Shown here: one piece after another, positions 1 through 64,000 of the stretch
How positions within the stretch are numbered: the first letter of the stretch is position 1
Layout of the letters: each line of letters begins with the position of its first letter
Assembly: GCA_021608145.1 (NCBI GenBank)
Contig: JAKIHM010000001.1
Location: forward strand, 124,001 to 188,000
Length of the DNA: 64,000 nucleotides
Source: Thermovorax subterraneus
GTDB lineage: Bacteria > Bacillota > Thermosediminibacteria > Thermosediminibacterales > Thermosediminibacteraceae
Reading direction: 5' to 3'
Made by a program: the position numbers and the translations under genes
Notes under the pieces: model-generated
Seen by the model: only the letters and a program-made list of their open reading frames with translations
Database searches by the model: none
What the model was told of the DNA's origin: nothing

Positions 1-834
1 TATTTTGTCACCTTCCTGGCGTACCCCCAGGCTCTGGAAAAAAGCATATCCATTTCCCACGGCATATTCTGGGATTTCCCTGGGTTTGACCGTCAACTTG
101 CAACCGAGGCCGACCGCAAAGAGTGGCTCCGGCGGCTTCACATAGCCTTGAGTGGGGTGCAAAAGGTGGTATCGGTGGATACTAATACCATAAATTGGAT
201 AAACGCCACATGGCCGGGGCTTTATCACAAATTAGAATACATTCCTAATTTTGTGAATCTGGGAAATTGCAGGCCCCGGGTAGAACATCCGGGCAAGGTA
301 AGAGTGATATTTCCACGGCGACTCACTTCGGTGCGGGGTGTAAACGAAGCGGCCCGAGCCGCAAAAGTATTGACAGCAAAATACCCAGGCAAAGTGGAAT
401 TTCATTTTGTAGGGAGAGGGCACTCAGACCGGCTGGAGGCCGAAGCATTGAAATGGGCATCGGAAAATGAAAACATATATTATTACTGGCAGCCGCCCCA
501 TATGATGCAGGAGCTTTTTCGCCACATGGATATAGCTATAATACCCACTAAAGCAGCGGAAGGCACCTCTCTTTCCTGCCTGGAAGCCATGGCCGCCGGC
601 TGCGCCGTGATAGCCTCGCCCGTCGGTGGGCTCACGGATATTGTTATAGACGGCTATAATGGGTTGCTGGTAAAGCCCACATCAAATAATCTGATAGAAG
701 CCCTGGATTACTTGATATGTAATGAGGATGAAAGGAGAAGGCTTGGAGAAAACGCCGCGAAGGTGGCCGAAGCCTTCAGTTTAACGCGCTGGAAACAAAG
801 ATGGCAAAAGGTGATTTCCGATGTTTTTCGCTAG
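1..834 (+). CDS. Glycosyltransferase family 4 (GT-B), 5' end outside window
   Basis: The frame is open from base 1, so the gene begins upstream; about 277 residues of its C-terminal part are seen. The C-terminal half carries the nucleotide-sugar-binding signature of GT4 enzymes: EGTSLSCLEAMAAG (the E-x7-E motif) followed by CAVIASPVGG and a DIVIDGYNGLLV block. The segment RVIFPRRLTSVRGVNEAARA is a typical start of the second Rossmann-like domain. Family knowledge: such retaining enzymes transfer a sugar from an NDP-sugar to a glycan, lipid or protein acceptor in the cytoplasm. The acceptor cannot be inferred. It may be co-transcribed with the SPOCS gene that begins 12 bases after its stop. 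Confidence 0.85.
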   Translation, partial: YFVTFLAYPQALEKSISISHGIFWDFPGFDRQLATEADRKEWLRRLHIALSGVQKVVSVDTNTINWINATWPGLYHKLEYIPNFVNLGNCRPRVEHPGKVRVIFPRRLTSVRGVNEAARAAKVLTAKYPGKVEFHFVGRGHSDRLEAEALKWASENENIYYYWQPPHMMQELFRHMDIAIIPTKAAEGTSLSCLEAMAAGCAVIASPVGGLTDIVIDGYNGLLVKPTSNNLIEALDYLICNEDERRRLGENAAKVAEAFSLTRWKQRWQKVISDVFR

Positions 835-845
835 GAAGTGATAAT

Positions 846-1301
846 GTGTACACGCATGTGGCAAAATGCACTGGGAATTTTATAAGGGTTCCACCGGCCC
901 CTGGACCGCTGGAAGTCCGGCTCCCGGTCGTTGTGGCAAAAAAAGAGGCCTCATTTCTTTTCACGCAAGAAAAAACCCTGCCGGAAATTCCCGATGGTAT
1001 AAAGAAGATCGAAACATCTCTTCAGAGCTCTAAATTTGTTGTTATAAAAGGTTATGTTATCTTCGAAATAACGGCCTCTCAGGACGTTTATTATATTTGC
1101 AGGGATATGGTAAAGCTTTTCACAACCCCCTGTTTCTTCAGGGGCAGCGTATCGGTTCCTGAAGCAGAGGAAGGAATGGAGGTCATCCCTCGGATTTCTA
1201 TAAAGATTTATTACACAAACTCCGGAGCCAGGATTTCAGAGCGTGTGCTGATAAATATAGAGCTGCAGTGCATCGAATACCGCAATATTTTTTTAAATTA
1301 A
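846..1301 (+). CDS. Single SPOCS (DUF3794) domain protein
   Basis: A 151-residue protein. An ATG at 801 is possible but overlaps the glycosyltransferase; the GTG at 846 is preferred because AGGAAGTG (833-840) lies five bases upstream. Residues about 50-140 match the SPOCS/DUF3794 pattern: a strand-rich stretch FVVIKGYVIFEITASQDVYY, a short PCFFRGSVSVPEA turn and a final IELQCIEYRNIF strand. SPOCS domains are known from spore-coat and spore-associated proteins of Firmicutes (SafA/SpoVID neighbourhood); the molecular role is not established. The next gene holds several copies of the same domain, suggesting a shared assembly. Function is inferred only from the domain. Confidence 0.7.
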   Translation: MYTHVAKCTGNFIRVPPAPGPLEVRLPVVVAKKEASFLFTQEKTLPEIPDGIKKIETSLQSSKFVVIKGYVIFEITASQDVYYICRDMVKLFTTPCFFRGSVSVPEAEEGMEVIPRISIKIYYTNSGARISERVLINIELQCIEYRNIFLN

Positions 1302-1404
1302 CTTCTGAGCCATATTTTGACCAACAACTGGATGGTATATAGCAGTGGGTAAGTCCGCTGAATATAATAAATTAACAGGTTTAGATATAATAGGGGGGTG
1401 CAGC

Positions 1405-3306
1405 ATGGGTTTAGGATCAGCCCTTTTTTTGACTAGAGAGCTACCGGTGGTCGCCAGGAAGATTAAAAAGGTCACCGGAAGAATAAACGCCCTGAATTAT
1501 ATAATACTGACTGATAAAATAATCGTTCAGGGCGTATTTCAAACACAGGTGTTTTTTGTCGGAACCGATGACATCGTCCACTACCTATCTGGAGACATAC
1601 CTTTTAAGACCGTACTCTATGTGCCCGGTGCAAGGCCCGGCATGACTGCCAGCATTTCTGCTGAAATAGAGAAAATAAGGACCAAGCTTTCGCCCGGGGG
1701 TGATAGTGTTCTTACCGAGGCCATTATAAAAGTCACGGCTACGGTGGAAGATGTAGCTTCTGTAAACCTGGCACCCGGCACCGACGCGACAGTACTCGCA
1801 GAATTGGTGGTTGGAGAAGGTTATGCTCAGGTGCTGGTGGAGGACACCTTTATCTTGGAGAATCCAGCCCAGAAGATAACTGAAATTAATTCAGAAGTTG
1901 TTATGCAAAATACAGAACTGATCGAAAGTAAAATTCTGGTTCAGACGGTTCTCCGCAACCAGGTGTATTACGTGGGAGAAGATGACGTGTCCTATCACCA
2001 GGCCTTTGACATCCCCGTGAGCGGAATTGTAGACATACCCGGGATTCAGCCAGGCATGAAGGCTTACGTTGAGCCGGTTGTTGGGATGAGTGAAGCTTAT
2101 TTGGTTTCTCCCGGAGAAATTTTTTTGAAAGCGGTAATTGGCTGGAATGTGGTGGTTGTAAATGAAGTCCTTACAAATATAGGAGTTTCTACGTTGGGCC
2201 AAAATTACAGAGTAAACGTATTGGTAAGTCAGCCGGTTACTCACCAGCACATGGTGGAGTCCAGGGTCTTGCTGGGAAATGAGGCATCTAAAGTCAGAGA
2301 AATAAAGGCCAATGTCAGTGAGTTATCTGCAATCATTGTGAAGAACAAGGTGATAATCCAGGGGGTGCTGCACAAGCAAATTTATTACGTGGGAATCGAT
2401 GAAGTAAATCGCCACAAGGCTGAAGATGTACCTTTTTCCACTTTCGTGGATTACGAAGGCGCCATGCCAGGACAAGTGGCAAGGGTAAAGGCCGACGTGG
2501 AATACTCATCTTTTACGCTTTTAAGCCCTAGGGAGGTTTTACAAAAAAATATAATTGCTTTTAACGTGACGGTGGTGGAACCCCGGAATCTGCCGATACT
2601 GTTAGGGCCGGGTCCGGTGGTGCGGATTCCCAGGACTGTAGGAGAGACAACAGGCCAGGTTGTGGTAAGCGATACGGAGCCAACGGTAGTGGAAGGGCTT
2701 ACCGTCACAAAAGCACCGATTGTAGTATCCGAAGAACAAGCAGGGTCAAGGCAAACCCAGGTAATTCATACCGTTGATGTATTTCCACTGGCCATTGGCC
2801 TCGGCGAAACTCGATGTGAGGTCAAAAACGTAAGGGTAACGCCGCTGGAAAACCAGGTGTTGGTGGAAGGTGATGTAAGCTGTGACATTTCATATATAGG
2901 CCCTGATGATGTGGTCTATCGCATTAGAGTCGATGACAGGTTTTCGGTCTTGGTGCCCCTCGAAGGATGTTTGCCTTCGTATGTGGTGGAAGCCAGTGCG
3001 GAAATTGAACATGCGGACTTTGAAATATTGCCCGGGGGAAGTCAAATAAGGTTGACTATAACCTTAAGGGCGACAGTGCGCTGTATAAAGGAAGAAACGG
3101 TGTATGTAGTAACTGATGTTAGAGGCCCAGGGGTAACGGTTGAGAAGCTCTTGGTTAGGGTCAAAATACCGACGGGAGAAATAGTACAGCTTTATGTGGT
3201 TACTGAAGTGTCGGGTGGAGGTATAAACTTCCAAAAGAGGACCTTCGTATTAGAGTTAGTAGGGGTGGGTGTAAGTCCAATAGACATAGTTGTAGATGTG
3301 TCCTAA
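1405..3306 (+). CDS. Multi-SPOCS (DUF3794) repeat protein
   Basis: A 633-residue protein made mostly of four SPOCS/DUF3794 repeats, at roughly residues 20-120, 165-260, 305-400 and 460-560, each with an xVxGxxxxQVFFVGxDD / HYxxxDIPF / VPGxxPGM pattern. A TTG-rich extension to 1345 is open, but the ATG at 1405 has TAGGGGGG just upstream and is the better start. There is no signal peptide or membrane segment. Such repeat proteins occur in spore-forming Clostridia and are thought to be spore envelope or morphogenetic components; that is inference. The end overlaps the stop of the convergent MFS gene by four bases, leaving no room for separate terminators. Confidence 0.75.
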   Translation: MGLGSALFLTRELPVVARKIKKVTGRINALNYIILTDKIIVQGVFQTQVFFVGTDDIVHYLSGDIPFKTVLYVPGARPGMTASISAEIEKIRTKLSPGGDSVLTEAIIKVTATVEDVASVNLAPGTDATVLAELVVGEGYAQVLVEDTFILENPAQKITEINSEVVMQNTELIESKILVQTVLRNQVYYVGEDDVSYHQAFDIPVSGIVDIPGIQPGMKAYVEPVVGMSEAYLVSPGEIFLKAVIGWNVVVVNEVLTNIGVSTLGQNYRVNVLVSQPVTHQHMVESRVLLGNEASKVREIKANVSELSAIIVKNKVIIQGVLHKQIYYVGIDEVNRHKAEDVPFSTFVDYEGAMPGQVARVKADVEYSSFTLLSPREVLQKNIIAFNVTVVEPRNLPILLGPGPVVRIPRTVGETTGQVVVSDTEPTVVEGLTVTKAPIVVSEEQAGSRQTQVIHTVDVFPLAIGLGETRCEVKNVRVTPLENQVLVEGDVSCDISYIGPDDVVYRIRVDDRFSVLVPLEGCLPSYVVEASAEIEHADFEILPGGSQIRLTITLRATVRCIKEETVYVVTDVRGPGVTVEKLLVRVKIPTGEIVQLYVVTEVSGGGINFQKRTFVLELVGVGVSPIDIVVDVS

Positions 3307-4565
3307 TTTTCCGGTTCCTTTAATGCAAAAGCAGTTACAACTGACGAAGCCACCACCAAAGCTGTTATCAAAAAGAGGTGGACATAAGATAGATACTGCA
3401 AGATTATACCTCCAAGGAGGGGCAAAAAGGTAGTAGGGGCGGTCAGGGTGTTTAAAAGGCCTATATAAAGAGGCCTTTTTTCTTCGGGTGCAATCCTCAG
3501 CAGATAATTAAAAATTCCTGTCCATATTCCGCTATACGTCGCGCCTATTAATGTAAATATTAGCGCGTACAGCCAGAAGAAAGGAAGCTCCAGCTTGTAA
3601 AGTAAAAAGCTGGCAAGTGCCATAAATGGTTGAAGCAGTGTAATCCCTGCTGTTAGGATTACGACCTTCCTGCTCCCGTATAAGTCTATGGCTTTTCCGA
3701 AAAATATCCCCGTTAATATTGAACCGACCATCTGGGCGGAAACGAAGATACCTATATTTTCCTGCGGAACCCCTAATATTTCCCTGGCAAATAGAGCGTA
3801 AAAAGGTAGCGGCATAAAAAAGCCTCTCAAGAGGGTATTTATGATAATTAGCAAGCGAAAACTGCCGTCTTCTCTGAAGACCTTAGGAATTCCTATAAGA
3901 TATTTTGCGAGGCTTTCATACCTGCGCGGAGTTCCGTCTTCAGATTCTTTTAGCCTGAGGAAGGAAAGGAAAGATAAAGTGGAAAATACAAACCCCAGGG
4001 AGAAAATGATAGTGTAATTGTAGGGAAAGGCGATGGTTTTAAGTCCCAGGATCGCCTTTACCGCAAATCCGGCTATAAATGCAAGAAGTCCTCCGATAGC
4101 CTGGGTCTTCGCATAGTAATCCCCCCTGCGCTCCAGGGGGATGCATTTTGCGAAAAGGTCAATCCACGGGACCCCGCTTATTCCGTCGGAGAAAGAAAGT
4201 ACCACAAAAAAAGCGTAAAATAAGAAGAGTGAAAGTTTGGGATTTTTCCCGGCGATTAAAGAAGAGAGGACCATCATGCCCGCCGCTAGCCTCAACATGC
4301 CGCCCGCTAGTGTAACGAGAGGTTTTTTTCTCGGCATGGCTTCTGCCCTGCGGGCTATAAAAAGCTGCGGTAAAAACCACCCGCAATTTCTTATGGTAGT
4401 TGTAAGCCCTATAAGTACCGGCGAATTTGTCAGGTTGCTCACGAAAGAGGAGATCACGGTGCCCGGTTCAAAAAAACCGCCGAATGCGGAGAAAAATATG
4501 GCGTCGTAACTCAAAGCGCTAAAATTGACGTTAGTATCTTTTTCTTCTAAACTTCTTTCTTCCAC
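3303..4565 (-). CDS. Major facilitator superfamily transporter
   Basis: A 420-residue protein with about twelve hydrophobic segments and a central charged loop (KESEDGTPRRYESL), as in MFS permeases. Segment 2-3 carries RRAEAMPRKKP, corresponding to the cytoplasmic loop motif A region. I chose GTG at 4565 (complement) because GGAGGG lies six bases before it; a longer TTG start at 4604 has no such site. The substrate cannot be told from sequence. The gene is divergent from moeA and convergent with the SPOCS gene, whose stop it overlaps, so it appears to be a single-gene unit. Confidence 0.8.
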   Translation of the reverse strand: MEERSLEEKDTNVNFSALSYDAIFFSAFGGFFEPGTVISSFVSNLTNSPVLIGLTTTIRNCGWFLPQLFIARRAEAMPRKKPLVTLAGGMLRLAAGMMVLSSLIAGKNPKLSLFLFYAFFVVLSFSDGISGVPWIDLFAKCIPLERRGDYYAKTQAIGGLLAFIAGFAVKAILGLKTIAFPYNYTIIFSLGFVFSTLSFLSFLRLKESEDGTPRRYESLAKYLIGIPKVFREDGSFRLLIIINTLLRGFFMPLPFYALFAREILGVPQENIGIFVSAQMVGSILTGIFFGKAIDLYGSRKVVILTAGITLLQPFMALASFLLYKLELPFFWLYALIFTLIGATYSGIWTGIFNYLLRIAPEEKRPLYIGLLNTLTAPTTFLPLLGGIILQYLSYVHLFLITALVVASSVVTAFALKEPEN

Positions 4566-4661
4566 AAAGTACCCTCCATTCCACAAAATCTTTATCTTCG
4601 ACAAAAAAGTATTTATTCCTTTTTTGAAAAGAAAAATTTTTATTTAGGAAGGAATCGGAAG

Positions 4662-4675
4662 GTTCTGTGCAGAAC
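4662..4675. promoter_or_regulatory. 14-bp palindrome in MFS/moeA divergent region
   Basis: GTTCTG-TG-CAGAAC is a perfect inverted repeat 47 bases before the moeA start, in the short divergent spacer shared with the MFS gene. It could be an operator controlling either side. No regulator in the window is obviously linked to it and the motif does not match ModE or another binding site I know, so this is only a candidate. Confidence 0.25.
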
Positions 4676-4721
4676 ATATTAAAATAAAACACATTTTAGA
4701 AATTAAAGGAGAATTGTCGCG

Positions 4722-5954
4722 ATGGAGCTATTTGACGCTTTGAAAATCGAGGAAGCCTTAAAAGTCCTAAAAGAAAATTTAGTTGGTGTTAAGCCAAAGA
4801 GCGAGGAAGTCATGCTGCAAGATGCGTATGGCAGGGTGCTGGCGGAGGACGTCTATTCGCCCGAAGACATCCCGCCGTTTAACCGTTCTACTGTTGACGG
4901 GTACGCGGTAATATCGAGGGATACATTTGGGGCATGTGAATCTCTACCGGCGATGCTTAAAGTAGTAGGAGAGATAAAGATGGGGGAAAGGCCGCAGTTT
5001 TCTTTGAAAGCAGGAGAGGCTGCGAGGATTTCCACAGGGGGGATGCTGCCGGAGAGTTCTGATGCGGTCGTTATGCTTGAATATACACAACCTCTTGAGG
5101 ATGGGACCCTATTGATAGAAAGGCCGGTTGCGCCGGGGGAAAACGTCATCCTGAAGGGAGAAGATGTGAGGAAGGGAGGCTTAGTTCTTAAAAAAGGGCA
5201 CACCTTGAGGCCTCAGGACCTGGCAGCCCTGGCAGGCATGGGATTTGATAAGGTGAAGGTTTCGGCTTTGCCGCGGGTTTCAGTGATTTCCACCGGCGAC
5301 GAGATAAAACCTCCGGGTGAAGAGATAAAGGAAGGCGAAATAAGGGACATGAACAGTTTTTCTATTGCGGGATTGGTGCTGAAATGGGGAGGAATACCTG
5401 AAATATTCGGAGTTGTGCGGGATGATTTCGACGAAATAAAAAAAGCGGTGTCGGAAGCCCTGAAAATAAGCGACCTCGTCGTGATTTCCGGCGGAAGCTC
5501 GGTCGGAACCAGAGACCTTACGGTAAGGGTCTTGGATAGTTTGGGAAGTCCCGGGGTGCTCGTTCATGGGATTGCGGTAAAGCCAGGAAAGCCTACAATA
5601 ATTGCGGTGGTGGATGGGAAACCGGTAATAGGGCTTCCCGGGCATCCGGTATCTGCAATGGTCATTTTTGAACAGGTGGTAAGGCCTATTCTTTCGTGGT
5701 TTCTTGGAAGGGCACAAGACTATGGCGGACCTAAAGTTAGGGCGAGGATGGGCCGGAACATTTCATCGGCTGCCGGGAGAGAGGACTTTATTCGGGTAAA
5801 ATTGGCGCAAAGGGACGGGGAACTCTGGGCTGTGCCCGTTTTAGGCAAATCCGGTCTTATTTCCACAATGGTGGAATCTCACGGCCTTGTTAGAATAGCT
5901 TCGGAAAAACTGGGAGTGAAAGAGGGAGAATACGTGGATGTGGAGCTTTATTGA
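4722..5954 (+). CDS. moeA: Molybdopterin molybdenumtransferase MoeA
   Basis: A 410-residue MoeA, the usual family length. It inserts molybdate (or tungstate) into adenylylated molybdopterin in the last step of Moco synthesis. The N-terminal part has PPFNRSTVDGYAV, the conserved MoeA substrate-loop motif; the central MPT-binding domain has VSVISTGDEIKPPGE, VISGGSSVGTRDLT and HGIAVKPGKPTII followed by GLPGHPVSAMV; domain IV is at the C-terminus. The ATG has AAAGGAG upstream. It heads the Moco operon and is followed, with overlap, by a second MoeA carrying an additional domain. In anaerobes with two MoeA copies, one may be specialised for tungsten, but nothing here decides that. Confidence 0.95.
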   Translation: MELFDALKIEEALKVLKENLVGVKPKSEEVMLQDAYGRVLAEDVYSPEDIPPFNRSTVDGYAVISRDTFGACESLPAMLKVVGEIKMGERPQFSLKAGEAARISTGGMLPESSDAVVMLEYTQPLEDGTLLIERPVAPGENVILKGEDVRKGGLVLKKGHTLRPQDLAALAGMGFDKVKVSALPRVSVISTGDEIKPPGEEIKEGEIRDMNSFSIAGLVLKWGGIPEIFGVVRDDFDEIKKAVSEALKISDLVVISGGSSVGTRDLTVRVLDSLGSPGVLVHGIAVKPGKPTIIAVVDGKPVIGLPGHPVSAMVIFEQVVRPILSWFLGRAQDYGGPKVRARMGRNISSAAGREDFIRVKLAQRDGELWAVPVLGKSGLISTMVESHGLVRIASEKLGVKEGEYVDVELY

Positions 5955-5961
5955 GGGAGGG

Positions 5962-7896
5962 ATGCTGTTGAAGGAAAGGCAAATTTACCTGGACAATCCG
6001 CCTTTAGGCGAAGCTTTGGAAAAGTACTTTAATGAATTGGAAAAAATAGGTGCGTTAAAGCCAAAAGGCATGGAGGCAATCCCGGTAAGGGAAGCCCTGG
6101 GGCGGATCACATCCGAGCCGGTTTTCGCCCGGATTTCTTCGCCCCACTACAACGCCGCCGCCATGGACGGGATAGCGGTTAGCGCGAAGGACACCTTCGG
6201 CGCTTCCGAAAAAAACCCCGTAAGGCTGAAAGAAGGGGTGAATTTCTGGCCCGTTGATACCGGCGACCCCTTGCCTCCCGGATGCGACGCGGTGATTATG
6301 ATAGAGGAAGTGCACCCTCTGGGAGGCGGAGAGGTCGAAATAGTATCGCCCTGTGCTCCCTGGGACAACGTGAGGAGCATCGGCGAAGATTTGGCGGCAA
6401 CGGAGCTAATCGTGCCGGAAAACCACAGGCTCCGGCCGCAGGATTTGAGTGCAATCATTGCTGCCGGCCATGAGACTGTAAAAGTGAGGGAAAAGCCGAA
6501 AGTAGCTATAATCCCGACCGGGAGTGAGCTCGTAGACCCTGGAACTCCATTAAAACCCGGCGACATAATCGAATCCAATTCTGCTATGCTCGCGGGACTT
6601 GTGGAAGAATGGGGCGGAAAGGCAACTGTACTGGAAAAAGTAAAGGACGACTTTGAACTCATAATGCAGAGAGTCCAAAAAGCCGTGGAGTTTGCCGACG
6701 TGGTCCTGATAAACGCGGGTTCTTCTGCGGGGACGGAGGACTACACTTCGAGCTGTATAAAAAAGCTCGGGAAGCTTTTGGTACACGGTGTGGCAATACG
6801 GCCTGGGAAGCCGGTGGTGCTGGGGCATATAGAGGGAAAGCCCGTAATAGGTGTTCCGGGGTATCCGGTATCCGCCTACCTTGCCATGGAGCTATTCGTA
6901 AAGCCATTGCTTTATAGGATGCAGGGGCTTCCGGTGCCAGAAAGGGAAAAGGTAAAAGCTAAGCTATCGCGGAGGGTAGTTTCCACGATAGGGACGTTGG
7001 AGTTTTTGAGGGTAAAGGTGGGCAGGATGGGTAGCGAATACGTAGCGTCGCCGCTTTCACGGGGTGCGGGAGTGATTATGTCGGTCGTCAGGGCCGATGG
7101 CATCGTGAGGATACCCGAGGCTAGAGAAGGGATAGAGGCGGGGGAATACGTGGAGGTGGAACTCTTAAAGAGCAAGGAAGAAATAGAAAGCTCGGTGCTG
7201 ATGATAGGAAGCCACGACGTTACAATTGATATACTGGCCAACGAAATAAAGCGGCTTTATCCGGAAATCACCCTTTCTTCCGCCCACGTGGGAAGCATGG
7301 GAGGCATAATGGCCCTGATGCGTGGTGAGGCCCATCTGGCCGGGATTCACCTTTTGGACCCAGAGACCGGCGAGTACAACGTCCCCTATATAAAAAAATA
7401 CCTCCCCAATCGCAGGGTTTTTCTGGTCAATCTGGCCTACCGCCAGCAGGGGCTGATGGTGAAAAAGGGCAATCCCAAATGCATAAGGAGCATCGAAGAC
7501 CTAGTGCGCGAAGACATTACCTTCGTAAACCGCCAAAAAGGGGCGGGGACGAGAATTCTGCTCGATTTAAAGTTAAAGGAGCTCGGCATCGACCCGGTGC
7601 AAATTAAAGGATACGGCAAGGAGGAGTACACGCACCTTGCTGTGGCAGCTGCTGTGGCAGGAGGGGGTGCCGACGTTGGCCTGGGCATAATGGCAGCGGC
7701 AAAGGCTTTTGACCTGGATTTCATCCCTGTGGCGCCGGAAAGATACGATATAGCGATTCCCGAGGAATTTTATCATGCTGATTTAATGCAGAAGATATTG
7801 AAAATCATAAGGTCCGATGAATTTAAGAAAAAAATAGAATCCCTGGGAGGGTACGATACGTCCATGACCGGGGAATTATTGATTGGGGGCGATTGA
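5962..7896 (+). CDS. MoeA fused to a periplasmic-binding-protein-like domain
   Basis: A 644-residue fusion. Residues 1-400 form a second full MoeA (SPHYNAAAMDGIAV, VAIIPTGSELVDPG, LINAGSSAGTEDYT, HGVAIRPGKPVVL, GVPGYPVSAYL). Residues about 410-640 form a PBP-like domain related to molybdate-binding and LysR-effector folds (VLMIGSHDVTIDILANEI, HVGSMGGIMALMRGEAH, QKGAGTRILLDL, GGGADVGLGIMAAAK). There is no signal peptide, so the PBP-like part acts in the cytoplasm, perhaps sensing or presenting molybdate/tungstate; that is inference. Start is ambiguous: ATG 5962 or TTG 5968 share the GAGGGAGG at 5953-5960; GTG/ATG further upstream would overlap moeA more. The moeA stop lies just before. This architecture is known in Clostridia and archaea. 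Confidence 0.92.
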   Translation: MLLKERQIYLDNPPLGEALEKYFNELEKIGALKPKGMEAIPVREALGRITSEPVFARISSPHYNAAAMDGIAVSAKDTFGASEKNPVRLKEGVNFWPVDTGDPLPPGCDAVIMIEEVHPLGGGEVEIVSPCAPWDNVRSIGEDLAATELIVPENHRLRPQDLSAIIAAGHETVKVREKPKVAIIPTGSELVDPGTPLKPGDIIESNSAMLAGLVEEWGGKATVLEKVKDDFELIMQRVQKAVEFADVVLINAGSSAGTEDYTSSCIKKLGKLLVHGVAIRPGKPVVLGHIEGKPVIGVPGYPVSAYLAMELFVKPLLYRMQGLPVPEREKVKAKLSRRVVSTIGTLEFLRVKVGRMGSEYVASPLSRGAGVIMSVVRADGIVRIPEAREGIEAGEYVEVELLKSKEEIESSVLMIGSHDVTIDILANEIKRLYPEITLSSAHVGSMGGIMALMRGEAHLAGIHLLDPETGEYNVPYIKKYLPNRRVFLVNLAYRQQGLMVKKGNPKCIRSIEDLVREDITFVNRQKGAGTRILLDLKLKELGIDPVQIKGYGKEEYTHLAVAAAVAGGGADVGLGIMAAAKAFDLDFIPVAPERYDIAIPEEFYHADLMQKILKIIRSDEFKKKIESLGGYDTSMTGELLIGGD

Positions 7897-8871
7897 GTGA
7901 AGGACCGCTTTGGAAGGGAAATTAACTATATAAGGGTTTCGGTCACGGACCGGTGCAATTTCAGGTGCATCTACTGTATGCCCGAAGAGGGGGTTTTGCC
8001 GAAAGACTGCGGTGACATCCTGCGCTTTGAGGAAATCGCGCACTTTTTGAAGGCGATAGCGCCCCTTGGAATTTCGGCGGTGAGGATAACCGGCGGCGAG
8101 CCGCTAGTGCGAAAGGGCATTGTTGACTTTATAAGGATGTTGCGGCTGATTCCAGAGATAAGGGATATTTCCATGACCACCAACGGTTCGCTGCTTTCGG
8201 GGTTAGCCGAAGAATTGAAAAAAGCTGGCCTTGATAGAGTAAATATTAGCCTTGACAGTTTAAATCCAGAAAAATTCCATCGCATGACAAGAGTCGGGAA
8301 TTTAAAAGACGTGCTCGATGGAATAAGAGCGGCTCTGGAAAACGACCTTTCTCCGGTAAAAATAAACTGCGTAGTGGTGAAGGGGTTTAACGACGACGAA
8401 GTGGCGGATTTTGCAAGGCTCACTATCGATAATCCCCTCACCGTCCGGTTTATAGAGCTCATGCCGGTGGGCGAGGCCGCAAAGGAGAAGATGGAAATGG
8501 TTTCCCAGGACCGCATAACACGCCTTCTGGGGATGAAGCTCGAGCCGGTGAAGTACGAAGAAAAAGGCGAAGGGCCAGCCTTGTATTTCAAGATACCCGG
8601 CGCAAAAGGGTACGTGGGCTTCATTTCGCCCATCAGCCATCACTTTTGTGCCCGGTGCAACCGGGTGAGGCTCACAGCTGACGGAAAGCTGAAGCCCTGC
8701 CTCGATTCGGAAGACGAGATAGACATAAAGGTGCTTTTGAGGGAGGGTGCTTCCGATGAAAAATTGAGGCAGGTTTTCATCGAAGCCCTTACCCAAAAAC
8801 CGGCTGGGCACAGGATGAACATCGTGCCTTTCGAAAGGAAAAAGAGGAACATGTGTCAGATAGGGGGATGA
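7897..8871 (+). CDS. moaA: GTP 3',8-cyclase MoaA
   Basis: A 324-residue radical-SAM enzyme that converts GTP to 3',8-cyclo-GTP, the first step of molybdopterin synthesis. The N-terminal cluster motif is C20-x3-C24-x2-C27, and the second, substrate-binding cluster is C251, C254 and C268 in the C-terminal region (HHFCARCNRVRLTADG...KPCL). GGEPLVR follows the radical-SAM glycine-rich motif. The protein lacks the usual C-terminal GG tail but ends in GG after CQI, consistent with the family's conserved GG-end. GTG start directly after the upstream TGA with GGGGGC before it. Translationally coupled to its neighbours. Confidence 0.96.
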   Translation: MKDRFGREINYIRVSVTDRCNFRCIYCMPEEGVLPKDCGDILRFEEIAHFLKAIAPLGISAVRITGGEPLVRKGIVDFIRMLRLIPEIRDISMTTNGSLLSGLAEELKKAGLDRVNISLDSLNPEKFHRMTRVGNLKDVLDGIRAALENDLSPVKINCVVVKGFNDDEVADFARLTIDNPLTVRFIELMPVGEAAKEKMEMVSQDRITRLLGMKLEPVKYEEKGEGPALYFKIPGAKGYVGFISPISHHFCARCNRVRLTADGKLKPCLDSEDEIDIKVLLREGASDEKLRQVFIEALTQKPAGHRMNIVPFERKKRNMCQIGG

Positions 8872-8873
8872 AG

Positions 8874-9368
8874 ATGGAATTTACTCATATCGATAAAAGT
8901 GGAAGGCCGAAAATGGTGGATGTGAGTGAAAAGCCTGATACGGTGCGCAGTGCCGTGGCAAAAGGATATGTGGTGATGAAGCCGGAAACCCTGCAAATGA
9001 TAAAAGAGGGCCGGATGAAGAAGGGCGATGTGCTTTCGGTGGCACAGGTAGCGGGGATAATGGCGACCAAAAAGACGCCGGATATAATTCCTCTATGCCA
9101 CAACATAAATCTCTCTGGGGTAGAAATGGAGTTTCAAATTTTAGAGGACAAAAATGCGGTGGCCGTTCAGGCCGTCGTACGCTCCGTAGGAAAAACGGGC
9201 GTGGAAATGGAGGCCTTAACGGCGGTATCGGCCGCCTGCCTTGCCATTTATGATATGTGCAAGGCGGTAGATAAAGGCATGGTTATAAAAAATATCCAGC
9301 TCATTGAAAAAACAGGAGGTAAAAGCGGGGATTTCAAGAGGGAGGAGGAAGTGCCGTGGGAAGGGTAG
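8874..9368 (+). CDS. moaC: Cyclic pyranopterin monophosphate synthase MoaC
   Basis: A 164-residue MoaC, normal family length, which converts 3',8-cyclo-GTP to cPMP. It has the conserved IPLCHNINLSGVEMEF block, GVEMEALTAVSAACLAIYDMCK and the final K-x-GGKSGDF element. ATG 8874 has AGGGGG (8862-8867) six bases upstream; the moaA stop ends at 8871. moaD, moaE and moaB-type genes for the next steps are not in this window apart from the MogA-like fusion that follows. Confidence 0.95.
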   Translation: MEFTHIDKSGRPKMVDVSEKPDTVRSAVAKGYVVMKPETLQMIKEGRMKKGDVLSVAQVAGIMATKKTPDIIPLCHNINLSGVEMEFQILEDKNAVAVQAVVRSVGKTGVEMEALTAVSAACLAIYDMCKAVDKGMVIKNIQLIEKTGGKSGDFKREEEVPWEG

Positions 9369-10279
9369 TGGCGGTTTCGATAAGCGAGAAAAAGGGAGAA
9401 AAAAAACAAAATGTAGGCAAGGCCCGCCTCATAGAGGATTTCGGCCTTGAAGGCGACGCCCACGCGGGCTCATGGCACCGTCAGGTAAGTCTCCTTGCAA
9501 AAGAGAGCATAGAGAAGATGAAAAAAATGGGCCTTGCGGTGGGACCAGGGGATTTTGCGGAAAATATAACCACCGAGGGAATCGACCTTGGCCGCTTGCC
9601 GGTGGGGACTAGACTCGAGATAGGCGATGTCCTCTTGGAGGTGACCCAGATAGGAAAGGAGTGCCACAGCGGATGTGCCATCTTTAAACAGGTCGGACAG
9701 TGCATCATGCCGAGGGAAGGCATTTTTGCCAGGGTTCTACGGGGAGGCGTTGTTTCGGAAGGCGATGAGATTAAGGTGATTCCTTTAATCAGGGTGGGGA
9801 TACTGACTGCCAGCGACCGGGGGGCCAGGGGGGAGAGGGAAGATAAAAGTGCCAAGGTTATAGAGGAGTTGATTGCGACCGTAAACGGAAGAGTGGAGGA
9901 GTACGTCCTGGTCCCCGATGACTTGGATGCGATAAAGGAGTCCCTGATGGCCATGTGCGAAAAGGGATTGGACCTGATTTTGACCACGGGCGGGACCGGA
10001 TTTTCTCCCAGGGACAATACACCTGAAGCCACCCTTGCGGTGATAGAAAAGCAGGTGCCCGGGATTCCGGAAGCCATGAGGCAAAAGAGCCTAGAAAAAA
10101 CCCCCCACGCCATGCTCTCCCGCGCGGTTGCGGGCATCCGGGGCAGAACACTTATCATCAACCTGCCGGGAAGCCCAAGAGCCGTTCGGGAAAATCTGGA
10201 AGTAGTGTTGCCCGCTCTGCCTCACGCCGTGCAACTTTTAAAGGGCGGAGTAACGGATTGCGGGATAATGGAAGGTTGA
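9356..10279 (+). CDS. MOSC domain fused to MogA/MoaB molybdopterin adenylyltransferase
   Basis: A 307-residue two-domain protein. Residues 1-142 are a small MOSC domain (GLEGDAHAGSWHRQVSLL, GDFAENITTEGIDL, GKECHSGCAIF), a fold that binds sulfur-carrying Moco in sulfurases. Residues about 145-305 are MogA/MoaB (GILTASDRGARGEREDKS, LDLILTTGGTGFSPRDNTPEA, IINLPGSPRAV), which adenylylates molybdopterin before metal insertion. The first domain's Cys pair is CHSGC. GTG start with GGAGGAGG upstream, overlapping moaC by 13 bases. The fusion suggests that adenylylation and a sulfur-carrying or Moco-binding step are physically coupled; this is inference. Confidence 0.92.
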   Translation: MGRVVAVSISEKKGEKKQNVGKARLIEDFGLEGDAHAGSWHRQVSLLAKESIEKMKKMGLAVGPGDFAENITTEGIDLGRLPVGTRLEIGDVLLEVTQIGKECHSGCAIFKQVGQCIMPREGIFARVLRGGVVSEGDEIKVIPLIRVGILTASDRGARGEREDKSAKVIEELIATVNGRVEEYVLVPDDLDAIKESLMAMCEKGLDLILTTGGTGFSPRDNTPEATLAVIEKQVPGIPEAMRQKSLEKTPHAMLSRAVAGIRGRTLIINLPGSPRAVRENLEVVLPALPHAVQLLKGGVTDCGIMEG

Positions 10280-10296
10280 CGTATATTTTACAGTAA

Positions 10297-10416
10297 ATGG
10301 AGCAAAATATAATTAGCAAATGCACAAAAAAGATTGACCTTGAATTAGAGAGAATTAAAGAAAAATGGCCCAAAAACGCGGCCTTAAAAGATTTTTTTAG
10401 TTGTTTTAAGCCGTGA
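10297..10416 (+). CDS. Possible 39-residue small ORF before groES
   Basis: An ATG-started ORF for a lysine- and glutamate-rich peptide (begins MEQNIISKCTKKIDLE, ends DFFSCFKP) fills much of the gap between the MogA fusion and the groES promoter. It has two cysteines, one near each end. No convincing ribosome-binding site precedes it (the bases are TATTTTACAGTAA) and I do not recognise it. It may be chance. The rest of the 252-base gap holds the groES promoter and CIRCE element. Confidence 0.2.
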   Translation: MEQNIISKCTKKIDLELERIKEKWPKNAALKDFFSCFKP

Positions 10417-10423
10417 TTTGAAA

Positions 10424-10452
10424 TTGATTTTACAAATTTGCTAAGTTATGAT
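10424..10452 (+). promoter_or_regulatory. Vegetative promoter of groESL
   Basis: TTGATT (10424-10429) and TATGAT (10447-10452) are separated by exactly 17 bases and lie just upstream of the CIRCE operator, placing the transcription start near 10459. This is the usual arrangement of a sigma-A promoter repressed by HrcA. Confidence 0.65.
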
Positions 10453-10463
10453 ATAAATTGCTA

Positions 10464-10490
10464 TTAGCACTCACTAACTGAGAGTGCTAA
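10464..10490. promoter_or_regulatory. CIRCE operator (HrcA binding site)
   Basis: TTAGCACTC, nine bases, then GAGTGCTAA: a perfect match to the CIRCE inverted repeat bound by the heat-shock repressor HrcA in Gram-positive bacteria. It lies at the start of the groESL transcript and therefore predicts heat induction of groES and groEL. No hrcA gene is in the window. Confidence 0.97.
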
Positions 10491-10531
10491 TAATATAGGT
10501 TATGACAAAAAATTAAAAAGGGAGGGTTAAC

Positions 10532-10816
10532 ATGAACATAAAGCCATTAGGTGATCGCGTGGTTATCAAGGTTTTGGACAAGGAAGAAAAGACAAAAGGC
10601 GGAATAGTGCTGCCCGACACTGCAAAGGAAAAACCCCAAAAAGGTGAAGTTATCGCTGTAGGAACCGGTGAGATCATCGATGGCAAGAAAGTCCCGCTTG
10701 AGGTAAAGGTGGGCGACAAGGTTATTTTCTCGAAATATGCGGGAACTGAAGTGAAGATAGACGATCAAGAATACCTAATCCTCAGGCAAAGCGATATCCT
10801 TGCCATCTTGGAATAA
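10532..10816 (+). CDS. groES: Co-chaperonin GroES
   Basis: A 94-residue GroES, normal length. It caps the GroEL folding chamber. It starts [15 protein letters not shown], has the mobile loop around [17 protein letters not shown] and ends in [21 protein letters not shown] lies before the ATG. First gene of the CIRCE-controlled groESL operon; groEL follows after 23 bases. Confidence 0.98.
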
Positions 10817-10821
10817 ATTAA

Positions 10822-12450
<1,629 letters not shown>

Positions 12451-12460
12451 TCGAAAAAAA

Positions 12461-12492
12461 TCCCGCCGAAAAATTTCGGCGGGATTTTTTTT
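12461..12492 (+). terminator. Rho-independent terminator of groESL
   Basis: Perfect 10-bp stem TCCCGCCGAA / TTCGGCGGGA with a four-base loop, followed by eight T residues (12485-12492), ten bases after the groEL stop. Confidence 0.95.
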
Positions 12493-12509
12493 ACTGTTGA
12501 AAGTTTTGA

Positions 12510-12608
12510 GATTTTAACGGCCTGATGCTGGAAACCGAATTTTATGCGGTTGTCCAGGACAGGCCCACATACTATACCGTAGCCCGGATGCAGAAAAAAG
12601 CGGTGTGA
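12510..12608 (+). other. Possible gene fragment (about 32 codons) after groEL
   Basis: The spacer between the groEL terminator and comB holds a short frame reading through LETEFYAVVQDRPTYYTVAR to a TGA at 12606. It has protein-like composition but no ribosome-binding site, and its only ATG leaves 27 residues. It may be the decayed end of a lost gene. I do not recognise it. Nothing else is seen in 12493-12665. Confidence 0.2.
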
Positions 12609-12665
12609 AATGCATACCAAAATTGCTGCGATGTTAGATAAAAGCCTTACTGCGATTTAAAAAAA

Positions 12666-13412
12666 TTAAGAGCCTATCTTCACTTCCGAAGTTTTTCTAT
12701 CGTACACCGGAACGCAGTCAATAACGTCCATTTGCAGGCAGTAATCTATATCCCTTTCAAAGCCAAGTCTAACGAGCCTCCTGTAATGAGCGGCGTGGGA
12801 AATGAGGGCCTTCAGGTCATTTTGGTATTTTAAAAAAAGTTCCCTGCAGGCGAAGGCCAAGTCCGAAAATTTTGAGGTTTCCTTTTCCCTTTCGAGGATG
12901 CTTGCGAGATAATCCACGATGAGGCCGGCGCAGGCGGCATCGTCAAGAGAGAATTCCCCCAGCGTCCCGGCGCAGACTACGACTACGCAAGGGGATTCGC
13001 TACGGGAGGCAAGCTCCAAGGCTTTTTCGGCCACCGCCGATGCGTTGAGAAAGCAACCTATGAGCACGTGCTCGGCGCTTTCGGAGGCTTTTATGGCCCT
13101 CGTGCCGTTGCTGGTGGTGAGGATGACCGTTTTTCCAGCCACCAGCTCTTTTTTGTATTCCAAAGGTGAATTTCCCAGGTCAAAGCCTGGAATCTTCACC
13201 CCGCCCCGCTCGCCGCCGAGCAATGCACCGCCTTCATATTCCCCTGCCAGGTTTAGGGCGTCATCCACCGAAAGTACCGGGATGACACTTTTTGAACCGT
13301 TAAAAAGTGCCGTGGTTATTACGCTGGTGGCCCTGAGCACGTCTATAACTATTGCGGTTTTCCCGCTCAAATCTTTTACGCTGTCGCAAGTGGGATATAC
13401 TTCAATTTTCAT
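12666..13412 (-). CDS. comB: 2-phosphosulfolactate phosphatase family protein ComB
   Basis: A 248-residue protein matching the ComB family. Family features seen: AIVIDVLRATSVITTAL near the N-terminus, ALLGGERGGVKIPGFDLGNSP in the middle and TVILTTSNGTRAI before the C-terminal half, with SLDDAACAGLIVDYL near the end. In methanogens ComB dephosphorylates 2-phosphosulfolactate in coenzyme M synthesis; in bacteria the same family has a less certain role in sulfolactate metabolism. ComA or ComC homologues are not present here. It lies 22 bases after the HEPN gene and may be co-transcribed with that pair, although no functional link is evident. Confidence 0.88.
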   Translation of the reverse strand: MKIEVYPTCDSVKDLSGKTAIVIDVLRATSVITTALFNGSKSVIPVLSVDDALNLAGEYEGGALLGGERGGVKIPGFDLGNSPLEYKKELVAGKTVILTTSNGTRAIKASESAEHVLIGCFLNASAVAEKALELASRSESPCVVVVCAGTLGEFSLDDAACAGLIVDYLASILEREKETSKFSDLAFACRELFLKYQNDLKALISHAAHYRRLVRLGFERDIDYCLQMDVIDCVPVYDRKTSEVKIGS

Positions 13413-13434
13413 TCTTCTCTCCCCATTCCCCTAT

Positions 13435-13848
13435 TTATGTTTTTTTAAATGCTTCCTCAACGGTTTTAAGAACAAACTCCGCATCTTTAATGGCCATTTC
13501 GGCATCCTCAGGGCCGTACTCTTCGGTAGGGATGAAATCTTCGGCGCCGTAAAAGCTAAGTTCCCTTTCCTTGCGCAGGCGTTTTGAAATTCTTTTTATT
13601 TTGTCCAGGTGTTCCTGCAGGATTAGAGGAAGCGATTCCTTGTGCTTTTCGAGTACACGCCCCACATCGTGTATTTTAGGCACTTCAACGCCAATTGCTC
13701 TCAAAACAGCTTTCAATAACAGTTCCACCATCTCTTGGGCTTCCCGGACCACATCGGAATAAGCGCCATTTTCGTAAAAAAATCCCAGGGCTTTGAATCG
13801 AACTTTTGCCTTTTCTAGATAGGCTAAAGTTAAAGCATCTACTTTCAT
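13435..13848 (-). CDS. HEPN domain protein
   Basis: A 137-residue mostly helical protein. Residues 8-65 (KAKVRFKALGFFYENGAYSD, AQEMVELLLKAVLRAIGVEVPKIHD) are a typical HEPN domain, and the tail YGPEDAEMAIKDAEFVL is the usual last helix. The ATG overlaps the stop of the upstream nucleotidyltransferase gene (ATGA), showing translational coupling. HEPN-MNT pairs are common in thermophiles; some are toxin-antitoxin systems in which HEPN is an RNase with an R-x4-6-H site. An RVLEKH string is present at about residues 64-69, but I cannot tell whether it occupies the active-site position. Confidence 0.85.
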   Translation of the reverse strand: MKVDALTLAYLEKAKVRFKALGFFYENGAYSDVVREAQEMVELLLKAVLRAIGVEVPKIHDVGRVLEKHKESLPLILQEHLDKIKRISKRLRKERELSFYGAEDFIPTEEYGPEDAEMAIKDAEFVLKTVEEAFKKT

Positions 13849-14378
13849 AATTTAGTACCCCCTAGAAATTCTCCGCTTTCCGTCTCCCATTCCCAGAAGT
13901 TGCCGAGCTCTGATTTCTTTGCGCCGTACCGCTTCATTAAACTTTTTGTGGACTTTATTATGCGGGATATAATGCCTTCAGGGTCGAACAAGATTTTATT
14001 GTGTTCGGCAAGGTCTAAATAAATTGGGTGGAACATCAGGGATTCTTTTTTTTCAAGAATATACGGCGAGAGCTCGCAGAAGATATCCTCGTTTTCATAT
14101 AGCTCCTGGCCCAAGGGTTCAAGCGCGAGCTCCACGTTTTCAACAAATTCTCTTATTCTCCCGCTCAAGCCTTGGGCTTCTTTTAAAATAATCAGAAGGT
14201 CCAGGTCTGAATTTTTCCGGTTTTCTCCCCTAGCGTAGGAACCGAAAATTGCAAGGCCTAAGAGAGAATTTGCGTAGTATTCGATTATGCGCTCGAGCGC
14301 GCAAAGGATGTATTTCCTGTGAAGAGGGGAAAAAGTCTTCAGCTCCGATACGCATCTTTCCAATTTTTTTTTGTTCAC
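13845..14378 (-). CDS. MNT-type nucleotidyltransferase, partner of HEPN protein
   Basis: A 177-residue protein. The minimal nucleotidyltransferase signature is present near residue 40: LAIFGSYARGENRKNSDLDLLIIL, i.e. the GSxxRG helix followed by the D-x-D metal pair. GTG 14378 (complement) is preferred because AAAGGTGG lies five bases before it; an upstream GTG at 14387 has none. In HEPN-MNT modules the MNT protein can inactivate the HEPN toxin by AMPylation; whether this pair is such a module is unproven. The protein is longer than minimal MNT antitoxins (~100 aa), with about 100 extra C-terminal residues. Confidence 0.85.
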   Translation of the reverse strand: MNKKKLERCVSELKTFSPLHRKYILCALERIIEYYANSLLGLAIFGSYARGENRKNSDLDLLIILKEAQGLSGRIREFVENVELALEPLGQELYENEDIFCELSPYILEKKESLMFHPIYLDLAEHNKILFDPEGIISRIIKSTKSLMKRYGAKKSELGNFWEWETESGEFLGGTKL

Positions 14379-14457
14379 GAAAACCACCTTTTGGCCGGAT
14401 TTCTTAAGGAAATTATATCAATCTTAATTTGCCGTATCAACTTTTATGTTTTATAAA

Positions 14458-14486
14458 TTGACAAACCTTTCGAAAAATGTTATATC
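14458..14486 (+). promoter_or_regulatory. Promoter of the cobalamin operon
   Basis: TTGACA (14458-14463), a 17-base spacer and TATATC (14481-14486). The -35 is perfect and the -10 is weak. It lies about 30 bases before the riboswitch aptamer, as expected for its leader transcript. Confidence 0.55.
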
Positions 14487-14514
14487 TTTTAATAAGGAAA
14501 ATCGAATATAAGGG

Positions 14515-14672
14515 ATACAGGTTCCGGCGTAATGCCGGCTAAGAGGGAAGTCCGGTGAAAATCCGGCGCGGTCCCGCCACTGTGATGGGGAGCCGCCTTA
14601 TAGGATGCCACTGGGTGACCGGGAAGGCATAAGGCGGCGGTGAACCAGAGCCAGGAGACCTGCCTGTATCTT
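14515..14672 (+). ncRNA. Cobalamin (adenosylcobalamin) riboswitch
   Basis: The aptamer hallmarks are in order: GGTTCCGG near the start, GAAGTCCGGTGAAAATCCGG, the GCGGTCCCGCCACTGTGA core, and the B12 box AGCCAGGAGACCTGCC at 14649-14664, closing with CCTGTA against the initial TACAGG. It lies in the 411-base leader before cbiM and predicts repression of the whole cbi/hem operon by B12. Confidence 0.97.
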
Positions 14673-14725
14673 TTATACACTTACCTACGAGTGATAGGGG
14701 GTGTATAGAGGATGGACTTCAACAT

Positions 14726-14759
14726 AACCTCTTAACACTTCGTAGTTAAGAGGTTTTTT
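14726..14759 (+). terminator. Riboswitch expression-platform terminator
   Basis: AACCTCTTAAC (14726-14736) pairs perfectly with GTTAAGAGGTT (14745-14755), with a run of six T (14754-14759). It sits between the aptamer and cbiM, so control is probably by transcription termination. A segment upstream (CTACGAGTG, 14685-14693) can pair with the loop and right arm start (14736-14745) and may be the antiterminator. Confidence 0.9.
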
Positions 14760-14789
14760 ATTTTAAAAAATCTGAAAGGAGTTTTGAAA

Positions 14790-15524
14790 GTGAGAAAGGC
14801 TGTTTTGTTCTTGACCTTGGTTGTGCTTACCTTTTACCATGCCGAAGCTTATGCGATGCACATAATGGAAGGGTTTTTGCCGCTTTCATGGAGCGTCCTA
14901 TGGTACGCTGTCTACATTCCGTTTTTACTAATTGGACTTTCGAACATAAGAAAAAAAATCATGTCCGATGCTTCGGGAAAGGTGCTCCTGGGTTTTGCCG
15001 GGGCTTTTGCTTTCGTGCTCTCGGCCTTAAAACTACCATCGGTTACGGGTAGCTGCTCCCATCCTACGGGTGTGGGCCTCGGGGCAATATTGTTCGGGCC
15101 CTTCCCGATGGCGGTAATAGGCGGCATAGTGCTGCTTTTCCAGGCTCTGCTCCTCGCCCACGGCGGGCTGAGCACACTAGGGGCTAATTCCTTTTCTATG
15201 GCGGTAGCAGGCCCCTTTGTTTCCTATTGGGTGTATCGGGCGGCGAGGAAGGCAGGTGTTTCGCGCAATGTCTCGGTATTTCTCGGAGCTTCTTTGGGAG
15301 ACCTTGCAACTTACGCTGTTACTTCCTTGCAACTGGCCCTGGCGTTTCCCGACAGGGTAGGAGGTTTTTTCCTCTCGTTTTTGAAATTTGCCGGGATCTT
15401 CGCCGTGACCCAGGTGCCCCTTGCAATAGCAGAAGGAATTGTAACGGTCATTGTCCTGGATTTGCTTGAGCAGAGGGCAAAAGGTGCGGTGGAAAACATG
15501 ATAAAAGGGGAGGGTCTTCATTGA
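14790..15524 (+). CDS. cbiM: Cobalt ECF transporter substrate-binding component CbiM
   Basis: A 244-residue membrane protein, the S component of the cobalt energy-coupling factor transporter. A cleavable-type hydrophobic N-terminus precedes [17 protein letters not shown], the conserved metal-site motif (mature N-terminal Met-His). Further signatures are [18 protein letters not shown] and [20 protein letters not shown] 14790 lies eight bases after AAGGAG; TTG 14784 is too close. First gene after the B12 riboswitch, in the order cbiM-N-Q-O. Confidence 0.95.
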
Positions 15525-15808
15525 AAGATGCACGGCTTTTGAGGCTTTTACTTGCGCTTGCAGTTATCCTTTTGACATTGCTTTTTCTGTCATTTAAGCT
15601 TGACCTCGGATTTGAGGGCTCCGACGACAGGGCAATGGAGCTCATCTTAAATATTAATCCGGATTATACGCCTTGGCTTTCAAACCTATGGGAGCCCGGA
15701 AGCGACCTCATGGAGAAACTGCTCTTTGGATTTCAGGTGACGCTAGGACTTGCCCTCGGAATTTATTTTTACTTAAAACTGAAGGCGGTAGAGGATGTTT
15801 CTAGATAG
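15521..15808 (+). CDS. cbiN: Cobalt transporter accessory subunit CbiN
   Basis: A 95-residue protein with one hydrophobic segment at each end (residues 7-25 and about 67-85) and a periplasmic loop with [12 protein letters not shown] and [25 protein letters not shown]-type text, typical of CbiN. It is needed with CbiM for cobalt capture. The TTG start overlaps the cbiM stop by four bases. Confidence 0.93.
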
Positions 15809-16538
15809 GTATGCTTACAACAACCGCTTAAAAGACGTAAACCCGCTTTATAAAATGGCCTTTGTCTTTTCAATGATGGCCCTAGGATTCGCTGGAGGGC
15901 TCTGGGTTCACCTTTTTATCTTCGCGATAATGGCGACTGCAGCGGTTTTTATAGCGGGGATAGACCTGAAGGGCTACGCAGGGCTGGTTTCAGGGGCAAT
16001 ACTTTTTCTGCTGCCAGGAGCTTTTGTGGTATTCCTCTCTTCATATTCGCCAAGGGAAGCGGCTTTGCTTTGCAGCCGCTCCCTTGCGATGGTCTCGTGC
16101 TTTTATTTCCTCTGCCTCACAACTCCAGCCCTAGAAATAGTGGTGGCATTAAAGGGTCTAAAGGGTCTGGGGGTGCCCCGGCTTTTTGTGGAGCTTGCAT
16201 TTTTGACTTACAGGCAGATTTTTACCCTGGCCGACTATGCTGGGATGATATACAACGCCCAGGCTGCAAGGCTCGGGTATATTAGTTTTGCATCTTCGCT
16301 TCGCTCCACGGGCTTTCTGGTCTCGGGGCTTTTTGCAAAGGCAATGGAGGGCTCCAATAAGCTTCAGATGGCATTGGAGGCCAGAGGGTATGACGGTGGA
16401 GAGCTGAAAGTCCTGGATATTCGTCCGAACGCCAATAAAAAGGAAAATACCATTTTTGCAATGTGGGCTTCGATAATAGTCATTTCAGCAATAATTCTGT
16501 TGGCGATTAACTCACTAATAAAATGGGGAAAGGGATAA
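15795..16538 (+). CDS. cbiQ: Cobalt ECF transporter T component CbiQ
   Basis: A 247-residue integral membrane protein that transmits ATPase motion to CbiM. It starts [20 protein letters not shown], typical for CbiQ, has about five membrane segments and the coupling-helix motif ALEARGYDGG near residue 195 (A-x-x-A-R-G). It overlaps cbiN by 14 bases. Confidence 0.95.
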   Translation: MFLDRYAYNNRLKDVNPLYKMAFVFSMMALGFAGGLWVHLFIFAIMATAAVFIAGIDLKGYAGLVSGAILFLLPGAFVVFLSSYSPREAALLCSRSLAMVSCFYFLCLTTPALEIVVALKGLKGLGVPRLFVELAFLTYRQIFTLADYAGMIYNAQAARLGYISFASSLRSTGFLVSGLFAKAMEGSNKLQMALEARGYDGGELKVLDIRPNANKKENTIFAMWASIIVISAIILLAINSLIKWGKG

Positions 16539-16539
16539 A

Positions 16540-17400
16540 ATGGGAGAATATTGGATGGAATTAATTGATGTCTACTACGCATATCCCGGCAGCGTATGGG
16601 CTTTGAAAGGAGTAAACCTAAGGCTTGAAAAAGGGAAAAAAGTTGCCATATTAGGCCCGAACGGCGCGGGAAAGTCCACGCTGCTATTTCACTTTATAGG
16701 TCTTTTGAGGCCTAAGAAAGGCACTGTCTATTATGAGGGCTCAAAGGTGGAATATACAAGGGCTTACTTGAAAACCCTGAGGCAAAAGGTGGGGCTAGTC
16801 TTTCAGGACCCGGACGCCCAGATGTTTGCGGGAAGCGTATTTCAAGAGGTCTCCTTCGGGCCGTTGAACCTCGGCCTCCAAGAAGATGAGGCGAGGAATA
16901 GGGTGCTTAAAGCTCTTGAAGTCATGGGAATAGATGACCTGAAATATAGGCCGGTGCATTTTTTAAGCTACGGGCAAAAAAAGAAGGTCGCCATTGCATC
17001 GGTGCTGGCAATGAATCCGGATGCGCTGGTGTTTGACGAACCGACAGCCTATCTGGACCCCAGGTCTTCGGCGGAACTGGTAGAAATAATGGAAAAATTA
17101 TACCGCTTGGGAAAACAAATCGTAATATCGACCCATGACGTAGACCTGGCCTTCAGCTTTGCGGATTGGATTGTGGTAATGAAAGACGGCAGGGTCTTGG
17201 CTCAGGGAAGCCCCGTCGAAATTTTCACCGACAAAGATATTATATCGGAATCGGGTCTAGAAATGCCGCTTATAGTCAAAATCAGCACCCTTCTTAAAAA
17301 GAAAGGGTTGCTTAAAGGCGCTTTCCCCAGAGATTTAAAGCAGCTTGCATCAATGCTCGAAAACGACGGAGGGGGATTGACTTGGCAAAAGGGTTCATGA
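16540..17400 (+). CDS. cbiO: Cobalt ECF transporter ATPase CbiO
   Basis: A 286-residue ABC ATPase. Walker A is GPNGAGKST (about residues 47-55), the Q-loop is VFQDPDAQMF (typical of ECF ATPases), the signature is LSYGQKKKVAIA (variant of LSGGQ), Walker B is ALVFDEPTAYLDP and the switch His is in STHDVDLA. It begins one base after the cbiQ stop. It powers the CbiMNQO cobalt importer. Confidence 0.95.
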   Translation: MGEYWMELIDVYYAYPGSVWALKGVNLRLEKGKKVAILGPNGAGKSTLLFHFIGLLRPKKGTVYYEGSKVEYTRAYLKTLRQKVGLVFQDPDAQMFAGSVFQEVSFGPLNLGLQEDEARNRVLKALEVMGIDDLKYRPVHFLSYGQKKKVAIASVLAMNPDALVFDEPTAYLDPRSSAELVEIMEKLYRLGKQIVISTHDVDLAFSFADWIVVMKDGRVLAQGSPVEIFTDKDIISESGLEMPLIVKISTLLKKKGLLKGAFPRDLKQLASMLENDGGGLTWQKGS

Positions 17401-18752
17401 TTGCAGGGACTCACAGCGGTTCCGGCAAGACGACGCTGGCCCTCGGAATAATGGGAGCTTTTTCAGAAATGGGGCAAGTGGCGGCCTTCAAGGTAGGGCC
17501 GGATTATATAGATACGGCTTACCACCGGTTTGTAACAAAAGCACCTTCGTACAACCTGGACGTATTTATGCAGGGAGAAGAAAAACTCAGGGAATTGTAT
17601 ATAAAAAAGTCACAGGGCCGGTTTGTTTCGGTCGTCGAAGGGGTCATGGGACTTTTCGACGGCCTTGACGACACCGGCCATGCCAGTAGCGCCCACGTGG
17701 CAAAGGTCCTGGGGATTCCCGTGGTATTGGTTGTGGATGCATCGGGAATGGCGAGGAGCATAAGCGCGATGGTAAAGGGTTACAAAGAGTTCGACGAAGG
17801 CCTTAACGTTAAAGGGGTGATACTGAACAGGGTAAATAGCGAAAGCCACTATTTGCTCTTAAAGCGGTGCCTGATGCAGGATTTGAAACTTCCGGCTTTA
17901 GGATATTTGCCGTACGACGAGGAGCTTTCCCTTCCGGAAAGACACCTGGGGCTTTTGCCCGTATGGGAAATGAGGAACCTGGAGGGGAAATTCGAAAAGC
18001 TTTTTGAAAAAATAAAAAAATACGTAGATCTGGAACAGCTTCTCGAAATAGCCTCTTGTGATGAAAATTTTGAATATCCTTGTGACAATATACCCTCCCA
18101 GGGGGAAGACCGGGTGAAAATCGGGGTTGCAATGGACGAAGCCTTCAACTTTTACTACCAGCAGAGCCTGGAGACCCTGAAAGATTTGGGGGCAGAACTT
18201 GTATTTTTCAGCCCCCTTAAGGACCCTTCTCTTCCGGAGGGAATATCGGGGCTCATAATAGGTGGCGGTTTTCCTGAAGTTTTTGCTGAAAGGTTAAGCT
18301 CCAATAAAGATATGATGAAATCCGTAAGGGAGGCATTCGAGGCCGGTATGCCGATTTACGCCGAATGCGGCGGATTGATGTACCTGGGCAGGAGCATAAT
18401 AGACGAGGCAGGAAAAAGTTTTCCCATGGTTGGAGTGTTCGAATTGGATTCGGTTATGACCGACGGACTTAAGCGGTTTGGATACGCCGAAGCTACGGTT
18501 GTAGGTGAAACGGTCCTGGCACCCCCGGGTGCTGTTGTAAAAGGCCATGAGTTTCACTATTCCGAAGTAGTTAATGCAAAAGAAAAAACTTCTTACATCG
18601 TCAAAAAAAGAAGCGGAAAGACCTATAGATGCGGCTTTACGAAGAAAAATTGCCTAGGGACCTTTTTGCACTTGGATTTTTACGCAAACCCGGAGCTGGG
18701 AAGGCATTTTCTGGAAAAGTGCCGCCGCTTCAAGGAGGGAATTTTAAGGTGA
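17382..18752 (+). CDS. cbiA: Cobyrinate a,c-diamide synthase CbiA
   Basis: A 456-residue enzyme that amidates the a and c side chains of cobyrinate using glutamine and ATP. The N-terminal part has the P-loop GTHSGSGKTTLALG and DYIDTAYH; the C-terminal half is a class I glutamine amidotransferase-like domain with the catalytic Cys in MPIYAECGGLMYLG and the catalytic His in VKGHEFHYSE. TTG start with GGAGGGGG upstream, overlapping cbiO by 19 bases. Confidence 0.95.
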   Translation: MAKGFMIAGTHSGSGKTTLALGIMGAFSEMGQVAAFKVGPDYIDTAYHRFVTKAPSYNLDVFMQGEEKLRELYIKKSQGRFVSVVEGVMGLFDGLDDTGHASSAHVAKVLGIPVVLVVDASGMARSISAMVKGYKEFDEGLNVKGVILNRVNSESHYLLLKRCLMQDLKLPALGYLPYDEELSLPERHLGLLPVWEMRNLEGKFEKLFEKIKKYVDLEQLLEIASCDENFEYPCDNIPSQGEDRVKIGVAMDEAFNFYYQQSLETLKDLGAELVFFSPLKDPSLPEGISGLIIGGGFPEVFAERLSSNKDMMKSVREAFEAGMPIYAECGGLMYLGRSIIDEAGKSFPMVGVFELDSVMTDGLKRFGYAEATVVGETVLAPPGAVVKGHEFHYSEVVNAKEKTSYIVKKRSGKTYRCGFTKKNCLGTFLHLDFYANPELGRHFLEKCRRFKEGILR

Positions 18753-19144
18753 AGGCTTTACTTTTAATTGCCCACGGGAGCAGGGAGGGTAACTGCGCTC
18801 CTGTGATGAATAAATTTATAAAAAAGGCGGAAAAATACGGGCGATTCGAGCTGATCGATGCCGCTTATGTCCAGTTCGAGCGCCCTGCCATTAAAGAAGT
18901 TGTAGATAAGCTCGCTTCTTTGGGAGCGGATGAAATTTGGGCGGTGCCCGTATTTTTATTTGATGGTGTTCACGTTAAGCACGACATACCTGAGCAGTTA
19001 AAGGAGGCGGCCTCTTACCATCCGGGTATCCGAGTCGTGCTGACTAGGCCCATTGGTTACGACGACAGAATGGTGGACATAATTTTTGATAGGCTCGATG
19101 GAGAAAAGATGGAAATGAGGGATGGAAATTGGATTACTTGGTAG
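18749..19144 (+). CDS. cbiX: Sirohydrochlorin cobaltochelatase, short CbiX type
   Basis: A 131-residue single-domain chelatase (CbiX-short), which inserts cobalt into sirohydrochlorin and works as a dimer. The metal-site His lies in LLIAHGSREGN (residue 9) and a second in FDGVHVKHDIP. GTG 18749 has AAGGAGGG nine bases upstream and overlaps the cbiA stop (GTGA); the frame is open further upstream but lies inside cbiA. Its presence in the cluster fits the early-cobalt (anaerobic) pathway. Confidence 0.92.
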   Translation: MKALLLIAHGSREGNCAPVMNKFIKKAEKYGRFELIDAAYVQFERPAIKEVVDKLASLGADEIWAVPVFLFDGVHVKHDIPEQLKEAASYHPGIRVVLTRPIGYDDRMVDIIFDRLDGEKMEMRDGNWITW

Positions 19145-19767
19145 AACCGATGGCGATAGAGGAAAGGAGCTTTGCTATAATTGAAAGGAGAATTAATAGA
19201 AAAATATTTTCCGAAGAAGAACTGGAAATTGCAAAGAGGGTGGTGCATGCTACCGCCGATTTTGAATTCGCTCGCTTGATGCGGTTCAATCAAAATGCAG
19301 TGGAGTCGGGTATCGATGCCCTCAGGGCGGGATGGGATGTCGTGACCGATACCAGGATGGCGAGAGCCGGAATAAGGAGGATTTTGGCAAGTAAATTCGG
19401 CTCCAGGGTGAAATGCTATTCGGTTTCGAAAAAAGCAAGGGAAATGGCAGAAGAAATGGGGATTACCAGGGCTATGGCGGGTATTATGATTGCTGCAGAG
19501 GAGCCAAAAAACAGGATTTTCGTAATAGGAAATGCACCGACGGCCCTTTTTAAATTAAACGAATTGATAAAAAAAGGGAAAATATCCCCTGCGTTGGTGG
19601 TGGGGGTACCTGTGGGTTTTGTCGGGGCGAAGGAGGCAAAGGAGGAGCTCCTCCAGCTTCCGGTGCCGAGCATTGCGGTTAAGGGATGCAAAGGGGGCAC
19701 TCCCGTCGCTGTAGCGATAGTCAATGCGCTCCTTCTTCTTGCCGAAAGGCGGGATAGGGTTGAGTGA
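19129..19767 (+). CDS. cbiC: Cobalt-precorrin-8 methylmutase CbiC
   Basis: A 212-residue enzyme that moves the C11 methyl group to C12. The N-terminus MDYLVEPMAIEERSFAII fits the family start (x-P-x-x-I-E-x-x-S-F), supporting TTG 19129. The catalytic His region is KRVVHATADFEFARL. The end GCKGGTPVAVAIVNALL is conserved. Overlaps cbiX by 16 bases. Confidence 0.95.
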   Translation: MDYLVEPMAIEERSFAIIERRINRKIFSEEELEIAKRVVHATADFEFARLMRFNQNAVESGIDALRAGWDVVTDTRMARAGIRRILASKFGSRVKCYSVSKKAREMAEEMGITRAMAGIMIAAEEPKNRIFVIGNAPTALFKLNELIKKGKISPALVVGVPVGFVGAKEAKEELLQLPVPSIAVKGCKGGTPVAVAIVNALLLLAERRDRVE

Positions 19768-20848
19768 CTACATTTTAAAAGATGGAAGAAGGCTCAGGCT
19801 GGGCTACACCACCGGTTCATGCGCCGCGGCTTCGGCGAAAGCCGCCTCGTTGCTGCTTTTTACGGGAAGGGTGCCGGATTATGTGACGGTGGAAACCCCA
19901 TCGGGAAAAACTTTAGAGATTAAAGTGGAGCAGAGCGAAAGGGGATGCGGTTGGGCAAGATGCGCTGTAAAAAAAGACGGAGGAGACGACCCGGATGTGA
20001 CGCACGGCCTTTTGGTCTGGGCGAGGGTTGAAAAAAAACCTTCCGGAGGTATAGAGATAGAGGCCGGCGAGGGCATAGGCATCGTCACAAAGCCCGGACT
20101 TCCGGTAAAGCCGGGTGAGCCCGCCATAAACCCGAAGCCCAGGGAGATGATAGAAAGAGAGGTTTCAAAAGTTCTCCCCGAAGGGGAAGGCGTGAGGGTT
20201 GTAATAAGCATTCCGGGCGGAGAAATGGTGGCCGAAAAGACCTTCAACCCCAGGCTGGGAATAATAGGAGGGCTTTCGATTCTGGGCACGACCGGAATCG
20301 TCACCCCGATGTCAACTGAAAGCCTGAAGGAAACGCTGGCCCTGGAACTTTCGGTGCTTTCGGCAGAAGGCATAAAATCCTTGGCGCTCGTTCCCGGAAA
20401 TTACGGGAGGGACTTTGCCAGGAAATTAGGGTTTGACGATACACTTATAGTATCGTGCGGCAATTTCATAGGGTTTGCGCTGGATAAGGCTGTGGAGTAC
20501 GGCTTTAAAAAAGTAAATATTATAGGTGAAATCGGAAAACTCATAAAGGTATCCGCAGGGATTTTCGACACGGCAAACAGGATAGCCGACGCGAGGGCTG
20601 AAATTATTACGGCGTATGCAGCTCTCTTCGGCGTAGCGGGGGAGACATTAAAAAAACTCATGGACGTTGCTACGACGGCTGGGGCCTTGGATATGCTGGA
20701 AAAAAATGGAGTAGATCTTAAAAATTTCTGCGGTTTTGTTGCGGAAAGGGTTTTGGAACGATGTCTCTGGTATACCCGGCAAAAAATAGGGATTTCCGTG
20801 TATCTTGTTTCCAGAGAAAGAGGACTTCTGGCAGTGGCGGGGGAGTGA
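19760..20848 (+). CDS. cbiD: Cobalt-precorrin-5B C1-methyltransferase CbiD
   Basis: A 362-residue CbiD, which methylates C1 in the anaerobic pathway. Signatures: RLGYTTGSCAAASAKAA at the N-terminus, VSIPGGE-type text in the middle, GIIGGLSILGTTGIVTPMS and PGNYGRDFAR. TTG 19760 gives the expected start MSDYILKDGRRLRLGYTTG; longer reading frames run into cbiC. The presence of cbiD and cbiG shows the oxygen-independent route. Confidence 0.95.
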   Translation: MSDYILKDGRRLRLGYTTGSCAAASAKAASLLLFTGRVPDYVTVETPSGKTLEIKVEQSERGCGWARCAVKKDGGDDPDVTHGLLVWARVEKKPSGGIEIEAGEGIGIVTKPGLPVKPGEPAINPKPREMIEREVSKVLPEGEGVRVVISIPGGEMVAEKTFNPRLGIIGGLSILGTTGIVTPMSTESLKETLALELSVLSAEGIKSLALVPGNYGRDFARKLGFDDTLIVSCGNFIGFALDKAVEYGFKKVNIIGEIGKLIKVSAGIFDTANRIADARAEIITAYAALFGVAGETLKKLMDVATTAGALDMLEKNGVDLKNFCGFVAERVLERCLWYTRQKIGISVYLVSRERGLLAVAGE

Positions 20849-20852
20849 CCGA

Positions 20853-21494
20853 ATGATAAGTGTAGTAGGGGTAGGCCCCGGCCACCCGGATTTTTTGACT
20901 TTTGCTGCTATAAAGAGGATAAAAGAGGCTGACCTGCTAATAGGGGCAAAGAGGCACCTGGAGCTATTCCCGGATCTCCGGTGCGAAAAAATTGCATTCG
21001 ATTCCAGAGTCGACCTGTGCGGGCTTTTGAAGAAAAAGGGGCGGATAGTAATCCTCGCCTCGGGTGACCCGGGGATTTACGGGATTCTGGATGCCGTCTT
21101 AAAATGTGCCGGTGAACGGGACGTGGAGGTCCTGCCCGGAATAAGCGCTTTCCAGTATATGATGGCAAAACTAAAACTTCCGGCAAAGGGAACGGCCGTA
21201 TTGAGTATGCACGGGAGAAAGGTCGATATAGTGCCGGTGGTTAAAAAACACAAAGTGGTTGTGGTTTTTACCGATGGCGAGAACACGCCGCAGAAGATAG
21301 CCCAAACCCTCCTCTTGAACGAAATTACGGACAGGGTAATCCACGTGGGAGAAAACCTGTCGTATCCCGGCGAAAGGCTGAAGAGTTTTACCGTAAGAGA
21401 GCTCGCATCGTGCCGCGACAAGTTTCAACTGAATCTGGTGGTGATAGAGAAATGTGGGAATACGGATTCGGAATCCCCGATGACCTTTTTGTAA
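20853..21494 (+). CDS. cbiE: Cobalt-precorrin-7 C5-methyltransferase CbiE
   Basis: A 213-residue SAM-dependent tetrapyrrole methylase. It starts MISVVGVGPGHPDFLT (the GxGPG motif) and has ASGDPGIYG and VLPGISAFQYMMAKL, typical of CbiE. In many bacteria CbiE and CbiT are fused (CobL); here they are separate but overlap by 43 bases. ATG 20853 has GGGGGAG upstream. Confidence 0.94.
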   Translation: MISVVGVGPGHPDFLTFAAIKRIKEADLLIGAKRHLELFPDLRCEKIAFDSRVDLCGLLKKKGRIVILASGDPGIYGILDAVLKCAGERDVEVLPGISAFQYMMAKLKLPAKGTAVLSMHGRKVDIVPVVKKHKVVVVFTDGENTPQKIAQTLLLNEITDRVIHVGENLSYPGERLKSFTVRELASCRDKFQLNLVVIEKCGNTDSESPMTFL

Positions 21495-22048
21495 GAGGGG
21501 ATGTCCCGATGACGAAAGAGGAAATCAGGGCGATTTCCCTTTCGAAATTGAGGCTTAAGAGGGATTCAGTTGTCTGGGACATAGGGGCGGGAACAGGGTC
21601 CATTTCGGTTGAAGCCGCGCTATTTTGCAAAGAGGGCGTGGTATATGCTGTGGAAAGGGACGAACAAGCGCTGAGCCTCATCGCGGAAAACGCGAGGAGG
21701 TTTGGGCTTTCTAACCTGATACCCGTGCCTGGGGAGGCCCCTGAGGCGCTTTTAAAACTGCCTAGCCCCGACCGGATTTTCATAGGGGGGAGCAAGGGCA
21801 GGCTCGGAGATATCATAAGTTTCTCCTGCGAAAGGTTGAAGGAAAGTGGCAGGGTGGTGATAAACACCATTACGGTGGAAAGCGCCTGTGAAGCTCTGAA
21901 AACCCTTGAGTCTTCGGGTTTCAGCACGGAAATGGTGCTGCTTTACGTTTCTCGCGCAAAAAAAGTGAAGGACATGCACATGTTGATATCCCAGAATCCG
22001 GTGTGCGTGATATCCGGCGATTTTAAAGTGAAAGGGGAAGGTGAATGA
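21452..22048 (+). CDS. cbiT: Cobalt-precorrin-6B C15-methyltransferase (decarboxylating) CbiT
   Basis: A 198-residue class I SAM methyltransferase. It starts MWEYGFGIPDDLFVRGDVPMTKEE, as CbiT proteins do, and has the SAM motif VWDIGAGTGSISVEAA and the later DRIFIGGSKGRL. It methylates C15 and removes the C12 acetate carboxyl. The ATG at 21452 lies inside cbiE; ATG 21509 has a better ribosome-binding site but would lose conserved residues. Confidence 0.93.
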   Translation: MWEYGFGIPDDLFVRGDVPMTKEEIRAISLSKLRLKRDSVVWDIGAGTGSISVEAALFCKEGVVYAVERDEQALSLIAENARRFGLSNLIPVPGEAPEALLKLPSPDRIFIGGSKGRLGDIISFSCERLKESGRVVINTITVESACEALKTLESSGFSTEMVLLYVSRAKKVKDMHMLISQNPVCVISGDFKVKGEGE

Positions 22049-22728
22049 AAAAAGCTGCTGGGATTCTGTACGGAGTGGGCGTCGGCCCGGGAGACCCGGA
22101 ACTCATTACCTTGAAAGCGGTAAGGGTCCTGCAGTCCGCGGATATGGTGGCGGCACCCGGCAAGGAAAAAAGTATAGCCTTAGAAATAGCAAAGCCCTAC
22201 GTACGGGGGGACGTCATAGAGCTCAGGTTTCCGATGGGCCTTTCCGGTGCGGAAAGGGAAAGGGTTCTCGATGAAAACGAAAGGGTCTTGAGAGGATTTT
22301 TGAATGAAGGCAAAAAGATAGCCTTTATAACCCTGGGAGATCCCATGACGTACAGCACCTTTGCCTATATGGCCGAAAGGCTAAAGGACTTCCGGATAGA
22401 AATTGTGCCGGGGATAAATTCCTTTTCGGCGGCGGCCGCAAGGCTCAAACTCCCCCTTGCCGAAGGGGACGAATCCCTGGCGGTGATTCCGGCGTCCAAG
22501 CTAACCAGCTTAGATAAGGCACTTGATGCATTTGAAAACGTGGTGGCTATAAAAATTTCGTCGCATTACGATGAGGTTCTGGAACTTTTCTCAAAAAAAG
22601 GGTTTTATTCTGCCCTTTCGGTAAGGTGCGGACATGAAGGCGAAATTGCCACTTTCGAACCCGACAGGTACAAGGGGCAAAAGGTCGACTACCTTTCGCT
22701 CCTCATAGGAAAGAAGGTGAAAAAGTGA
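22045..22728 (+). CDS. cbiL: Cobalt-factor II C20-methyltransferase CbiL
   Basis: A 227-residue tetrapyrrole methylase that adds the C20 methyl group. Motifs: GILYGVGVGPGDPELITLKA, AFITLGDPMTYSTFAYM (characteristic of CbiL/CobI) and EIVPGINSFSAAAARLKLPL. The ATG overlaps the cbiT stop (ATGA). Confidence 0.94.
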   Translation: MKKAAGILYGVGVGPGDPELITLKAVRVLQSADMVAAPGKEKSIALEIAKPYVRGDVIELRFPMGLSGAERERVLDENERVLRGFLNEGKKIAFITLGDPMTYSTFAYMAERLKDFRIEIVPGINSFSAAAARLKLPLAEGDESLAVIPASKLTSLDKALDAFENVVAIKISSHYDEVLELFSKKGFYSALSVRCGHEGEIATFEPDRYKGQKVDYLSLLIGKKVKK

Positions 22729-23477
22729 TATATTTTATCGGCGCAGGGCCGGGGGACCCGGAGCTGATTACCGTAAAAGGGAGGAAAATACTTTCTTCTT
22801 GCGAGGTGGTGATTTACGCGGGCTCGCTGGTCAACCCCCTCGTTTTGAAGTACGCAAAAAGTAATGCCAGGATATACGACAGTTCCCGGATGGACTTGGA
22901 TGAGATAGTAGAGGTGATGAAGGATGCCCACCAAAGGGGAATGGACGTCGCAAGACTTCACACCGGCGACCCTTCCCTTTACAGTGCGGTGAGGGAACAG
23001 GCTGCAAGGCTTGAAGAACTGGGAATCCCGTACGAGATAGTTCCCGGCGTCAGCTCCTTTTGCGCGGCGTCGGCGGCGTTAAAAAGAGAGCTCACGGTGC
23101 CGGGAGTGAGCCAGACGGTAATAATTACCAGGATTCCCGGAAGGACTCCGGTGCCCGAAAATGAGGACTTGCAAAAACTTTCGGCCCACAGAGCCACGCT
23201 GGTGCTGTTTTTGAGCGCGGGCAACATGGAGGATGCTGTGGGGCGGATAATCGGCTCTTATGGCCCCGACGCGCCGGCGGCGGTGGTGTACAAGGCGAGC
23301 TGGGAAGACGAAAAAGTCGTGCGGGGAAAATTGAAGGACATCGCCGTCAAGGCGAAAAACGAAGGCATAGAAAAAACGGCCTTGTTGATTGTAGGAAACG
23401 CGCTCGGGGATAACTTTGAGCTTTCGAAGCTTTATTCCCCGAACTTTTCCCAAGGCTACAGGGGTGCTCGAAAGTGA
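22725..23477 (+). CDS. cbiF: Cobalt-precorrin-4 C11-methyltransferase CbiF
   Basis: A 250-residue tetrapyrrole methylase that methylates C11. Motifs: YFIGAGPGDPELITVKG, VIYAGSLVNP, ARLHTGDPSLYSAVREQ and YEIVPGVSSFCAASAAL. Start overlaps the cbiL stop by four bases, and its own stop overlaps cbiG likewise. Confidence 0.95.
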   Translation: MIYFIGAGPGDPELITVKGRKILSSCEVVIYAGSLVNPLVLKYAKSNARIYDSSRMDLDEIVEVMKDAHQRGMDVARLHTGDPSLYSAVREQAARLEELGIPYEIVPGVSSFCAASAALKRELTVPGVSQTVIITRIPGRTPVPENEDLQKLSAHRATLVLFLSAGNMEDAVGRIIGSYGPDAPAAVVYKASWEDEKVVRGKLKDIAVKAKNEGIEKTALLIVGNALGDNFELSKLYSPNFSQGYRGARK

Positions 23478-24538
23478 AAAAAGCGGTGATCGCGGTGACG
23501 GAAAAGGGCGGAAATTTGGCCGCATTCATTGCCGAAAAGCTGAATGCAGACCTTTACCTCCCCGAAAAGTACGCAAAAGAAAAGGGCCTGGGCGGAAAAA
23601 AAGGCACATACCAAATAGTTGGAGAATTCGTGCCGTTCGTCGAGGGGATTTTTGACAGATACCGGGCTTTGATTTTCGTTTCGGCCGTCGGTATAGCCGT
23701 GAGGGCAATCGCCGGAGCGGTAAAAAGTAAACTTTCAGACCCCGCGGTCGTGGTGGTTGACGAGGGTGGAAACTTTTGCGTGAGCCTGCTTTCGGGGCAT
23801 TTCGGAGGAGCCAACGAACTTGCGAAAGAAGTGGCGGGGTTGATAGGAGCCACGCCGGTCATCACGACGGCCACGGACGTGGCGGGAATTAAAGCTCCCG
23901 ATGACATGGCGCACAAGCTCAAGTTACACATAGAAAAGGCCGGGGACCTGAAGAAGGTAAATTCCTGCCTTTTGAGAGGAGATAAGGTGGTTTGTGCGGT
24001 GGGCCCTGACTTTCCGAAAAAATTGATTGAAGACAGCTTATCCGCGCAAATTGTGGAATTGAATACTATTCCCCAGGATGCAAAGGCGGCCGTTTTTGTC
24101 ACAGATTATGAGATAGAGCCGCCTGGCATCCCTCACGTCGTCCTGAGGCCGAGAAGAATCGTTCTGGGAATCGGGTGCAAAAAGGGGGCGGATTTTCATA
24201 AGCTCAAATCCCTCATGGAAAGTTTTTTTCTAAAGCTAGGCCTTTCCGTTTCGGGGGTGGGGAAAATAGCGACGCTGGACATAAAAAAGGATGAAGAATG
24301 CATCCTCAAGCTTTCCGGATACCTGGGCGTTCCTGTCGATTTCCACAGCGTCGGGGAATTAAAAAAATTCGAATCGCTTTTTCCAAAGTCCTGTTTTGTG
24401 AAGGAAAAAATCGGCGTGGGAAGTGTCGCAAGACCTGCTGCCTTTATTTCGAGCTACAAAGGGGAGGAATTGGGATATATCAGCGAGGGGGGATTTACCC
24501 TTGCTGCGTACAGGAGGGTTTTTCATGAGCTGGATTAA
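23474..24538 (+). CDS. cbiG: Cobalt-precorrin-5A hydrolase CbiG
   Basis: A 354-residue CbiG, which opens the ring-A lactone and releases the C20 fragment as acetaldehyde. The N-terminal domain (about 50-130) has IFVSAVGIAVRAIAG and LLSGHFGGANELA; the central linker domain follows; the C-terminal domain (about 225-354) has LGIGCKKGAD and the final GFTLAAYRRVF. All three parts are present. Confidence 0.94.
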   Translation: MKKAVIAVTEKGGNLAAFIAEKLNADLYLPEKYAKEKGLGGKKGTYQIVGEFVPFVEGIFDRYRALIFVSAVGIAVRAIAGAVKSKLSDPAVVVVDEGGNFCVSLLSGHFGGANELAKEVAGLIGATPVITTATDVAGIKAPDDMAHKLKLHIEKAGDLKKVNSCLLRGDKVVCAVGPDFPKKLIEDSLSAQIVELNTIPQDAKAAVFVTDYEIEPPGIPHVVLRPRRIVLGIGCKKGADFHKLKSLMESFFLKLGLSVSGVGKIATLDIKKDEECILKLSGYLGVPVDFHSVGELKKFESLFPKSCFVKEKIGVGSVARPAAFISSYKGEELGYISEGGFTLAAYRRVFHELD

Positions 24539-25256
24539 AGTGGTGGGAATCGGCCCCGGAAGCATGGATGACCTGACCCCCAGAGCTTTAAGAGCCATCG
24601 TGGAAGCCGACGCCGTTGTGGGTTACGTCAAGTATTTGAAGTTCATCGACTCCCTCGTGGAAGGCAAAACGGTGGTGGCTTCCGGAATGAGAACGGAAGC
24701 TGAAAGATGCAAAAAGGCCATAGAACTTCATAAAAAAGGGCTGAAAGTGAGCGTAATAAGCGGAGGAGACCCCGGGATTTACGGAATGGCCGGCCTCTTG
24801 CTGGAGCTTGCGGCGAAAGAAGGGCTAAGAGCCGAAATAGAAGTGGTACCGGGGATAACGGCGTTGAATTTCGCATCCTCCCTTCTGGGTGCTCCTATCA
24901 TGCAGGACTTTGCGGCGATAAGCCTTTCCGACCACCTCACTCCATGGCAGATAATCGAAAAGAGACTGGATATGGCGGCGGCAGCGGATTTCGTGATTGC
25001 CCTTTACAATCCGGCAAGTTCCGAAAGGCCCGGGAGCTTTAAAAAGGCCTGCGACATCCTAATGAAGCACAAAAAGGCCGACACGCCGGTGGGGATAGTA
25101 AAAAACGCATTCAGGGAAGGGGAGTGGGTGAAGCTGACTACTCTTTTCGAGGCCCCGGATTACCCCATAGATATGAATACTATAGTCATAGTGGGGTCTT
25201 CTTCCACGAAGGTGATGGGCAACTGGATGATAACGCCCAGGGGGTATGAGATATGA
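24525..25256 (+). CDS. cbiH: Cobalt-factor III C17-methyltransferase CbiH
   Basis: A 243-residue tetrapyrrole methylase responsible for C17 methylation and ring contraction. It has VVGIGPGSMDDLTPRA, VISGGDPGIYGMAGL, EVVPGITALNFASSLLGAP and the typical ALYNPASSERP. ATG 24525 has AGGAGGG five bases upstream and overlaps cbiG by 14 bases; an open extension upstream lies inside cbiG. Confidence 0.95.
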   Translation: MSWIKVVGIGPGSMDDLTPRALRAIVEADAVVGYVKYLKFIDSLVEGKTVVASGMRTEAERCKKAIELHKKGLKVSVISGGDPGIYGMAGLLLELAAKEGLRAEIEVVPGITALNFASSLLGAPIMQDFAAISLSDHLTPWQIIEKRLDMAAAADFVIALYNPASSERPGSFKKACDILMKHKKADTPVGIVKNAFREGEWVKLTTLFEAPDYPIDMNTIVIVGSSSTKVMGNWMITPRGYEI

Positions 25257-26005
25257 TACTGGTACTCGCAGGGACCGAGGAGGGGAGGAAACTTTCCGAA
25301 AATCTATATAAAATGGGTCTTGATGTAATGGCCAGCGTCGTTTCCGAATACGGCAAAAGCCTTCTGGACCATAAGTTGAAGGCAAGGGCCGGTCCACTGA
25401 ACGAAGAGGAATTGAGCCAACTTATTGAAATACACGATGTAAAAATATTAATTGACGCAACCCACCCCTTTGCCGCCGACATAAGCAGGATGGCCATGAA
25501 GGTGTGCTCAGAAAAAAAAGTGAGGTACATCAGGTTTGAAAGGGAAAGCGTCGATTTGAACCTGCCGGGTGTGATAAGGGTTGATTCCTTCGAGGAGGCC
25601 AGGATGAAAGCGGAGGGATTTGACTCCATATTCCTCACCACGGGAAGCAGGAATCTTCACGTTTTTTCCGATTTAAAGGAAAGAGGGAAGAAGCTAAAAG
25701 TCCGGGTTCTTCCGAGCAGCGAAGTCATCAAAAAATGCGAAGAATTGGGTTTTTTGCCCGACGAAATAATAGCAGCCAAAGGTCCTTTCAGCGAAGAGAT
25801 GAATTACGTCATGTTTAAAGATTTCAAAGCGGATGTAGTTGTTACAAAAGAAAGCGGGCCTACCGGTGGGTTTTTGGAGAAGGTCAAAGCGTGCCAAAGG
25901 CTGAAAATCCCGATAATCGTCATTAGGCGGCCTTTTCTTCCTTACCCTGTGGTGGTGCGAAACATGGAAGAACTCTTAAAGGAGATGGGACCTAAAATGG
26001 GATAG
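25253..26005 (+). CDS. cbiJ: Cobalt-precorrin-6A reductase CbiJ
   Basis: A 250-residue NAD(P)H-dependent reductase of the ring-contracted intermediate. MILVLAGTEEGRKLSENL at the N-terminus, DATHPFAADIS near residue 65, IFLTTGSRNL and KGPFSEEMN are family signatures. Overlaps cbiH (ATGA). The last codons read P-K-M-G and the stop lies in the region where hemA should begin. Confidence 0.93.
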   Translation: MILVLAGTEEGRKLSENLYKMGLDVMASVVSEYGKSLLDHKLKARAGPLNEEELSQLIEIHDVKILIDATHPFAADISRMAMKVCSEKKVRYIRFERESVDLNLPGVIRVDSFEEARMKAEGFDSIFLTTGSRNLHVFSDLKERGKKLKVRVLPSSEVIKKCEELGFLPDEIIAAKGPFSEEMNYVMFKDFKADVVVTKESGPTGGFLEKVKACQRLKIPIIVIRRPFLPYPVVVRNMEELLKEMGPKMG

Positions 26006-26025
26006 GCGGGATTTTCCTCGTAGGA

Positions 26026-27219
26026 GTGGACCACCGGGCGCCGGTGGAAGTTAGGGAAAAGGTAGCCGTAAGGAAGGATGATATAAAGGATTACCTTTTA
26101 AAGATAAAGGCGATTCCCGGCCTGAAAGAGGCGGTTTTGCTCTCTACCTGCAACAGGACCGAATTTTACGCGGTCATGGAAGATTCAGTAAGACCCGGGG
26201 CAATGGAATTTTTTAAACTCTCGGGCGGAGATTACGAAGAAATTTCCCGTTATATATACGTTCACGAAGGGGAAAAAGCGGTGAGGCATCTTTTCAGGGT
26301 GGCCTGCGGGTTGGAATCGATGGTCGTGGGGGAAGACCAGATTTTAGGGCAGGTAAAGGAGGCCTGGGAACGGTCTAAAGAATCACAAAGCTCTGGCAAA
26401 ATTTTAAACAGGCTTTTTCTGGATGCGGTGACCTTGGGGAAAAAGGCGAGGAGTGAAGTCAAAATATCGGACGTACCCCTTTCAGTGAGCTACATAGCGG
26501 TTCGGTTCATCGAAGAATTTTTCGGAAGTCTTAAGGGGAAGAAGGTCTTCGTCCTCGGAACAGGCAAGACCGGCAAGATAACGATTAAAAACCTCATCCA
26601 GAAGGGTGTAGGGGAAGTTTTTGTAACCAGCAGGACCTGGGAAAGAGCTTTGGCGTTAAAAGAGGAAATACCCGAAGTGAACCTGGTGCCTTACGAGGAA
26701 AAATACCGGGCTATGGCCTGTTGCCAGATTGTTATAAGCGCCAGCGGAGCACCGCACTATACCGTGGACCGCGAGAAATTCGCAAAAATTTATACGGGAG
26801 GAGGCGTGGCTTTTTTGGACCTTTCCGTACCCCGGGATATAGACCCCGAAATCGCTCGTTTGCCCAACGTCCAAATCTTTACCCTGGATGACCTTAAAAA
26901 AACCGCCGAGGAAAACCAAAAAAAGAGGCTTTACCTCGCGAAAAAAATCGAGGAAATGGTAGATAGTGCCGTGAAGGATTACCTGAATTGGTTGAAAACT
27001 CTTCAGGTGGTGCCGGTGATAAGAAAGGTATCTGATTTTGCAAGAGCCGTGTGCGTTGAGGAATTTGAAAATTTGACCCGCAGACTGCAAAATGTGGACA
27101 ACGAGGAAAAAAGGCAGATAAAAAGGGCCATGGAAAGGGTTTGTTCAAAAATGACCGCAATTTACCTGGAGACGATAAAATACCTGGCGCTCTTTACTGG
27201 GGGTGATGTCGACGGCTAA
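26026..27219 (+). CDS. hemA: Glutamyl-tRNA reductase HemA (start uncertain)
   Basis: Reduces glutamyl-tRNA to glutamate-1-semialdehyde, the first step of C5 tetrapyrrole synthesis. The catalytic Cys lies in LSTCNRTEFYAV; LFRVACGLESMVVGEDQILGQVKEAW and the NADPH motif VLGTGKTGKI follow; the dimerisation helix ends the protein. From GTG 26026 the protein has 397 residues, but the family start (M-x-I-x-VVG-x-x-H) is encoded by bases just before it (GIFLVG), with no ATG, GTG or TTG in frame back to a stop at 25993. Either an ATT/ATA codon initiates, or one base is missing between ATG 25997 and 26026. Confidence 0.92.
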   Translation: MDHRAPVEVREKVAVRKDDIKDYLLKIKAIPGLKEAVLLSTCNRTEFYAVMEDSVRPGAMEFFKLSGGDYEEISRYIYVHEGEKAVRHLFRVACGLESMVVGEDQILGQVKEAWERSKESQSSGKILNRLFLDAVTLGKKARSEVKISDVPLSVSYIAVRFIEEFFGSLKGKKVFVLGTGKTGKITIKNLIQKGVGEVFVTSRTWERALALKEEIPEVNLVPYEEKYRAMACCQIVISASGAPHYTVDREKFAKIYTGGGVAFLDLSVPRDIDPEIARLPNVQIFTLDDLKKTAEENQKKRLYLAKKIEEMVDSAVKDYLNWLKTLQVVPVIRKVSDFARAVCVEEFENLTRRLQNVDNEEKRQIKRAMERVCSKMTAIYLETIKYLALFTGGDVDG

Positions 27220-28102
27220 GGCGGTGCGGGTGGGCACGAGGCAAAGCGAGCTTGCCCTGATTCAGACGGAAATCATAATCGGAAAACTTTTAGAATATTT
27301 TCCGGACTGGAAATTCGAAGTCGTCAAGATAAGGACAAAGGGAGACAGGATGGGTAAAGCCGACCTCAAAGAAATTGGTGGGAAAGGCCTTTTCGTAAAG
27401 GAAATAGAAGAGGCTTTGCTGAATGGAGAAATCGACTTTGCGGTCCACAGCATGAAAGATATGCCCTACGAAATACCGGAAGGCCTGGTCATAGCAGCAG
27501 TTTCGGAACGGGAAGATCCCAGGGACGTGCTAATTTCAAAAAGCGGTAAAACTATAAGAGAACTCAATGCAAATCCAAAGATAGGCACATCCAGCTTGAG
27601 GCGGCAGGTTCAGCTAAAAGCGCTCAGGCCCGACCTTGAGGTAATCCCGTTGCGGGGAAATATTGCCACAAGGCTGAGAAAAATGGACGAACTTGGTTTG
27701 GACGGCATAGTCCTTGCCGCGGCGGGGCTCAAGCGCTTGAAAATGGAAGGCCTTATCGCGGAATATTTCTCCGTCCACGAAATGGTGCCGGCCGTAGGGC
27801 AGGGAGCCCTTGCTGTGGAAACCAGAAAGGAAAGCGAATTCGAAAAGCTGTTAAAAAAAATAAATCACAAACCCACCGAAATTTCGATTTGCGCGGAGCG
27901 GGAATTCATGAAAGCCCTCGGCGGAAGCTGCAATTTTCCGATAGGAGCCTACGCCAGAATTGAAGGCGGTAAAATAGTTCTCACCGGCATGGTGGAGAAA
28001 AACGGAATGGTAAAAAAAGCCACGATTTTCGGCGACATCGGAAATCCGAGAGAAGTGGGGGAAAATCTTGCGAAGTTGCTGGGTGATGAAAATGGCGGGT
28101 AA
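27206..28102 (+). CDS. hemC: Porphobilinogen deaminase HemC
   Basis: A 298-residue hydroxymethylbilane synthase that polymerises four porphobilinogens. Signatures: RVGTRQSELALIQTE, FAVHSMKDMP, KIGTSSLRRQVQL, PLRGNIATRLRKMDE and the dipyrromethane-anchoring Cys in ALGGSCNFPIGAYA. ATG 27206 follows GGGGG; it overlaps hemA by 14 bases. Confidence 0.96.
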   Translation: MSTAKAVRVGTRQSELALIQTEIIIGKLLEYFPDWKFEVVKIRTKGDRMGKADLKEIGGKGLFVKEIEEALLNGEIDFAVHSMKDMPYEIPEGLVIAAVSEREDPRDVLISKSGKTIRELNANPKIGTSSLRRQVQLKALRPDLEVIPLRGNIATRLRKMDELGLDGIVLAAAGLKRLKMEGLIAEYFSVHEMVPAVGQGALAVETRKESEFEKLLKKINHKPTEISICAEREFMKALGGSCNFPIGAYARIEGGKIVLTGMVEKNGMVKKATIFGDIGNPREVGENLAKLLGDENGG

Positions 28103-29591
28103 GGTTTATCTTGTGGGAGCTGGCCCTGGCGATGCGGGCCTCTTCACCTTAAAAGGGGCCGAATTGCTCAAAAAAGCTGACGTGGTCCTCTACGACAGGC
28201 TAGTAAACCCTGAGATTCTAAAGCTTGCAAGGGAAGATGCTGAGCTCATAGATGTAGGGAAATCGCCGGGTGAAATCCCCGTGCCGCAGGATGAAATTAA
28301 TAAACTTCTTTTCGAAAAAGCTAGAGAGAACCGCCTTGTAGTCAGACTAAAAGGAGGCGACCCCTTCGTCTTCGGAAGGGGTAGCGAAGAGGCGCTCTAT
28401 CTTGTGGAAAGGGAGATCCCTGTAGAGATCGTCCCCGGCATTACCTCAGCCGCTGCAGTTCCGGCCTACGCAGGGATTCCCGTAACTTGCCGAGGCTTTT
28501 GTTCTTCTTTTCATGTATTTGCGGGAAGCGAATATGTGGCGGATAAATTCGACTGGGGGTGCATATCAAAGCTCGAAGGTACCCTGGTCTTTCTGATGGG
28601 GGCACAAAACATGGGCTACATTGTAAAAAACCTCATAGAGAACGGAAAGGACCCCAAGACCCCTTCTGCTGCGACGATGTGGGGAACTACCGGGAAGCAA
28701 AAAACGGTGGTATCGGACCTTAAAAGAATAGAAGAAGAAGCCCGGAATGCGGGGATAGAAAACCCGGCGGTGCTCGTAGTCGGTGAAACCGTAAATTTGA
28801 GGGAATATCTCAACTGGTTCGAGAAAAAGCCGCTTTTCGGCAAACGGATTCTAGCGACGGGTAGTGGCGACGACTTTCCGCTTTTAAAAGAATTGGGAGC
28901 CCAGGTCATCAGCTGTCCCACCATTAAAATAGTGTTCGATTTTGAGGAATCTCAAAAGGCCCTTGATAAAATGATGGATTCAGACCTCGTTATCTTTTCA
29001 AGTCCCAATGCGGTAAAGTCCGTAGTATCCGCCATGAGAAAAGCGGGGTTTGATGTAAGAAACCTGGCGAGGGCGACTTTGGCCGCGGTGGGAAAAAGGA
29101 CCGCGGAAATATTGAAGGAAAACCTGCTTTTCCCGGAAATCCTGCCTGAAAAATACACATCCGGGGACCTTTTAAAGGCAATTCCCCCGGCGAAAAGAGG
29201 GGGAAAAGCCCTTGTGATAACCTCCGACATCGGCGGAAAAGAGCTAATAAAAGGGCTTGAGGATTTAGGTTACGAAGCCGTAAAAATTGCCGCTTACAGG
29301 AACCTTCCCAATGCCGGTGAAAAATGGAGGATTTTAAAAGAGGCCGAAATGGGATTTGACGCGGTGGTTTTTACAAGCCCTTCGACCTTTATGTACCTTG
29401 AACAATTGATAGAAGACCTCTCTTTTCTTAAGGGGAAAACGATGATAGTTTCAATAGGGCCCACCACGGCCAAAGCCATAGAAAAGAGAGGATTGAAAGT
29501 GGATTTGATGCCGGAAGAAAATACATTGGAAGGCATACAAAAGGCTTTGCTGGAGCTATGGATGGGGAGGGAAAAAATATGCGGATTTTAA
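28092..29591 (+). CDS. cobA-hemD: Uroporphyrinogen-III C-methyltransferase / uroporphyrinogen-III synthase fusion
   Basis: A 499-residue bifunctional protein. Residues 1-245 are SUMT (CobA): [57 protein letters not shown]. Residues about 255-495 are Hem[25 protein letters not shown] and [13 protein letters not shown]. It closes hydroxymethylbilane to uroporphyrinogen III and methylates it to precorrin-2. This fusion is common in Clostridia. ATG 28092 or 28086 can start it; both overlap hemC. Confidence 0.95.
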
Positions 29592-30556
29592 AAAGACCGA
29601 GAAGGCTCAGGATGTCGGAAGGTATCAGGGATATGGTAAGAGAAACCGAGCTTTCGGTAAAGGACCTGGTCTATCCGGTATTCGTGGTGCCTGGCGAGGG
29701 TGTAATTCAGGAAGTGAAGTTAATGCCCGGGGTTTTTCGTTACTCCGCCGACATGCTCCCTCCGATGGCGAAAGAGTTAAAGAGCCTGGGCATACCTGCG
29801 GTATTGCTTTTCGGAGTGCCCGAAAAGAAGGATTCCATGGCGAGCGAAGCATTCTCGAACGATGGAGCCGTACAAAAAGCAATTGCTGTAATTAAGGAGG
29901 CAGAGCCTTCGCTTGTCGTTATCACCGATGTGTGCCTTTGCGCTTACACCGACCACGGCCACTGCGGCCTGATAAAGGGCGGTGTAGTGGACAACGACTC
30001 CACTTTGGAGGTTCTATCGAAAGTGGCCCTTTCCCATGCCGGGGCCGGGGCCGATGTGGTGGCTCCCTCCGACATGATGGATGGGCGAGTGCTGGCTATA
30101 AGAACCGCTTTGGATGAAAGTGGATATACCAATGTTTCCATAATGGCCTACAGCGCCAAGTACGCCTCTGCGTTTTACGGACCGTTCAGGGAGGCGGCCG
30201 ATTCCGCGCCGAGATTCGGGGACAGGAAGACTTACCAGATGGACCCCGCCAATTCGGACGAAGCGATAAGGGAAGTAGAGCTGGATATTGAAGAAGGGGC
30301 CGATATAGTGATGGTAAAGCCGGCGTTGGGGTACCTCGATATCATAAGGCGGGTGAAGGACAGATTTCCGGTGCCGGTTGCGGCCTACAGCGTAAGCGGC
30401 GAATACGCCATGATTAAGGCGGCGTCTGCGGCTGGTGCCATAGACGAAGAGAAGGCCGTTCTTGAGGTGCTTACTTCCATAAAAAGGGCAGGAGCGGACA
30501 TGATAATAACCTATTTTGCCAGGGATGTGGCAAGATGGCTCTGTACTTTCCTTTGA
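29579..30556 (+). CDS. hemB: Porphobilinogen synthase HemB
   Basis: A 325-residue enzyme condensing two 5-aminolevulinates. It has the zinc-type metal site [16 protein letters not shown], the first Schiff-base Lys in [10 protein letters not shown] and the second in [10 protein letters not shown]. The N-terminal arm is [21 protein letters not shown] 29579 has GGGGAGG eight bases upstream. Confidence 0.97.
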
Positions 30557-31131
30557 TGATGAACCTAAAAGGGAAGAGGTGTCTTGTGGTGGGGGCCGGC
30601 GGTGTGGCCACAAGAAAGGTAAAGTCGCTGCTCGAGTGCGAGGCTCAAATCACGGTGGTTTCAAAAAAGGCCTGTTCGGACATAGTAAAACTTGCACAAG
30701 AAGGGAAGATAAAATTAATAGAAAAAAGTTTTTCGCCTGAAGACCTCGATGGAAACTTTTTGGTCTTTGCCGCTTCGGACGACCCGATTACCAACAGACT
30801 GGCGGCCATGGAGGCTGCAAAAAGGGGCATTCCGGTGAATGTGGCAGATAGCCCCGAGCTTTCTACATTTTTAGTCCCGTCGTATTTTCGGAAAGGCCAC
30901 CTAACAGTAAGCGTTTCTACAGGGGGGAAAAGCCCGAGACTTGCAAGACGGCTGAAGGAATGGATTGAAAGTAATATGCCTTCCGGTGTGGAAGAGCTTT
31001 TGTCAAAGCTTGAAAAGGAAAGGAGCTTTGTAAAAAAATCGGGGCTTTCCATGGTTGAAAAGGTCAATTTTTACGATGAAATCATCGACAGGAGTGGAAT
31101 TCTGAAAAAGAAGGAGGATATTGAAAATTGA
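30535..31131 (+). CDS. Precorrin-2 dehydrogenase (SirC/Met8-type siroheme synthase domain)
   Basis: A 198-residue NAD-dependent dehydrogenase that oxidises precorrin-2 to sirohydrochlorin. It starts [28 protein letters not shown] (given here only as the family start with the GAGGVA nucleotide motif) and has [34 protein letters not shown] and [17 protein letters not shown]. It overlaps hemB by 22 bases. It feeds cbiX, linking the hem and cbi halves of the cluster. A ferrochelatase role, as in Met8/CysG, is possible but unproven. Confidence 0.92.
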
Positions 31132-32414
31132 AGTCGAGAAGTCTTTTCGAGAGAGCTTTAGCCGTGATGCCCGGAGGAGTAAATAGCCCCGTCAGGGCTT
31201 TCCGGGCCGTGGGAATGGAGCCGGTTTTTATCAGGAGAGGTTACGGCAGCAAGATATGGGACGAGGACGGCAACGAATACATAGACTACGTTCTCTCCTG
31301 GGGGCCCCTGATACTGGGCCATGCCCACCCCGATGTGGTTGAGGCGATAAAAAATCAGGTGGAGAAAGGGACCAGCTTCGGAGCATGCACGGAAATGGAG
31401 GTGCTCCTCGCGGAAAAGATAGTGGAGAGCATTCCCTCGGTAGAAGTAGTGCGCCTTGTAAATTCCGGCACTGAAGCAACCATGAGCGCCATCCGATTGG
31501 CAAGGGGTTATACTAAGAGGAAATACATCATAAAATTTGCGGGCTGCTATCACGGCCACTCCGACGGCCTCCTGATAAAAGGGGGTTCTGGCCTTGTAAC
31601 TTTTGGCGTTCCCGATTCGGCAGGCGTTCCTGAAGAAATTGCGGGCCTTACCATTGTAGCGCCTTACAACGACGAGGAGAAAGTAGCTGAAATTTTTGCC
31701 GAAAAAGGCGATGAAATAGCGGCTGTTATAGTGGAGCCGGTGGCGGGCAATATGGGAGTTGTACCGCCCAAGAAGGGGTTTTTGGAAGCTTTAAGGGAAA
31801 TTACAAAAAAGTACGGAGCCTTACTGATATTCGATGAGGTGATCACGGGGTTCAGGCTGTCTTATTCTGGTGCACAGGGTTATTACGGCATAGAGCCGGA
31901 CCTCACGACCCTCGGGAAAATCATAGGAGGCGGGCTGCCTGTGGGGGCCTACGGCGGCAGGGAGGAGATAATGAGGCTGGTTTCTCCCGAAGGGCCAGTA
32001 TATCAGGCCGGGACCCTTTCGGGGAATCCCCTCGCCACTGCAGCCGGATACGCCACATTGAAGGTGCTTTCAGAAAATCCCGGAATTTACGATAAAATGG
32101 AAAGACTCTCTGAAAAACTTTGCCGGGGGCTGAAGGAAATTATGGAAAGGGCGAAGATACCCGTCTTTATAAACAGGGCGGGGAGCATGTTGACGATGTT
32201 TTTTACCGGCGAAGAGGTCAAGGATTACGATTCGGCGTTAAAGGCAGACACCAAGATGTACGCCGCCTTTTTCAGGGAAATGTTGAAAAGAGGGGTGTAC
32301 CTGCCGCCTTCCCAGTTTGAGTCGGTCTTTTTGAGCGCCGCCCACACCGAGGAGGACGTAGAAAAAACTTTAGAGGCAGCAGAAAGCGCTGCAAAAGTCT
32401 TAGAGAAACTATAG
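31128..32414 (+). CDS. hemL: Glutamate-1-semialdehyde 2,1-aminomutase HemL
   Basis: A 428-residue PLP enzyme producing 5-aminolevulinate. Motifs: [40 protein letters not shown] and the PLP Lys in [21 protein letters not shown] start with AAGGAGG upstream, overlapping the previous gene by four bases. It is the last gene of the run that begins at cbiM; an IS607-type element follows it. No clear terminator is visible between the hemL stop and the element; CCTTTCA/TGAAAGG (32436-32442, 32471-32477) is an inverted repeat without a T-run. Confidence 0.96.
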
Positions 32415-32546
32415 GACTTGCAACAAATCCGCCTTCCTTTCATAGATTCTAATTAGGTAAATTGTAGATTTGAAAGGAGGTTTGCAGCAGCTTCAAGAAA
32501 CTGCACTGTAGTCGACTTTACTTAACTATTTTGCTACCATAAAGGC

Positions 32547-33194
32547 ATGGAACTCTTATCCATTGGCGAAGCAGCGAAAAGATTAGGTGTACACCCGAAC
32601 AGGCTTCGGGCATGGGAAAAACAGGGACTAATCAGGCCTGTGCGGTTGCCCAGCGGCCAGCGGAGATACCCGGTGGAGGAAATCAACCGCATTTTAGGAA
32701 CGGGAGGGATAAAGGCGGAGCCGGACACGGTTGCCCTCTATGCTCGGGTATCTACAAAGGAGCAGGCTGATGCTGGAAATCTGGAGCGTCAGATGGAGAG
32801 GCTACGGGCATACGCGCAGGAGAAGGGTTACCGTGTGGTGGCGGAGTATACGGATGTAGCTTCGGGTTTAAACCAGAGCCGCCGGGGTCTGGAGCGTATG
32901 CTGAAAGCAGCCGAGAAGGGCGAGTTCAAGAAATTGCTCATCGAATACCCCGACAGGCTGGCAAGATTCGGGTATGCCTATTTGGAACGCCATCTTAAGC
33001 ACTGCGGTGTGGAGATAGAAATCACTTCGCAAAAGGAGCCCGAGGATGCACATACGGAATTGGTCCAAGACTTGTTAGCCATAGTAACTTCCTTTTCAGC
33101 CCGGCTATATGGCGCAAGAGGTGGCAGGAAAATCCGGCAGGGTTTTCGGGAGCTGATAAGAGATGCCGAAGAAACACAAGAAGGACAAATTTAG
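32547..33194 (+). CDS. tnpA: IS607-family serine transposase TnpA
   Basis: A 215-residue protein. Residues 1-50 are a MerR-like helix-turn-helix (LSIGEAAKRLGVHPNRLRAWEKQG) and residues 60-200 a small serine recombinase domain with the catalytic Ser in LYARVSTKEQADAGNLERQ and the IEYPDRLARFGYAYLE arginine region. This order is characteristic of IS607 transposases. ATG start; upstream bases (CTACCATAAAGGC) contain only a weak ribosome-binding site. The 3' end overlaps the tnpB-related gene by 32 bases, the usual IS607 arrangement. Confidence 0.95.
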   Translation: MELLSIGEAAKRLGVHPNRLRAWEKQGLIRPVRLPSGQRRYPVEEINRILGTGGIKAEPDTVALYARVSTKEQADAGNLERQMERLRAYAQEKGYRVVAEYTDVASGLNQSRRGLERMLKAAEKGEFKKLLIEYPDRLARFGYAYLERHLKHCGVEIEITSQKEPEDAHTELVQDLLAIVTSFSARLYGARGGRKIRQGFRELIRDAEETQEGQI

Positions 33195-34851
33195 CATGAC
33201 AGTTTGTGGAGAGTTCTTTCCGGAAGTTTACCCGGCCTTTCGTTCACAGAAATGGAGCCGTGGGGAGGAAGACCCTCTTGAGACGGAGATGCGCCTTTTC
33301 TGTGCCTGCCAGAGATGGGCCTTCAACCGGCTACTAGAGGGTGCATCCCGCGATGAAATTAAGAAGCTGGGGCAGGAACTCTTCGGAATCAACTCCCGCT
33401 ATGTGGACGATGCCAGGCTTAAGGCACAGGCCGTGCTGGACTCCCAAAAAGAGCTGCTGGAGCTGGAGATTGAGGAGACGGAAAACAAGCTACGCCGGGC
33501 GAGGAAGAAACTAAGCACAGCCATGAGAAAGTTGGTGAAAGCAGAGAGGAAAGGCGATGCCCCGGATATTGTTGAAAAACTCCGCATGGCAGTCAAGGGA
33601 CGGAACAACCGGGTAGCGTCTTTAGAGAAGAAGCTAGCCGAGCTTGAGGCTTACCGGGAGAATGGCACGATACCAAAGGTAGTCTTTGGCGGAAGAAAAC
33701 TCTGGGGAAAGGTCTGCAAGGGCCGGGCCACGCTGGAGGAGTGGCGAGCATCCCGCAAAAACCGCCTTTACTCCCGGGGAGACGAGACAAAAGGCGGCAA
33801 CCCTAACATCAAGGTATCCTTTGACGGGCGAGATTTCCGCTTGGCTGTCTCCATATCCCACCTTTCCCAACAGACAGGCACGGATAAACTTGGCCGCCCG
33901 AAGATGAGCAAAGCCCCCAGAGTAGAAGGGAGATTGTGGCTTCCGGAGAAGCACCAGGACCTGGTGCGGATATGGCTAGCTATCAAGCTGCCCTACACAG
34001 TAGAGCTGGTCCGCACCCCGCAGGACCGTTATATAGCGCATCTGACGTTCGATTTGGGCGGGATGAAGGAACCCGACTTTACTAAAGGTTGTATAGCCCT
34101 GGACATCAATCCTGACGGGATAGCCTTATGCAATGTAAGTGGTTTGGGCCAGCCTGAGCCGTGGCCGGAAGATTTTAAAATCCCTTACCCTGGCAACCTG
34201 GGCAAGTATGAGGGAGAGTTTCAGGTTATCACTTACCCGAACGGTTTTCTCTACATCAGGATACCCGACTTAGCCTATGCTTGTGGCTTTCGGAGGGACT
34301 ATCTGATAGGCGTTTTAGCCAAAGCAGTGGTAGACATAGCCTTCTTCTTAGGCAAGCCCATAGCCCTGGAGGAACTCAATTTTGCCAAAGACAGGCTGGA
34401 TACCAACAAAAAGTTTAACCGAATGGCTTCAAACTTTCCCTTTGCCAGGATGGTAGAAGCCATGTACCGGAGGGCTGTCAAGGAAGGAGTGCCCTTTAAG
34501 CTCGTATCTGCCCGGCACACGTCCACCATAGGCTACTGGAAATATACGAAGCGTTATGCCGTCCCAGTGCACTGCGCGGCGGCATTGGTTATTGGCCGCC
34601 GTGCGATGGGCTTTAAGGAACGGGTAACGAAAGAGCTTAAACAACTGGTAGTCCAAATCAAGCAAGACCTGACCTGCAAGGTCGATCCTAATACACCGAG
34701 GGAAGGAAGAGGGATGACCCATAGGGTTAGGGCCTGCTTGAGGCGGCTGGAGGAAAAGCTCCTTATGCACAACGGGCTTGCCCGGTGGCAGCAGGAGGCG
34801 TATTACTCCGTCTGGCACGACCTCAAGGAGCTTGCCCTGTCCTTACGGTGA
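33163..34851 (+). CDS. tnpB: TnpB-related protein of IS607 element, divergent RuvC site
   Basis: A 562-residue protein, much longer than typical TnpB (~400). An N-terminal region and a long coiled-coil (about residues 80-165, rich in LEKKLAELE-type heptads) precede the RuvC-like half. RuvC-I is probably CIALDINPDGIAL (Asp in LDINPDG) and RuvC-II is IALEELNFAKDR (Glu). At the RuvC-III position, where TnpB has D-x-NAA, the text is VPVHCAAALVIGRRAMGF with His instead of Asp, and no CxxC zinc finger is seen. It belongs to the clade often annotated as TnpB-related accessory proteins. True TnpB is an RNA-guided nuclease; whether this one cuts DNA is open. Confidence 0.85.
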   Translation: MPKKHKKDKFSMTVCGEFFPEVYPAFRSQKWSRGEEDPLETEMRLFCACQRWAFNRLLEGASRDEIKKLGQELFGINSRYVDDARLKAQAVLDSQKELLELEIEETENKLRRARKKLSTAMRKLVKAERKGDAPDIVEKLRMAVKGRNNRVASLEKKLAELEAYRENGTIPKVVFGGRKLWGKVCKGRATLEEWRASRKNRLYSRGDETKGGNPNIKVSFDGRDFRLAVSISHLSQQTGTDKLGRPKMSKAPRVEGRLWLPEKHQDLVRIWLAIKLPYTVELVRTPQDRYIAHLTFDLGGMKEPDFTKGCIALDINPDGIALCNVSGLGQPEPWPEDFKIPYPGNLGKYEGEFQVITYPNGFLYIRIPDLAYACGFRRDYLIGVLAKAVVDIAFFLGKPIALEELNFAKDRLDTNKKFNRMASNFPFARMVEAMYRRAVKEGVPFKLVSARHTSTIGYWKYTKRYAVPVHCAAALVIGRRAMGFKERVTKELKQLVVQIKQDLTCKVDPNTPREGRGMTHRVRACLRRLEEKLLMHNGLARWQQEAYYSVWHDLKELALSLR

Positions 34852-35103
34852 CCCCGTTTAGCCGGTGTCGGACAAACCGGTAGGCGTCCTAACAGGACGG
34901 CTCGGGCGGCGGTGAGAGCACACCGCCTCTACTCCGGTCAACTCTAGCCTGCGGGTGTTGAAAGACACTCCGTCAGTCCGTGCGGGCGAGTCTGGGGTAT
35001 GGGAGGGGATAACCTCTCCGTCCGGGTTCCGGGTGGGACTCCCGGGCCGAGGCCCCCTGTCGCCCTGCCCCTCGGAGGGCAAATCAAATATCCGGAAAGG
35101 AGG
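34852..35103 (+). ncRNA. GC-rich multi-hairpin RNA region, candidate omegaRNA of the IS607 element
   Basis: Directly after the tnpB stop lie at least six hairpins: CCGGT/ACCGG (34862, 34876), CGTCCT-AAC-AGGACG (34885-34899), GGCGGTG/CACCGCC (34908-34914, 34921-34927), GGAGGGG-ATAA-CCTCTCC (35002-35019, one G-U), CCGGG/CCCGG (35029, 35041) and CCGAGG/CCTCGG (35047, 35070). TnpB guide RNAs arise from the 3' end of tnpB and the right element end, so this fits an omegaRNA scaffold. The 361-base gap to the next gene holds this region and then about 110 bases in which I see no further feature. Confidence 0.55.
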
Positions 35104-35212
35104 CGAAATCCTGGTCTGGGGGCCGGCTTGGCTGGAGATAAAAACAGTCAAGTTTTTTGAACCAGGGCGGACCGTGTTCTGTGACAGAGACCGGCATTCT
35201 GGAAAAGAAAAA

Positions 35213-36916
35213 ATGCCTCCGTACATGCCCGATAATCCAAAAGATGAAGAAAGACATGCTCTCTTGTGGCATTCGTTAAAAGAAGGGGGCCGCCCCGAGG
35301 ACATAGATGAAGTAATAAAGGCCCTTTCACCTCCGCCCGATGTCACCACTGTTGCACCGCCCGGCCGCTTTAAAGGAATGAGAGTCGGTATAATCGGAGG
35401 AGGACAGGCTGGACTTGCCGCAGCCTTTGAACTCAGAAAGTTGGGTTTTGACATCACGGTTTTCGAGGCACTGAAAAGAATCGGCGGGCGCTTTTACACC
35501 TATTATTTTGACGAAGAAGAAAGGTATTACGGCGAGCTCGGGGCCATGAGGTTTCCAGTTTCCCACGAGACCACCTGGCATTATATTAATCTATTCGGAC
35601 TCAATACCCGGCCCTTCGTCCAGAACAACCAAAATGCCTTATTGTATATAAAGGGCGAGAGGGTGAGAAACGACCCGGAAGGCAGAAACGTTGTGAAAAG
35701 GATATATCCGAGATTTAACCTATCTCTGAATGAAAGGAGCACTCTACCGGCAGAACTTCTGTTTTACGCCCTCGAAAAGCCTCTTTTGAAGATGCCAGAA
35801 AGGATAAGACCAGAGATTGTTACGATAAGAGAAACATACAGCCCAGAGATACTATACCTTGATCGATACAGCATAAGAGGTATTCTCCAGGAGGCGGGCC
35901 TGAGCGAGGACGCCATAAGCCTTTTAGGGAGTCTTTCGCCCTTCGTGGGTTCCTTCCTCTATTACAACTACATGGAAATCCTTCAGGAAACGTACCCTTA
36001 CGATTTCGTTTTCCTTTACGAAATAGTGGGAGGTGCGGTAAGGCTTCCCAGGGCTTTTTACAGGTCCCTTATGGACGAAAGCCCTTCTGAATATAAGGGC
36101 ATCCCCAAAAACCTTCTGGGAAAGGTAACCTGGAAAAGCGGTGCTTATGTAGACGGAATATTCAGCCAGAGGCCCGACGGTAGGGTCACAGTAAGGTATA
36201 AATTTCACCCTTCGGGGGGCCACCTGCAGGAAGACTTCGACTTTGTGGTGTGTGCCATTCCCTTTTCTACCTTGAGAAAAGCCAAAATTGACCCGCTCTT
36301 TTCTTATAGAAAAATGCAGGCTATAAGGGAATTGGGCTACGCCCAGGCTCAAAAAAGCCTTATGTTTTGCAGATTCCGGTTCTGGGAAAAGGGTGGACCC
36401 GAGGAGCGGATAATAGGCGGCGGAAGCTACACGGACCTTTTGATATCCCAGATTTGGTATCCATCCGACCATGCACGGTTGGTAAAAGCCGGAGAATACA
36501 CTAGGTGGGATTTTCGCCCCGGCGCTTCTCCCGAGGAGCCGGGGGTGCTGCTTGCCTCGTATAACTTCACGCAGGATGCGGTAAGACTGGGCAATCTTTC
36601 TGAGGACATGGCCTTTGAGACCGTAAAAAGGCAAGTGGAAGAGGTGCATGGCCTTGCATGCGGCTATCTTGATGATGTGGCGCTCGAGTATGTGAGGGTT
36701 AACTGGGACGATGAACCGGCGCATCTCGGGGCCTTTTCGTACTACCTGCCCGAGCAAAAGAGAATATTCTCCTCTGCCGTGTCCCTTCCGGAATACAAAG
36801 GCCGGGTTTACTTTGCTGGGGAACATGTTTCTGGCACCCATGCCTGGGCAAACGGTGCCTTCAGGACCGCTATGCAGGCGGCTCTTGACATAGCGAAAAC
36901 CGCTTACAAAATTTAA
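35213..36916 (+). CDS. Flavin monoamine oxidase / L-amino-acid oxidase-like protein
   Basis: A 567-residue FAD enzyme. An N-terminal extension of about 55 residues (DERHALLWHSLKEGGRPEDI) precedes the dinucleotide-binding motif VGIIGGGQAGLAAAFELRKLG and the second FAD motif GGRFYTYYFDEEERYYGELGAMRFP (shown in part). The C-terminal FAD segment is GRVYFAGEHVSGTHAWANGA. This layout resembles tryptophan 2-monooxygenase and L-amino-acid oxidases, but the substrate is unknown. The frame is open upstream to 34955, inside the IS607 RNA region; ATG 35213 with weak GGAAAAG is the more credible start. The IS607 insertion lies immediately upstream and may have separated the gene from its promoter. Confidence 0.85.
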   Translation: MPPYMPDNPKDEERHALLWHSLKEGGRPEDIDEVIKALSPPPDVTTVAPPGRFKGMRVGIIGGGQAGLAAAFELRKLGFDITVFEALKRIGGRFYTYYFDEEERYYGELGAMRFPVSHETTWHYINLFGLNTRPFVQNNQNALLYIKGERVRNDPEGRNVVKRIYPRFNLSLNERSTLPAELLFYALEKPLLKMPERIRPEIVTIRETYSPEILYLDRYSIRGILQEAGLSEDAISLLGSLSPFVGSFLYYNYMEILQETYPYDFVFLYEIVGGAVRLPRAFYRSLMDESPSEYKGIPKNLLGKVTWKSGAYVDGIFSQRPDGRVTVRYKFHPSGGHLQEDFDFVVCAIPFSTLRKAKIDPLFSYRKMQAIRELGYAQAQKSLMFCRFRFWEKGGPEERIIGGGSYTDLLISQIWYPSDHARLVKAGEYTRWDFRPGASPEEPGVLLASYNFTQDAVRLGNLSEDMAFETVKRQVEEVHGLACGYLDDVALEYVRVNWDDEPAHLGAFSYYLPEQKRIFSSAVSLPEYKGRVYFAGEHVSGTHAWANGAFRTAMQAALDIAKTAYKI

Positions 36917-36933
36917 ATTTTTTTAATTTACAA

Positions 36934-36957
36934 TATATATACATCTAGACATATATA
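36934..36957. promoter_or_regulatory. Candidate GntR-family operator before the nag operon
   Basis: A TCTAGA core (36944-36949) is flanked by A/T runs that mirror each other (TATATA on both sides) except at the two positions next to the core. NagR/DasR-type operators have a TGGTCTAGACCA core, so this may be a degenerate relative. It lies 45 bases before the GntR gene. Confidence 0.35.
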
Positions 36958-36992
36958 CCATACAGTGATATATTAAAAGTGGGGGGATTCTG

Positions 36993-37700
36993 ATGCCAAT
37001 TAAAAAAGGGCCGATTCCGGCCTATTTCAGGCTGAAGCAGATAATAATGGACGACATAAAAAACCTGAGGATGAAGCCCGGGGACCCGCTACCTTCGGAG
37101 AGGGAATACTGCGAGCGCTTTGGGCTGAGCAGGATGACTGTGCGGCAGGCTTTAAAGGAACTCGAGCACGAGGGAGTTATAGTGAGGGAAAGGGGGAGGG
37201 GGAGCTTCGTGGCAATTCCCCCGATAGAGCAGGAAGGCATAATGAGCTTTACCGAAATGGTCAAAGCAAGAGGTATGATACCCGAGACTAAAGTGTTGGA
37301 ATTCAAAAGAATCCCCGCGGGGGAACTGGGGGATTTGCTCGAGATCGACCCGAAAGAAGAAATATATAAGATAACCCGGCTGAGGAAAGCGAGCGGCGTA
37401 CCGGTGGCGGTAGAAACAGTGTTCATCCCTGTGCTTTTAGTGCCCGGCATTGAGTCGGTCGACCTTTCCGGTTCGCTCTTTTCGACGTTGAGCGAGCGTT
37501 ACGGCATAGAAATCAGGAAATCAAAGACTAGTTTTTCGGCCATTTTGTCTACGCCGGAACTGGAAGAGCTGCTAATGCTGCGGAGGACAGCGCCTCTTTT
37601 AAAAGTGGAGAGCCTTAACTTCCATACGAAGCCGGTTTTTTACGAAATCTCGTACTACCGCTCGGATCAGTTCAAAATAACGGTAAATCTTAACAGGTAG
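36993..37700 (+). CDS. GntR-family (HutC/NagR-type) transcriptional regulator
   Basis: A 235-residue regulator. Residues 8-75 are the GntR winged helix (IPAYFRLKQIIMDDI, PSEREYCERFGLSRMTVRQAL) and residues about 90-230 the UTRA effector domain. Closest in type to NagR/YvoA, which senses glucosamine-6-P or GlcNAc-6-P and represses nag genes; the position just upstream of nagB and nagA supports that role. GGGGGG precedes the ATG. Confidence 0.9.
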   Translation: MPIKKGPIPAYFRLKQIIMDDIKNLRMKPGDPLPSEREYCERFGLSRMTVRQALKELEHEGVIVRERGRGSFVAIPPIEQEGIMSFTEMVKARGMIPETKVLEFKRIPAGELGDLLEIDPKEEIYKITRLRKASGVPVAVETVFIPVLLVPGIESVDLSGSLFSTLSERYGIEIRKSKTSFSAILSTPELEELLMLRRTAPLLKVESLNFHTKPVFYEISYYRSDQFKITVNLNR

Positions 37701-37711
37701 GGGGGATCTAG

Positions 37712-38479
37712 GTGAAATTGATTATAGCCAAAGATTACGCAGAAATGAGCAAAAAGGCCGCGCAAATAATAGCTGAGGAAATAAAGAAAAAGCCGAATCT
37801 AGTGCTCGGCCTTGCGACGGGCGCAACGCCGGTTGGGACTTATCGGGAACTTGTAAAGATGTACAAAAACGGCGAGGTCGACTTTTCCCGGGTAATAACC
37901 TTCAACCTCGACGAATACCTAGGCCTTTCTCACGATGACGAACGCAGCTATCATTACTACATGTACTCCAATTTCTTCGACCACGTCAACGTAAAGCCGG
38001 AAAACATTCACATACCGAACGGTGTTGCAGAGGACATAGATGAAGAATGCCGTCGCTACGACGAAGCTATAGAAAAGGCGGGAGGTATCGACCTTCAGCT
38101 CCTGGGAATAGGCGTCAACGGCCACATCGGGTTTAACGAGCCGGGAGATGAGCTTTTGACTGACACCCATGTCACCAATCTCGCGCCCGATACTATTAAG
38201 GCCAACGCCCGGTTTTTCGAAAGCATTGACCAGGTCCCAAAGAAGGCTATAACCGTGGGACTCGGGACCATAATGAAGGCAAAGAAGATAATTCTCCTTG
38301 CAAGCGGAAGGGAAAAGGCAAAAATAATGGCGGAGCTTTTGGATGAGGACGCCGTTTCAACGAAGGTACCGGCTTCGTTTTTGCTGCTGCACCGGGACGT
38401 CACCATAATAATGGACGAGGATGCCGCGGAAGTCTACCGCGGGAAAAAGGGCGGTGCACAGGACACCGCCGGAAGGTAG
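37712..38479 (+). CDS. nagB: Glucosamine-6-phosphate deaminase NagB
   Basis: A 255-residue enzyme turning glucosamine-6-P into fructose-6-P and ammonia. Signatures: [43 protein letters not shown] (active-site Asp/His region) and [16 protein letters not shown] start with AGGGGGG upstream, 11 bases after the regulator stop. Confidence 0.96.
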
Positions 38480-38487
38480 GTGAAAAT

Positions 38488-38934
38488 ATGAATCTGGTCG
38501 TGAAAAATGCAAGGGTAATAACGCCGTACGAGATTTTAGAAGGGCATGCGGTTCTGGTAAGGAATGGCATAATCTTCGATATCAAGAAGGACTTGCCCGA
38601 AGAAGGCGCCGATGCTGTAGTGGATGCAAGGGGATATTACCTGGGGCCGGGCTTTATCGACATCCACAACCACGGAAACTGCGGCAAGGACTTCATGGAC
38701 GCATCATTCGAGGCTTATGAGACCATGGCAAGGTTCCATTTGACCCACGGTGTCACCGGGTTTTTAGCTACCGTAATGACCGCGTCTTTCGCCGAAATGA
38801 AAAGGGCCCTTTCTGTGGCGGCAAGGTACATGAGAGAACAAAGCGGCGGGAAAAAGCGAGGATGCTCGGGATATATCTGGAGGGGCCCTATTTTTCACCG
38901 AAAAAAAAGGGGGCCCAACCTCCCGAACATATAA
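38488..38934 (+). CDS. nagA: NagA, N-terminal part (frameshifted gene)
   Basis: Encodes the first ~123 residues of N-acetylglucosamine-6-phosphate deacetylase: the metal-binding GPGFIDIHNHGNCGKDFMDA and the HGVTGFLATVMTA strand. After the A5 run at 38851-38855 the frame leaves the family sequence and ends in 25 unrelated residues. The family sequence continues in another frame from 38856. One more A in the run would join the halves. Start ATG 38488 follows GGTGAAAAT after nagB. Confidence 0.8.
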   Translation: MNLVVKNARVITPYEILEGHAVLVRNGIIFDIKKDLPEEGADAVVDARGYYLGPGFIDIHNHGNCGKDFMDASFEAYETMARFHLTHGVTGFLATVMTASFAEMKRALSVAARYMREQSGGKKRGCSGYIWRGPIFHRKKRGPNLPNI

Positions 38935-39650
38935 GAAAACCGGACGTAAAAGAGCTGCAAGAATTGACAGAGGCTTCCTGCGGTACCGTAAGAGTCGTGT
39001 CCCTCGCCCCTGAGGTGGAGGGAGCCGAAAACGCGATTGAGTTTTTGAAAGAAAAGGGGATTACCGTTGCTATGGGGCATACCGATGCCACGTACGAAGA
39101 GGCAAAAAGAGGTATAGAGCTCGGTATAACCCTTGCTACCCATACCTTCAACGGCATGAGGGGGTTTGAACACCGGGAGCCGGGTGCCGTGGGGGCATGT
39201 CTAACCGACGACAGGGTATACTGCGAGATAATATGCGACGGGATACACCTCAGCAAGGCCACCGTAGACCTTATAATCCGCGCCAAAGGCAGGGAAAAGG
39301 TTGTGCTGGTGTCGGACGCTATGATGGCGGCCGGGCTTTCCGATGGCGAATACACCCTTGGAGGGCAGAGGGTTTTTGTGAAAGGCGGGAGGGCGGCTTT
39401 GGCCGATGGCACTATCGCCGGCTCTACCCTTACCCTTGACAGGGCTGTAAGTTACTTGGTAAAGGAACTAGGGTTGCCGCTAAAAGATGCTGTCCGGATG
39501 GCGAGTTTAAATCCAGCGAGGGCCTGCGGGCTTGCCGGCAAGAAGGGCAGCATAGAGGTGGGGAAAGATGCCGACATGGTGATATTTGACGACAACCTGG
39601 ATATAAAAACTGTCATAGTGGGAGGAGAAGTTTTTAATTTTCGAAGTTGA
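38862..39650 (+). CDS. nagA: NagA, C-terminal part (frameshifted gene)
   Basis: About 262 residues with the rest of N-acetylglucosamine-6-phosphate deacetylase: YLEGPYFSPKKKGAQPPE (metal-binding Glu), TVAMGHTDATYEEA and THTFNGMRGFEHREPGA (metal-site His residues), CDGIHLSKATVDL and LVSDAMMAAGL (catalytic Asp). No ribosome-binding site fits the ATG at 38862, so it is probably not a separate protein. The complete gene would span 38488-39650, about 387 residues, the normal size. Confidence 0.8.
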   Translation: MLGIYLEGPYFSPKKKGAQPPEHIRKPDVKELQELTEASCGTVRVVSLAPEVEGAENAIEFLKEKGITVAMGHTDATYEEAKRGIELGITLATHTFNGMRGFEHREPGAVGACLTDDRVYCEIICDGIHLSKATVDLIIRAKGREKVVLVSDAMMAAGLSDGEYTLGGQRVFVKGGRAALADGTIAGSTLTLDRAVSYLVKELGLPLKDAVRMASLNPARACGLAGKKGSIEVGKDADMVIFDDNLDIKTVIVGGEVFNFRS

Positions 39651-39658
39651 AATCGGAC

Positions 39659-40393
39659 TTAAAAGTGCCCGCCCGATTCGTTTAACATGCGGTCCCTGAC
39701 TGTCGGGGACTTTTTTTCTCCTTCAGGTGAAAAGCGGTTCGTGCCCCAGACGCCGAGAAGAATCATAAAGGCCCCTGCAGCATGGGTCAGAGCGAAGGGT
39801 TCATTGCGGAAGACTACCCCTGCGAGAACCGAGATGACCGTGGTGAGATTGGAAAACACAGCCGAACGGGAGGCCGGGAGCCTCGAAAGCGAGTAATTTA
39901 CGAGGAAAAAGGCTACAACCGATGAGAAAAGTCCAAGGTACAAAAGGGCGAAAATCACCTGGGGATCAAAAAGCGGGGCAAAATAATCGGCGGCTTTACC
40001 GGACCTCAGATGAAAAATAAATCCGGCTCCGTTGAAAAAGATTGCCCCAATCCACATCATGACGAAAGTAATCTCGAAGGGCGAGTAATTCGATGAAAAT
40101 TTTCTGCTGAAGATATTAAAAAATGCAGCGGATATGACGGCACCCAAGAGCAAGATAAGTCCTACCTTGCTGCCGTTTGTATCGCATGCTCCTTGCGATG
40201 AGGCAATGACCATCACCCCTGCTACCGAAAGCAAGGTGAAAAATATCTGGGGGGCGCTAAGCTTTTCCTTCAATATTAGAGCTCCCAGGACTGCGACGAA
40301 TATGGGTATGAGGGCAATCATAAGGCCCGCCTGGGAGGAAGTGGTGTGCTTCACTCCAAGGGTTTCAAATAGAAAATAGCATACCGGCTCCAA
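39659..40393 (-). CDS. DMT/EamA permease, C-terminal part (frameshifted gene)
   Basis: About 244 residues with seven or so membrane segments of a 10-segment drug/metabolite transporter: VKHTTSSQAGLMIALIPIFVA and LKEKLSAPQIFFTLLSVAGVMVI end the first EamA unit, and the second unit runs from GLILLLGAVISAAFF to HAAGAFMILLGVWG. The first part of the gene is in another frame (40351-40620). Substrate unknown. It is convergent with the nag operon, with its stop eight bases from the end of nagA. Confidence 0.75.
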   Translation of the reverse strand: MEPVCYFLFETLGVKHTTSSQAGLMIALIPIFVAVLGALILKEKLSAPQIFFTLLSVAGVMVIASSQGACDTNGSKVGLILLLGAVISAAFFNIFSRKFSSNYSPFEITFVMMWIGAIFFNGAGFIFHLRSGKAADYFAPLFDPQVIFALLYLGLFSSVVAFFLVNYSLSRLPASRSAVFSNLTTVISVLAGVVFRNEPFALTHAAGAFMILLGVWGTNRFSPEGEKKSPTVRDRMLNESGGHF

Positions 40394-40620
40394 AAGCGAA
40401 ACAAAAAAAGCGGCTTGAGACTCTTGCCTTTAAAAGATACGCGCACGATGCCCAGTGCAGCAATTAAAGCAACTGCCAAAGCTGCCACGGCGAACCTGAA
40501 ACCTATGAACTTTATTGGGTCAACTTTATCGAGAGCATTTTTTGTAAAAAGGAAAGAAAACCCAAAAATTGTAGAAAAACCTATTCCCGCAAGATACCCT
40601 TTTATTTTTTCTGCCTTCAT
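40351..40620 (-). CDS. DMT/EamA permease, N-terminal part (frameshifted gene)
   Basis: Starts at an ATG with AGGTGAT upstream and gives two membrane segments (YLAGIGFSTIFGFSFLFTK, FAVAALAVALIAALGIV) before leaving the family sequence at the A7 run at 40403-40409 (T7 on the coding strand). One more T would continue it into the longer frame, giving an intact permease of about 310 residues spanning 39659-40620. Confidence 0.75.
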   Translation of the reverse strand: MKAEKIKGYLAGIGFSTIFGFSFLFTKNALDKVDPIKFIGFRFAVAALAVALIAALGIVRVSFKGKSLKPLFLFRFWSRYAIFYLKPLE

Positions 40621-40744
40621 AACATCACCTGGAAATATATTAACATAAAAATTTCCGTTTTGGCAAAGAAAAAGGAATTAAAAAAAGTAAATAGGATTTT
40701 ATAGCAAAATTTTAACTAAAGCATAGATTTGAAAACCGAAATGT

Positions 40745-40753
40745 TGCTATAAT
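40745..40753 (+). promoter_or_regulatory. Extended -10 promoter of the antiterminator gene
   Basis: TG-C-TATAAT: a perfect -10 hexamer with the TGn extension, about 50 bases before the glcT-like gene. No good -35 is placed 17 bases upstream, which the extended -10 can compensate. Confidence 0.45.
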
Positions 40754-40802
40754 AAACTATAAAGCCTAAAACTTCAGGATAATATAGCTGGGGGAGTTGA
40801 CT

Positions 40803-41654
40803 TTGACAGCTTACACCGTGATAAAATCCTTCAACAACAACGTGGTGCTCGCAAAAGACGAAAAAACCAAAGAAGAGGCGGTGCTGGTCGGAAGGGGCAT
40901 AGGCTTTAACGTCCGCCCCGGAGACAAGGTGGATGAAACAAAAATAGAAAAGGTATTTTATTTTTTCGACAGGGACCAGTTCAGGCAATATGAAACTGTC
41001 GTAAGCCGCATAGATAAGCGTGTAATCGGAGTCGCCGAAGAGATAATAGCCATGGCATGTAGAGAATTTAAAACTCCCCTTAACGAGCACATACACGTGG
41101 CTTTGGCGGATCACATAAATTTCACCCTGGAGCGCCTCGCCGGAGGTCTTGAAATAAATAACCCTTTTCTCGACGAGATAAAGGTGCTGTATCCCGAGGA
41201 CTACGAGCTCGCCTGCAAAGCGGCGATGCTCATACAGGAAAGATTTGGAGTTGAAATTCCCGATGGAGAAAAGGGCTTTATAGCGATGCACATCCACTCT
41301 GCCAAGTCGAACAGGGAAATCTCCAAGACCGTGAAATACGCTTCGATGATAAACAAAATGATAGAGATAATTGAAGAGGAACTGGGGGAAAAAATCGAGA
41401 GGGATGGCATAAATTATGCGAGATTACTAGTGCACCTGAGGTTTACATTGGAGAGGATAGATAAGGACATTCCCATAAAGAACCCGCTTCTTGCCAATAT
41501 AAAAAAGGAGTTCCGTGGGAGCTATGATATAGCTAAAAAGCTAGGTAATTTTATTTACAATCGCATGGGCAAAAAAGTTCCTGAAGATGAGCTGGGGTAT
41601 CTTGCGCTGCATATCCACAGAATAAGCTTGTCTTTATCCGGAGAACAATTGTGA
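40803..41654 (+). CDS. glcT: BglG/GlcT-family transcription antiterminator
   Basis: A 283-residue protein: an N-terminal RNA-binding CAT domain (residues 1-57, VIKSFNNNVVLAKDE, VLVGRGIGF) and two PTS-regulated PRD domains (NEHIHVALADHINFTLERL with its His, IAMHIHSAKS; LLVHLRFTLERI, LALHIHRI). Members bind an RNA antiterminator to allow transcription of PTS genes and are controlled by phosphorylation from EII proteins. TTG 40803 lies six bases after GGGGGAG. A matching RNA target is present before the PTS gene at 46.7 kb, which supports the GlcT assignment although the genes are 5 kb apart. Confidence 0.88.
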   Translation: MTAYTVIKSFNNNVVLAKDEKTKEEAVLVGRGIGFNVRPGDKVDETKIEKVFYFFDRDQFRQYETVVSRIDKRVIGVAEEIIAMACREFKTPLNEHIHVALADHINFTLERLAGGLEINNPFLDEIKVLYPEDYELACKAAMLIQERFGVEIPDGEKGFIAMHIHSAKSNREISKTVKYASMINKMIEIIEEELGEKIERDGINYARLLVHLRFTLERIDKDIPIKNPLLANIKKEFRGSYDIAKKLGNFIYNRMGKKVPEDELGYLALHIHRISLSLSGEQL

Positions 41655-41670
41655 TCCTCGTCCAGTAATA

Positions 41671-41763
41671 TTGTATCAATATTAGACAATTTTTATCTTT
41701 ATTTTTTTGCCCAAAATGTATCAATATGAGACAATATATTAAAGTTGTTTCATATTGATACGA
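41671..41763. promoter_or_regulatory. Three enhancer (UAS) repeats for a sigma-54 activator
   Basis: TTGTATCAATATTAGACAA (41671-41689), ATGTATCAATATGAGACAA (41716-41734) and, inverted, TTGTTTCATATTGATACGA (41745-41763) share the imperfect palindrome TGTMTCA-N3-TGAKACA. They lie 60-170 bases before a -24/-12 promoter, the usual place for binding sites of enhancer-binding proteins. The likely protein is the PAS-AAA-HTH regulator at 45130. Confidence 0.8.
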
Positions 41764-41824
41764 ATTTTATTTTTTTGCAATTATTATGCCTATGTAAAAT
41801 CGCGAAAAGTCAAAATTGAGATTG

Positions 41825-41840
41825 TGGCATGAAGATTGCA
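41825..41840 (+). promoter_or_regulatory. Sigma-54 (-24/-12) promoter of the tryptophanase operon
   Basis: TGGCAT-N5-TTGCA matches the sigma-54 consensus TGGCAC-N5-TTGCA at 10 of 11 fixed positions, with GG and GC at the correct distance. The transcription start would be near 41851, 42 bases before the tryptophanase ATG. Confidence 0.85.
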
Positions 41841-41892
41841 AGTAAAACTTTATCGAACGTAAAAAATTTATAAACCAAAAGGAGGCATTAAG

Positions 41893-43284
41893 ATGATGCT
41901 GGACGACCTAACAAGGATGGCGGAACCCTACAGGATAAAGATGGTGGAACCTTTAAAGATACTGAAGAGGGAGGAGAGAATCGAAAAAATAAAAGAAGCG
42001 GGATATAACCCCTTCATGTTGAAATCGGAAGATGTATACATCGACCTTTTGACCGACAGCGGCACATCAGCAATGAGCGATTACCAGTGGGCCGGAATGA
42101 TGTTGGGCGATGAGGCTTACGCCGGGAGCAGGAACTACATCCACCTATGCGAAGTGGTAAAGGATGTATTCGGATACAATTACACCGTCCCCACCCATCA
42201 GGGCAGGGGTGCTGAAAAGGTCCTGTTTCCCCTCCTCATTAAAAAAGGGCAGTACGTTTTAGGAAACATGCACTTTGATACGACGAAAGCCCATATAGAA
42301 TTGGCAGGAGGCATTGCCAAGAATTTTGTGATAAAAGAAGCTGAAGATACGGAGAATTACCATCCATTCAAGGGGAATTTTGACATAGAGAAGATGGAAG
42401 CCTTCATAAAAGAAGTTGGCCCCGAAAATGTAGCTTTCATCCTTGCTACGGTAACGTGCAACAGCGCAGGCGGCCAGCCGGTATCCATGGAGAATATCAA
42501 GGAAGTCAAAAAGGTAGCGGATAAATACGGCATAAGGTTCTTTATAGATGCTGCGAGGTTTGCAGAAAACGCGTATTTTATAAAGGAAAGAGAAAAGGGC
42601 TATGAGAATAAGACTATAAAAGAGATCGTAAGGGAGATGTTCTCCTACGCGGAAGGCTTTACCATGTCGGCGAAGAAGGATGCCCTCGTGAATATCGGAG
42701 GTATGATAGCGATTAAAGACGACGAAGAACTTTACAAGAAAGTACAGCAGATGGTAGTTCCCATGGAAGGGTTTGTTACCTACGGCGGCCTTGCAGGAAG
42801 GGACATGGAAGCTATGGCCCGCGGTTTGGAGGAGGTTTTAGATGAAAACTACCTCTACTGGCGGGTGAACCAGGTCAAATACCTCGGAGACAAACTCAGG
42901 AAGGCAGGCATACCCATCCAATATCCCACCGGTGGACACGCGGTGTTCATAGACGGCAAAAAGTTCCTGCCTCACATCCCACAGAACCAGTACCCATCCC
43001 AAGTGATTTGTGTAGAACTTTACATTGAAGCGGGAATAAGGGCGGTAGAAGTAGGAACCCTGCTCGCTGGGAGAGACCCGATAACGAAAGAGGAAATACT
43101 TCCGGCGATGGATTTCGTCAGGCTAACCATACCGAGGAGGGTTTACACCAACAGCCACATGGATGTAATTGCCGAAGCTGTAAAAAGGGTCTACGCAAGA
43201 AGGGAATCCTTAAAAGGTCTCAGGTTAGTCTACGAGCCACCGGTGCTCAGGCACTTCCTCGCAAGATTGGAACCGGTTGAATAA
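41893..43284 (+). CDS. tnaA: Tryptophanase (tryptophan indole-lyase)
   Basis: A 463-residue PLP enzyme of the beta-eliminating lyase family. The PLP Lys is in [14 protein letters not shown] (about K262). Two residues separate tryptophanase from tyrosine phenol-lyase: here Asp (D129, in [10 protein letters not shown]) and Val (V387, in GIRAVEVG) stand where tyrosine phenol-lyase has Thr and Arg, so the tryptophanase assignment is favoured, although segments such as [14 protein letters not shown] resemble tyrosine phenol-lyase. It would cleave tryptophan to indole, pyruvate and ammonia. AAAGGAGG precedes the ATG. Co-transcribed with the NSS transporter and controlled from a sigma-54 promoter. 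Confidence 0.9.
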
Positions 43285-43313
43285 TTAAAAATAAAAAATT
43301 TAGGGGTGAGGTT

Positions 43314-44846
43314 ATGGAAAATTTTGAAAGGGATCAGTGGAGGTCAAGGGCGGGATTCATCTTTTCAACTGTAGGCGCTGCCGTTGGTCTCGGGAATTTC
43401 TGGCGCTTCCCCTTCATGGCTTATCAAAATGGAGGCGGCGCCTTCATCCTCCCTTATTTCTTCGCGCTCCTTACAGCCGGAGTGCCCCTTATGATAATGG
43501 AGTTTTCCTTCGGGCACAAGATGAGAGGCGGAGCCACCCTTTCTTTTGCAAAACTCGGAAAGAAGTATGAATTTATCGGCTGGTGGCAGACTATGGTGCC
43601 CCTCATCGTAATGTGCTATTATTCGACCATAATCGCCTGGAGCTTGAACTATCTGGTATTTGCCATAACTCAGGCGTGGGGCGCCGACCCAAATGCCTTC
43701 TTCGGCGGAAAATTCTTGGGAGTATCTAGCGGCCCGTGGGACCTGGGAGGATTCAGGTGGAATATAGCTGCAGGGGTTATAATCGTATGGCTTTTGAATT
43801 ACACCATCACCAAAAAAGGAATATCCGGTGGAATTGAAAAAGCCTGCAAGGTGATGACTCCGCTATTGGCAATTTTGATGGTAATCATTACAATAAGAGG
43901 GTTAACCTTACCCGGTGCGGCTTATGGCCTCAACTGGTTTTTAAAGCCCGACTTTTCAAAGATAATGAACGCAAAGGTATGGATAGCTGCTTACGCTCAG
44001 GTGTTCTTTTCCACTACCTTGGCTGTTGGCGTTATGATAGCTTATGCCAGCTACTTGCCGGAAAAGTCCGATATTGTCAACAACTCGTTTATTACGGTAT
44101 TTTCAAACTCCAGCTTCGATTTCATGGCGGGACTTGCCGTATTCAGCATCCTCGGCTATGTCTCGGTGGCTTCGGGAGTGCCCTTTGAAGAGGTAGCGAC
44201 GAGCGGTGCAGGTGTGGCTTTTGTAGCTTTCCCGAAAGCTATAAGTATGCTGCCAATGCCTAAGTTCTTGCAGAGCATTTTCGGAATTATGTTCTTCTTT
44301 GCACTATTCATAGCCGGCATTTCTTCTAGCATATCCATGCTGGAATCCTTTGCTACCGCTGCCCTTGATAAGTACAATATGTCGAAAGAAAGTATAATAA
44401 CGAGAATATCCATCGGCGGATTTTTAGGAAGCATGTTTATCGCTACCGGTGCAGGCGTTCACATCCTTGATATCGTGGACCACTTCGTCGGAAACTACGG
44501 TATAGCCCTCTTGGGGTTAATAGAGGCCATTTTACTGGGGTATGTGTACGGAACCGATAAAATAAAAGAACACGCCAACAGATATTCGGATTTCAAAATA
44601 GGCTGGTGGCTGGACTTCTGCGTGAAGTACCTCGCCCCTGCTATATTGGGTTACATGTTTATACAAAACATTATCAATGAGTTCAAAGCGCCTTATGGCG
44701 GATATCCTATGAGCGCTGTGGTAATTCTCGGCTGGGGTGCGGCGATAGGAATGCTGGTTGCGGCTTTATACCTTTCATCGAGGCCGTGGACCAAAATGGA
44801 CCCCTACTTGCAAACGGGCAAAAAGGTGGTGTCTGAAAATGACTAA
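43314..44846 (+). CDS. Sodium-dependent NSS/SLC6-family transporter, likely for tryptophan
   Basis: A 510-residue protein with about 12 membrane segments. The NSS signature of TM1 is AAVGLGNFWRFPFMAYQNGGGAF (shown in part); TM6 has FFSTTLAVGVMIAYASYL. LeuT-fold transporters couple amino-acid uptake to sodium. It lies 29 bases after tryptophanase in the same operon; the Symbiobacterium TnaT tryptophan transporter belongs to this family, so tryptophan is the likely substrate (inference). A 38-residue MetS-like peptide follows with overlap. Confidence 0.92.
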   Translation: MENFERDQWRSRAGFIFSTVGAAVGLGNFWRFPFMAYQNGGGAFILPYFFALLTAGVPLMIMEFSFGHKMRGGATLSFAKLGKKYEFIGWWQTMVPLIVMCYYSTIIAWSLNYLVFAITQAWGADPNAFFGGKFLGVSSGPWDLGGFRWNIAAGVIIVWLLNYTITKKGISGGIEKACKVMTPLLAILMVIITIRGLTLPGAAYGLNWFLKPDFSKIMNAKVWIAAYAQVFFSTTLAVGVMIAYASYLPEKSDIVNNSFITVFSNSSFDFMAGLAVFSILGYVSVASGVPFEEVATSGAGVAFVAFPKAISMLPMPKFLQSIFGIMFFFALFIAGISSSISMLESFATAALDKYNMSKESIITRISIGGFLGSMFIATGAGVHILDIVDHFVGNYGIALLGLIEAILLGYVYGTDKIKEHANRYSDFKIGWWLDFCVKYLAPAILGYMFIQNIINEFKAPYGGYPMSAVVILGWGAAIGMLVAALYLSSRPWTKMDPYLQTGKKVVSEND

Positions 44847-44955
44847 CGGGGGAATGGAACCCGGCGCGATAGCAATGCTTATTTTCGGCGTTACGCTGCT
44901 CTATGGAGGCCTTGCGCTCTTCATCTCCATAGCTTTAAGAAAGGCAAACAGGTGA
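44839..44955 (+). CDS. MetS-like small membrane subunit of NSS transporter
   Basis: A 38-residue peptide with one membrane helix (AIAMLIFGVTLLYGGLALFISIAL) and a basic tail (RKANR). It overlaps the last bases of the NSS gene, so it is translationally coupled. MetS-type peptides, first described with MetP in Corynebacterium, are needed for some NSS transporters. A second such peptide follows the other NSS gene in this window (58661). Confidence 0.8.
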   Translation: MTNGGMEPGAIAMLIFGVTLLYGGLALFISIALRKANR

Positions 44956-44971
44956 ATTTGTTTGCGGAATA

Positions 44972-45026
44972 AAAAGCCTCTAGAGTTCGGCAACGTAGGG
45001 CTTGCCAGCTCTAGAGGCTCTTTTTT
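44972..45026 (+). terminator. Terminator after the tryptophanase operon
   Basis: AGCCTCTAGAG (44975-44985) pairs perfectly with CTCTAGAGGCT (45009-45019) across a 23-base loop, with an A-run before and six T after. It can act in both directions. Confidence 0.85.
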
Positions 45027-45129
45027 GAGTAGATAATTTATGGAAATAAAAGGAAAAGAGGACTGGTATAGAAATGTGATAAAATAGAAGTACCTGGGCC
45101 TGATATTTGGGGCGGAAAGGGGTGTGCCA

Positions 45130-46488
45130 GTGAAAATCCTTTCCGAAATGATAAATAGCATTGAAATCATTCTAAACCACGTCCATGAGGGAATAGTAAT
45201 TGCCGACAGGGATGGAAAAGTGCTCTATGTAAACGAAGCAAATGAAAGGATCACCGGCCTTGAAAACAGCAAGATTTTGGGGAAATATGTAAAAGATGTG
45301 GCGCCGGAATCCTCCATCCCCGAAGTGATAAAAACCGGGAAGGAAAAGCTCGGGGTAAAGACCCGTGTAAACGACCGGTACGTAATTTCCAATATAGTGC
45401 CTATAAAGGACAAGGAGAGCGACGAATTAATAGGAGCTATCTCGGTCTTTCTGGATATCACGGAACTTGAGACTTTAAACGCAAGGCTTATGAAAGCCCA
45501 AGAAAAGATAAATAAGCTTTCCCTTCAGCTTTCTAGCTTCATAGGAAACGAAGAGCCAATAATTGGCAAGAACGCAAAAATGCAAAAGGCTTTTTCCCTT
45601 GCGTTAAAAGCGGCCAATGTAAATTCTAATGTGCTGATAATAGGGGAAAGCGGCACCGGTAAGGAAGTGGTGGCAAAATTCATCCACGAAAAAGGCACAA
45701 GAAAAAATAAACCCTTCGTTGCGGTAAACTGCGGGGCTATACCCGAAAACCTTTTGGAGAGCGAACTTTTTGGATACGAAGCGGGTGCCTTCACAGGAGC
45801 ATCATCTAAAGGCAAGCCCGGTCTTTTTGAACAGGCAAACGGTGGGACGATTTTCCTCGATGAAATAGGAGATATGCCTTTTGCTTTGCAGGTAAAACTC
45901 TTAAGGGTCTTGCAGGAAAAGGAGATTATGAGGGTAGGGGGTACACAGAAAATAAAACTGGATGTAAGGGTGATAGCAGCTACTAACAGGGATATAGAAA
46001 CGATGGTAAAAGAAAAGAAGTTCAGAGAAGACCTGTATTACCGTTTGAACGTAATAAAAATAGACCTTCCGCCTTTAAGGGAAAGAAAGGAAGACCTCCC
46101 CCTTTACATTTCCTATTTTTTGAACAAACTGTCGTCAAGGCTCGGGAAGGAAAAGCCGAAGGTCACATCATCTGCAATGAAATTGCTTTTGAATTACGAT
46201 TATCCGGGGAACATCAGGGAACTTGAAAATATCCTGGAAAAAAGTCTCATCATCGATGATGACGGCTCGATAACCGTAGAGGACCTGCCCGAGTACCTTC
46301 TAAAGGGAAACACTTATAAATATTTTGATTTGCTTAAAGAGCGATGGCCGAAGCTTTATGAAATAGAAAAAAGCGTTATAGAAGAGAGTATAAGGGTTTT
46401 TAAAAATAAAACGAAGGTTGCGGAAATTCTGGGTATCCCCCGCTCCACCTTATATAGAAAAATAAAGGAATACGGAATAAAATGCTGA
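45130..46488 (+). CDS. Sigma-54-dependent transcriptional activator with PAS domain
   Basis: A 452-residue activator. Residues 8-115 are a PAS domain (HEGIVIADRDGKVLYVNEA), residues about 145-370 an AAA+ domain with Walker A GESGTGKEVV, the sigma-54-contacting GAFTGA loop, Walker B GGTIFLDEIGD and the arginine-finger region, and residues about 415-452 a Fis-type helix-turn-helix (KTKVAEILGIPRSTLYRKI). GTG 45130 follows AAAGGGG. It lies just downstream of the sigma-54-controlled tryptophanase operon and is the best candidate to bind the three upstream repeats; its PAS domain may sense the inducer or redox state. Confidence 0.93.
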   Translation: MKILSEMINSIEIILNHVHEGIVIADRDGKVLYVNEANERITGLENSKILGKYVKDVAPESSIPEVIKTGKEKLGVKTRVNDRYVISNIVPIKDKESDELIGAISVFLDITELETLNARLMKAQEKINKLSLQLSSFIGNEEPIIGKNAKMQKAFSLALKAANVNSNVLIIGESGTGKEVVAKFIHEKGTRKNKPFVAVNCGAIPENLLESELFGYEAGAFTGASSKGKPGLFEQANGGTIFLDEIGDMPFALQVKLLRVLQEKEIMRVGGTQKIKLDVRVIAATNRDIETMVKEKKFREDLYYRLNVIKIDLPPLRERKEDLPLYISYFLNKLSSRLGKEKPKVTSSAMKLLLNYDYPGNIRELENILEKSLIIDDDGSITVEDLPEYLLKGNTYKYFDLLKERWPKLYEIEKSVIEESIRVFKNKTKVAEILGIPRSTLYRKIKEYGIKC

Positions 46489-46507
46489 CGGGGTGTTAAT
46501 TTTCATG

Positions 46508-46536
46508 GTTGCTTTTATTATCGCGATGTGGTAATA
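46508..46536 (+). promoter_or_regulatory. Promoter of the PTS leader
   Basis: TTGCTT (46508-46513), a 17-base spacer and TAATAT (46531-46536), ahead of the antiterminator RNA target. Confidence 0.5.
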
Positions 46537-46586
46537 TATATACGGAAATGTTTTTGCAATTGCAAATAATACCAGGCTATGAAACC

Positions 46587-46618
46587 GGCGTGTTACCTGA
46601 AAAAAGCGGGCATTAGCC
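46587..46618 (+). promoter_or_regulatory. Ribonucleic antiterminator (RAT) for GlcT-type protein
   Basis: GGCGTGTTACCTG, an A-rich loop, then GCGGGCATTAGCC: an imperfect hairpin with the conserved bulges of BglG/GlcT targets (GTGTTAC on the left, GGCAT on the right). Its right end, AGCC (46615-46618), is also the start of the terminator stem, so the two structures exclude each other as in ptsG leaders of Bacillus. Confidence 0.75.
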
Positions 46619-46655
46619 GGGAAGGGAGTATATTTCCTTCCCGGCTTTTTGTTTT
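46615..46655 (+). terminator. Leader terminator of the PTS gene
   Basis: AGCCGGGAAGG (46615-46625) pairs perfectly with CCTTCCCGGCT (46636-46646), followed by TTTTTGTTTT. It lies 80 bases before the EIICB gene and overlaps the RAT, forming an attenuator. Confidence 0.9.
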
Positions 46656-46733
46656 GGCAAGGAGGTGGTGGACTGGGGGAACGATAAAAAAGAAGGAAAT
46701 ACTGTTTAAAATCTTTCAAAGGGGGTTGAGACT

Positions 46734-48107
46734 ATGAAAGATATTCTGGGCAGCCTGCAGAAACTTGGGAAAGCTCTTATGATGCCGATAGCGGTTATGC
46801 CTGCCGCGGCGCTTTTGTTGCGGCTTGGAGCTGAGGATGTGCTCAATATCCCGGTGGTAATGGCAGGCGGTGCGGCGATTTTTGACAACCTCCCGCTGAT
46901 ATTTGCCCTCGGAGTATCGATGGGCCTTGCCGGTGGTGCAGGAGCTGCCGCCCTTGCCGGAGGAGTAGGATATTATGTACTCATAAATGTTCTCAAGGCT
47001 ATAAACCAGGAGATAAACATGGGAGTTCTTGGTGGAATAATAACTGGTATAGTGGCGGCACAACTTTACAACAAATATAAGGACATAAAACTTCCGGACT
47101 TCCTCGGATTCTTCGGCGGAAGGCGCTTTGTTCCCATTGTGACTTCGGCTACTATGTTAATCCTCGGCATTATTTTGGGTTTTGTATGGCCGCCTATCCA
47201 GAAAGCCATTTACGCAGCAGGTGAATGGATAATCGGAGCCGGTGTACTTGGAGTATTCGTATTTGGAGTCTTAAATAGGCTATTGATACCCTTCGGCCTT
47301 CACCACGTCATAAACAGCCTTGTATGGTTTGTGTTTGGCGAGTACACTAATGCGGCAGGTAAGGTGGTAACGGGAGACCTACACAGGTTTTTTGCCGGGG
47401 ACCCGACCGCGGGTATCTTCATGACGGGATTTTTCCCAGTATTCCTCTTCGGGCTTCCAGCGGCGTGCCTTGCAATGCTGCACGAAGCTAAAGATTCGCA
47501 AAAGAAAGCCGTGAGTGGAGTTCTGTTGAGCGCGGCTCTGACTTCCTTCCTCACCGGGATTACGGAGCCGATAGAATTTTCCTTTATGTTCCTTGCACCT
47601 GTTTTGTATGCTATACATGCGATTTTGACTGGGATTTCCCTTGCTCTGACTTATGCCCTTGGCATAAGGCATGGGTTTGGGTTTTCTGCCGGGCTTATCG
47701 ACTATGTTTTGAATTACGGGCTTGCCACAAAACCGATACTTTTAATACCCATCGGCCTTGTCTACGGTGCCATCTATTATGCAATCTTCAGGTACATCAT
47801 AAGGAAATACGATTTGCCGACGCCGGGCAGAATTGAAGGCGAGGCCACCGAGACTAAGACTACGGCAAAGGCAAGCGAAAGGGCCGAGAGGATTCTGGAA
47901 GGCCTCGGCGGCAAGGCCAACATAAGGTCTCTCGACGCCTGCATCACCCGCTTGAGGCTTACGGTAGAAGATGAAAAGGCAGTTAATGAAGAGCTTTTGA
48001 AAAAAGCAGGAGCAACCGGCGTAATGAGGCTTGGCGGTGGGAACCTACAGGTTGTTGTGGGAACCGAAGCCGAATTGATAGCAGAAGAGATAAAGAAAAT
48101 GCTATAA
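46734..48107 (+). CDS. PTS EIICB, glucose / N-acetylglucosamine family
   Basis: A 457-residue permease with EIIC (residues 1-370, ten or so membrane segments) and EIIB (about 385-457). EIIC motifs: GITEPIEFSFMFLAP (substrate site), LIPFGLHHVINSLVW and HRFFAGDPTAGIFMTGFF, the latter nearer NagE, while PIEFSFMFLAPVLYAIHAIL and the C-terminal helix resemble PtsG. The EIIB phospho-Cys is in SLDACITRLRLTV. It imports and phosphorylates glucose or GlcNAc; the nag genes 8 kb away make GlcNAc reasonable, and the GlcT-type leader fits either. EIIA is a separate gene downstream. Confidence 0.93.
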   Translation: MKDILGSLQKLGKALMMPIAVMPAAALLLRLGAEDVLNIPVVMAGGAAIFDNLPLIFALGVSMGLAGGAGAAALAGGVGYYVLINVLKAINQEINMGVLGGIITGIVAAQLYNKYKDIKLPDFLGFFGGRRFVPIVTSATMLILGIILGFVWPPIQKAIYAAGEWIIGAGVLGVFVFGVLNRLLIPFGLHHVINSLVWFVFGEYTNAAGKVVTGDLHRFFAGDPTAGIFMTGFFPVFLFGLPAACLAMLHEAKDSQKKAVSGVLLSAALTSFLTGITEPIEFSFMFLAPVLYAIHAILTGISLALTYALGIRHGFGFSAGLIDYVLNYGLATKPILLIPIGLVYGAIYYAIFRYIIRKYDLPTPGRIEGEATETKTTAKASERAERILEGLGGKANIRSLDACITRLRLTVEDEKAVNEELLKKAGATGVMRLGGGNLQVVVGTEAELIAEEIKKML

Positions 48108-48124
48108 TCTAATCTAGAAAAAGG

Positions 48125-48149
48125 GCGCGGCGAGTAAAACTCGCCGCGC
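48125..48149. other. Strong intercistronic hairpin between EIICB and EIIA
   Basis: GCGCGGCGAG-TAAAA-CTCGCCGCGC is a perfect 10-bp stem. It is followed by AAAATTTAAAA rather than a T-run, so it is more likely an RNA-stability or processing element setting the ratio of the two PTS proteins than a terminator. Confidence 0.55.
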
Positions 48150-48176
48150 AAAATTTAAAACGAGGGGGACAAAAAG

Positions 48177-48683
48177 GTGCTTTTTAGCATTTTTGGCAGG
48201 AATAAACAGAGAGGCCTCATGGTAAAAATCGTGGCACCGATGAGCGGCAAGGTGGTGGAACTTGCTGAAGTTCCGGATAAAGTATTCTCCGCAAAAATGG
48301 TGGGCGACGGGATAGCCGTAGAGCCTTCCGAAGGCGTGGTGCTCTCGCCTTTTGATGGAGTGGTTAAGCAGGTCTTCCCGACGGGTCATGCTCTTGTGGT
48401 AGAATCTGAAGAAGGGCTTCCTCTCCTCATCCACATAGGAATAGAGACGGTCAACCTCAAAGGCGAAGGCTTTAAGGTTATCGTCTCAGAAGGGCAAGCC
48501 GTAAAGGTGGGGACTCCTCTTGTAGAATTTGAGATGGAACTGATAAAAGGCAAGGGCTTTCCGCTGATAAGTCCCCTTGTGATTCCGGAAATGGACCTGG
48601 TGGAAAAAATAAAGTCAAGTAACCTTAAAGAAGTAAAAAAAGGCCAGGATGTGCTAATTGAGGTTTTTCTAAAAAGAAACTAA
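48177..48683 (+). CDS. crr: PTS glucose-type EIIA component
   Basis: A 168-residue EIIA-Glc. The phospho-accepting His is in LPLLIHIGIETVNLKGEGF and the assisting His in TGHALVVESEEG; MVGDGIAVEPSEG and SPFDGVV are typical. It passes phosphate from HPr to EIIB and may serve other permeases. GTG start with GAGGGGG upstream. It lies 69 bases after the EIICB gene, separated by the stable hairpin. Confidence 0.95.
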   Translation: MLFSIFGRNKQRGLMVKIVAPMSGKVVELAEVPDKVFSAKMVGDGIAVEPSEGVVLSPFDGVVKQVFPTGHALVVESEEGLPLLIHIGIETVNLKGEGFKVIVSEGQAVKVGTPLVEFEMELIKGKGFPLISPLVIPEMDLVEKIKSSNLKEVKKGQDVLIEVFLKRN

Positions 48684-48706
48684 AAGAAAAACGCTATTTT
48701 CCCTAA

Positions 48707-48788
48707 TACCGCCTGCTGGGGAGGGATATTTAAAAGGCGGTAAAAAATGCCCCAGCCGTCTAAACTGCAGGGTATATAGCAGTTTAGA
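48707..48788 (+). ncRNA. Candidate cis-regulatory RNA: H-type pseudoknot plus hairpin
   Basis: TACCGCC (48707-48713) pairs with GGCGGTA (48736-48742); GCTGGGG (48715-48721) pairs with CCCCAGC (48750-48756). The two perfect 7-bp stems interlock as a pseudoknot with a one-base first loop and an A-rich third loop (48743-48749). A perfect 10-bp hairpin TCTAAACTGC/GCAGTTTAGA (48759-48768, 48779-48788) follows, 17 bases before the next ATG. I do not recognise it as a named riboswitch class. Confidence 0.55.
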
Positions 48789-48805
48789 TGAAAAGATGAG
48801 CATAA

Positions 48806-49753
48806 ATGAAAAGGATTTTCGAGTTGGGCTTTAACGATTTCATGACTATGAAAAAATCAGAAATAATAGACTGCATAAAGACGTCCGAAGGAAGGACGGT
48901 GATGGCCGAGACGGTCATCGCTGTGCCGCCGCTTATCTATGGCGTGAGCAACGTGGAACTTGCTGCTGCCTTCGGGGCAGACCTCATCACTTTGAACATG
49001 CTGGACCTTAAGATGCCTTTTGTGTACGGTATAGATGATGAAGGAATAGACTTTACCCTTGGAGTAGAAGGCTTAAACCGATTGATGAAAAGGCTCGAGG
49101 AGAAAAGAGATATTTCGGGGTATGCACGAAGGATTAAGGAGATCGTGGGAAGGTTTATCGGTGTGAATTTGGAGCCGGTGCCGGAAGACAAGAAATATCC
49201 AGGGGGCAGGGTGTTGAGCGAAGAAAATTTAGATAGGATAGTCGAAATGGAATTCGACTACGTGGTGATAACGGGAAATCCCAAGACCGGCGTGTCAAAA
49301 GAAGGCATCCTAAAAGGAATTGAAAAGGCCAGGAAGATATTAGGCGAAGACGTCTTGATAATGGCTGGCAAAATGCACGCTGCCGGTGGTGAAAACATTT
49401 ACGAACCGGAGTCATTGGCAGATTTTGCAAGGGCCGGAGCCGACGTTGTCCTTGTTCCGGCGCCGGGGACAGTTGTGGGTGTCGACTTAAAACTTGCAAA
49501 GCTTATGATAGATAAGATACACGGAGCCGGAGCTCTTGCCATGAGCACCATAGGCACCTCCCAGGAAGGGGCGACGGCAGGAGTTATAGAAAATATCGCC
49601 TTACTTTCAAAAATGGCAGGGGCCGACATCCAGCATATAGGTGATGCCGGATATTCCGGGGTAGCATTTCCGGAAAATATAATGGCCCTTTCCATAGCTA
49701 TAAGGGGCAAGAGGCATACTTTCAGGAGGATGGCGTATTCGATGAGAAAATAG
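48806..49753 (+). CDS. PTS-linked TIM-barrel-like protein of unknown function
   Basis: A 315-residue soluble protein. Alternating strands and helices with Gly/Asp-rich ends suggest a TIM barrel: TVIAVPPLIYGVSNVELAAA, FGADLITLNMLDL, FIGVNLEPVP, VVITGNPKTGVS, VLIMAGKMHAAGG, ADVVLVPAPGTVVGVD and near the end GADIQHIGDAGYSG, which looks like a phosphate-binding loop. I know related proteins only as unnamed families next to PTS genes; a role with sugar phosphates is inference. The ribosome-binding site is weak (AGATGAG), and the pseudoknot RNA lies in the leader. Confidence 0.7.
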   Translation: MKRIFELGFNDFMTMKKSEIIDCIKTSEGRTVMAETVIAVPPLIYGVSNVELAAAFGADLITLNMLDLKMPFVYGIDDEGIDFTLGVEGLNRLMKRLEEKRDISGYARRIKEIVGRFIGVNLEPVPEDKKYPGGRVLSEENLDRIVEMEFDYVVITGNPKTGVSKEGILKGIEKARKILGEDVLIMAGKMHAAGGENIYEPESLADFARAGADVVLVPAPGTVVGVDLKLAKLMIDKIHGAGALAMSTIGTSQEGATAGVIENIALLSKMAGADIQHIGDAGYSGVAFPENIMALSIAIRGKRHTFRRMAYSMRK

Positions 49754-49802
49754 CGTTTTTGCTTTATGAATCTAGCTCAAAATGATATAATAGTCAAAAA
49801 AG

Positions 49803-49826
49803 AGCGGCAACCAGGTTTGCCGCTTT
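49803..49826. terminator. Hairpin between the PTS-linked gene and the cyclo-ligase gene
   Basis: AGCGGCAA (49803-49810) pairs with TTGCCGCT (49817-49824), with A6 before and TTTAAATTT after. The T-run is short, so termination strength is uncertain. Confidence 0.45.
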
Positions 49827-49854
49827 AAATTTCCTTTGCAATGAGGTGGTATTA

Positions 49855-50433
49855 ATGGCGGATGAAAAGGAGCTGAAGAAAAGGTTGAGGTGCGATTATC
49901 TGGAAAAAAGGTCAAGGCTCTCGGAAGAAGAGGTCAGGGAAAAGAGCGCAAAGATAATGTCCAGCCTTTTCGAGTTGGAGGACTTCAAAAAAGCCGGCCT
50001 TGTCATGTTTTATGTGGACTGCAGAAACGAAGTGATAACAAAGGATGCTATTGAAAAGGCCCTTTCAATGGGGAAAAGGGTGGCCGTGCCAAAGACGGTG
50101 AAAGGCGAGGGGCTGTTGGCGATAGAGATAAAAAGCCTCGGTGAACTTTCCTGTGGAGTTTTTGGCATTCTAGAGCCTGAAAATGACGAAAACCGAATAG
50201 ACCCCGGCGAAATAGACCTGGTGGTGGTTCCGGGTATCGCCTTCGACAGGAGGGGTTACCGGCTTGGGTACGGGGCTGGCTACTATGACCGGTTTTTGCC
50301 AAAACTCCGGGAAGGAGTTAAAAAGATAGCGGTAGCTTTTGAAATGCAGCTTGTAGATTTATTGCCGGCAGAGGACCACGATGTCAGAATGGATGCTCTA
50401 TTGACGGAAAAACGGCTGTATACGTTTACATGA
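49855..50433 (+). CDS. 5-formyltetrahydrofolate cyclo-ligase
   Basis: A 192-residue enzyme that returns 5-formyl-THF to the folate pool as methenyl-THF using ATP. Signatures: YLEKRSRLSEEEVREKS near the N-terminus, VPKTVKGEGLLAIEI and the C-terminal VPGIAFDRRGYRLGYGAGYYDRFL (shown in part), which holds the ATP-binding GYGxGYYDRF. ATG 49855 follows GAGGTGG. Confidence 0.93.
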   Translation: MADEKELKKRLRCDYLEKRSRLSEEEVREKSAKIMSSLFELEDFKKAGLVMFYVDCRNEVITKDAIEKALSMGKRVAVPKTVKGEGLLAIEIKSLGELSCGVFGILEPENDENRIDPGEIDLVVVPGIAFDRRGYRLGYGAGYYDRFLPKLREGVKKIAVAFEMQLVDLLPAEDHDVRMDALLTEKRLYTFT

Positions 50434-50541
50434 GGATAATACGAACATTATATAAAAACAGGATAGAAAAAATCCGTGAACTATGTAATAATATTAAGAG
50501 AGTAGGATAAAAAGAACGCATTTAGAGAAGGAGGAGTGGTG

Positions 50542-52080
50542 TTGCCTATAAGAGATAGGGAAACGGTTGTGATTTTGGATTTCGGTGGCCAGTACAGCCA
50601 GCTCATAGCCCGCAGGGTGAGGGAAGCTCACATATATTCCGAGATACTGCCCTACGATACTCCGTTAGAAAGGATACTAGATAAAAAACCAAAAGCCATA
50701 ATCCTTTCCGGTGGCCCGGCCAGCGTATACTCAAAAGACGCACCGCGCTGCGACAAAAGGCTTTTTGAGCTGGGTATTCCGGTCCTTGGAATTTGTTACG
50801 GGATGCAGCTTATGTGTTACCTGCTGGGAGGCAGGGTGGAAGCGGCGAAGGCAGGAGAATACGGCAGGGCGGAACTTTCAGTGGTAGAAGAAGGCGGCCT
50901 TTTTGATGGCCTCGAAAAGAAGATTCAGGTATGGATGAGCCATGGAGACTCCATTGTCGAGCTTCCCGAAGGGTTTAAAACGCTTGCTTTTACTCAAGTT
51001 ACACCGCACGCAGCAATGAGCAATGGGAAAAATTTGTTCGGCGTTCAGTTTCACCCGGAGGTGGCTCATACCCCAGACGGCAAAAAAATCCTTTCGAATT
51101 TCCTATATAAAATAGCCGGATGTAGCGGCTCCTGGACGGCAGAAGCTTTCGTGGAAGAACAGATAGAGTTGATAAGGGAAAAAGTAGGGGATAAGAGGGC
51201 GCTCTGCGCCTTGAGCGGCGGGGTCGATTCTTCAGTCGCGGCAGTTATCGCCCACAGGGCTATCGGCGACAACCTCACCTGCATTTTCGTAGACCACGGC
51301 CTCTTAAGAAAGGGAGAGAGAGAACAGGTAGAAGGGACCTTCAGGGAAAAGTTTCAGATGAACCTCATCGTCGTGAATGCTAAAGAGAGATTTTTGAAAA
51401 AGCTCGAAGGCGTTAAGGACCCCGAAAAGAAGAGGAAAATAATAGGCGAAGAATTCATAAGAGTTTTTGAGGATGAAGCTAGGAAGTTAGGCAAAATTGA
51501 CTTTTTAGTGCAGGGGACTCTATACCCTGACGTAATAGAAAGTGGAACTAAGACAGCTGCAGTGATAAAAAGCCACCACAACGTAGGAGGCCTTCCTGAA
51601 AATCTCGATTTTGAACTCATCGAGCCCTTGAGAGACCTTTTCAAAGATGAGGTAAGGGAAGTGGGCCTGAAGCTGGGCCTTCCCGAGGAAATAGTATTTC
51701 GCCACCCCTTCCCGGGGCCGGGCCTTGCGGTGAGAATATTGGGAGAGATAACGAGCGAGAAATTGCACATAGTTCGGGAGGCTGATGCCATAGTTACAGA
51801 AGAGATAAAAAAAGCCGGGCTTTATAGGGATATATGGCAGGCCTTTGCTGTGCTGACCGATGTGAAAAGCGTAGGTGTGATGGGAGATGGTAGGACTTAC
51901 GCCTATACTGTAGCGGTCCGGGCCGTGACGAGCGAAGACGGCATGACCGCCGACTGGGCAAGAATTCCTTACGATGTGCTGGACAAAATTGCAAGGAGGA
52001 TAACAGGCGAAGTTCCAGGAGTAAACAGGGTGGTTTTTGATATAACCTCGAAACCGCCTGCTACTATAGAATGGGAATAA
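50542..52080 (+). CDS. guaA: GMP synthase (glutamine-hydrolysing)
   Basis: A 512-residue enzyme converting XMP to GMP. The class I glutamine amidotransferase domain (1-190) has the nucleophile in [10 protein letters not shown] and the His/Glu in [11 protein letters not shown]; the ATP pyrophosphatase domain has the P-loop [12 protein letters not shown]; the C-terminal dimerisation domain ends in [16 protein letters not shown] is seven bases before TTG 50542; GTG 50536 and 50539 are less well placed. The 100-base leader shows no purine riboswitch. Confidence 0.96.
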
Positions 52081-52082
52081 AA

Positions 52083-52121
52083 TTTACACAAGATTAACAA
52101 ATCATTAATTTTATATTAACG
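52083..52121 (+). promoter_or_regulatory. Pho box (PhoP/PhoB binding site) of the pst operon
   Basis: TTTACA, TTAACA, TTAATT and TTAACG at 52083, 52094, 52105 and 52116: four hexamers in an exact 11-bp period, the direct-repeat pattern bound by PhoP/PhoB. TATACT (52131-52136) is a suitable -10. This predicts induction of pstSCAB by phosphate limitation. Confidence 0.8.
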
Positions 52122-52169
52122 CAGGGGTTGTATACTGGTAGTGAAAATAATTTTGAGAGGAGAGGTAAT

Positions 52170-53105
52170 GTGACGTTTAAAAAAATTAGACCCCTGCTTT
52201 TATTGTTCCTCTCAGCATTATTAGTGCTCACTGCCTGCGGTGGCAAAAATGAGGAAGGTAAAGGGAATTCGACTTTGAGCGGAAACATCGAAATCGACGG
52301 CTCTAGCACTGTGTACCCTATTACTGAAGCGGTAGCGGAAGAGTTCATGAAACTTTATCCGGAAGTGAACGTTACGGTAGGAGTATCCGGCACAGGGGGA
52401 GGATTTAAGCGGTTTGTGGTTGGAGAAATAGACATAAGTGACGCTTCTCGTCCTATAAAAGAAGAAGAAATCGAAAAGGCAAAGCAAAACGGCATTGAAT
52501 TCATAGAACTTCCAGTGGCCTACGATGGCATTACGGTAGTTGTCAATAAGGAAAACGACTGGGTCGACAGCTTGACGATTGAAGAATTGAAAAAGATATG
52601 GTCGCCTGACAGCAAAGTCACAAAATGGAGCGACATAAGGCCAGGATGGCCTGAGCAGAGGATTAACCTCTACGGGCCGGGAACCGATTCTGGGACATTC
52701 GAATACTTCACCGAGGCAGTCAACGGCAAGGCCAGGGAGAGCCGCTTCGATTACACTGCCAGTGAAGACGACAATGTTTTGGTCCAGGGAGTGAGCCAGG
52801 ACAAGTACGCCCTAGGATACTTTGGGTTTGCGTACTACTTGGAAAACAAGGATAGATTAAAAGCGGTGAAGATTGATAGCGGCACAGGACCTGTGGAGCC
52901 AACCATGGAGACAATAAGGGAAGGCACTTATAAGCCCCTGTCGCGACCGATATTCATCTACGTGAGCAAAAAATCTTTAGAACGCCCTGAAGTGAAAGAA
53001 TTTGTCAAATTTTACATGGAAAATGCCGGGAAACTCGCAAGCGAAGTAGGGTACGTCCCTATGGCCGAAAATGTGTACGAGGATAATCTTGCAAAGCTCA
53101 AGTAA
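52170..53105 (+). CDS. pstS: Phosphate ABC transporter substrate-binding lipoprotein PstS
   Basis: A 311-residue lipoprotein. The signal is a basic start (FKKIRP) and a hydrophobic run ending in the lipobox LTAC. The phosphate site is seen in [31 protein letters not shown] and [15 protein letters not shown] 52170 follows AGAGGAGAGG; a longer frame from 52128 is unlikely because it precedes the signal peptide. Confidence 0.96.
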
Positions 53106-53131
53106 ACCAGCTGCCCCTTCTTTTAGATTAA

Positions 53132-53168
53132 GACGGCCAGGGCAAAACCTGAGCCGTCGGATTTTTTG
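53132..53168 (+). terminator. Intra-operon terminator/attenuator between pstS and pstC
   Basis: GACGGC-CAGG-GCAAAA-CCTG-A-GCCGTC followed by GGATTTTTT. Partial termination here would give more PstS than the membrane subunits, as is common for binding-protein-dependent transporters. Confidence 0.75.
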
Positions 53169-53236
53169 CCGTTTAAATCTTTAAATTTTTGTAAAATATT
53201 CATTAAGCAAAAATTAATTTTTGGAGGAAAATTATA

Positions 53237-54103
53237 ATGAGGGAAAAGTTTATCCAGATTTTGCTGGCATCGGCTGCATCGGCGTCAGTGATAATAATGA
53301 TTGGCATAGTATTTTCCCTTCTCGGCGAGACCGCAGGATTTTTCAAAGAAGTGACGATAAAAGAGTTTTTGACAGAGACAAGGTGGACTCCCCTTTTTAC
53401 CCCGGCGCATTACGGCATTTTGCCGCTTGTCTGTGGGACGGCTCTGGTGACGTTGATAGCGGTGATGGTAGCGGCGCCGGTAGGGCTTGCCAGTGCTTTG
53501 TACCTCAGCGAATACGCCCCGGATTCTTTAAGGCGGGTGGTTAAACCGGTTTTAGAAATACTTGCCGGGATACCCAGCATAGTTTACGGCTACTTTGCCC
53601 TCACTTTCGTCACGCCCATTATAAGATCCGTATTTCCGGAGGCCAACGTTTTTAACGCATTAAGCGCAGGCATAGTAATGGGTATAATGCTGATTCCCAT
53701 GGTCTCGTCTCTCAGCGAAGATGCCATGATGTCGGTGCCTAACTCATTGAGAGAAGCGGCCTATGCTCTAGGTGCGACAAAACTTGAAGTTTCCTGCAAG
53801 GTAGTCCTGCCCGCTGCAACTTCTGGGATAGTCGCCTCATTTATTCTTGCCATATCGAGGGCCATAGGCGAGACGATGATAGTGGCCCTTGCTGCTGGAA
53901 GCACCCCGAAGCTTACCTTTAACCCTCTAGAGAGCATTCAGACGATGACGGCTTTCATCGTGCAGGTTTTGTTGGGCGATGCGCCTTTTGGCTCGATTGA
54001 ATATAAAAGTGTCTATGCGGTTGCAAGCGTGCTCTTTGCGATGACGTTGTCTCTCAATATTGTGGGCACCTTAATAGTCCGCCGCTACAGGGAGGTATAT
54101 TGA
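53237..54103 (+). CDS. pstC: Phosphate ABC transporter permease PstC
   Basis: A 288-residue permease with six membrane segments. The EAA-type loop that contacts PstB is [22 protein letters not shown], and [19 protein letters not shown] is typical of PstC. ATG 53237 has TTGGAGG upstream. Confidence 0.95.
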
Positions 54104-54987
54104 TGTCGGCGCAGGAAGTTAAATTCCGTCCCCACCTCGAGAGGCGAAAATGTATCGACGCGGCGTTAAAATTCGTATTTGCAGGCTCTGCATTTTTTGG
54201 CGTTACGGTGCTTTTCGTTCTTCTTTTTAGAATAATTTCGGACAGCTTGGGCTGGCTGGATTTACAGTTCCTCACTTCCTTTCCATCCCGCTTCCCCGAA
54301 AAGGCGGGAATCTTTCCGGCTTTATTGGGCACGATATACGTAATTCTAATAACTGCTGCTTTCTCTATCCCTATAGGAATTGCCGCTGCGATATTTCTGG
54401 AAGAATATGCAAAAAAGAGCAAATTGGTCTCTTTTATCCAGCTTAATATCTACAATCTGGCAGGAGTCCCGTCGATAGTTTACGGTATACTGGGCCTTAC
54501 GGTGTTCGTCCGGTGGATGCAGCTCGGGAGGAGCCTTTTGGCTGGCGGGCTGACCATGGGCATTTTGGTGCTTCCGGTTGTCATAGTATCGGCACAGGAG
54601 GCCATCCGCGCTGTGCCGGATTCATGGAGGGAAGCAGCTTATGCGCTGGGAGCGACTAAATGGCAGACCGTGCGCTATGTAGTGCTGCCCTCGGCACTTC
54701 CGGGAATAATGACCGGCGTAATTCTCGCCCTGTCGAGGGCAATAGGCGAAACGGCACCTCTTATCCCGATTGGGGCGCTGACTTTTATAAGGACCTTGCC
54801 GAAAAGTCCCTTTGATTCGTTCACCGTGCTCCCTATCCAGATTTACAACTGGACGTCGAGGCCCCAGGAAGACTTCAGGGCTATAGCTGCGGCTGCCATA
54901 GTAGTACTGCTGTTTGTCTTACTTTCGATGAATTTCATTGCCATAATGATTAGAAATAAGTACCAACGAAGGATAAAGGAAGTGTGA
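54103..54987 (+). CDS. pstA: Phosphate ABC transporter permease PstA
   Basis: A 294-residue permease with six membrane segments and the EAA loop [37 protein letters not shown] and [16 protein letters not shown] are typical of PstA. ATG 54103 lies eight bases after GGGAGG and overlaps the pstC stop by one base. Confidence 0.95.
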
Positions 54988-54989
54988 TG

Positions 54990-55739
54990 ATGGAAAGAGC
55001 ATTGTCAATCCGAAATCTCAAAGTCAGCTATAAAGACAGGGAAGTTTTAAAAGGCATAGACCTTGACATTTATAAAAATAAAATTACTGCCATTATAGGG
55101 CCTTCGGGTTGTGGGAAAAGCACCTTGCTGAGATGCATGAACAGGATGATAGACATCGTGGAGGGAGCTAAAGTCAGCGGCGAGGTCTTTTTCGGCGGCG
55201 AAAATATTTATGCGCCGGGTGTGGATCCCGTAAAGATACGCTTCAAAATAGGCATGGTATTTCAAAAACCCAACCCATTTCCCAAAAGCATTTTCGAAAA
55301 CGTTGCCTTCGGGCTAAAGATAAACGGATATACGGGAGATATCCCGCAGATGGTTGAAAAGTCACTCCGCTGGGCAGGACTTTGGGAAGAAGTCAAGGAC
55401 AGGCTGAAAGATGACGCCTACGTCCTGTCCGGCGGCCAGCAACAGAGGCTGTGCATAGCAAGGGCCTTGGCCTTGGAACCCGAAGTGCTTCTTTTGGATG
55501 AACCCTGTTCGGCCCTCGACCCTGTTTCGACGCTCAGGATAGAAGAACTGCTATTAAATTTAAAAGAAAGGCTCACTATCGTAATCGTCACCCATAACAT
55601 CCAGCAGGCAGCGAGGATTGCCGATTATACCGCATTTTTGCTCGACGGAAATCTAGTGGAGTTCGGCGAGACCAGCAGTATGTTTACGGTCCCGAAAGAT
55701 AAGAGGACGGAAGATTTTATAACAGGCCGGTTCGGATAA
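54990..55739 (+). CDS. pstB: Phosphate ABC transporter ATPase PstB
   Basis: A 249-residue ATPase. Walker [18 protein letters not shown] is characteristic of PstB, Q-loop [15 protein letters not shown], signature [16 protein letters not shown], Walker [13 protein letters not shown], switch His in VTHNIQQA. Start may be GTG 54984, ATG 54987 or ATG 54990. No phoU gene follows. Confidence 0.96.
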
Positions 55740-55754
55740 AAGGCCTGTTTTTTT
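55721..55754 (+). terminator. Terminator of the pst operon
   Basis: AACAGGCC (55721-55728) pairs with GGCCTGTT (55742-55749) and is followed by T to 55754. The left arm lies within the last codons of pstB. Confidence 0.85.
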
Positions 55755-55856
55755 ATACATAAATGTTGTGCAAATAAGTTTAATTATGCTATAATAATTA
55801 TGCGCAATGCGGCCAATGTGATATATTAATTAAATTGTTGGGGGGTCTAATGGCAA

Positions 55857-56942
55857 ATGGCCAAATTGACATTGACGGTAATAAAGGCGGACATAGGTGG
55901 CTATGTGGGACACTGCAGTGTTCATCCGCAGCTTTTGGAAGAAGCAAGGAATTTCATTGAAGAAAAAGGTAAAGGCCTTTTGGAAGACTACGTCGTCACT
56001 CACGTAGGCGATGACATTAACCTCATCATGACGCACAGGAAAGGTGTCGATAGCCCCGATATTCACAAGCTGGCGTGGGATACTTTTCTTTCTTGCACCC
56101 AAGTCGCAAAGAGGTTAAAACTTTACGGAGCGGGACAGGACCTTCTTGCCGATTCTTTTTCTGGAAATATAAAAGGAATGGGTCCTGGAGTTGCTGAAAT
56201 GGAGTTTGAAGAGCGGACCAGCGAGCCCGTTATTGTTTTCATGGCAGATAAAACGGAGCCCGGGGCCTGGAATCTGCCTCTTTACAAGATGTTTGCTGAC
56301 CCCTTCAATACCATAGGGCTTATCATTGACCCGAAGATGCACGACGGGTTTAAATTTGAGGTTTTAGATACGGTGGAGAACAAGAAAATAGTCTTCAACT
56401 GCCCAGAAGAGATTTACGACATGCTTGTGTTTTTGGGGGCTTCCAACCGTTATGCTGTTAAGGCCGTATATAACAAGAAGGGCGAGCCTGCTGCGGTATC
56501 TTCTACACAAAGAATGAACCTGATGGCCGGAAGGTATGTGGGGAAAGACGACCCGGTGCTCATAGTCCGCTGCCAGAATGGGTTCCCAGCTGTGGGTGAA
56601 GCCCTGGAACCCTTTGCCAATCCCCACCTGGTGGCTGGATGGATGAGAGGTTCCCACTTCGGTCCGCTCATGCCGGTGTCCTGCGATGACGCCACTCCCA
56701 GCAGGTTTGACGGGCCGCCGAGGGTAGTGGCCTTGGGATTCCAGCTGGCAGAGGGAAAGCTTGTAGGTCCTCAGGATATGTTTGCCGACGTGGCCTTCGA
56801 CAGGGCAAGGCAGAAGGCTTTGAAGATAGCTGACTACTTACGGCAGCTCGGGCCCTTCGAGCCGCACCGCCTGCCTTTGGATGAGATGGAATACACGACC
56901 ATGCCCCAGGTCATGGAGCGATTGAAAAATAGGTTTGAGTAG
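55857..56942 (+). CDS. fbp: Class V fructose-1,6-bisphosphate aldolase/phosphatase
   Basis: A 361-residue bifunctional gluconeogenic enzyme typical of archaea and deep-branching thermophilic bacteria. It starts MAKLTLTVIKADIGGYVGHC and has THVGDDINLIMTH (metal ligands), FADPFNTIGLIIDPKMH, RYVGKDDPVLIVRCQNGFPA and GSHFGPLMPVSCDDATPSRFDGPP (shown in part). It condenses triose phosphates and dephosphorylates the product to fructose-6-P. TTGGGGGG precedes the ATG. Confidence 0.96.
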   Translation: MAKLTLTVIKADIGGYVGHCSVHPQLLEEARNFIEEKGKGLLEDYVVTHVGDDINLIMTHRKGVDSPDIHKLAWDTFLSCTQVAKRLKLYGAGQDLLADSFSGNIKGMGPGVAEMEFEERTSEPVIVFMADKTEPGAWNLPLYKMFADPFNTIGLIIDPKMHDGFKFEVLDTVENKKIVFNCPEEIYDMLVFLGASNRYAVKAVYNKKGEPAAVSSTQRMNLMAGRYVGKDDPVLIVRCQNGFPAVGEALEPFANPHLVAGWMRGSHFGPLMPVSCDDATPSRFDGPPRVVALGFQLAEGKLVGPQDMFADVAFDRARQKALKIADYLRQLGPFEPHRLPLDEMEYTTMPQVMERLKNRFE

Positions 56943-56952
56943 GCCTAAAAGA

Positions 56953-56994
56953 CCCCTTCCTGCGGGATTCTAAAGCCGCAGGAAGGGGATTTTT
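56953..56994 (+). terminator. Terminator after the FBP aldolase/phosphatase gene
   Basis: CCCCTTCCTGCGG (56953-56965) pairs perfectly over 13 bp with CCGCAGGAAGGGG (56976-56988), followed by ATTTTT. Confidence 0.95.
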
Positions 56995-57175
56995 GCTGAC
57001 TAAAAAGAAGGATTTTACAAATTAATGTAGAAAATATTATAAATTACTAACATAAATATAGAAAAGCGCAAAATATAAAATAATAAAGAAAATTAATATT
57101 GGGAAGGGGGGATTTGGGCAGGGGAGAAGCTAAATATTAAGATTAACTAAAACAATTTGTGCGAGGTGAATTCAA

Positions 57176-58657
57176 GTGGAAAACCGAGAAACCTTTGCAA
57201 CTAGATTCGGTTTTATCGCTGCCGCGATGGGGCAGGCGATTGGCACTGGAAACGTATGGCGTTTCCCCCGAGTAGCAACCGCCAACGGCGGGGGTCCCTT
57301 CATGCTAGCTTATATAGTGGCAGTCCTCGTATGGAGCATCCCGCTTTTGATGGCAGAAGTGGTGATAGGAAGGAGGACCAGGAAGGGCACAGTCGGAGCG
57401 TTCAGGGATTTCATGGGAGAAAAGTACACATGGATGGGTGCATGGGTTGGCTTTGTGTGCTTCGCACTGGGTGCTTATTACTCGGTTACAATGGCTTGGA
57501 CTCTTAGGTATTTCTTCTACGGGCTTTTTGGAGTATTAAAGCCCGGCATCGATACGGCGGCCTTATGGAATGAATTTATATCTTCGCCATGGCAGGGGAT
57601 TTTATTTCACGCCCTTGCGGTAGGAATGGCGGCTTTTGTGGTATTCAGGGGAGTTCAGGGCGGCATTGAAAAGGCTTCCAAGTTCATGATTCCAACTTTA
57701 TTTGCGCTCTTGGTCATCGGAATGATAAGGGCCCTTACCCTGCCCAACGCAGTAGGTGGATTGAATTACCTTTTCAACCCCGATTTTGGGAAGGTATTGA
57801 GCGGGAAGGTATGGCTTGAAGCTTTTACCCAGGCGGCGTGGTCGACGGGAGCAGGTTGGGGCTTCATGATAACTTATGCCGTATACACCAAAGAAAAGGA
57901 AGACGTAGCAGCAAACAGCTTTATAACGGGACTTGCCGATACTTCGGCAGCCCTTATTGCAGGCATGACGGTAATCCCCACCATTTTCGCACTGGCGCCT
58001 GAGCATCTTAAAGAGGCTATAGGGGCGGGCAATACTGGCCTCACTTTTATATGGCTTGCAAAATTGTTCCCACAGATGCCGGGAGGGCAGGTAATTGCGA
58101 CTCTGTTTTTCCTCGCCATGGCTTTTGCGGCCTTAACTTCACTTTATGCCATGTACGAAGTTAGCATAAGGAACTTTATGGACGCTGGGTGGTCTAGGCA
58201 AAAGGCTGCTACATTTGTGGTGACGTTGAGCTTTCTTTGTGGTATACCTTCGGCGGTGAACATAAATATTTTCGAAAATCAAGACCTGGTATGGGGGGTT
58301 GCGCTATTAGTCAGCGGGCTTTTTGTGGCGCTCGCAGTGATAAAGTACGGGCTCGAAAAAGCGAGGGTGGAGGACATCAACGCCGTTTCCGACGTAAAGG
58401 TGAACAAGTGGTGGAATACCTGCATAATGCTATTCCCGGCGATGTTTGCGGTCATCTGCGGATGGTGGGTCTATCAGCAGTTTACATGGTATCCAGAGAC
58501 CTGGTGGAATCCGTTTGAAGTGTACAGCCCCGGGACTACCTTCGCCCAGTGGGCGATAGTGATAATAGTGCTGCTTATTTACAATGATAGGCTGGCGAGG
58601 GCTATAAAACCGAGTGAACCTGTAGTTATTAGAGAAACGGACGGGAAGGGAGTGTAA
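57176..58657 (+). CDS. Second sodium-dependent NSS/SLC6-family transporter
   Basis: A 493-residue protein with about 12 membrane segments and the TM1 signature AAAMGQAIGTGNVWRFPRVA. TM6 text is AAWSTGAGWGFMITYAVY. It is clearly related to the transporter at 43314 but divergent from it. The substrate is unknown; an amino acid is likely. GTG start with GAGGTGAATTCAA upstream. No sigma-54 site or enhancer repeat is seen in the AT-rich 180-base leader. A MetS-like peptide follows three bases after its stop. Confidence 0.92.
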   Translation: MENRETFATRFGFIAAAMGQAIGTGNVWRFPRVATANGGGPFMLAYIVAVLVWSIPLLMAEVVIGRRTRKGTVGAFRDFMGEKYTWMGAWVGFVCFALGAYYSVTMAWTLRYFFYGLFGVLKPGIDTAALWNEFISSPWQGILFHALAVGMAAFVVFRGVQGGIEKASKFMIPTLFALLVIGMIRALTLPNAVGGLNYLFNPDFGKVLSGKVWLEAFTQAAWSTGAGWGFMITYAVYTKEKEDVAANSFITGLADTSAALIAGMTVIPTIFALAPEHLKEAIGAGNTGLTFIWLAKLFPQMPGGQVIATLFFLAMAFAALTSLYAMYEVSIRNFMDAGWSRQKAATFVVTLSFLCGIPSAVNINIFENQDLVWGVALLVSGLFVALAVIKYGLEKARVEDINAVSDVKVNKWWNTCIMLFPAMFAVICGWWVYQQFTWYPETWWNPFEVYSPGTTFAQWAIVIIVLLIYNDRLARAIKPSEPVVIRETDGKGV

Positions 58658-58660
58658 ATT

Positions 58661-58771
58661 GTGAACCCGGGAAGCCTCATTACAATGATAGTGGTGCTGG
58701 GGATAGCGTGGGGTGGTATGCTTTACTTCATTAATATAGCATTTCGAGCTCAAAGACAGGATAGAGGGTGA
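58661..58771 (+). CDS. MetS-like small membrane subunit of the second NSS transporter
   Basis: A 36-residue peptide from GTG: NPGSLITMIVVLGIAWGG, a single membrane helix, and a basic tail (FRAQRQDRG). It begins three bases after the NSS stop. Position, size and topology match the MetS family, as with the peptide at 44839; GGGAAGGG before the GTG is a suitable ribosome-binding site. Too short for usual gene callers. Confidence 0.75.
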   Translation: MNPGSLITMIVVLGIAWGGMLYFINIAFRAQRQDRG

Positions 58772-58784
58772 ATATCATGTTAAA

Positions 58785-58826
58785 GCCGCGAAGGAAAGCT
58801 GAAGACTTCGCGGCTCTTTATTTTTT
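58785..58826 (+). terminator. Terminator after the second NSS operon
   Basis: AGCCGCGAAG (58785-58794) pairs perfectly with CTTCGCGGCT (58806-58815), followed by CTTTATTTTTT. Confidence 0.88.
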
Positions 58827-58899
58827 AAATTAAAATATTGACTGATACTATATAATATGATAATAGAATATTCAAAAAATCTCGTGGGAGGGAAAAATT

Positions 58900-59703
58900 A
58901 TGACCTCGCCCGCGGTGAACGTGATAAGGAGTGATGATAGCATTGCCTTTCAAAAGAATCTTCAACTAAAAGCACATTCGGTTTTAGACCTTTCTGGAGC
59001 GAAAGGACTCAGGTTCTACAGCGAAAAAAAGTTCTTTCAAAAGCTCAAAGAAAATTTGAATGCAGTAAGACCGGGCATTACTTTCTTAGGCCCCGGCGAT
59101 TTTCACCACCTTTCGCTTTGCCTGCTTGATAATTTAAAAAGGGCTCCTGTTCTTGTGTTGTTTGACCATCACTCTGATATGCAGAGTTCACCTGACGATT
59201 TAATTACCTGCGGATCTTGGGTGGGGTTGGCACTTAAAGAAAACAAGGTAAAAAAGTGCGTAATTGTCGGTGTAAATTCGAAAGATGAGGGCTTGTATAA
59301 ATCGCAGGATGCGAAAAGGACAGTGTTTTTCCCGGAAGAACTACCTCACGAGATTAAACTTTCCGGCATAATGAGGGAAATTACCGAAGCCGGAGGGCCA
59401 GTTTACATAAGCATAGACAAAGATGTACTTGCAAAGGATGATGCTCATACTAACTGGGACCAGGGTAGGATGAGCCTGGGAGAACTTCTGGAAATCTTGG
59501 AAGCTATAGGCGAAGTAGCGGACGTAGTAGGGGCTGATGTTTGCGGAGAGTGGCGGTTGCCACCGGATCCTGTATTTGTGACATCTGACGATATAAAGAA
59601 GACAAACATCAATGAACGGGCTAATCTAAAAATCCTAGAAAAACTTTTGGAAGTATGGCAAAAGGATAAAAAAAATAGTAAAATATCCTTGTACAAATTC
59701 TAA
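58900..59703 (+). CDS. Arginase/agmatinase-family (ureohydrolase) protein
   Basis: A 267-residue protein with ureohydrolase features: GPGDFHHLSLCLL (first metal His region), VLVLFDHHSDMQ (the Asp-x-His-x-x-Asp metal motif) and VYISIDKDVLAKDD (the SIDxDxxD motif). It is shorter than arginase and divergent in sequence, and the substrate loop is not recognisable, so agmatine, arginine or another guanidino compound cannot be distinguished. GGGAGGG precedes the ATG. Its neighbour is methylthioadenosine phosphorylase; polyamine synthesis would connect the two if this is an agmatinase, which is speculation. Confidence 0.82.
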   Translation: MTSPAVNVIRSDDSIAFQKNLQLKAHSVLDLSGAKGLRFYSEKKFFQKLKENLNAVRPGITFLGPGDFHHLSLCLLDNLKRAPVLVLFDHHSDMQSSPDDLITCGSWVGLALKENKVKKCVIVGVNSKDEGLYKSQDAKRTVFFPEELPHEIKLSGIMREITEAGGPVYISIDKDVLAKDDAHTNWDQGRMSLGELLEILEAIGEVADVVGADVCGEWRLPPDPVFVTSDDIKKTNINERANLKILEKLLEVWQKDKKNSKISLYKF

Positions 59704-59721
59704 GGCAAGGAGGAAGTCTTT

Positions 59722-60525
59722 ATGGATTTAAAGGCGGACATAGGGGTTATCGGCGGAACGGGCTTTTACGCCTTTTTAGACGATGTTAAAGAAATAACGG
59801 TGGAAACTCCTTATGGTGCTCCCAGCGACAAAATAGCCCTTGCGAAAATAGCGGATAAGACTGTAGCCTTCCTACCAAGGCATGGCAAGGATCATAGGTT
59901 CCCGCCGCATGCAATAAACTACAGGGCAAACATCTACGCCCTAAAACAGCTAGGCGTGACGAGGATTTTGGGCCCCTGCGCATCGGGCAGCCTTCAGCCC
60001 CACATAAAACCGGGGGATTTCGTGATATGCGACCAGTTCGTAAACCGCACCTGGGGAAGAAAAGACACCTTTTACGACGGTCCGATTACTACGCATATCG
60101 GCGGTGCCGAGCCTTACTGCCCCGAGCTCAGGAAAATAGCAATCGAAGTAGCGAGGGAAAAAGGCTTGCCCCTTCACGAAAGGGGGACCGTCGTGGTTGT
60201 CCAGGGCCCGAGGTTTTCTACAAAAGCGGAAAGCCGGGAATTTTCGAGCCACGGATGGGAAGTAATAAACATGACCCAATACCCGGAAGTGGTACTTGCG
60301 CGGGAACTGGAGATTTGCTACGCCAACATTACGTTGGTAACCGACTATGACGTGGGCCTGGAAGGCCATCCAGATATAGAGCCCGTGAGCCACGAGATGG
60401 TGCTTAAGGTGTTCAACGAAAATCTGGGGAAATTAAAGGACCTGATATATACCATAATAGAGAGAATCCCAAAAGAGCGCCACTGCCGGTGCGGTGAAGA
60501 ATTAAAAACCGCCCGCATGGGCTAA
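59722..60525 (+). CDS. mtnP: S-methyl-5'-thioadenosine phosphorylase
   Basis: A 267-residue purine nucleoside phosphorylase-fold enzyme. Signatures: IGVIGGTGFYAFLDDV, FLPRHGKDHRFPPHAINYRANI (shown in part), GPCASGSLQPHIKPGDFVI, VVVQGPRFSTKAESREF and NMTQYPEVVLARE; the last two distinguish the MTAP group. It phosphorolyses methylthioadenosine to adenine and 5-methylthioribose-1-P. AAGGAGG precedes the ATG. Confidence 0.94.
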   Translation: MDLKADIGVIGGTGFYAFLDDVKEITVETPYGAPSDKIALAKIADKTVAFLPRHGKDHRFPPHAINYRANIYALKQLGVTRILGPCASGSLQPHIKPGDFVICDQFVNRTWGRKDTFYDGPITTHIGGAEPYCPELRKIAIEVAREKGLPLHERGTVVVVQGPRFSTKAESREFSSHGWEVINMTQYPEVVLARELEICYANITLVTDYDVGLEGHPDIEPVSHEMVLKVFNENLGKLKDLIYTIIERIPKERHCRCGEELKTARMG

Positions 60526-60536
60526 GGAGGGCTTTT

Positions 60537-60962
60537 ATGCTGGTAAACGAGTACAAATCAGGGCGAGAATTTTTAGGAAGATTGGAACACGGAAAGGACC
60601 TATTTTTGTCCTTGCTTTCGCTGGTGGAAGAAAAGGATATAAAAATGGGAATAGTAAAGGTAATAGGTGCATGTAAAAAGTCTGTGGTAGCCATTTACGA
60701 CCAGGAAAAAAAGGCATACTGCAATGTAGTTTTGGAAAAACCGATGGAAATATTAAGCTGTATAGGCAATATTTCAAGATTCCAGGGGAAACCAGCTTTG
60801 CACCTTCATGTAGTATTGGGTGACCGCGATGGAAAGGCCTTCGGCGGCCATCTTTTGGAAGGCACAGAAGTTTTTGCGGCGGAGTTTTACATCAAGGAGC
60901 TTGTGGGCGATTCGTTAGAGAGGAAATATGACGAAATTACAGGGCTAAATCTCTGGAGCTGA
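60537..60962 (+). CDS. PPC-domain (DUF296) protein
   Basis: A 141-residue single PPC domain. The metal-binding signature is LHLHVVLGDRDGKAFGGHLLEG (shown in part: His residues in HLHVVL and GGHL). Such domains occur in plant AT-hook proteins and as stand-alone bacterial proteins of unknown function. It lies 11 bases after mtnP and 20 before the aldolase gene, and AAGGAGGG precedes the ATG. Its role in the cluster is unknown. Confidence 0.9.
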   Translation: MLVNEYKSGREFLGRLEHGKDLFLSLLSLVEEKDIKMGIVKVIGACKKSVVAIYDQEKKAYCNVVLEKPMEILSCIGNISRFQGKPALHLHVVLGDRDGKAFGGHLLEGTEVFAAEFYIKELVGDSLERKYDEITGLNLWS

Positions 60963-60982
60963 TATTGGAGGATGGGACGGAA

Positions 60983-61630
60983 ATGTTCTTGCTCAAAATA
61001 AAACAAATGGTGGTAGAATACGGAGAAAAAATTGTAAAAGAAGGTCTTGTTGTGGCAACTTGGGGGAATATAAGTGCCCGAGGCTGTAGTGACGGCGTAT
61101 TTGTAATTACGCCGAGCGGCATGAACTATACCATGCTTGAGCCTGAGGATATAGTGGAAGTGGACCTTGAGGGTAAGCCCTTGACATCGGGAAGAAAGCC
61201 TTCTGTTGAAACTCCGGTACATGCGGCCATTTACAGGGCAAGGCCGGATGTGCGGGCAATAATACATACCCACAGCACCAACGCCAGCGCATGTGCTGCT
61301 GCCAGGGTGGAGATACCCTGTATCATGGAGGATATGGCAGCAATGGTCGGGGGGCCGGTCAAGGTGGCGAAATACGCGCCTTCAGGGTCGCAGGAACTGG
61401 CAAAAAATGCGGTAGAAGCTTTAGGGGACCGAAATGCTGTGCTGCTTGCCAACCACGGAGTGGTGGCTGTGGGCAGGGACCTGGCCGAAGCTTTTAAAAT
61501 ATGCCTTGTAGTAGAAAAAAGCGCTGAAATTTTTATCAAATCTAAAATAGCGGGCAATCCAGTACCTCTTACTGAAGGCGAAGTGAAGTTTATAAGAGAC
61601 TTTTACTTAAACTCGTACGGCCAAAGGTAA
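60983..61630 (+). CDS. Class II aldolase/adducin-family protein
   Basis: A 215-residue zinc aldolase of the fuculose-phosphate aldolase type. Signatures: GLVVATWGNISARG (phosphate binding), VITPSGMNY, ETPVHAAIYRARPDVRAIIHTHS (shown in part; two zinc His in IIHTHS) and LLANHGVVAVG (third His). With mtnP upstream it may cleave 5-methylthioribulose-1-P or 5-deoxyribulose-1-P (DHAP-shunt type); this depends on an isomerase not seen here. ATG 60983 or TTG 60965 may start it; GGAGGAT lies between. Confidence 0.88.
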   Translation: MFLLKIKQMVVEYGEKIVKEGLVVATWGNISARGCSDGVFVITPSGMNYTMLEPEDIVEVDLEGKPLTSGRKPSVETPVHAAIYRARPDVRAIIHTHSTNASACAAARVEIPCIMEDMAAMVGGPVKVAKYAPSGSQELAKNAVEALGDRNAVLLANHGVVAVGRDLAEAFKICLVVEKSAEIFIKSKIAGNPVPLTEGEVKFIRDFYLNSYGQR

Positions 61631-61702
61631 AAGCATTGCACAAAAAGGTCGGCTATAATATAATTAATAGGGCTTCACTTTGCCTTTGGGAAGGAGTGCA
61701 AA

Positions 61703-63292
61703 ATGCAAAGAAAAACTCAAAAGAAGACTTCTAAAGTAGACTACAGCCTCCTTAAAAAAAGGCAGATTCTCTCTTTTCTGGAGGCTTTGAAAAATAAAGA
61801 CTATACGGTGGGGCAGCTGGATAGGTCGATGAAAAAGCTTTTCAGCATGGGCGACATGGTGGTGCCGGTTTGCCTTTCAAAGCTCAGGGAAAGCGACGAA
61901 GAACTAGCACCTATAGTGTGCTATGCACTTGAATATGCCAATGACTACCGTCTGATTGGGCCTCTGATGGATATCCTCGTGATGCCGCAGGTGTCGGACA
62001 AGGTTAAGGCCAGGATTCTTTCTGTCCTGTCCCACTACGGCGTAGATACCGGGGATCTGCCGCTCAACAGTATAATGAAAGATTTCGAAAAAGTGGTGAC
62101 CCAGTCGCTGATAGAGATGATAGAAGACATCAATAAAGATTATTTTTTGATTCCATATATCCTGGATGACCTGCAGGATTTTCCTCCAGAAGTAAAACTC
62201 GCTTACATCAGGGACATAGGCGAACACCGCCTGGAAAATGCTGTAGTTTTGCTTGAGATTTTGGCGAAGGTTGATGACATCCCGGTGGCAGAAGAAGCCG
62301 CAAGAGCTCTGGGGAAAATAAGAAGCGGTAAAGCCCTTTATGCACTGAACAAGGTTTCCCGGGAAGTGGGAAACGAGCGGTTGAAAAAGACCGTGGAAAG
62401 GGAAATCTTAAGGCTTAAGTTTAGCGGGGTGGCGGAAGAACCTTACGAAATGCCGGTGAATTTGAAAAAGCCGGTTAAGGTGATATTGTCTTCTATAGAT
62501 GGACTAGGGAGCAGGGCTCTGTGGTTTACCTGGAGAAATCCGATTAAAAAAAGAAGGCTTTGCTCCATGAACCTCCTTGTCAACGTTTCAGAGGGAATAA
62601 GGGACTGCTGGAGCATTTCCCAGATGACCAGCCGGGAATTTGAAAATTCTGTGAGGGACCTTTCAAGGAGTACGATAATAGTCGAGGCGGATGCCAATTA
62701 TGCCGTTGCTCTGATAAAAGATGCCTACTATTGGAATTTAAAGGCAGGCAATCCCATACCTTATCAATTTTTTTTCTGGAAGGGCGTAATAGAAGAAAGC
62801 ATGTCCTGCCGAATTGTCCCTAAACCTTATAGGCCTGACTTTGGCATGTACGACTTTTCGTCCATAAAGGCTAACGACGATTACTACAAAAGCACTTTTG
62901 ACCTTTTCAACTACCGCCTCTTTGAAGACTGGTTTGTGGCAGAACCGAGGGTATACGATTACGCCGAGGAGCATAAGTCGAAAAACGGATATTACATTAA
63001 AAAGATGACGCTTTCCAAGGCAGAAAGCCTTTTTTCAAAGTTTACCTCAGAGCTAATCGAACCTCGAGTAGAAACATTGAGGAGAATGTTGGAGCTGTCG
63101 GCTGATTTCCTAAACAAGATGGGCGAAAGGGAACTTGTCAAAGTGGTGCTTTCGGCGATGCTCCACCTAGATACAGAGCCTCTCCACTACCACCCGTTTG
63201 TCCAGAGGATGATAATAGAAAGCCTGCGGGTTGCCCTTATAAACATGAAAAACGGTTTTGACATGAGGGTAAATCCAGAGGCCTTTGACTAG
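61703..63292 (+). CDS. HEAT-repeat protein of unknown function
   Basis: A 529-residue soluble protein. Residues about 30-235 contain degenerate HEAT-like helical pairs ([40 protein letters not shown]). Residues 255-380 form a different domain with [20 protein letters not shown] and [17 protein letters not shown], which I do not recognise. The C-terminal 100 residues are again helical. AAGGAG precedes the ATG. It lies between the methylthioadenosine genes and metK, 20 bases before the latter. Confidence 0.75.
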
Positions 63293-63312
63293 AGAAAAAG
63301 GAGGAATGCAAA

Positions 63313-64000
63313 ATGCCAAGGAAGTATCTTTTCACTTCTGAATCGGTGACAGAAGGGCATCCGGATAAAATTTGCGACCAGATTTCCGATGCCATATTGG
63401 ATGCAATCTTAGAAAAGGACCCCATGGCCAGGGTAGCTTGCGAAACGGCGGTCACCACCGGCCTGGTTCTCGTCATGGGCGAGATAACTTGTGACTGTTA
63501 TGTGGACATACCTTCAATTGCAAGAGAAACCATAAGGGAAATCGGGTATACCAGGGCAAAATACGGCTTTGACTGTGACACCTGTGCAGTCATCACGTCA
63601 ATAGACGAACAGTCCCCTGATATAGCGATAGGCGTCGATTCCGCCTACGAAGTGAGGGAAGAAGGGCAGGGCGATGAACTCGATCGAATAGGTGCCGGCG
63701 ACCAGGGAATGATGTTCGGCTTTGCAGTAGACGAGACTCCTGAACTAATGCCGATGCCCATAATGCTTGCCCACAAGTTGGCCAGAAGGCTTGCTGAAGT
63801 AAGAAAGACGAAGATTTTGCCGTATCTCAGGCCCGATGGAAAAACCCAAGTCACGGTGGAGTACGAAGACGGAAAGCCTGTGAGGGTGGACAAGGTAGTA
63901 GTGTCGGCACAGCACAAGTCAACGGTCGAACTTGCCACTTTGAGGAGCGACATAATAGAGGCTGTAATAAAAAAAGTGATACCTGAAGAGCTTATAGATA
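63313..64000 (+). CDS. metK: S-adenosylmethionine synthase MetK, 3' end outside window
   Basis: The first 229 residues of MetK, which makes SAM from methionine and [24 protein letters not shown] at the start holds the ATP-binding His, [11 protein letters not shown] follows, and [10 protein letters not shown] is the conserved phosphate-binding loop. The ATG follows AAGGAGG at a spacing of eight. The frame runs to the window edge. No SAM riboswitch is seen before it; it appears to be transcribed with the HEAT gene. Confidence 0.96.

Follow-up and report, generated by a model that had tools for sequence, protein, structure and literature searches.

Tryptophanase operon and adjacent activator gene

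The window, meaning the whole 64-kb stretch analysed here of DNA from Thermovorax subterraneus, a heat-loving clostridium, carries a tryptophanase gene (tnaA) followed on the same strand by genes for a transporter and a small membrane protein, a terminator-like hairpin and the gene of a sigma-54 activator (Table 1). The gene upstream of tnaA encodes a GlcT-type antiterminator (glcT) and ends at 41654.

Table 1. Features of the tnaA locus and its control region (positions in the window)
Feature	Position	Strand	Sequence	Remarks
UAS1, distal predicted activator site	41672..41688	+	TGTATCAATATTAGACA	1 mismatch, centre 41680, conserved in relatives
UAS2, middle predicted activator site	41717..41733	+	TGTATCAATATGAGACA	0 mismatches (exact consensus), centre 41725
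UAS3, proximal predicted activator site	41746..41762	+	TGTTTCATATTGATACG	2 mismatches, centre 41754
Sigma-54 -24/-12 promoter	41825..41840	+	TGGCATGAAGATTGCA	TGGCAT-N5-TTGCA, exact; sole exact match in the window
tnaA ribosome-binding site	41880..41885	+	AGGAGG	
tnaA, tryptophanase, 463 aa	41893..43284	+		Subfamily profile NF009709
Sodium:neurotransmitter-symporter-family transporter, 510 aa	43314..44846	+		
Small membrane-protein frame, 33 aa	44854..44955	+		MetS-like transporter small subunit, PF16951
Strong terminator-like hairpin	44971..45026	+		End of tnaA operon
Sigma-54 activator, 454 aa	45124..46488	+		PAS, AAA+ (PF00158), Fis-type HTH (PF02954)

The tnaA product scores 751 bits against its tryptophanase subfamily profile (cut-off 285), and lies below the cut-offs of the tryptophanase equivalogs TIGR02617 (656 versus 825.8) and NF053783 (653 versus 750) and also below that of tyrosine phenol-lyase (TIGR02618, 661 versus 720.7). 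Alignments to the solved enzymes 1ax4 and 1c7g show substrate-site residues of the tryptophanase type (HFDTT and RAVEV/IG), the tyrosine phenol-lyase counterparts being YFTTT and RSMERG, and the tryptophanase-type residues are likewise found in nearly all activator-linked enzymes. On these residues we rejected a tyrosine phenol-lyase identity, and tnaA is predicted to encode a tryptophanase.

The transporter is likely to import tryptophan, a substrate assigned from the position of its gene. Among solved structures it comes closest to SLC6 transporters of animals, with about 254 bits for the Drosophila dopamine transporter, and LeuT and MhsT are absent from its 60 best matches. The 33-aa frame scores 15.5 bits against the Pfam family PF16951 (MetS), which is under the cut-off of 26.2. 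Downstream of it, the stretch 44961-45045 folds at -33.5 kcal/mol and is followed by TCTTTTTT; with this terminator-like hairpin before its gene, the activator probably has a separate transcript.

The activator has the features of a bacterial enhancer-binding protein, namely a sigma-54 interaction AAA+ domain (253.6 bits) with the Walker A motif GESGTGK and the GAFTGA loop, and a Fis-type HTH (47.1 bits). The first-pass annotation had placed a PAS-type GAFTGA activator two genes downstream of tnaA; the activator is indeed there, but the 33-aa frame and the hairpin also intervene. A search of plasmids with the activator gave no match of at least 60% identity.

Elsewhere in the window, nagA (38488-39650) is split into overlapping frames (38488-38934 and 38862-39650) in a manner resembling a frameshift or a sequencing error, and a 562-aa frame (33163-34851) upstream of an amine-oxidase-like gene (34955-36916) has, by eye, a TnpB/OrfB-type transposase-associated look.

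Three palindromes upstream of a -24/-12 promoter

Using the 17-bp palindromic consensus TGTMTCA-N3-TGAKACA, derived from the window alone, we found three sites with at most two mismatches in the 64 kb, all in the tnaA control region, compared to 0.20 +/- 0.43 expected; this number was reached by none of 100 shuffles. The three palindromes announced by the first-pass annotation are at the centres claimed and beyond chance in number, while the consensus quoted for them holds exactly for the middle site and not for the first and third, which deviate by one and two mismatches. In pattern-based scans of the 2.45-Mb genome, only three further two-mismatch sites were found elsewhere, each of them single. 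The site centres lie at about -171, -126 and -97 from a transcription start predicted near 41851, inside the 80-250 bp range of activator sites, and the centre of UAS3 precedes the -24 element by 71 bp. Furthermore, an identical 13-nt stretch, TTTATTTTTTTGC, follows sites 1 and 3 (41698-41710 and 41766-41778, 68 bp apart), which suggests that the enhancer grew by internal duplication.

The -24/-12 promoter was likewise confirmed as an exact match with the correct GG-N10-GC spacing. Taken alone, one-mismatch versions of this element are at chance level in the window (5 versus 4.3 expected). Genome-wide, however, the pattern TGGCAYN5TTGCW has 22 matches versus one for the reversed control pattern, indicating that as a class such elements are real promoters in this genome, which also encodes the sigma-54 gene rpoN (PF04552, E 1.7e-63). 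The tnaA leader is about 42 nt long and unfolded, with no room for a TnaC-like peptide.

Conservation of sites, promoter and gene pair in relatives

An orthologue of the activator is present in 14 of 61 genomes, in two families, at 62-100% identity, the next paralogues reaching at most 49%. It adjoins tnaA in all 14, usually on the upstream side but on the downstream side in the window's own genus, and each of the 14 tnaA upstream regions contains a -24/-12 element together with two or three recognisable palindromes. The sites and the promoter are thus kept beside the tnaA-activator pair, a link that survives the change in gene order. Among five close relatives, 61% of the palindrome columns are invariant versus 25% of the spacer columns (p = 4e-5), as are 10 of the 11 promoter columns. 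The start-to-start distances between sites in relatives cluster at 29-33, 41-45 and 62 bp, a periodicity of about 10.5-10.75 bp that corresponds to the DNA helix (Rayleigh p < 1e-4, with no correction for relatedness).

In the tree, the activators linked to tnaA fall into a single clade (100/100 support), separate from paralogues that include those from genomes whose tnaA lacks the sites. The sampled members of the clade adjoin tnaA on one side or the other, with one unlinked case, and all 21 have the Walker A and GAFTGA motifs. Seven PAS residues (N40, R42, T80, V82, S89, N90 and I91) hardly vary within the clade and are rare among the paralogues, suggesting a signal common to the clade; tryptophan or indole would be the natural guess.

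Single sites with zero or one mismatch occur elsewhere in relatives; at the loci examined they have no sigma-54 promoter nearby and were rejected as further targets, and the regulon is probably one operon.

Two local peculiarities were observed among the relatives. In Thermosediminibacter litoriperuensis (G008, locus L009) the recognition helix of the activator is seemingly out of frame near a T run, giving an altered C-terminus beside intact sites and promoter, by either a frameshift or a sequencing error. In the Lutispora group (L166, L168 and L171) the gene directly before tnaA has a chemotaxis-receptor-like end, which in Lutispora is positioned between activator and tnaA.

Palindromes and promoter follow the activator clade

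We compared 88 tnaA loci with sufficient upstream sequence, 20 of which have an adjacent clade activator and 68 do not. The palindromes were found at 19 of the 20 and at 2 of the 68 (Fisher 5e-16; the loci used to train the site matrix are included in these counts), and the -24/-12 element at all 20 and at 4 of the 68. The search of relatives proposed by the first-pass annotation thus holds in both directions: sites and promoter accompany the activator clade, and are almost never found without it. One of the two loci having sites and no adjacent activator (L171) belongs to a genome in which a clade activator, 86% identical to that of Lutispora, is encoded on another contig. The other (L168) lies on a short contig of a draft MAG, a genome in which a clade activator was not found. 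Conversely, L176 has a clade activator and weak sites.

Within the same family, genome G006 encodes an 87% identical tnaA without activator, sites or promoter. Caldanaerobacter-type tnaA loci (L115 and L116, 84-86% identity) also have neither activator nor sites, and the translated end of the preceding gene is RidA-family-like. At the Maledivibacter halophilus tnaA (L173), a sigma-54-type promoter, TGGCATAATAGTTGCT, stands beside an adjacent activator from outside the clade (41% identity); from its sequence, this locus may represent an independent recruitment of sigma-54 control.

Furthermore, a second search, in 398 genomes of the phylum, returned one new, distant member of the clade (G381, 48%). 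In its neighbourhood, fetched afterwards, the activator gene is followed by a pair of palindromes at a distance of 32 bp, then by TGGTATGATCCTTGCT and tandem tnaA copies; the -24/-12 element has the form TGGTAT-N5-TTGCT. An insertion-sequence-like gene lies between the two tnaA copies.

Because the Fisher and Rayleigh values take no account of shared descent, the number of independent events is smaller than the counts. The altered gene order, the lack of activator and sites in G006, the unlinked activator and the occurrences in Paenibacillus and Calditrichales are nonetheless separate events.

Alternative explanations

With the palindromes nearly confined to loci that have the activator gene, the activator is very probably a dedicated on-switch of tnaA. 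We considered whether the palindromes might instead be bound by a regulator other than the product of 45124-46488, be it another sigma-54 activator or a repressor. About 22 more matches of the activator type lie elsewhere in the genome, which makes cross-activation possible, and the binding of the sites by the adjacent activator is itself predicted. Yet the sites track the clade through rearrangement, the absence in G006, the unlinking of L171 and the blind test of G381, and no palindrome with two or fewer mismatches was found at C3, a paralogue locus that has two sigma-54 promoters. We consequently regard another regulator as unlikely.

It is less probable still that most transcription of tnaA starts at a sigma-70 promoter, with the sigma-54 element minor or vestigial. 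A sigma-70-like match of 9 of 12 positions does lie at 41755-41784, but the sigma-70-like matches of the region show no excess over chance (9 versus 9.5 expected), and the -24/-12 element is nearly invariant in close relatives and present at every activator-linked locus.

Finally, the idea that sites 2 and 3 are an RNA hairpin terminating the upstream glcT, or another leader RNA, can draw on their pairing in this genome, where they fold into a stem of 19 pairs (-23 kcal/mol) with a T-rich tract after it, and on the end of glcT at 41654, but we rejected it as hardly credible, because the stem is strong only here (z -8.4) and weaker or absent in eight relatives, mostly without a T tract, the sites persist even at loci whose upstream gene encodes the activator, the element is upstream of the promoter and outside the tnaA transcript, and two near-palindromic copies pair automatically.

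Proposed mechanism

Collectively, these results point to a tnaA control region made of a sigma-54 promoter and palindromes bound by the activator encoded at 45124-46488, a reading in which binding and RpoN dependence are predictions from sequence and to which we assign a probability of roughly 0.88. Under this model, an operon of tryptophan catabolism (tnaA, the symporter gene and that of the small membrane protein) would be transcribed by sigma-54 RNA polymerase from the promoter at 41825-41840. Dimers of the one-component activator would bind the three 17-bp palindromes, oligomerise into an ATPase ring and loop to the promoter, where ATP hydrolysis would drive the opening of the closed sigma-54 polymerase complex. 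The signal read by the PAS domain is probably tryptophan, indole or something related to them, in which case the enzyme and its uptake system would be made only for the degradation of tryptophan. The identity of the effector, like the substrate of the transporter, is an inferred part of this explanation. The activator appears to be dedicated to this single operon and to form its own transcription unit here.

A broader proposal, to which we give rather less than even odds and which we offer tentatively, is that the clade consists of widespread, horizontally spread tryptophan- or indole-sensing PAS sigma-54 activators present in several Bacillota lineages, in Calditrichota and probably in Symbiobacterium, a model producer of indole. 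If so, a direct sensor would govern the production of indole, and indole might prove to induce its own synthesis via sigma-54.

Tryptophanase cleaves tryptophan to indole, a widely studied bacterial signal. To our knowledge, the control of tryptophanase outside enterobacteria has been little described. The tnaA locus supplies a defined regulator, sites and promoter that are directly testable, and the PAS domain of the activator is a candidate tryptophan or indole sensor.

Comparison with known systems

In E. coli, the tnaCAB operon, with a tryptophan transporter gene after tnaA, is induced for tryptophan breakdown and controlled by cAMP-CRP and by attenuation at the TnaC leader. Both operons thus have a transporter gene after tnaA; unlike that of E. 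coli, the operon described here has a sigma-54 promoter and its short leader lacks the characteristics of TnaC attenuation. In enterobacteria, the PAS/AAA+/Fis-HTH protein TyrR, which has an ACT domain and acts with sigma-70 at its targets, controls tyrosine phenol-lyase. The activator resembles TyrR in being a PAS/AAA+/Fis-HTH protein that would control a beta-eliminating lyase of the same enzyme family, but differs from it in retaining GAFTGA. It is not a member of the TyrR family (271.9 bits versus the NF008085 cut-off of 576), and N-terminally only a PAS domain was found. The nearest curated family is PrdR (NF041552), whose domains follow the same order over the aligned region (profile 129-577) and whose sites are of the same class; membership was rejected here too (495.5 bits versus a cut-off of 795), and PrdR targets proline reductase whereas the predicted target of this activator is tryptophanase.

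In enteric bacteria, the putative sigma-54 activator IsrR/YgeV has been tied to indole and tnaA; it is indole-responsive, its targets are virulence genes, and it is not described as a direct activator of tnaA (PMC9426417). In the literature searched, which was mostly non-subscription, we found no report of a tryptophanase that a dedicated activator places under sigma-54 control. The main text of the D. vulgaris regulome has no tryptophanase (PMC4641369), and in the Clostridiales survey of Nie et al. (2019, PMC6615313) tryptophanase is the target of none of the 39 listed groups, the words "tryptophan" and "tnaA" not occurring in its main text. The first-pass annotation knew of no description of this circuit, which agrees with our searches for the circuit itself; its kind and its class of sites, however, are well known from that survey (PMC6615313).

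As presented there, the 39 reconstructed sigma-54 activator groups have the same layout as the tnaA locus, and include the one-component activators of amino-acid catabolism PrdR, MdeR, OrdR, HiaR, CdsR, LeuR and ZypR; for fifteen groups, PrdR and MdeR among them, the sites are TGT/ACA inverted repeats 10-12 bp apart (PMC6615313). The tnaA sites, of the form TGT-N11-ACA with an 11-bp spacer, fall within this class. In the Clostridiales regulons, the activator usually lies beside its target operon, which is often single, with multiple sites upstream of the -24/-12 element (PMC6615313); the tnaA locus shares this arrangement. The circuit is therefore a new, apparently single-operon case of a familiar form of control whose mechanism type is already known, and with it tryptophan would join the amino acids whose clostridial breakdown is under sigma-54.
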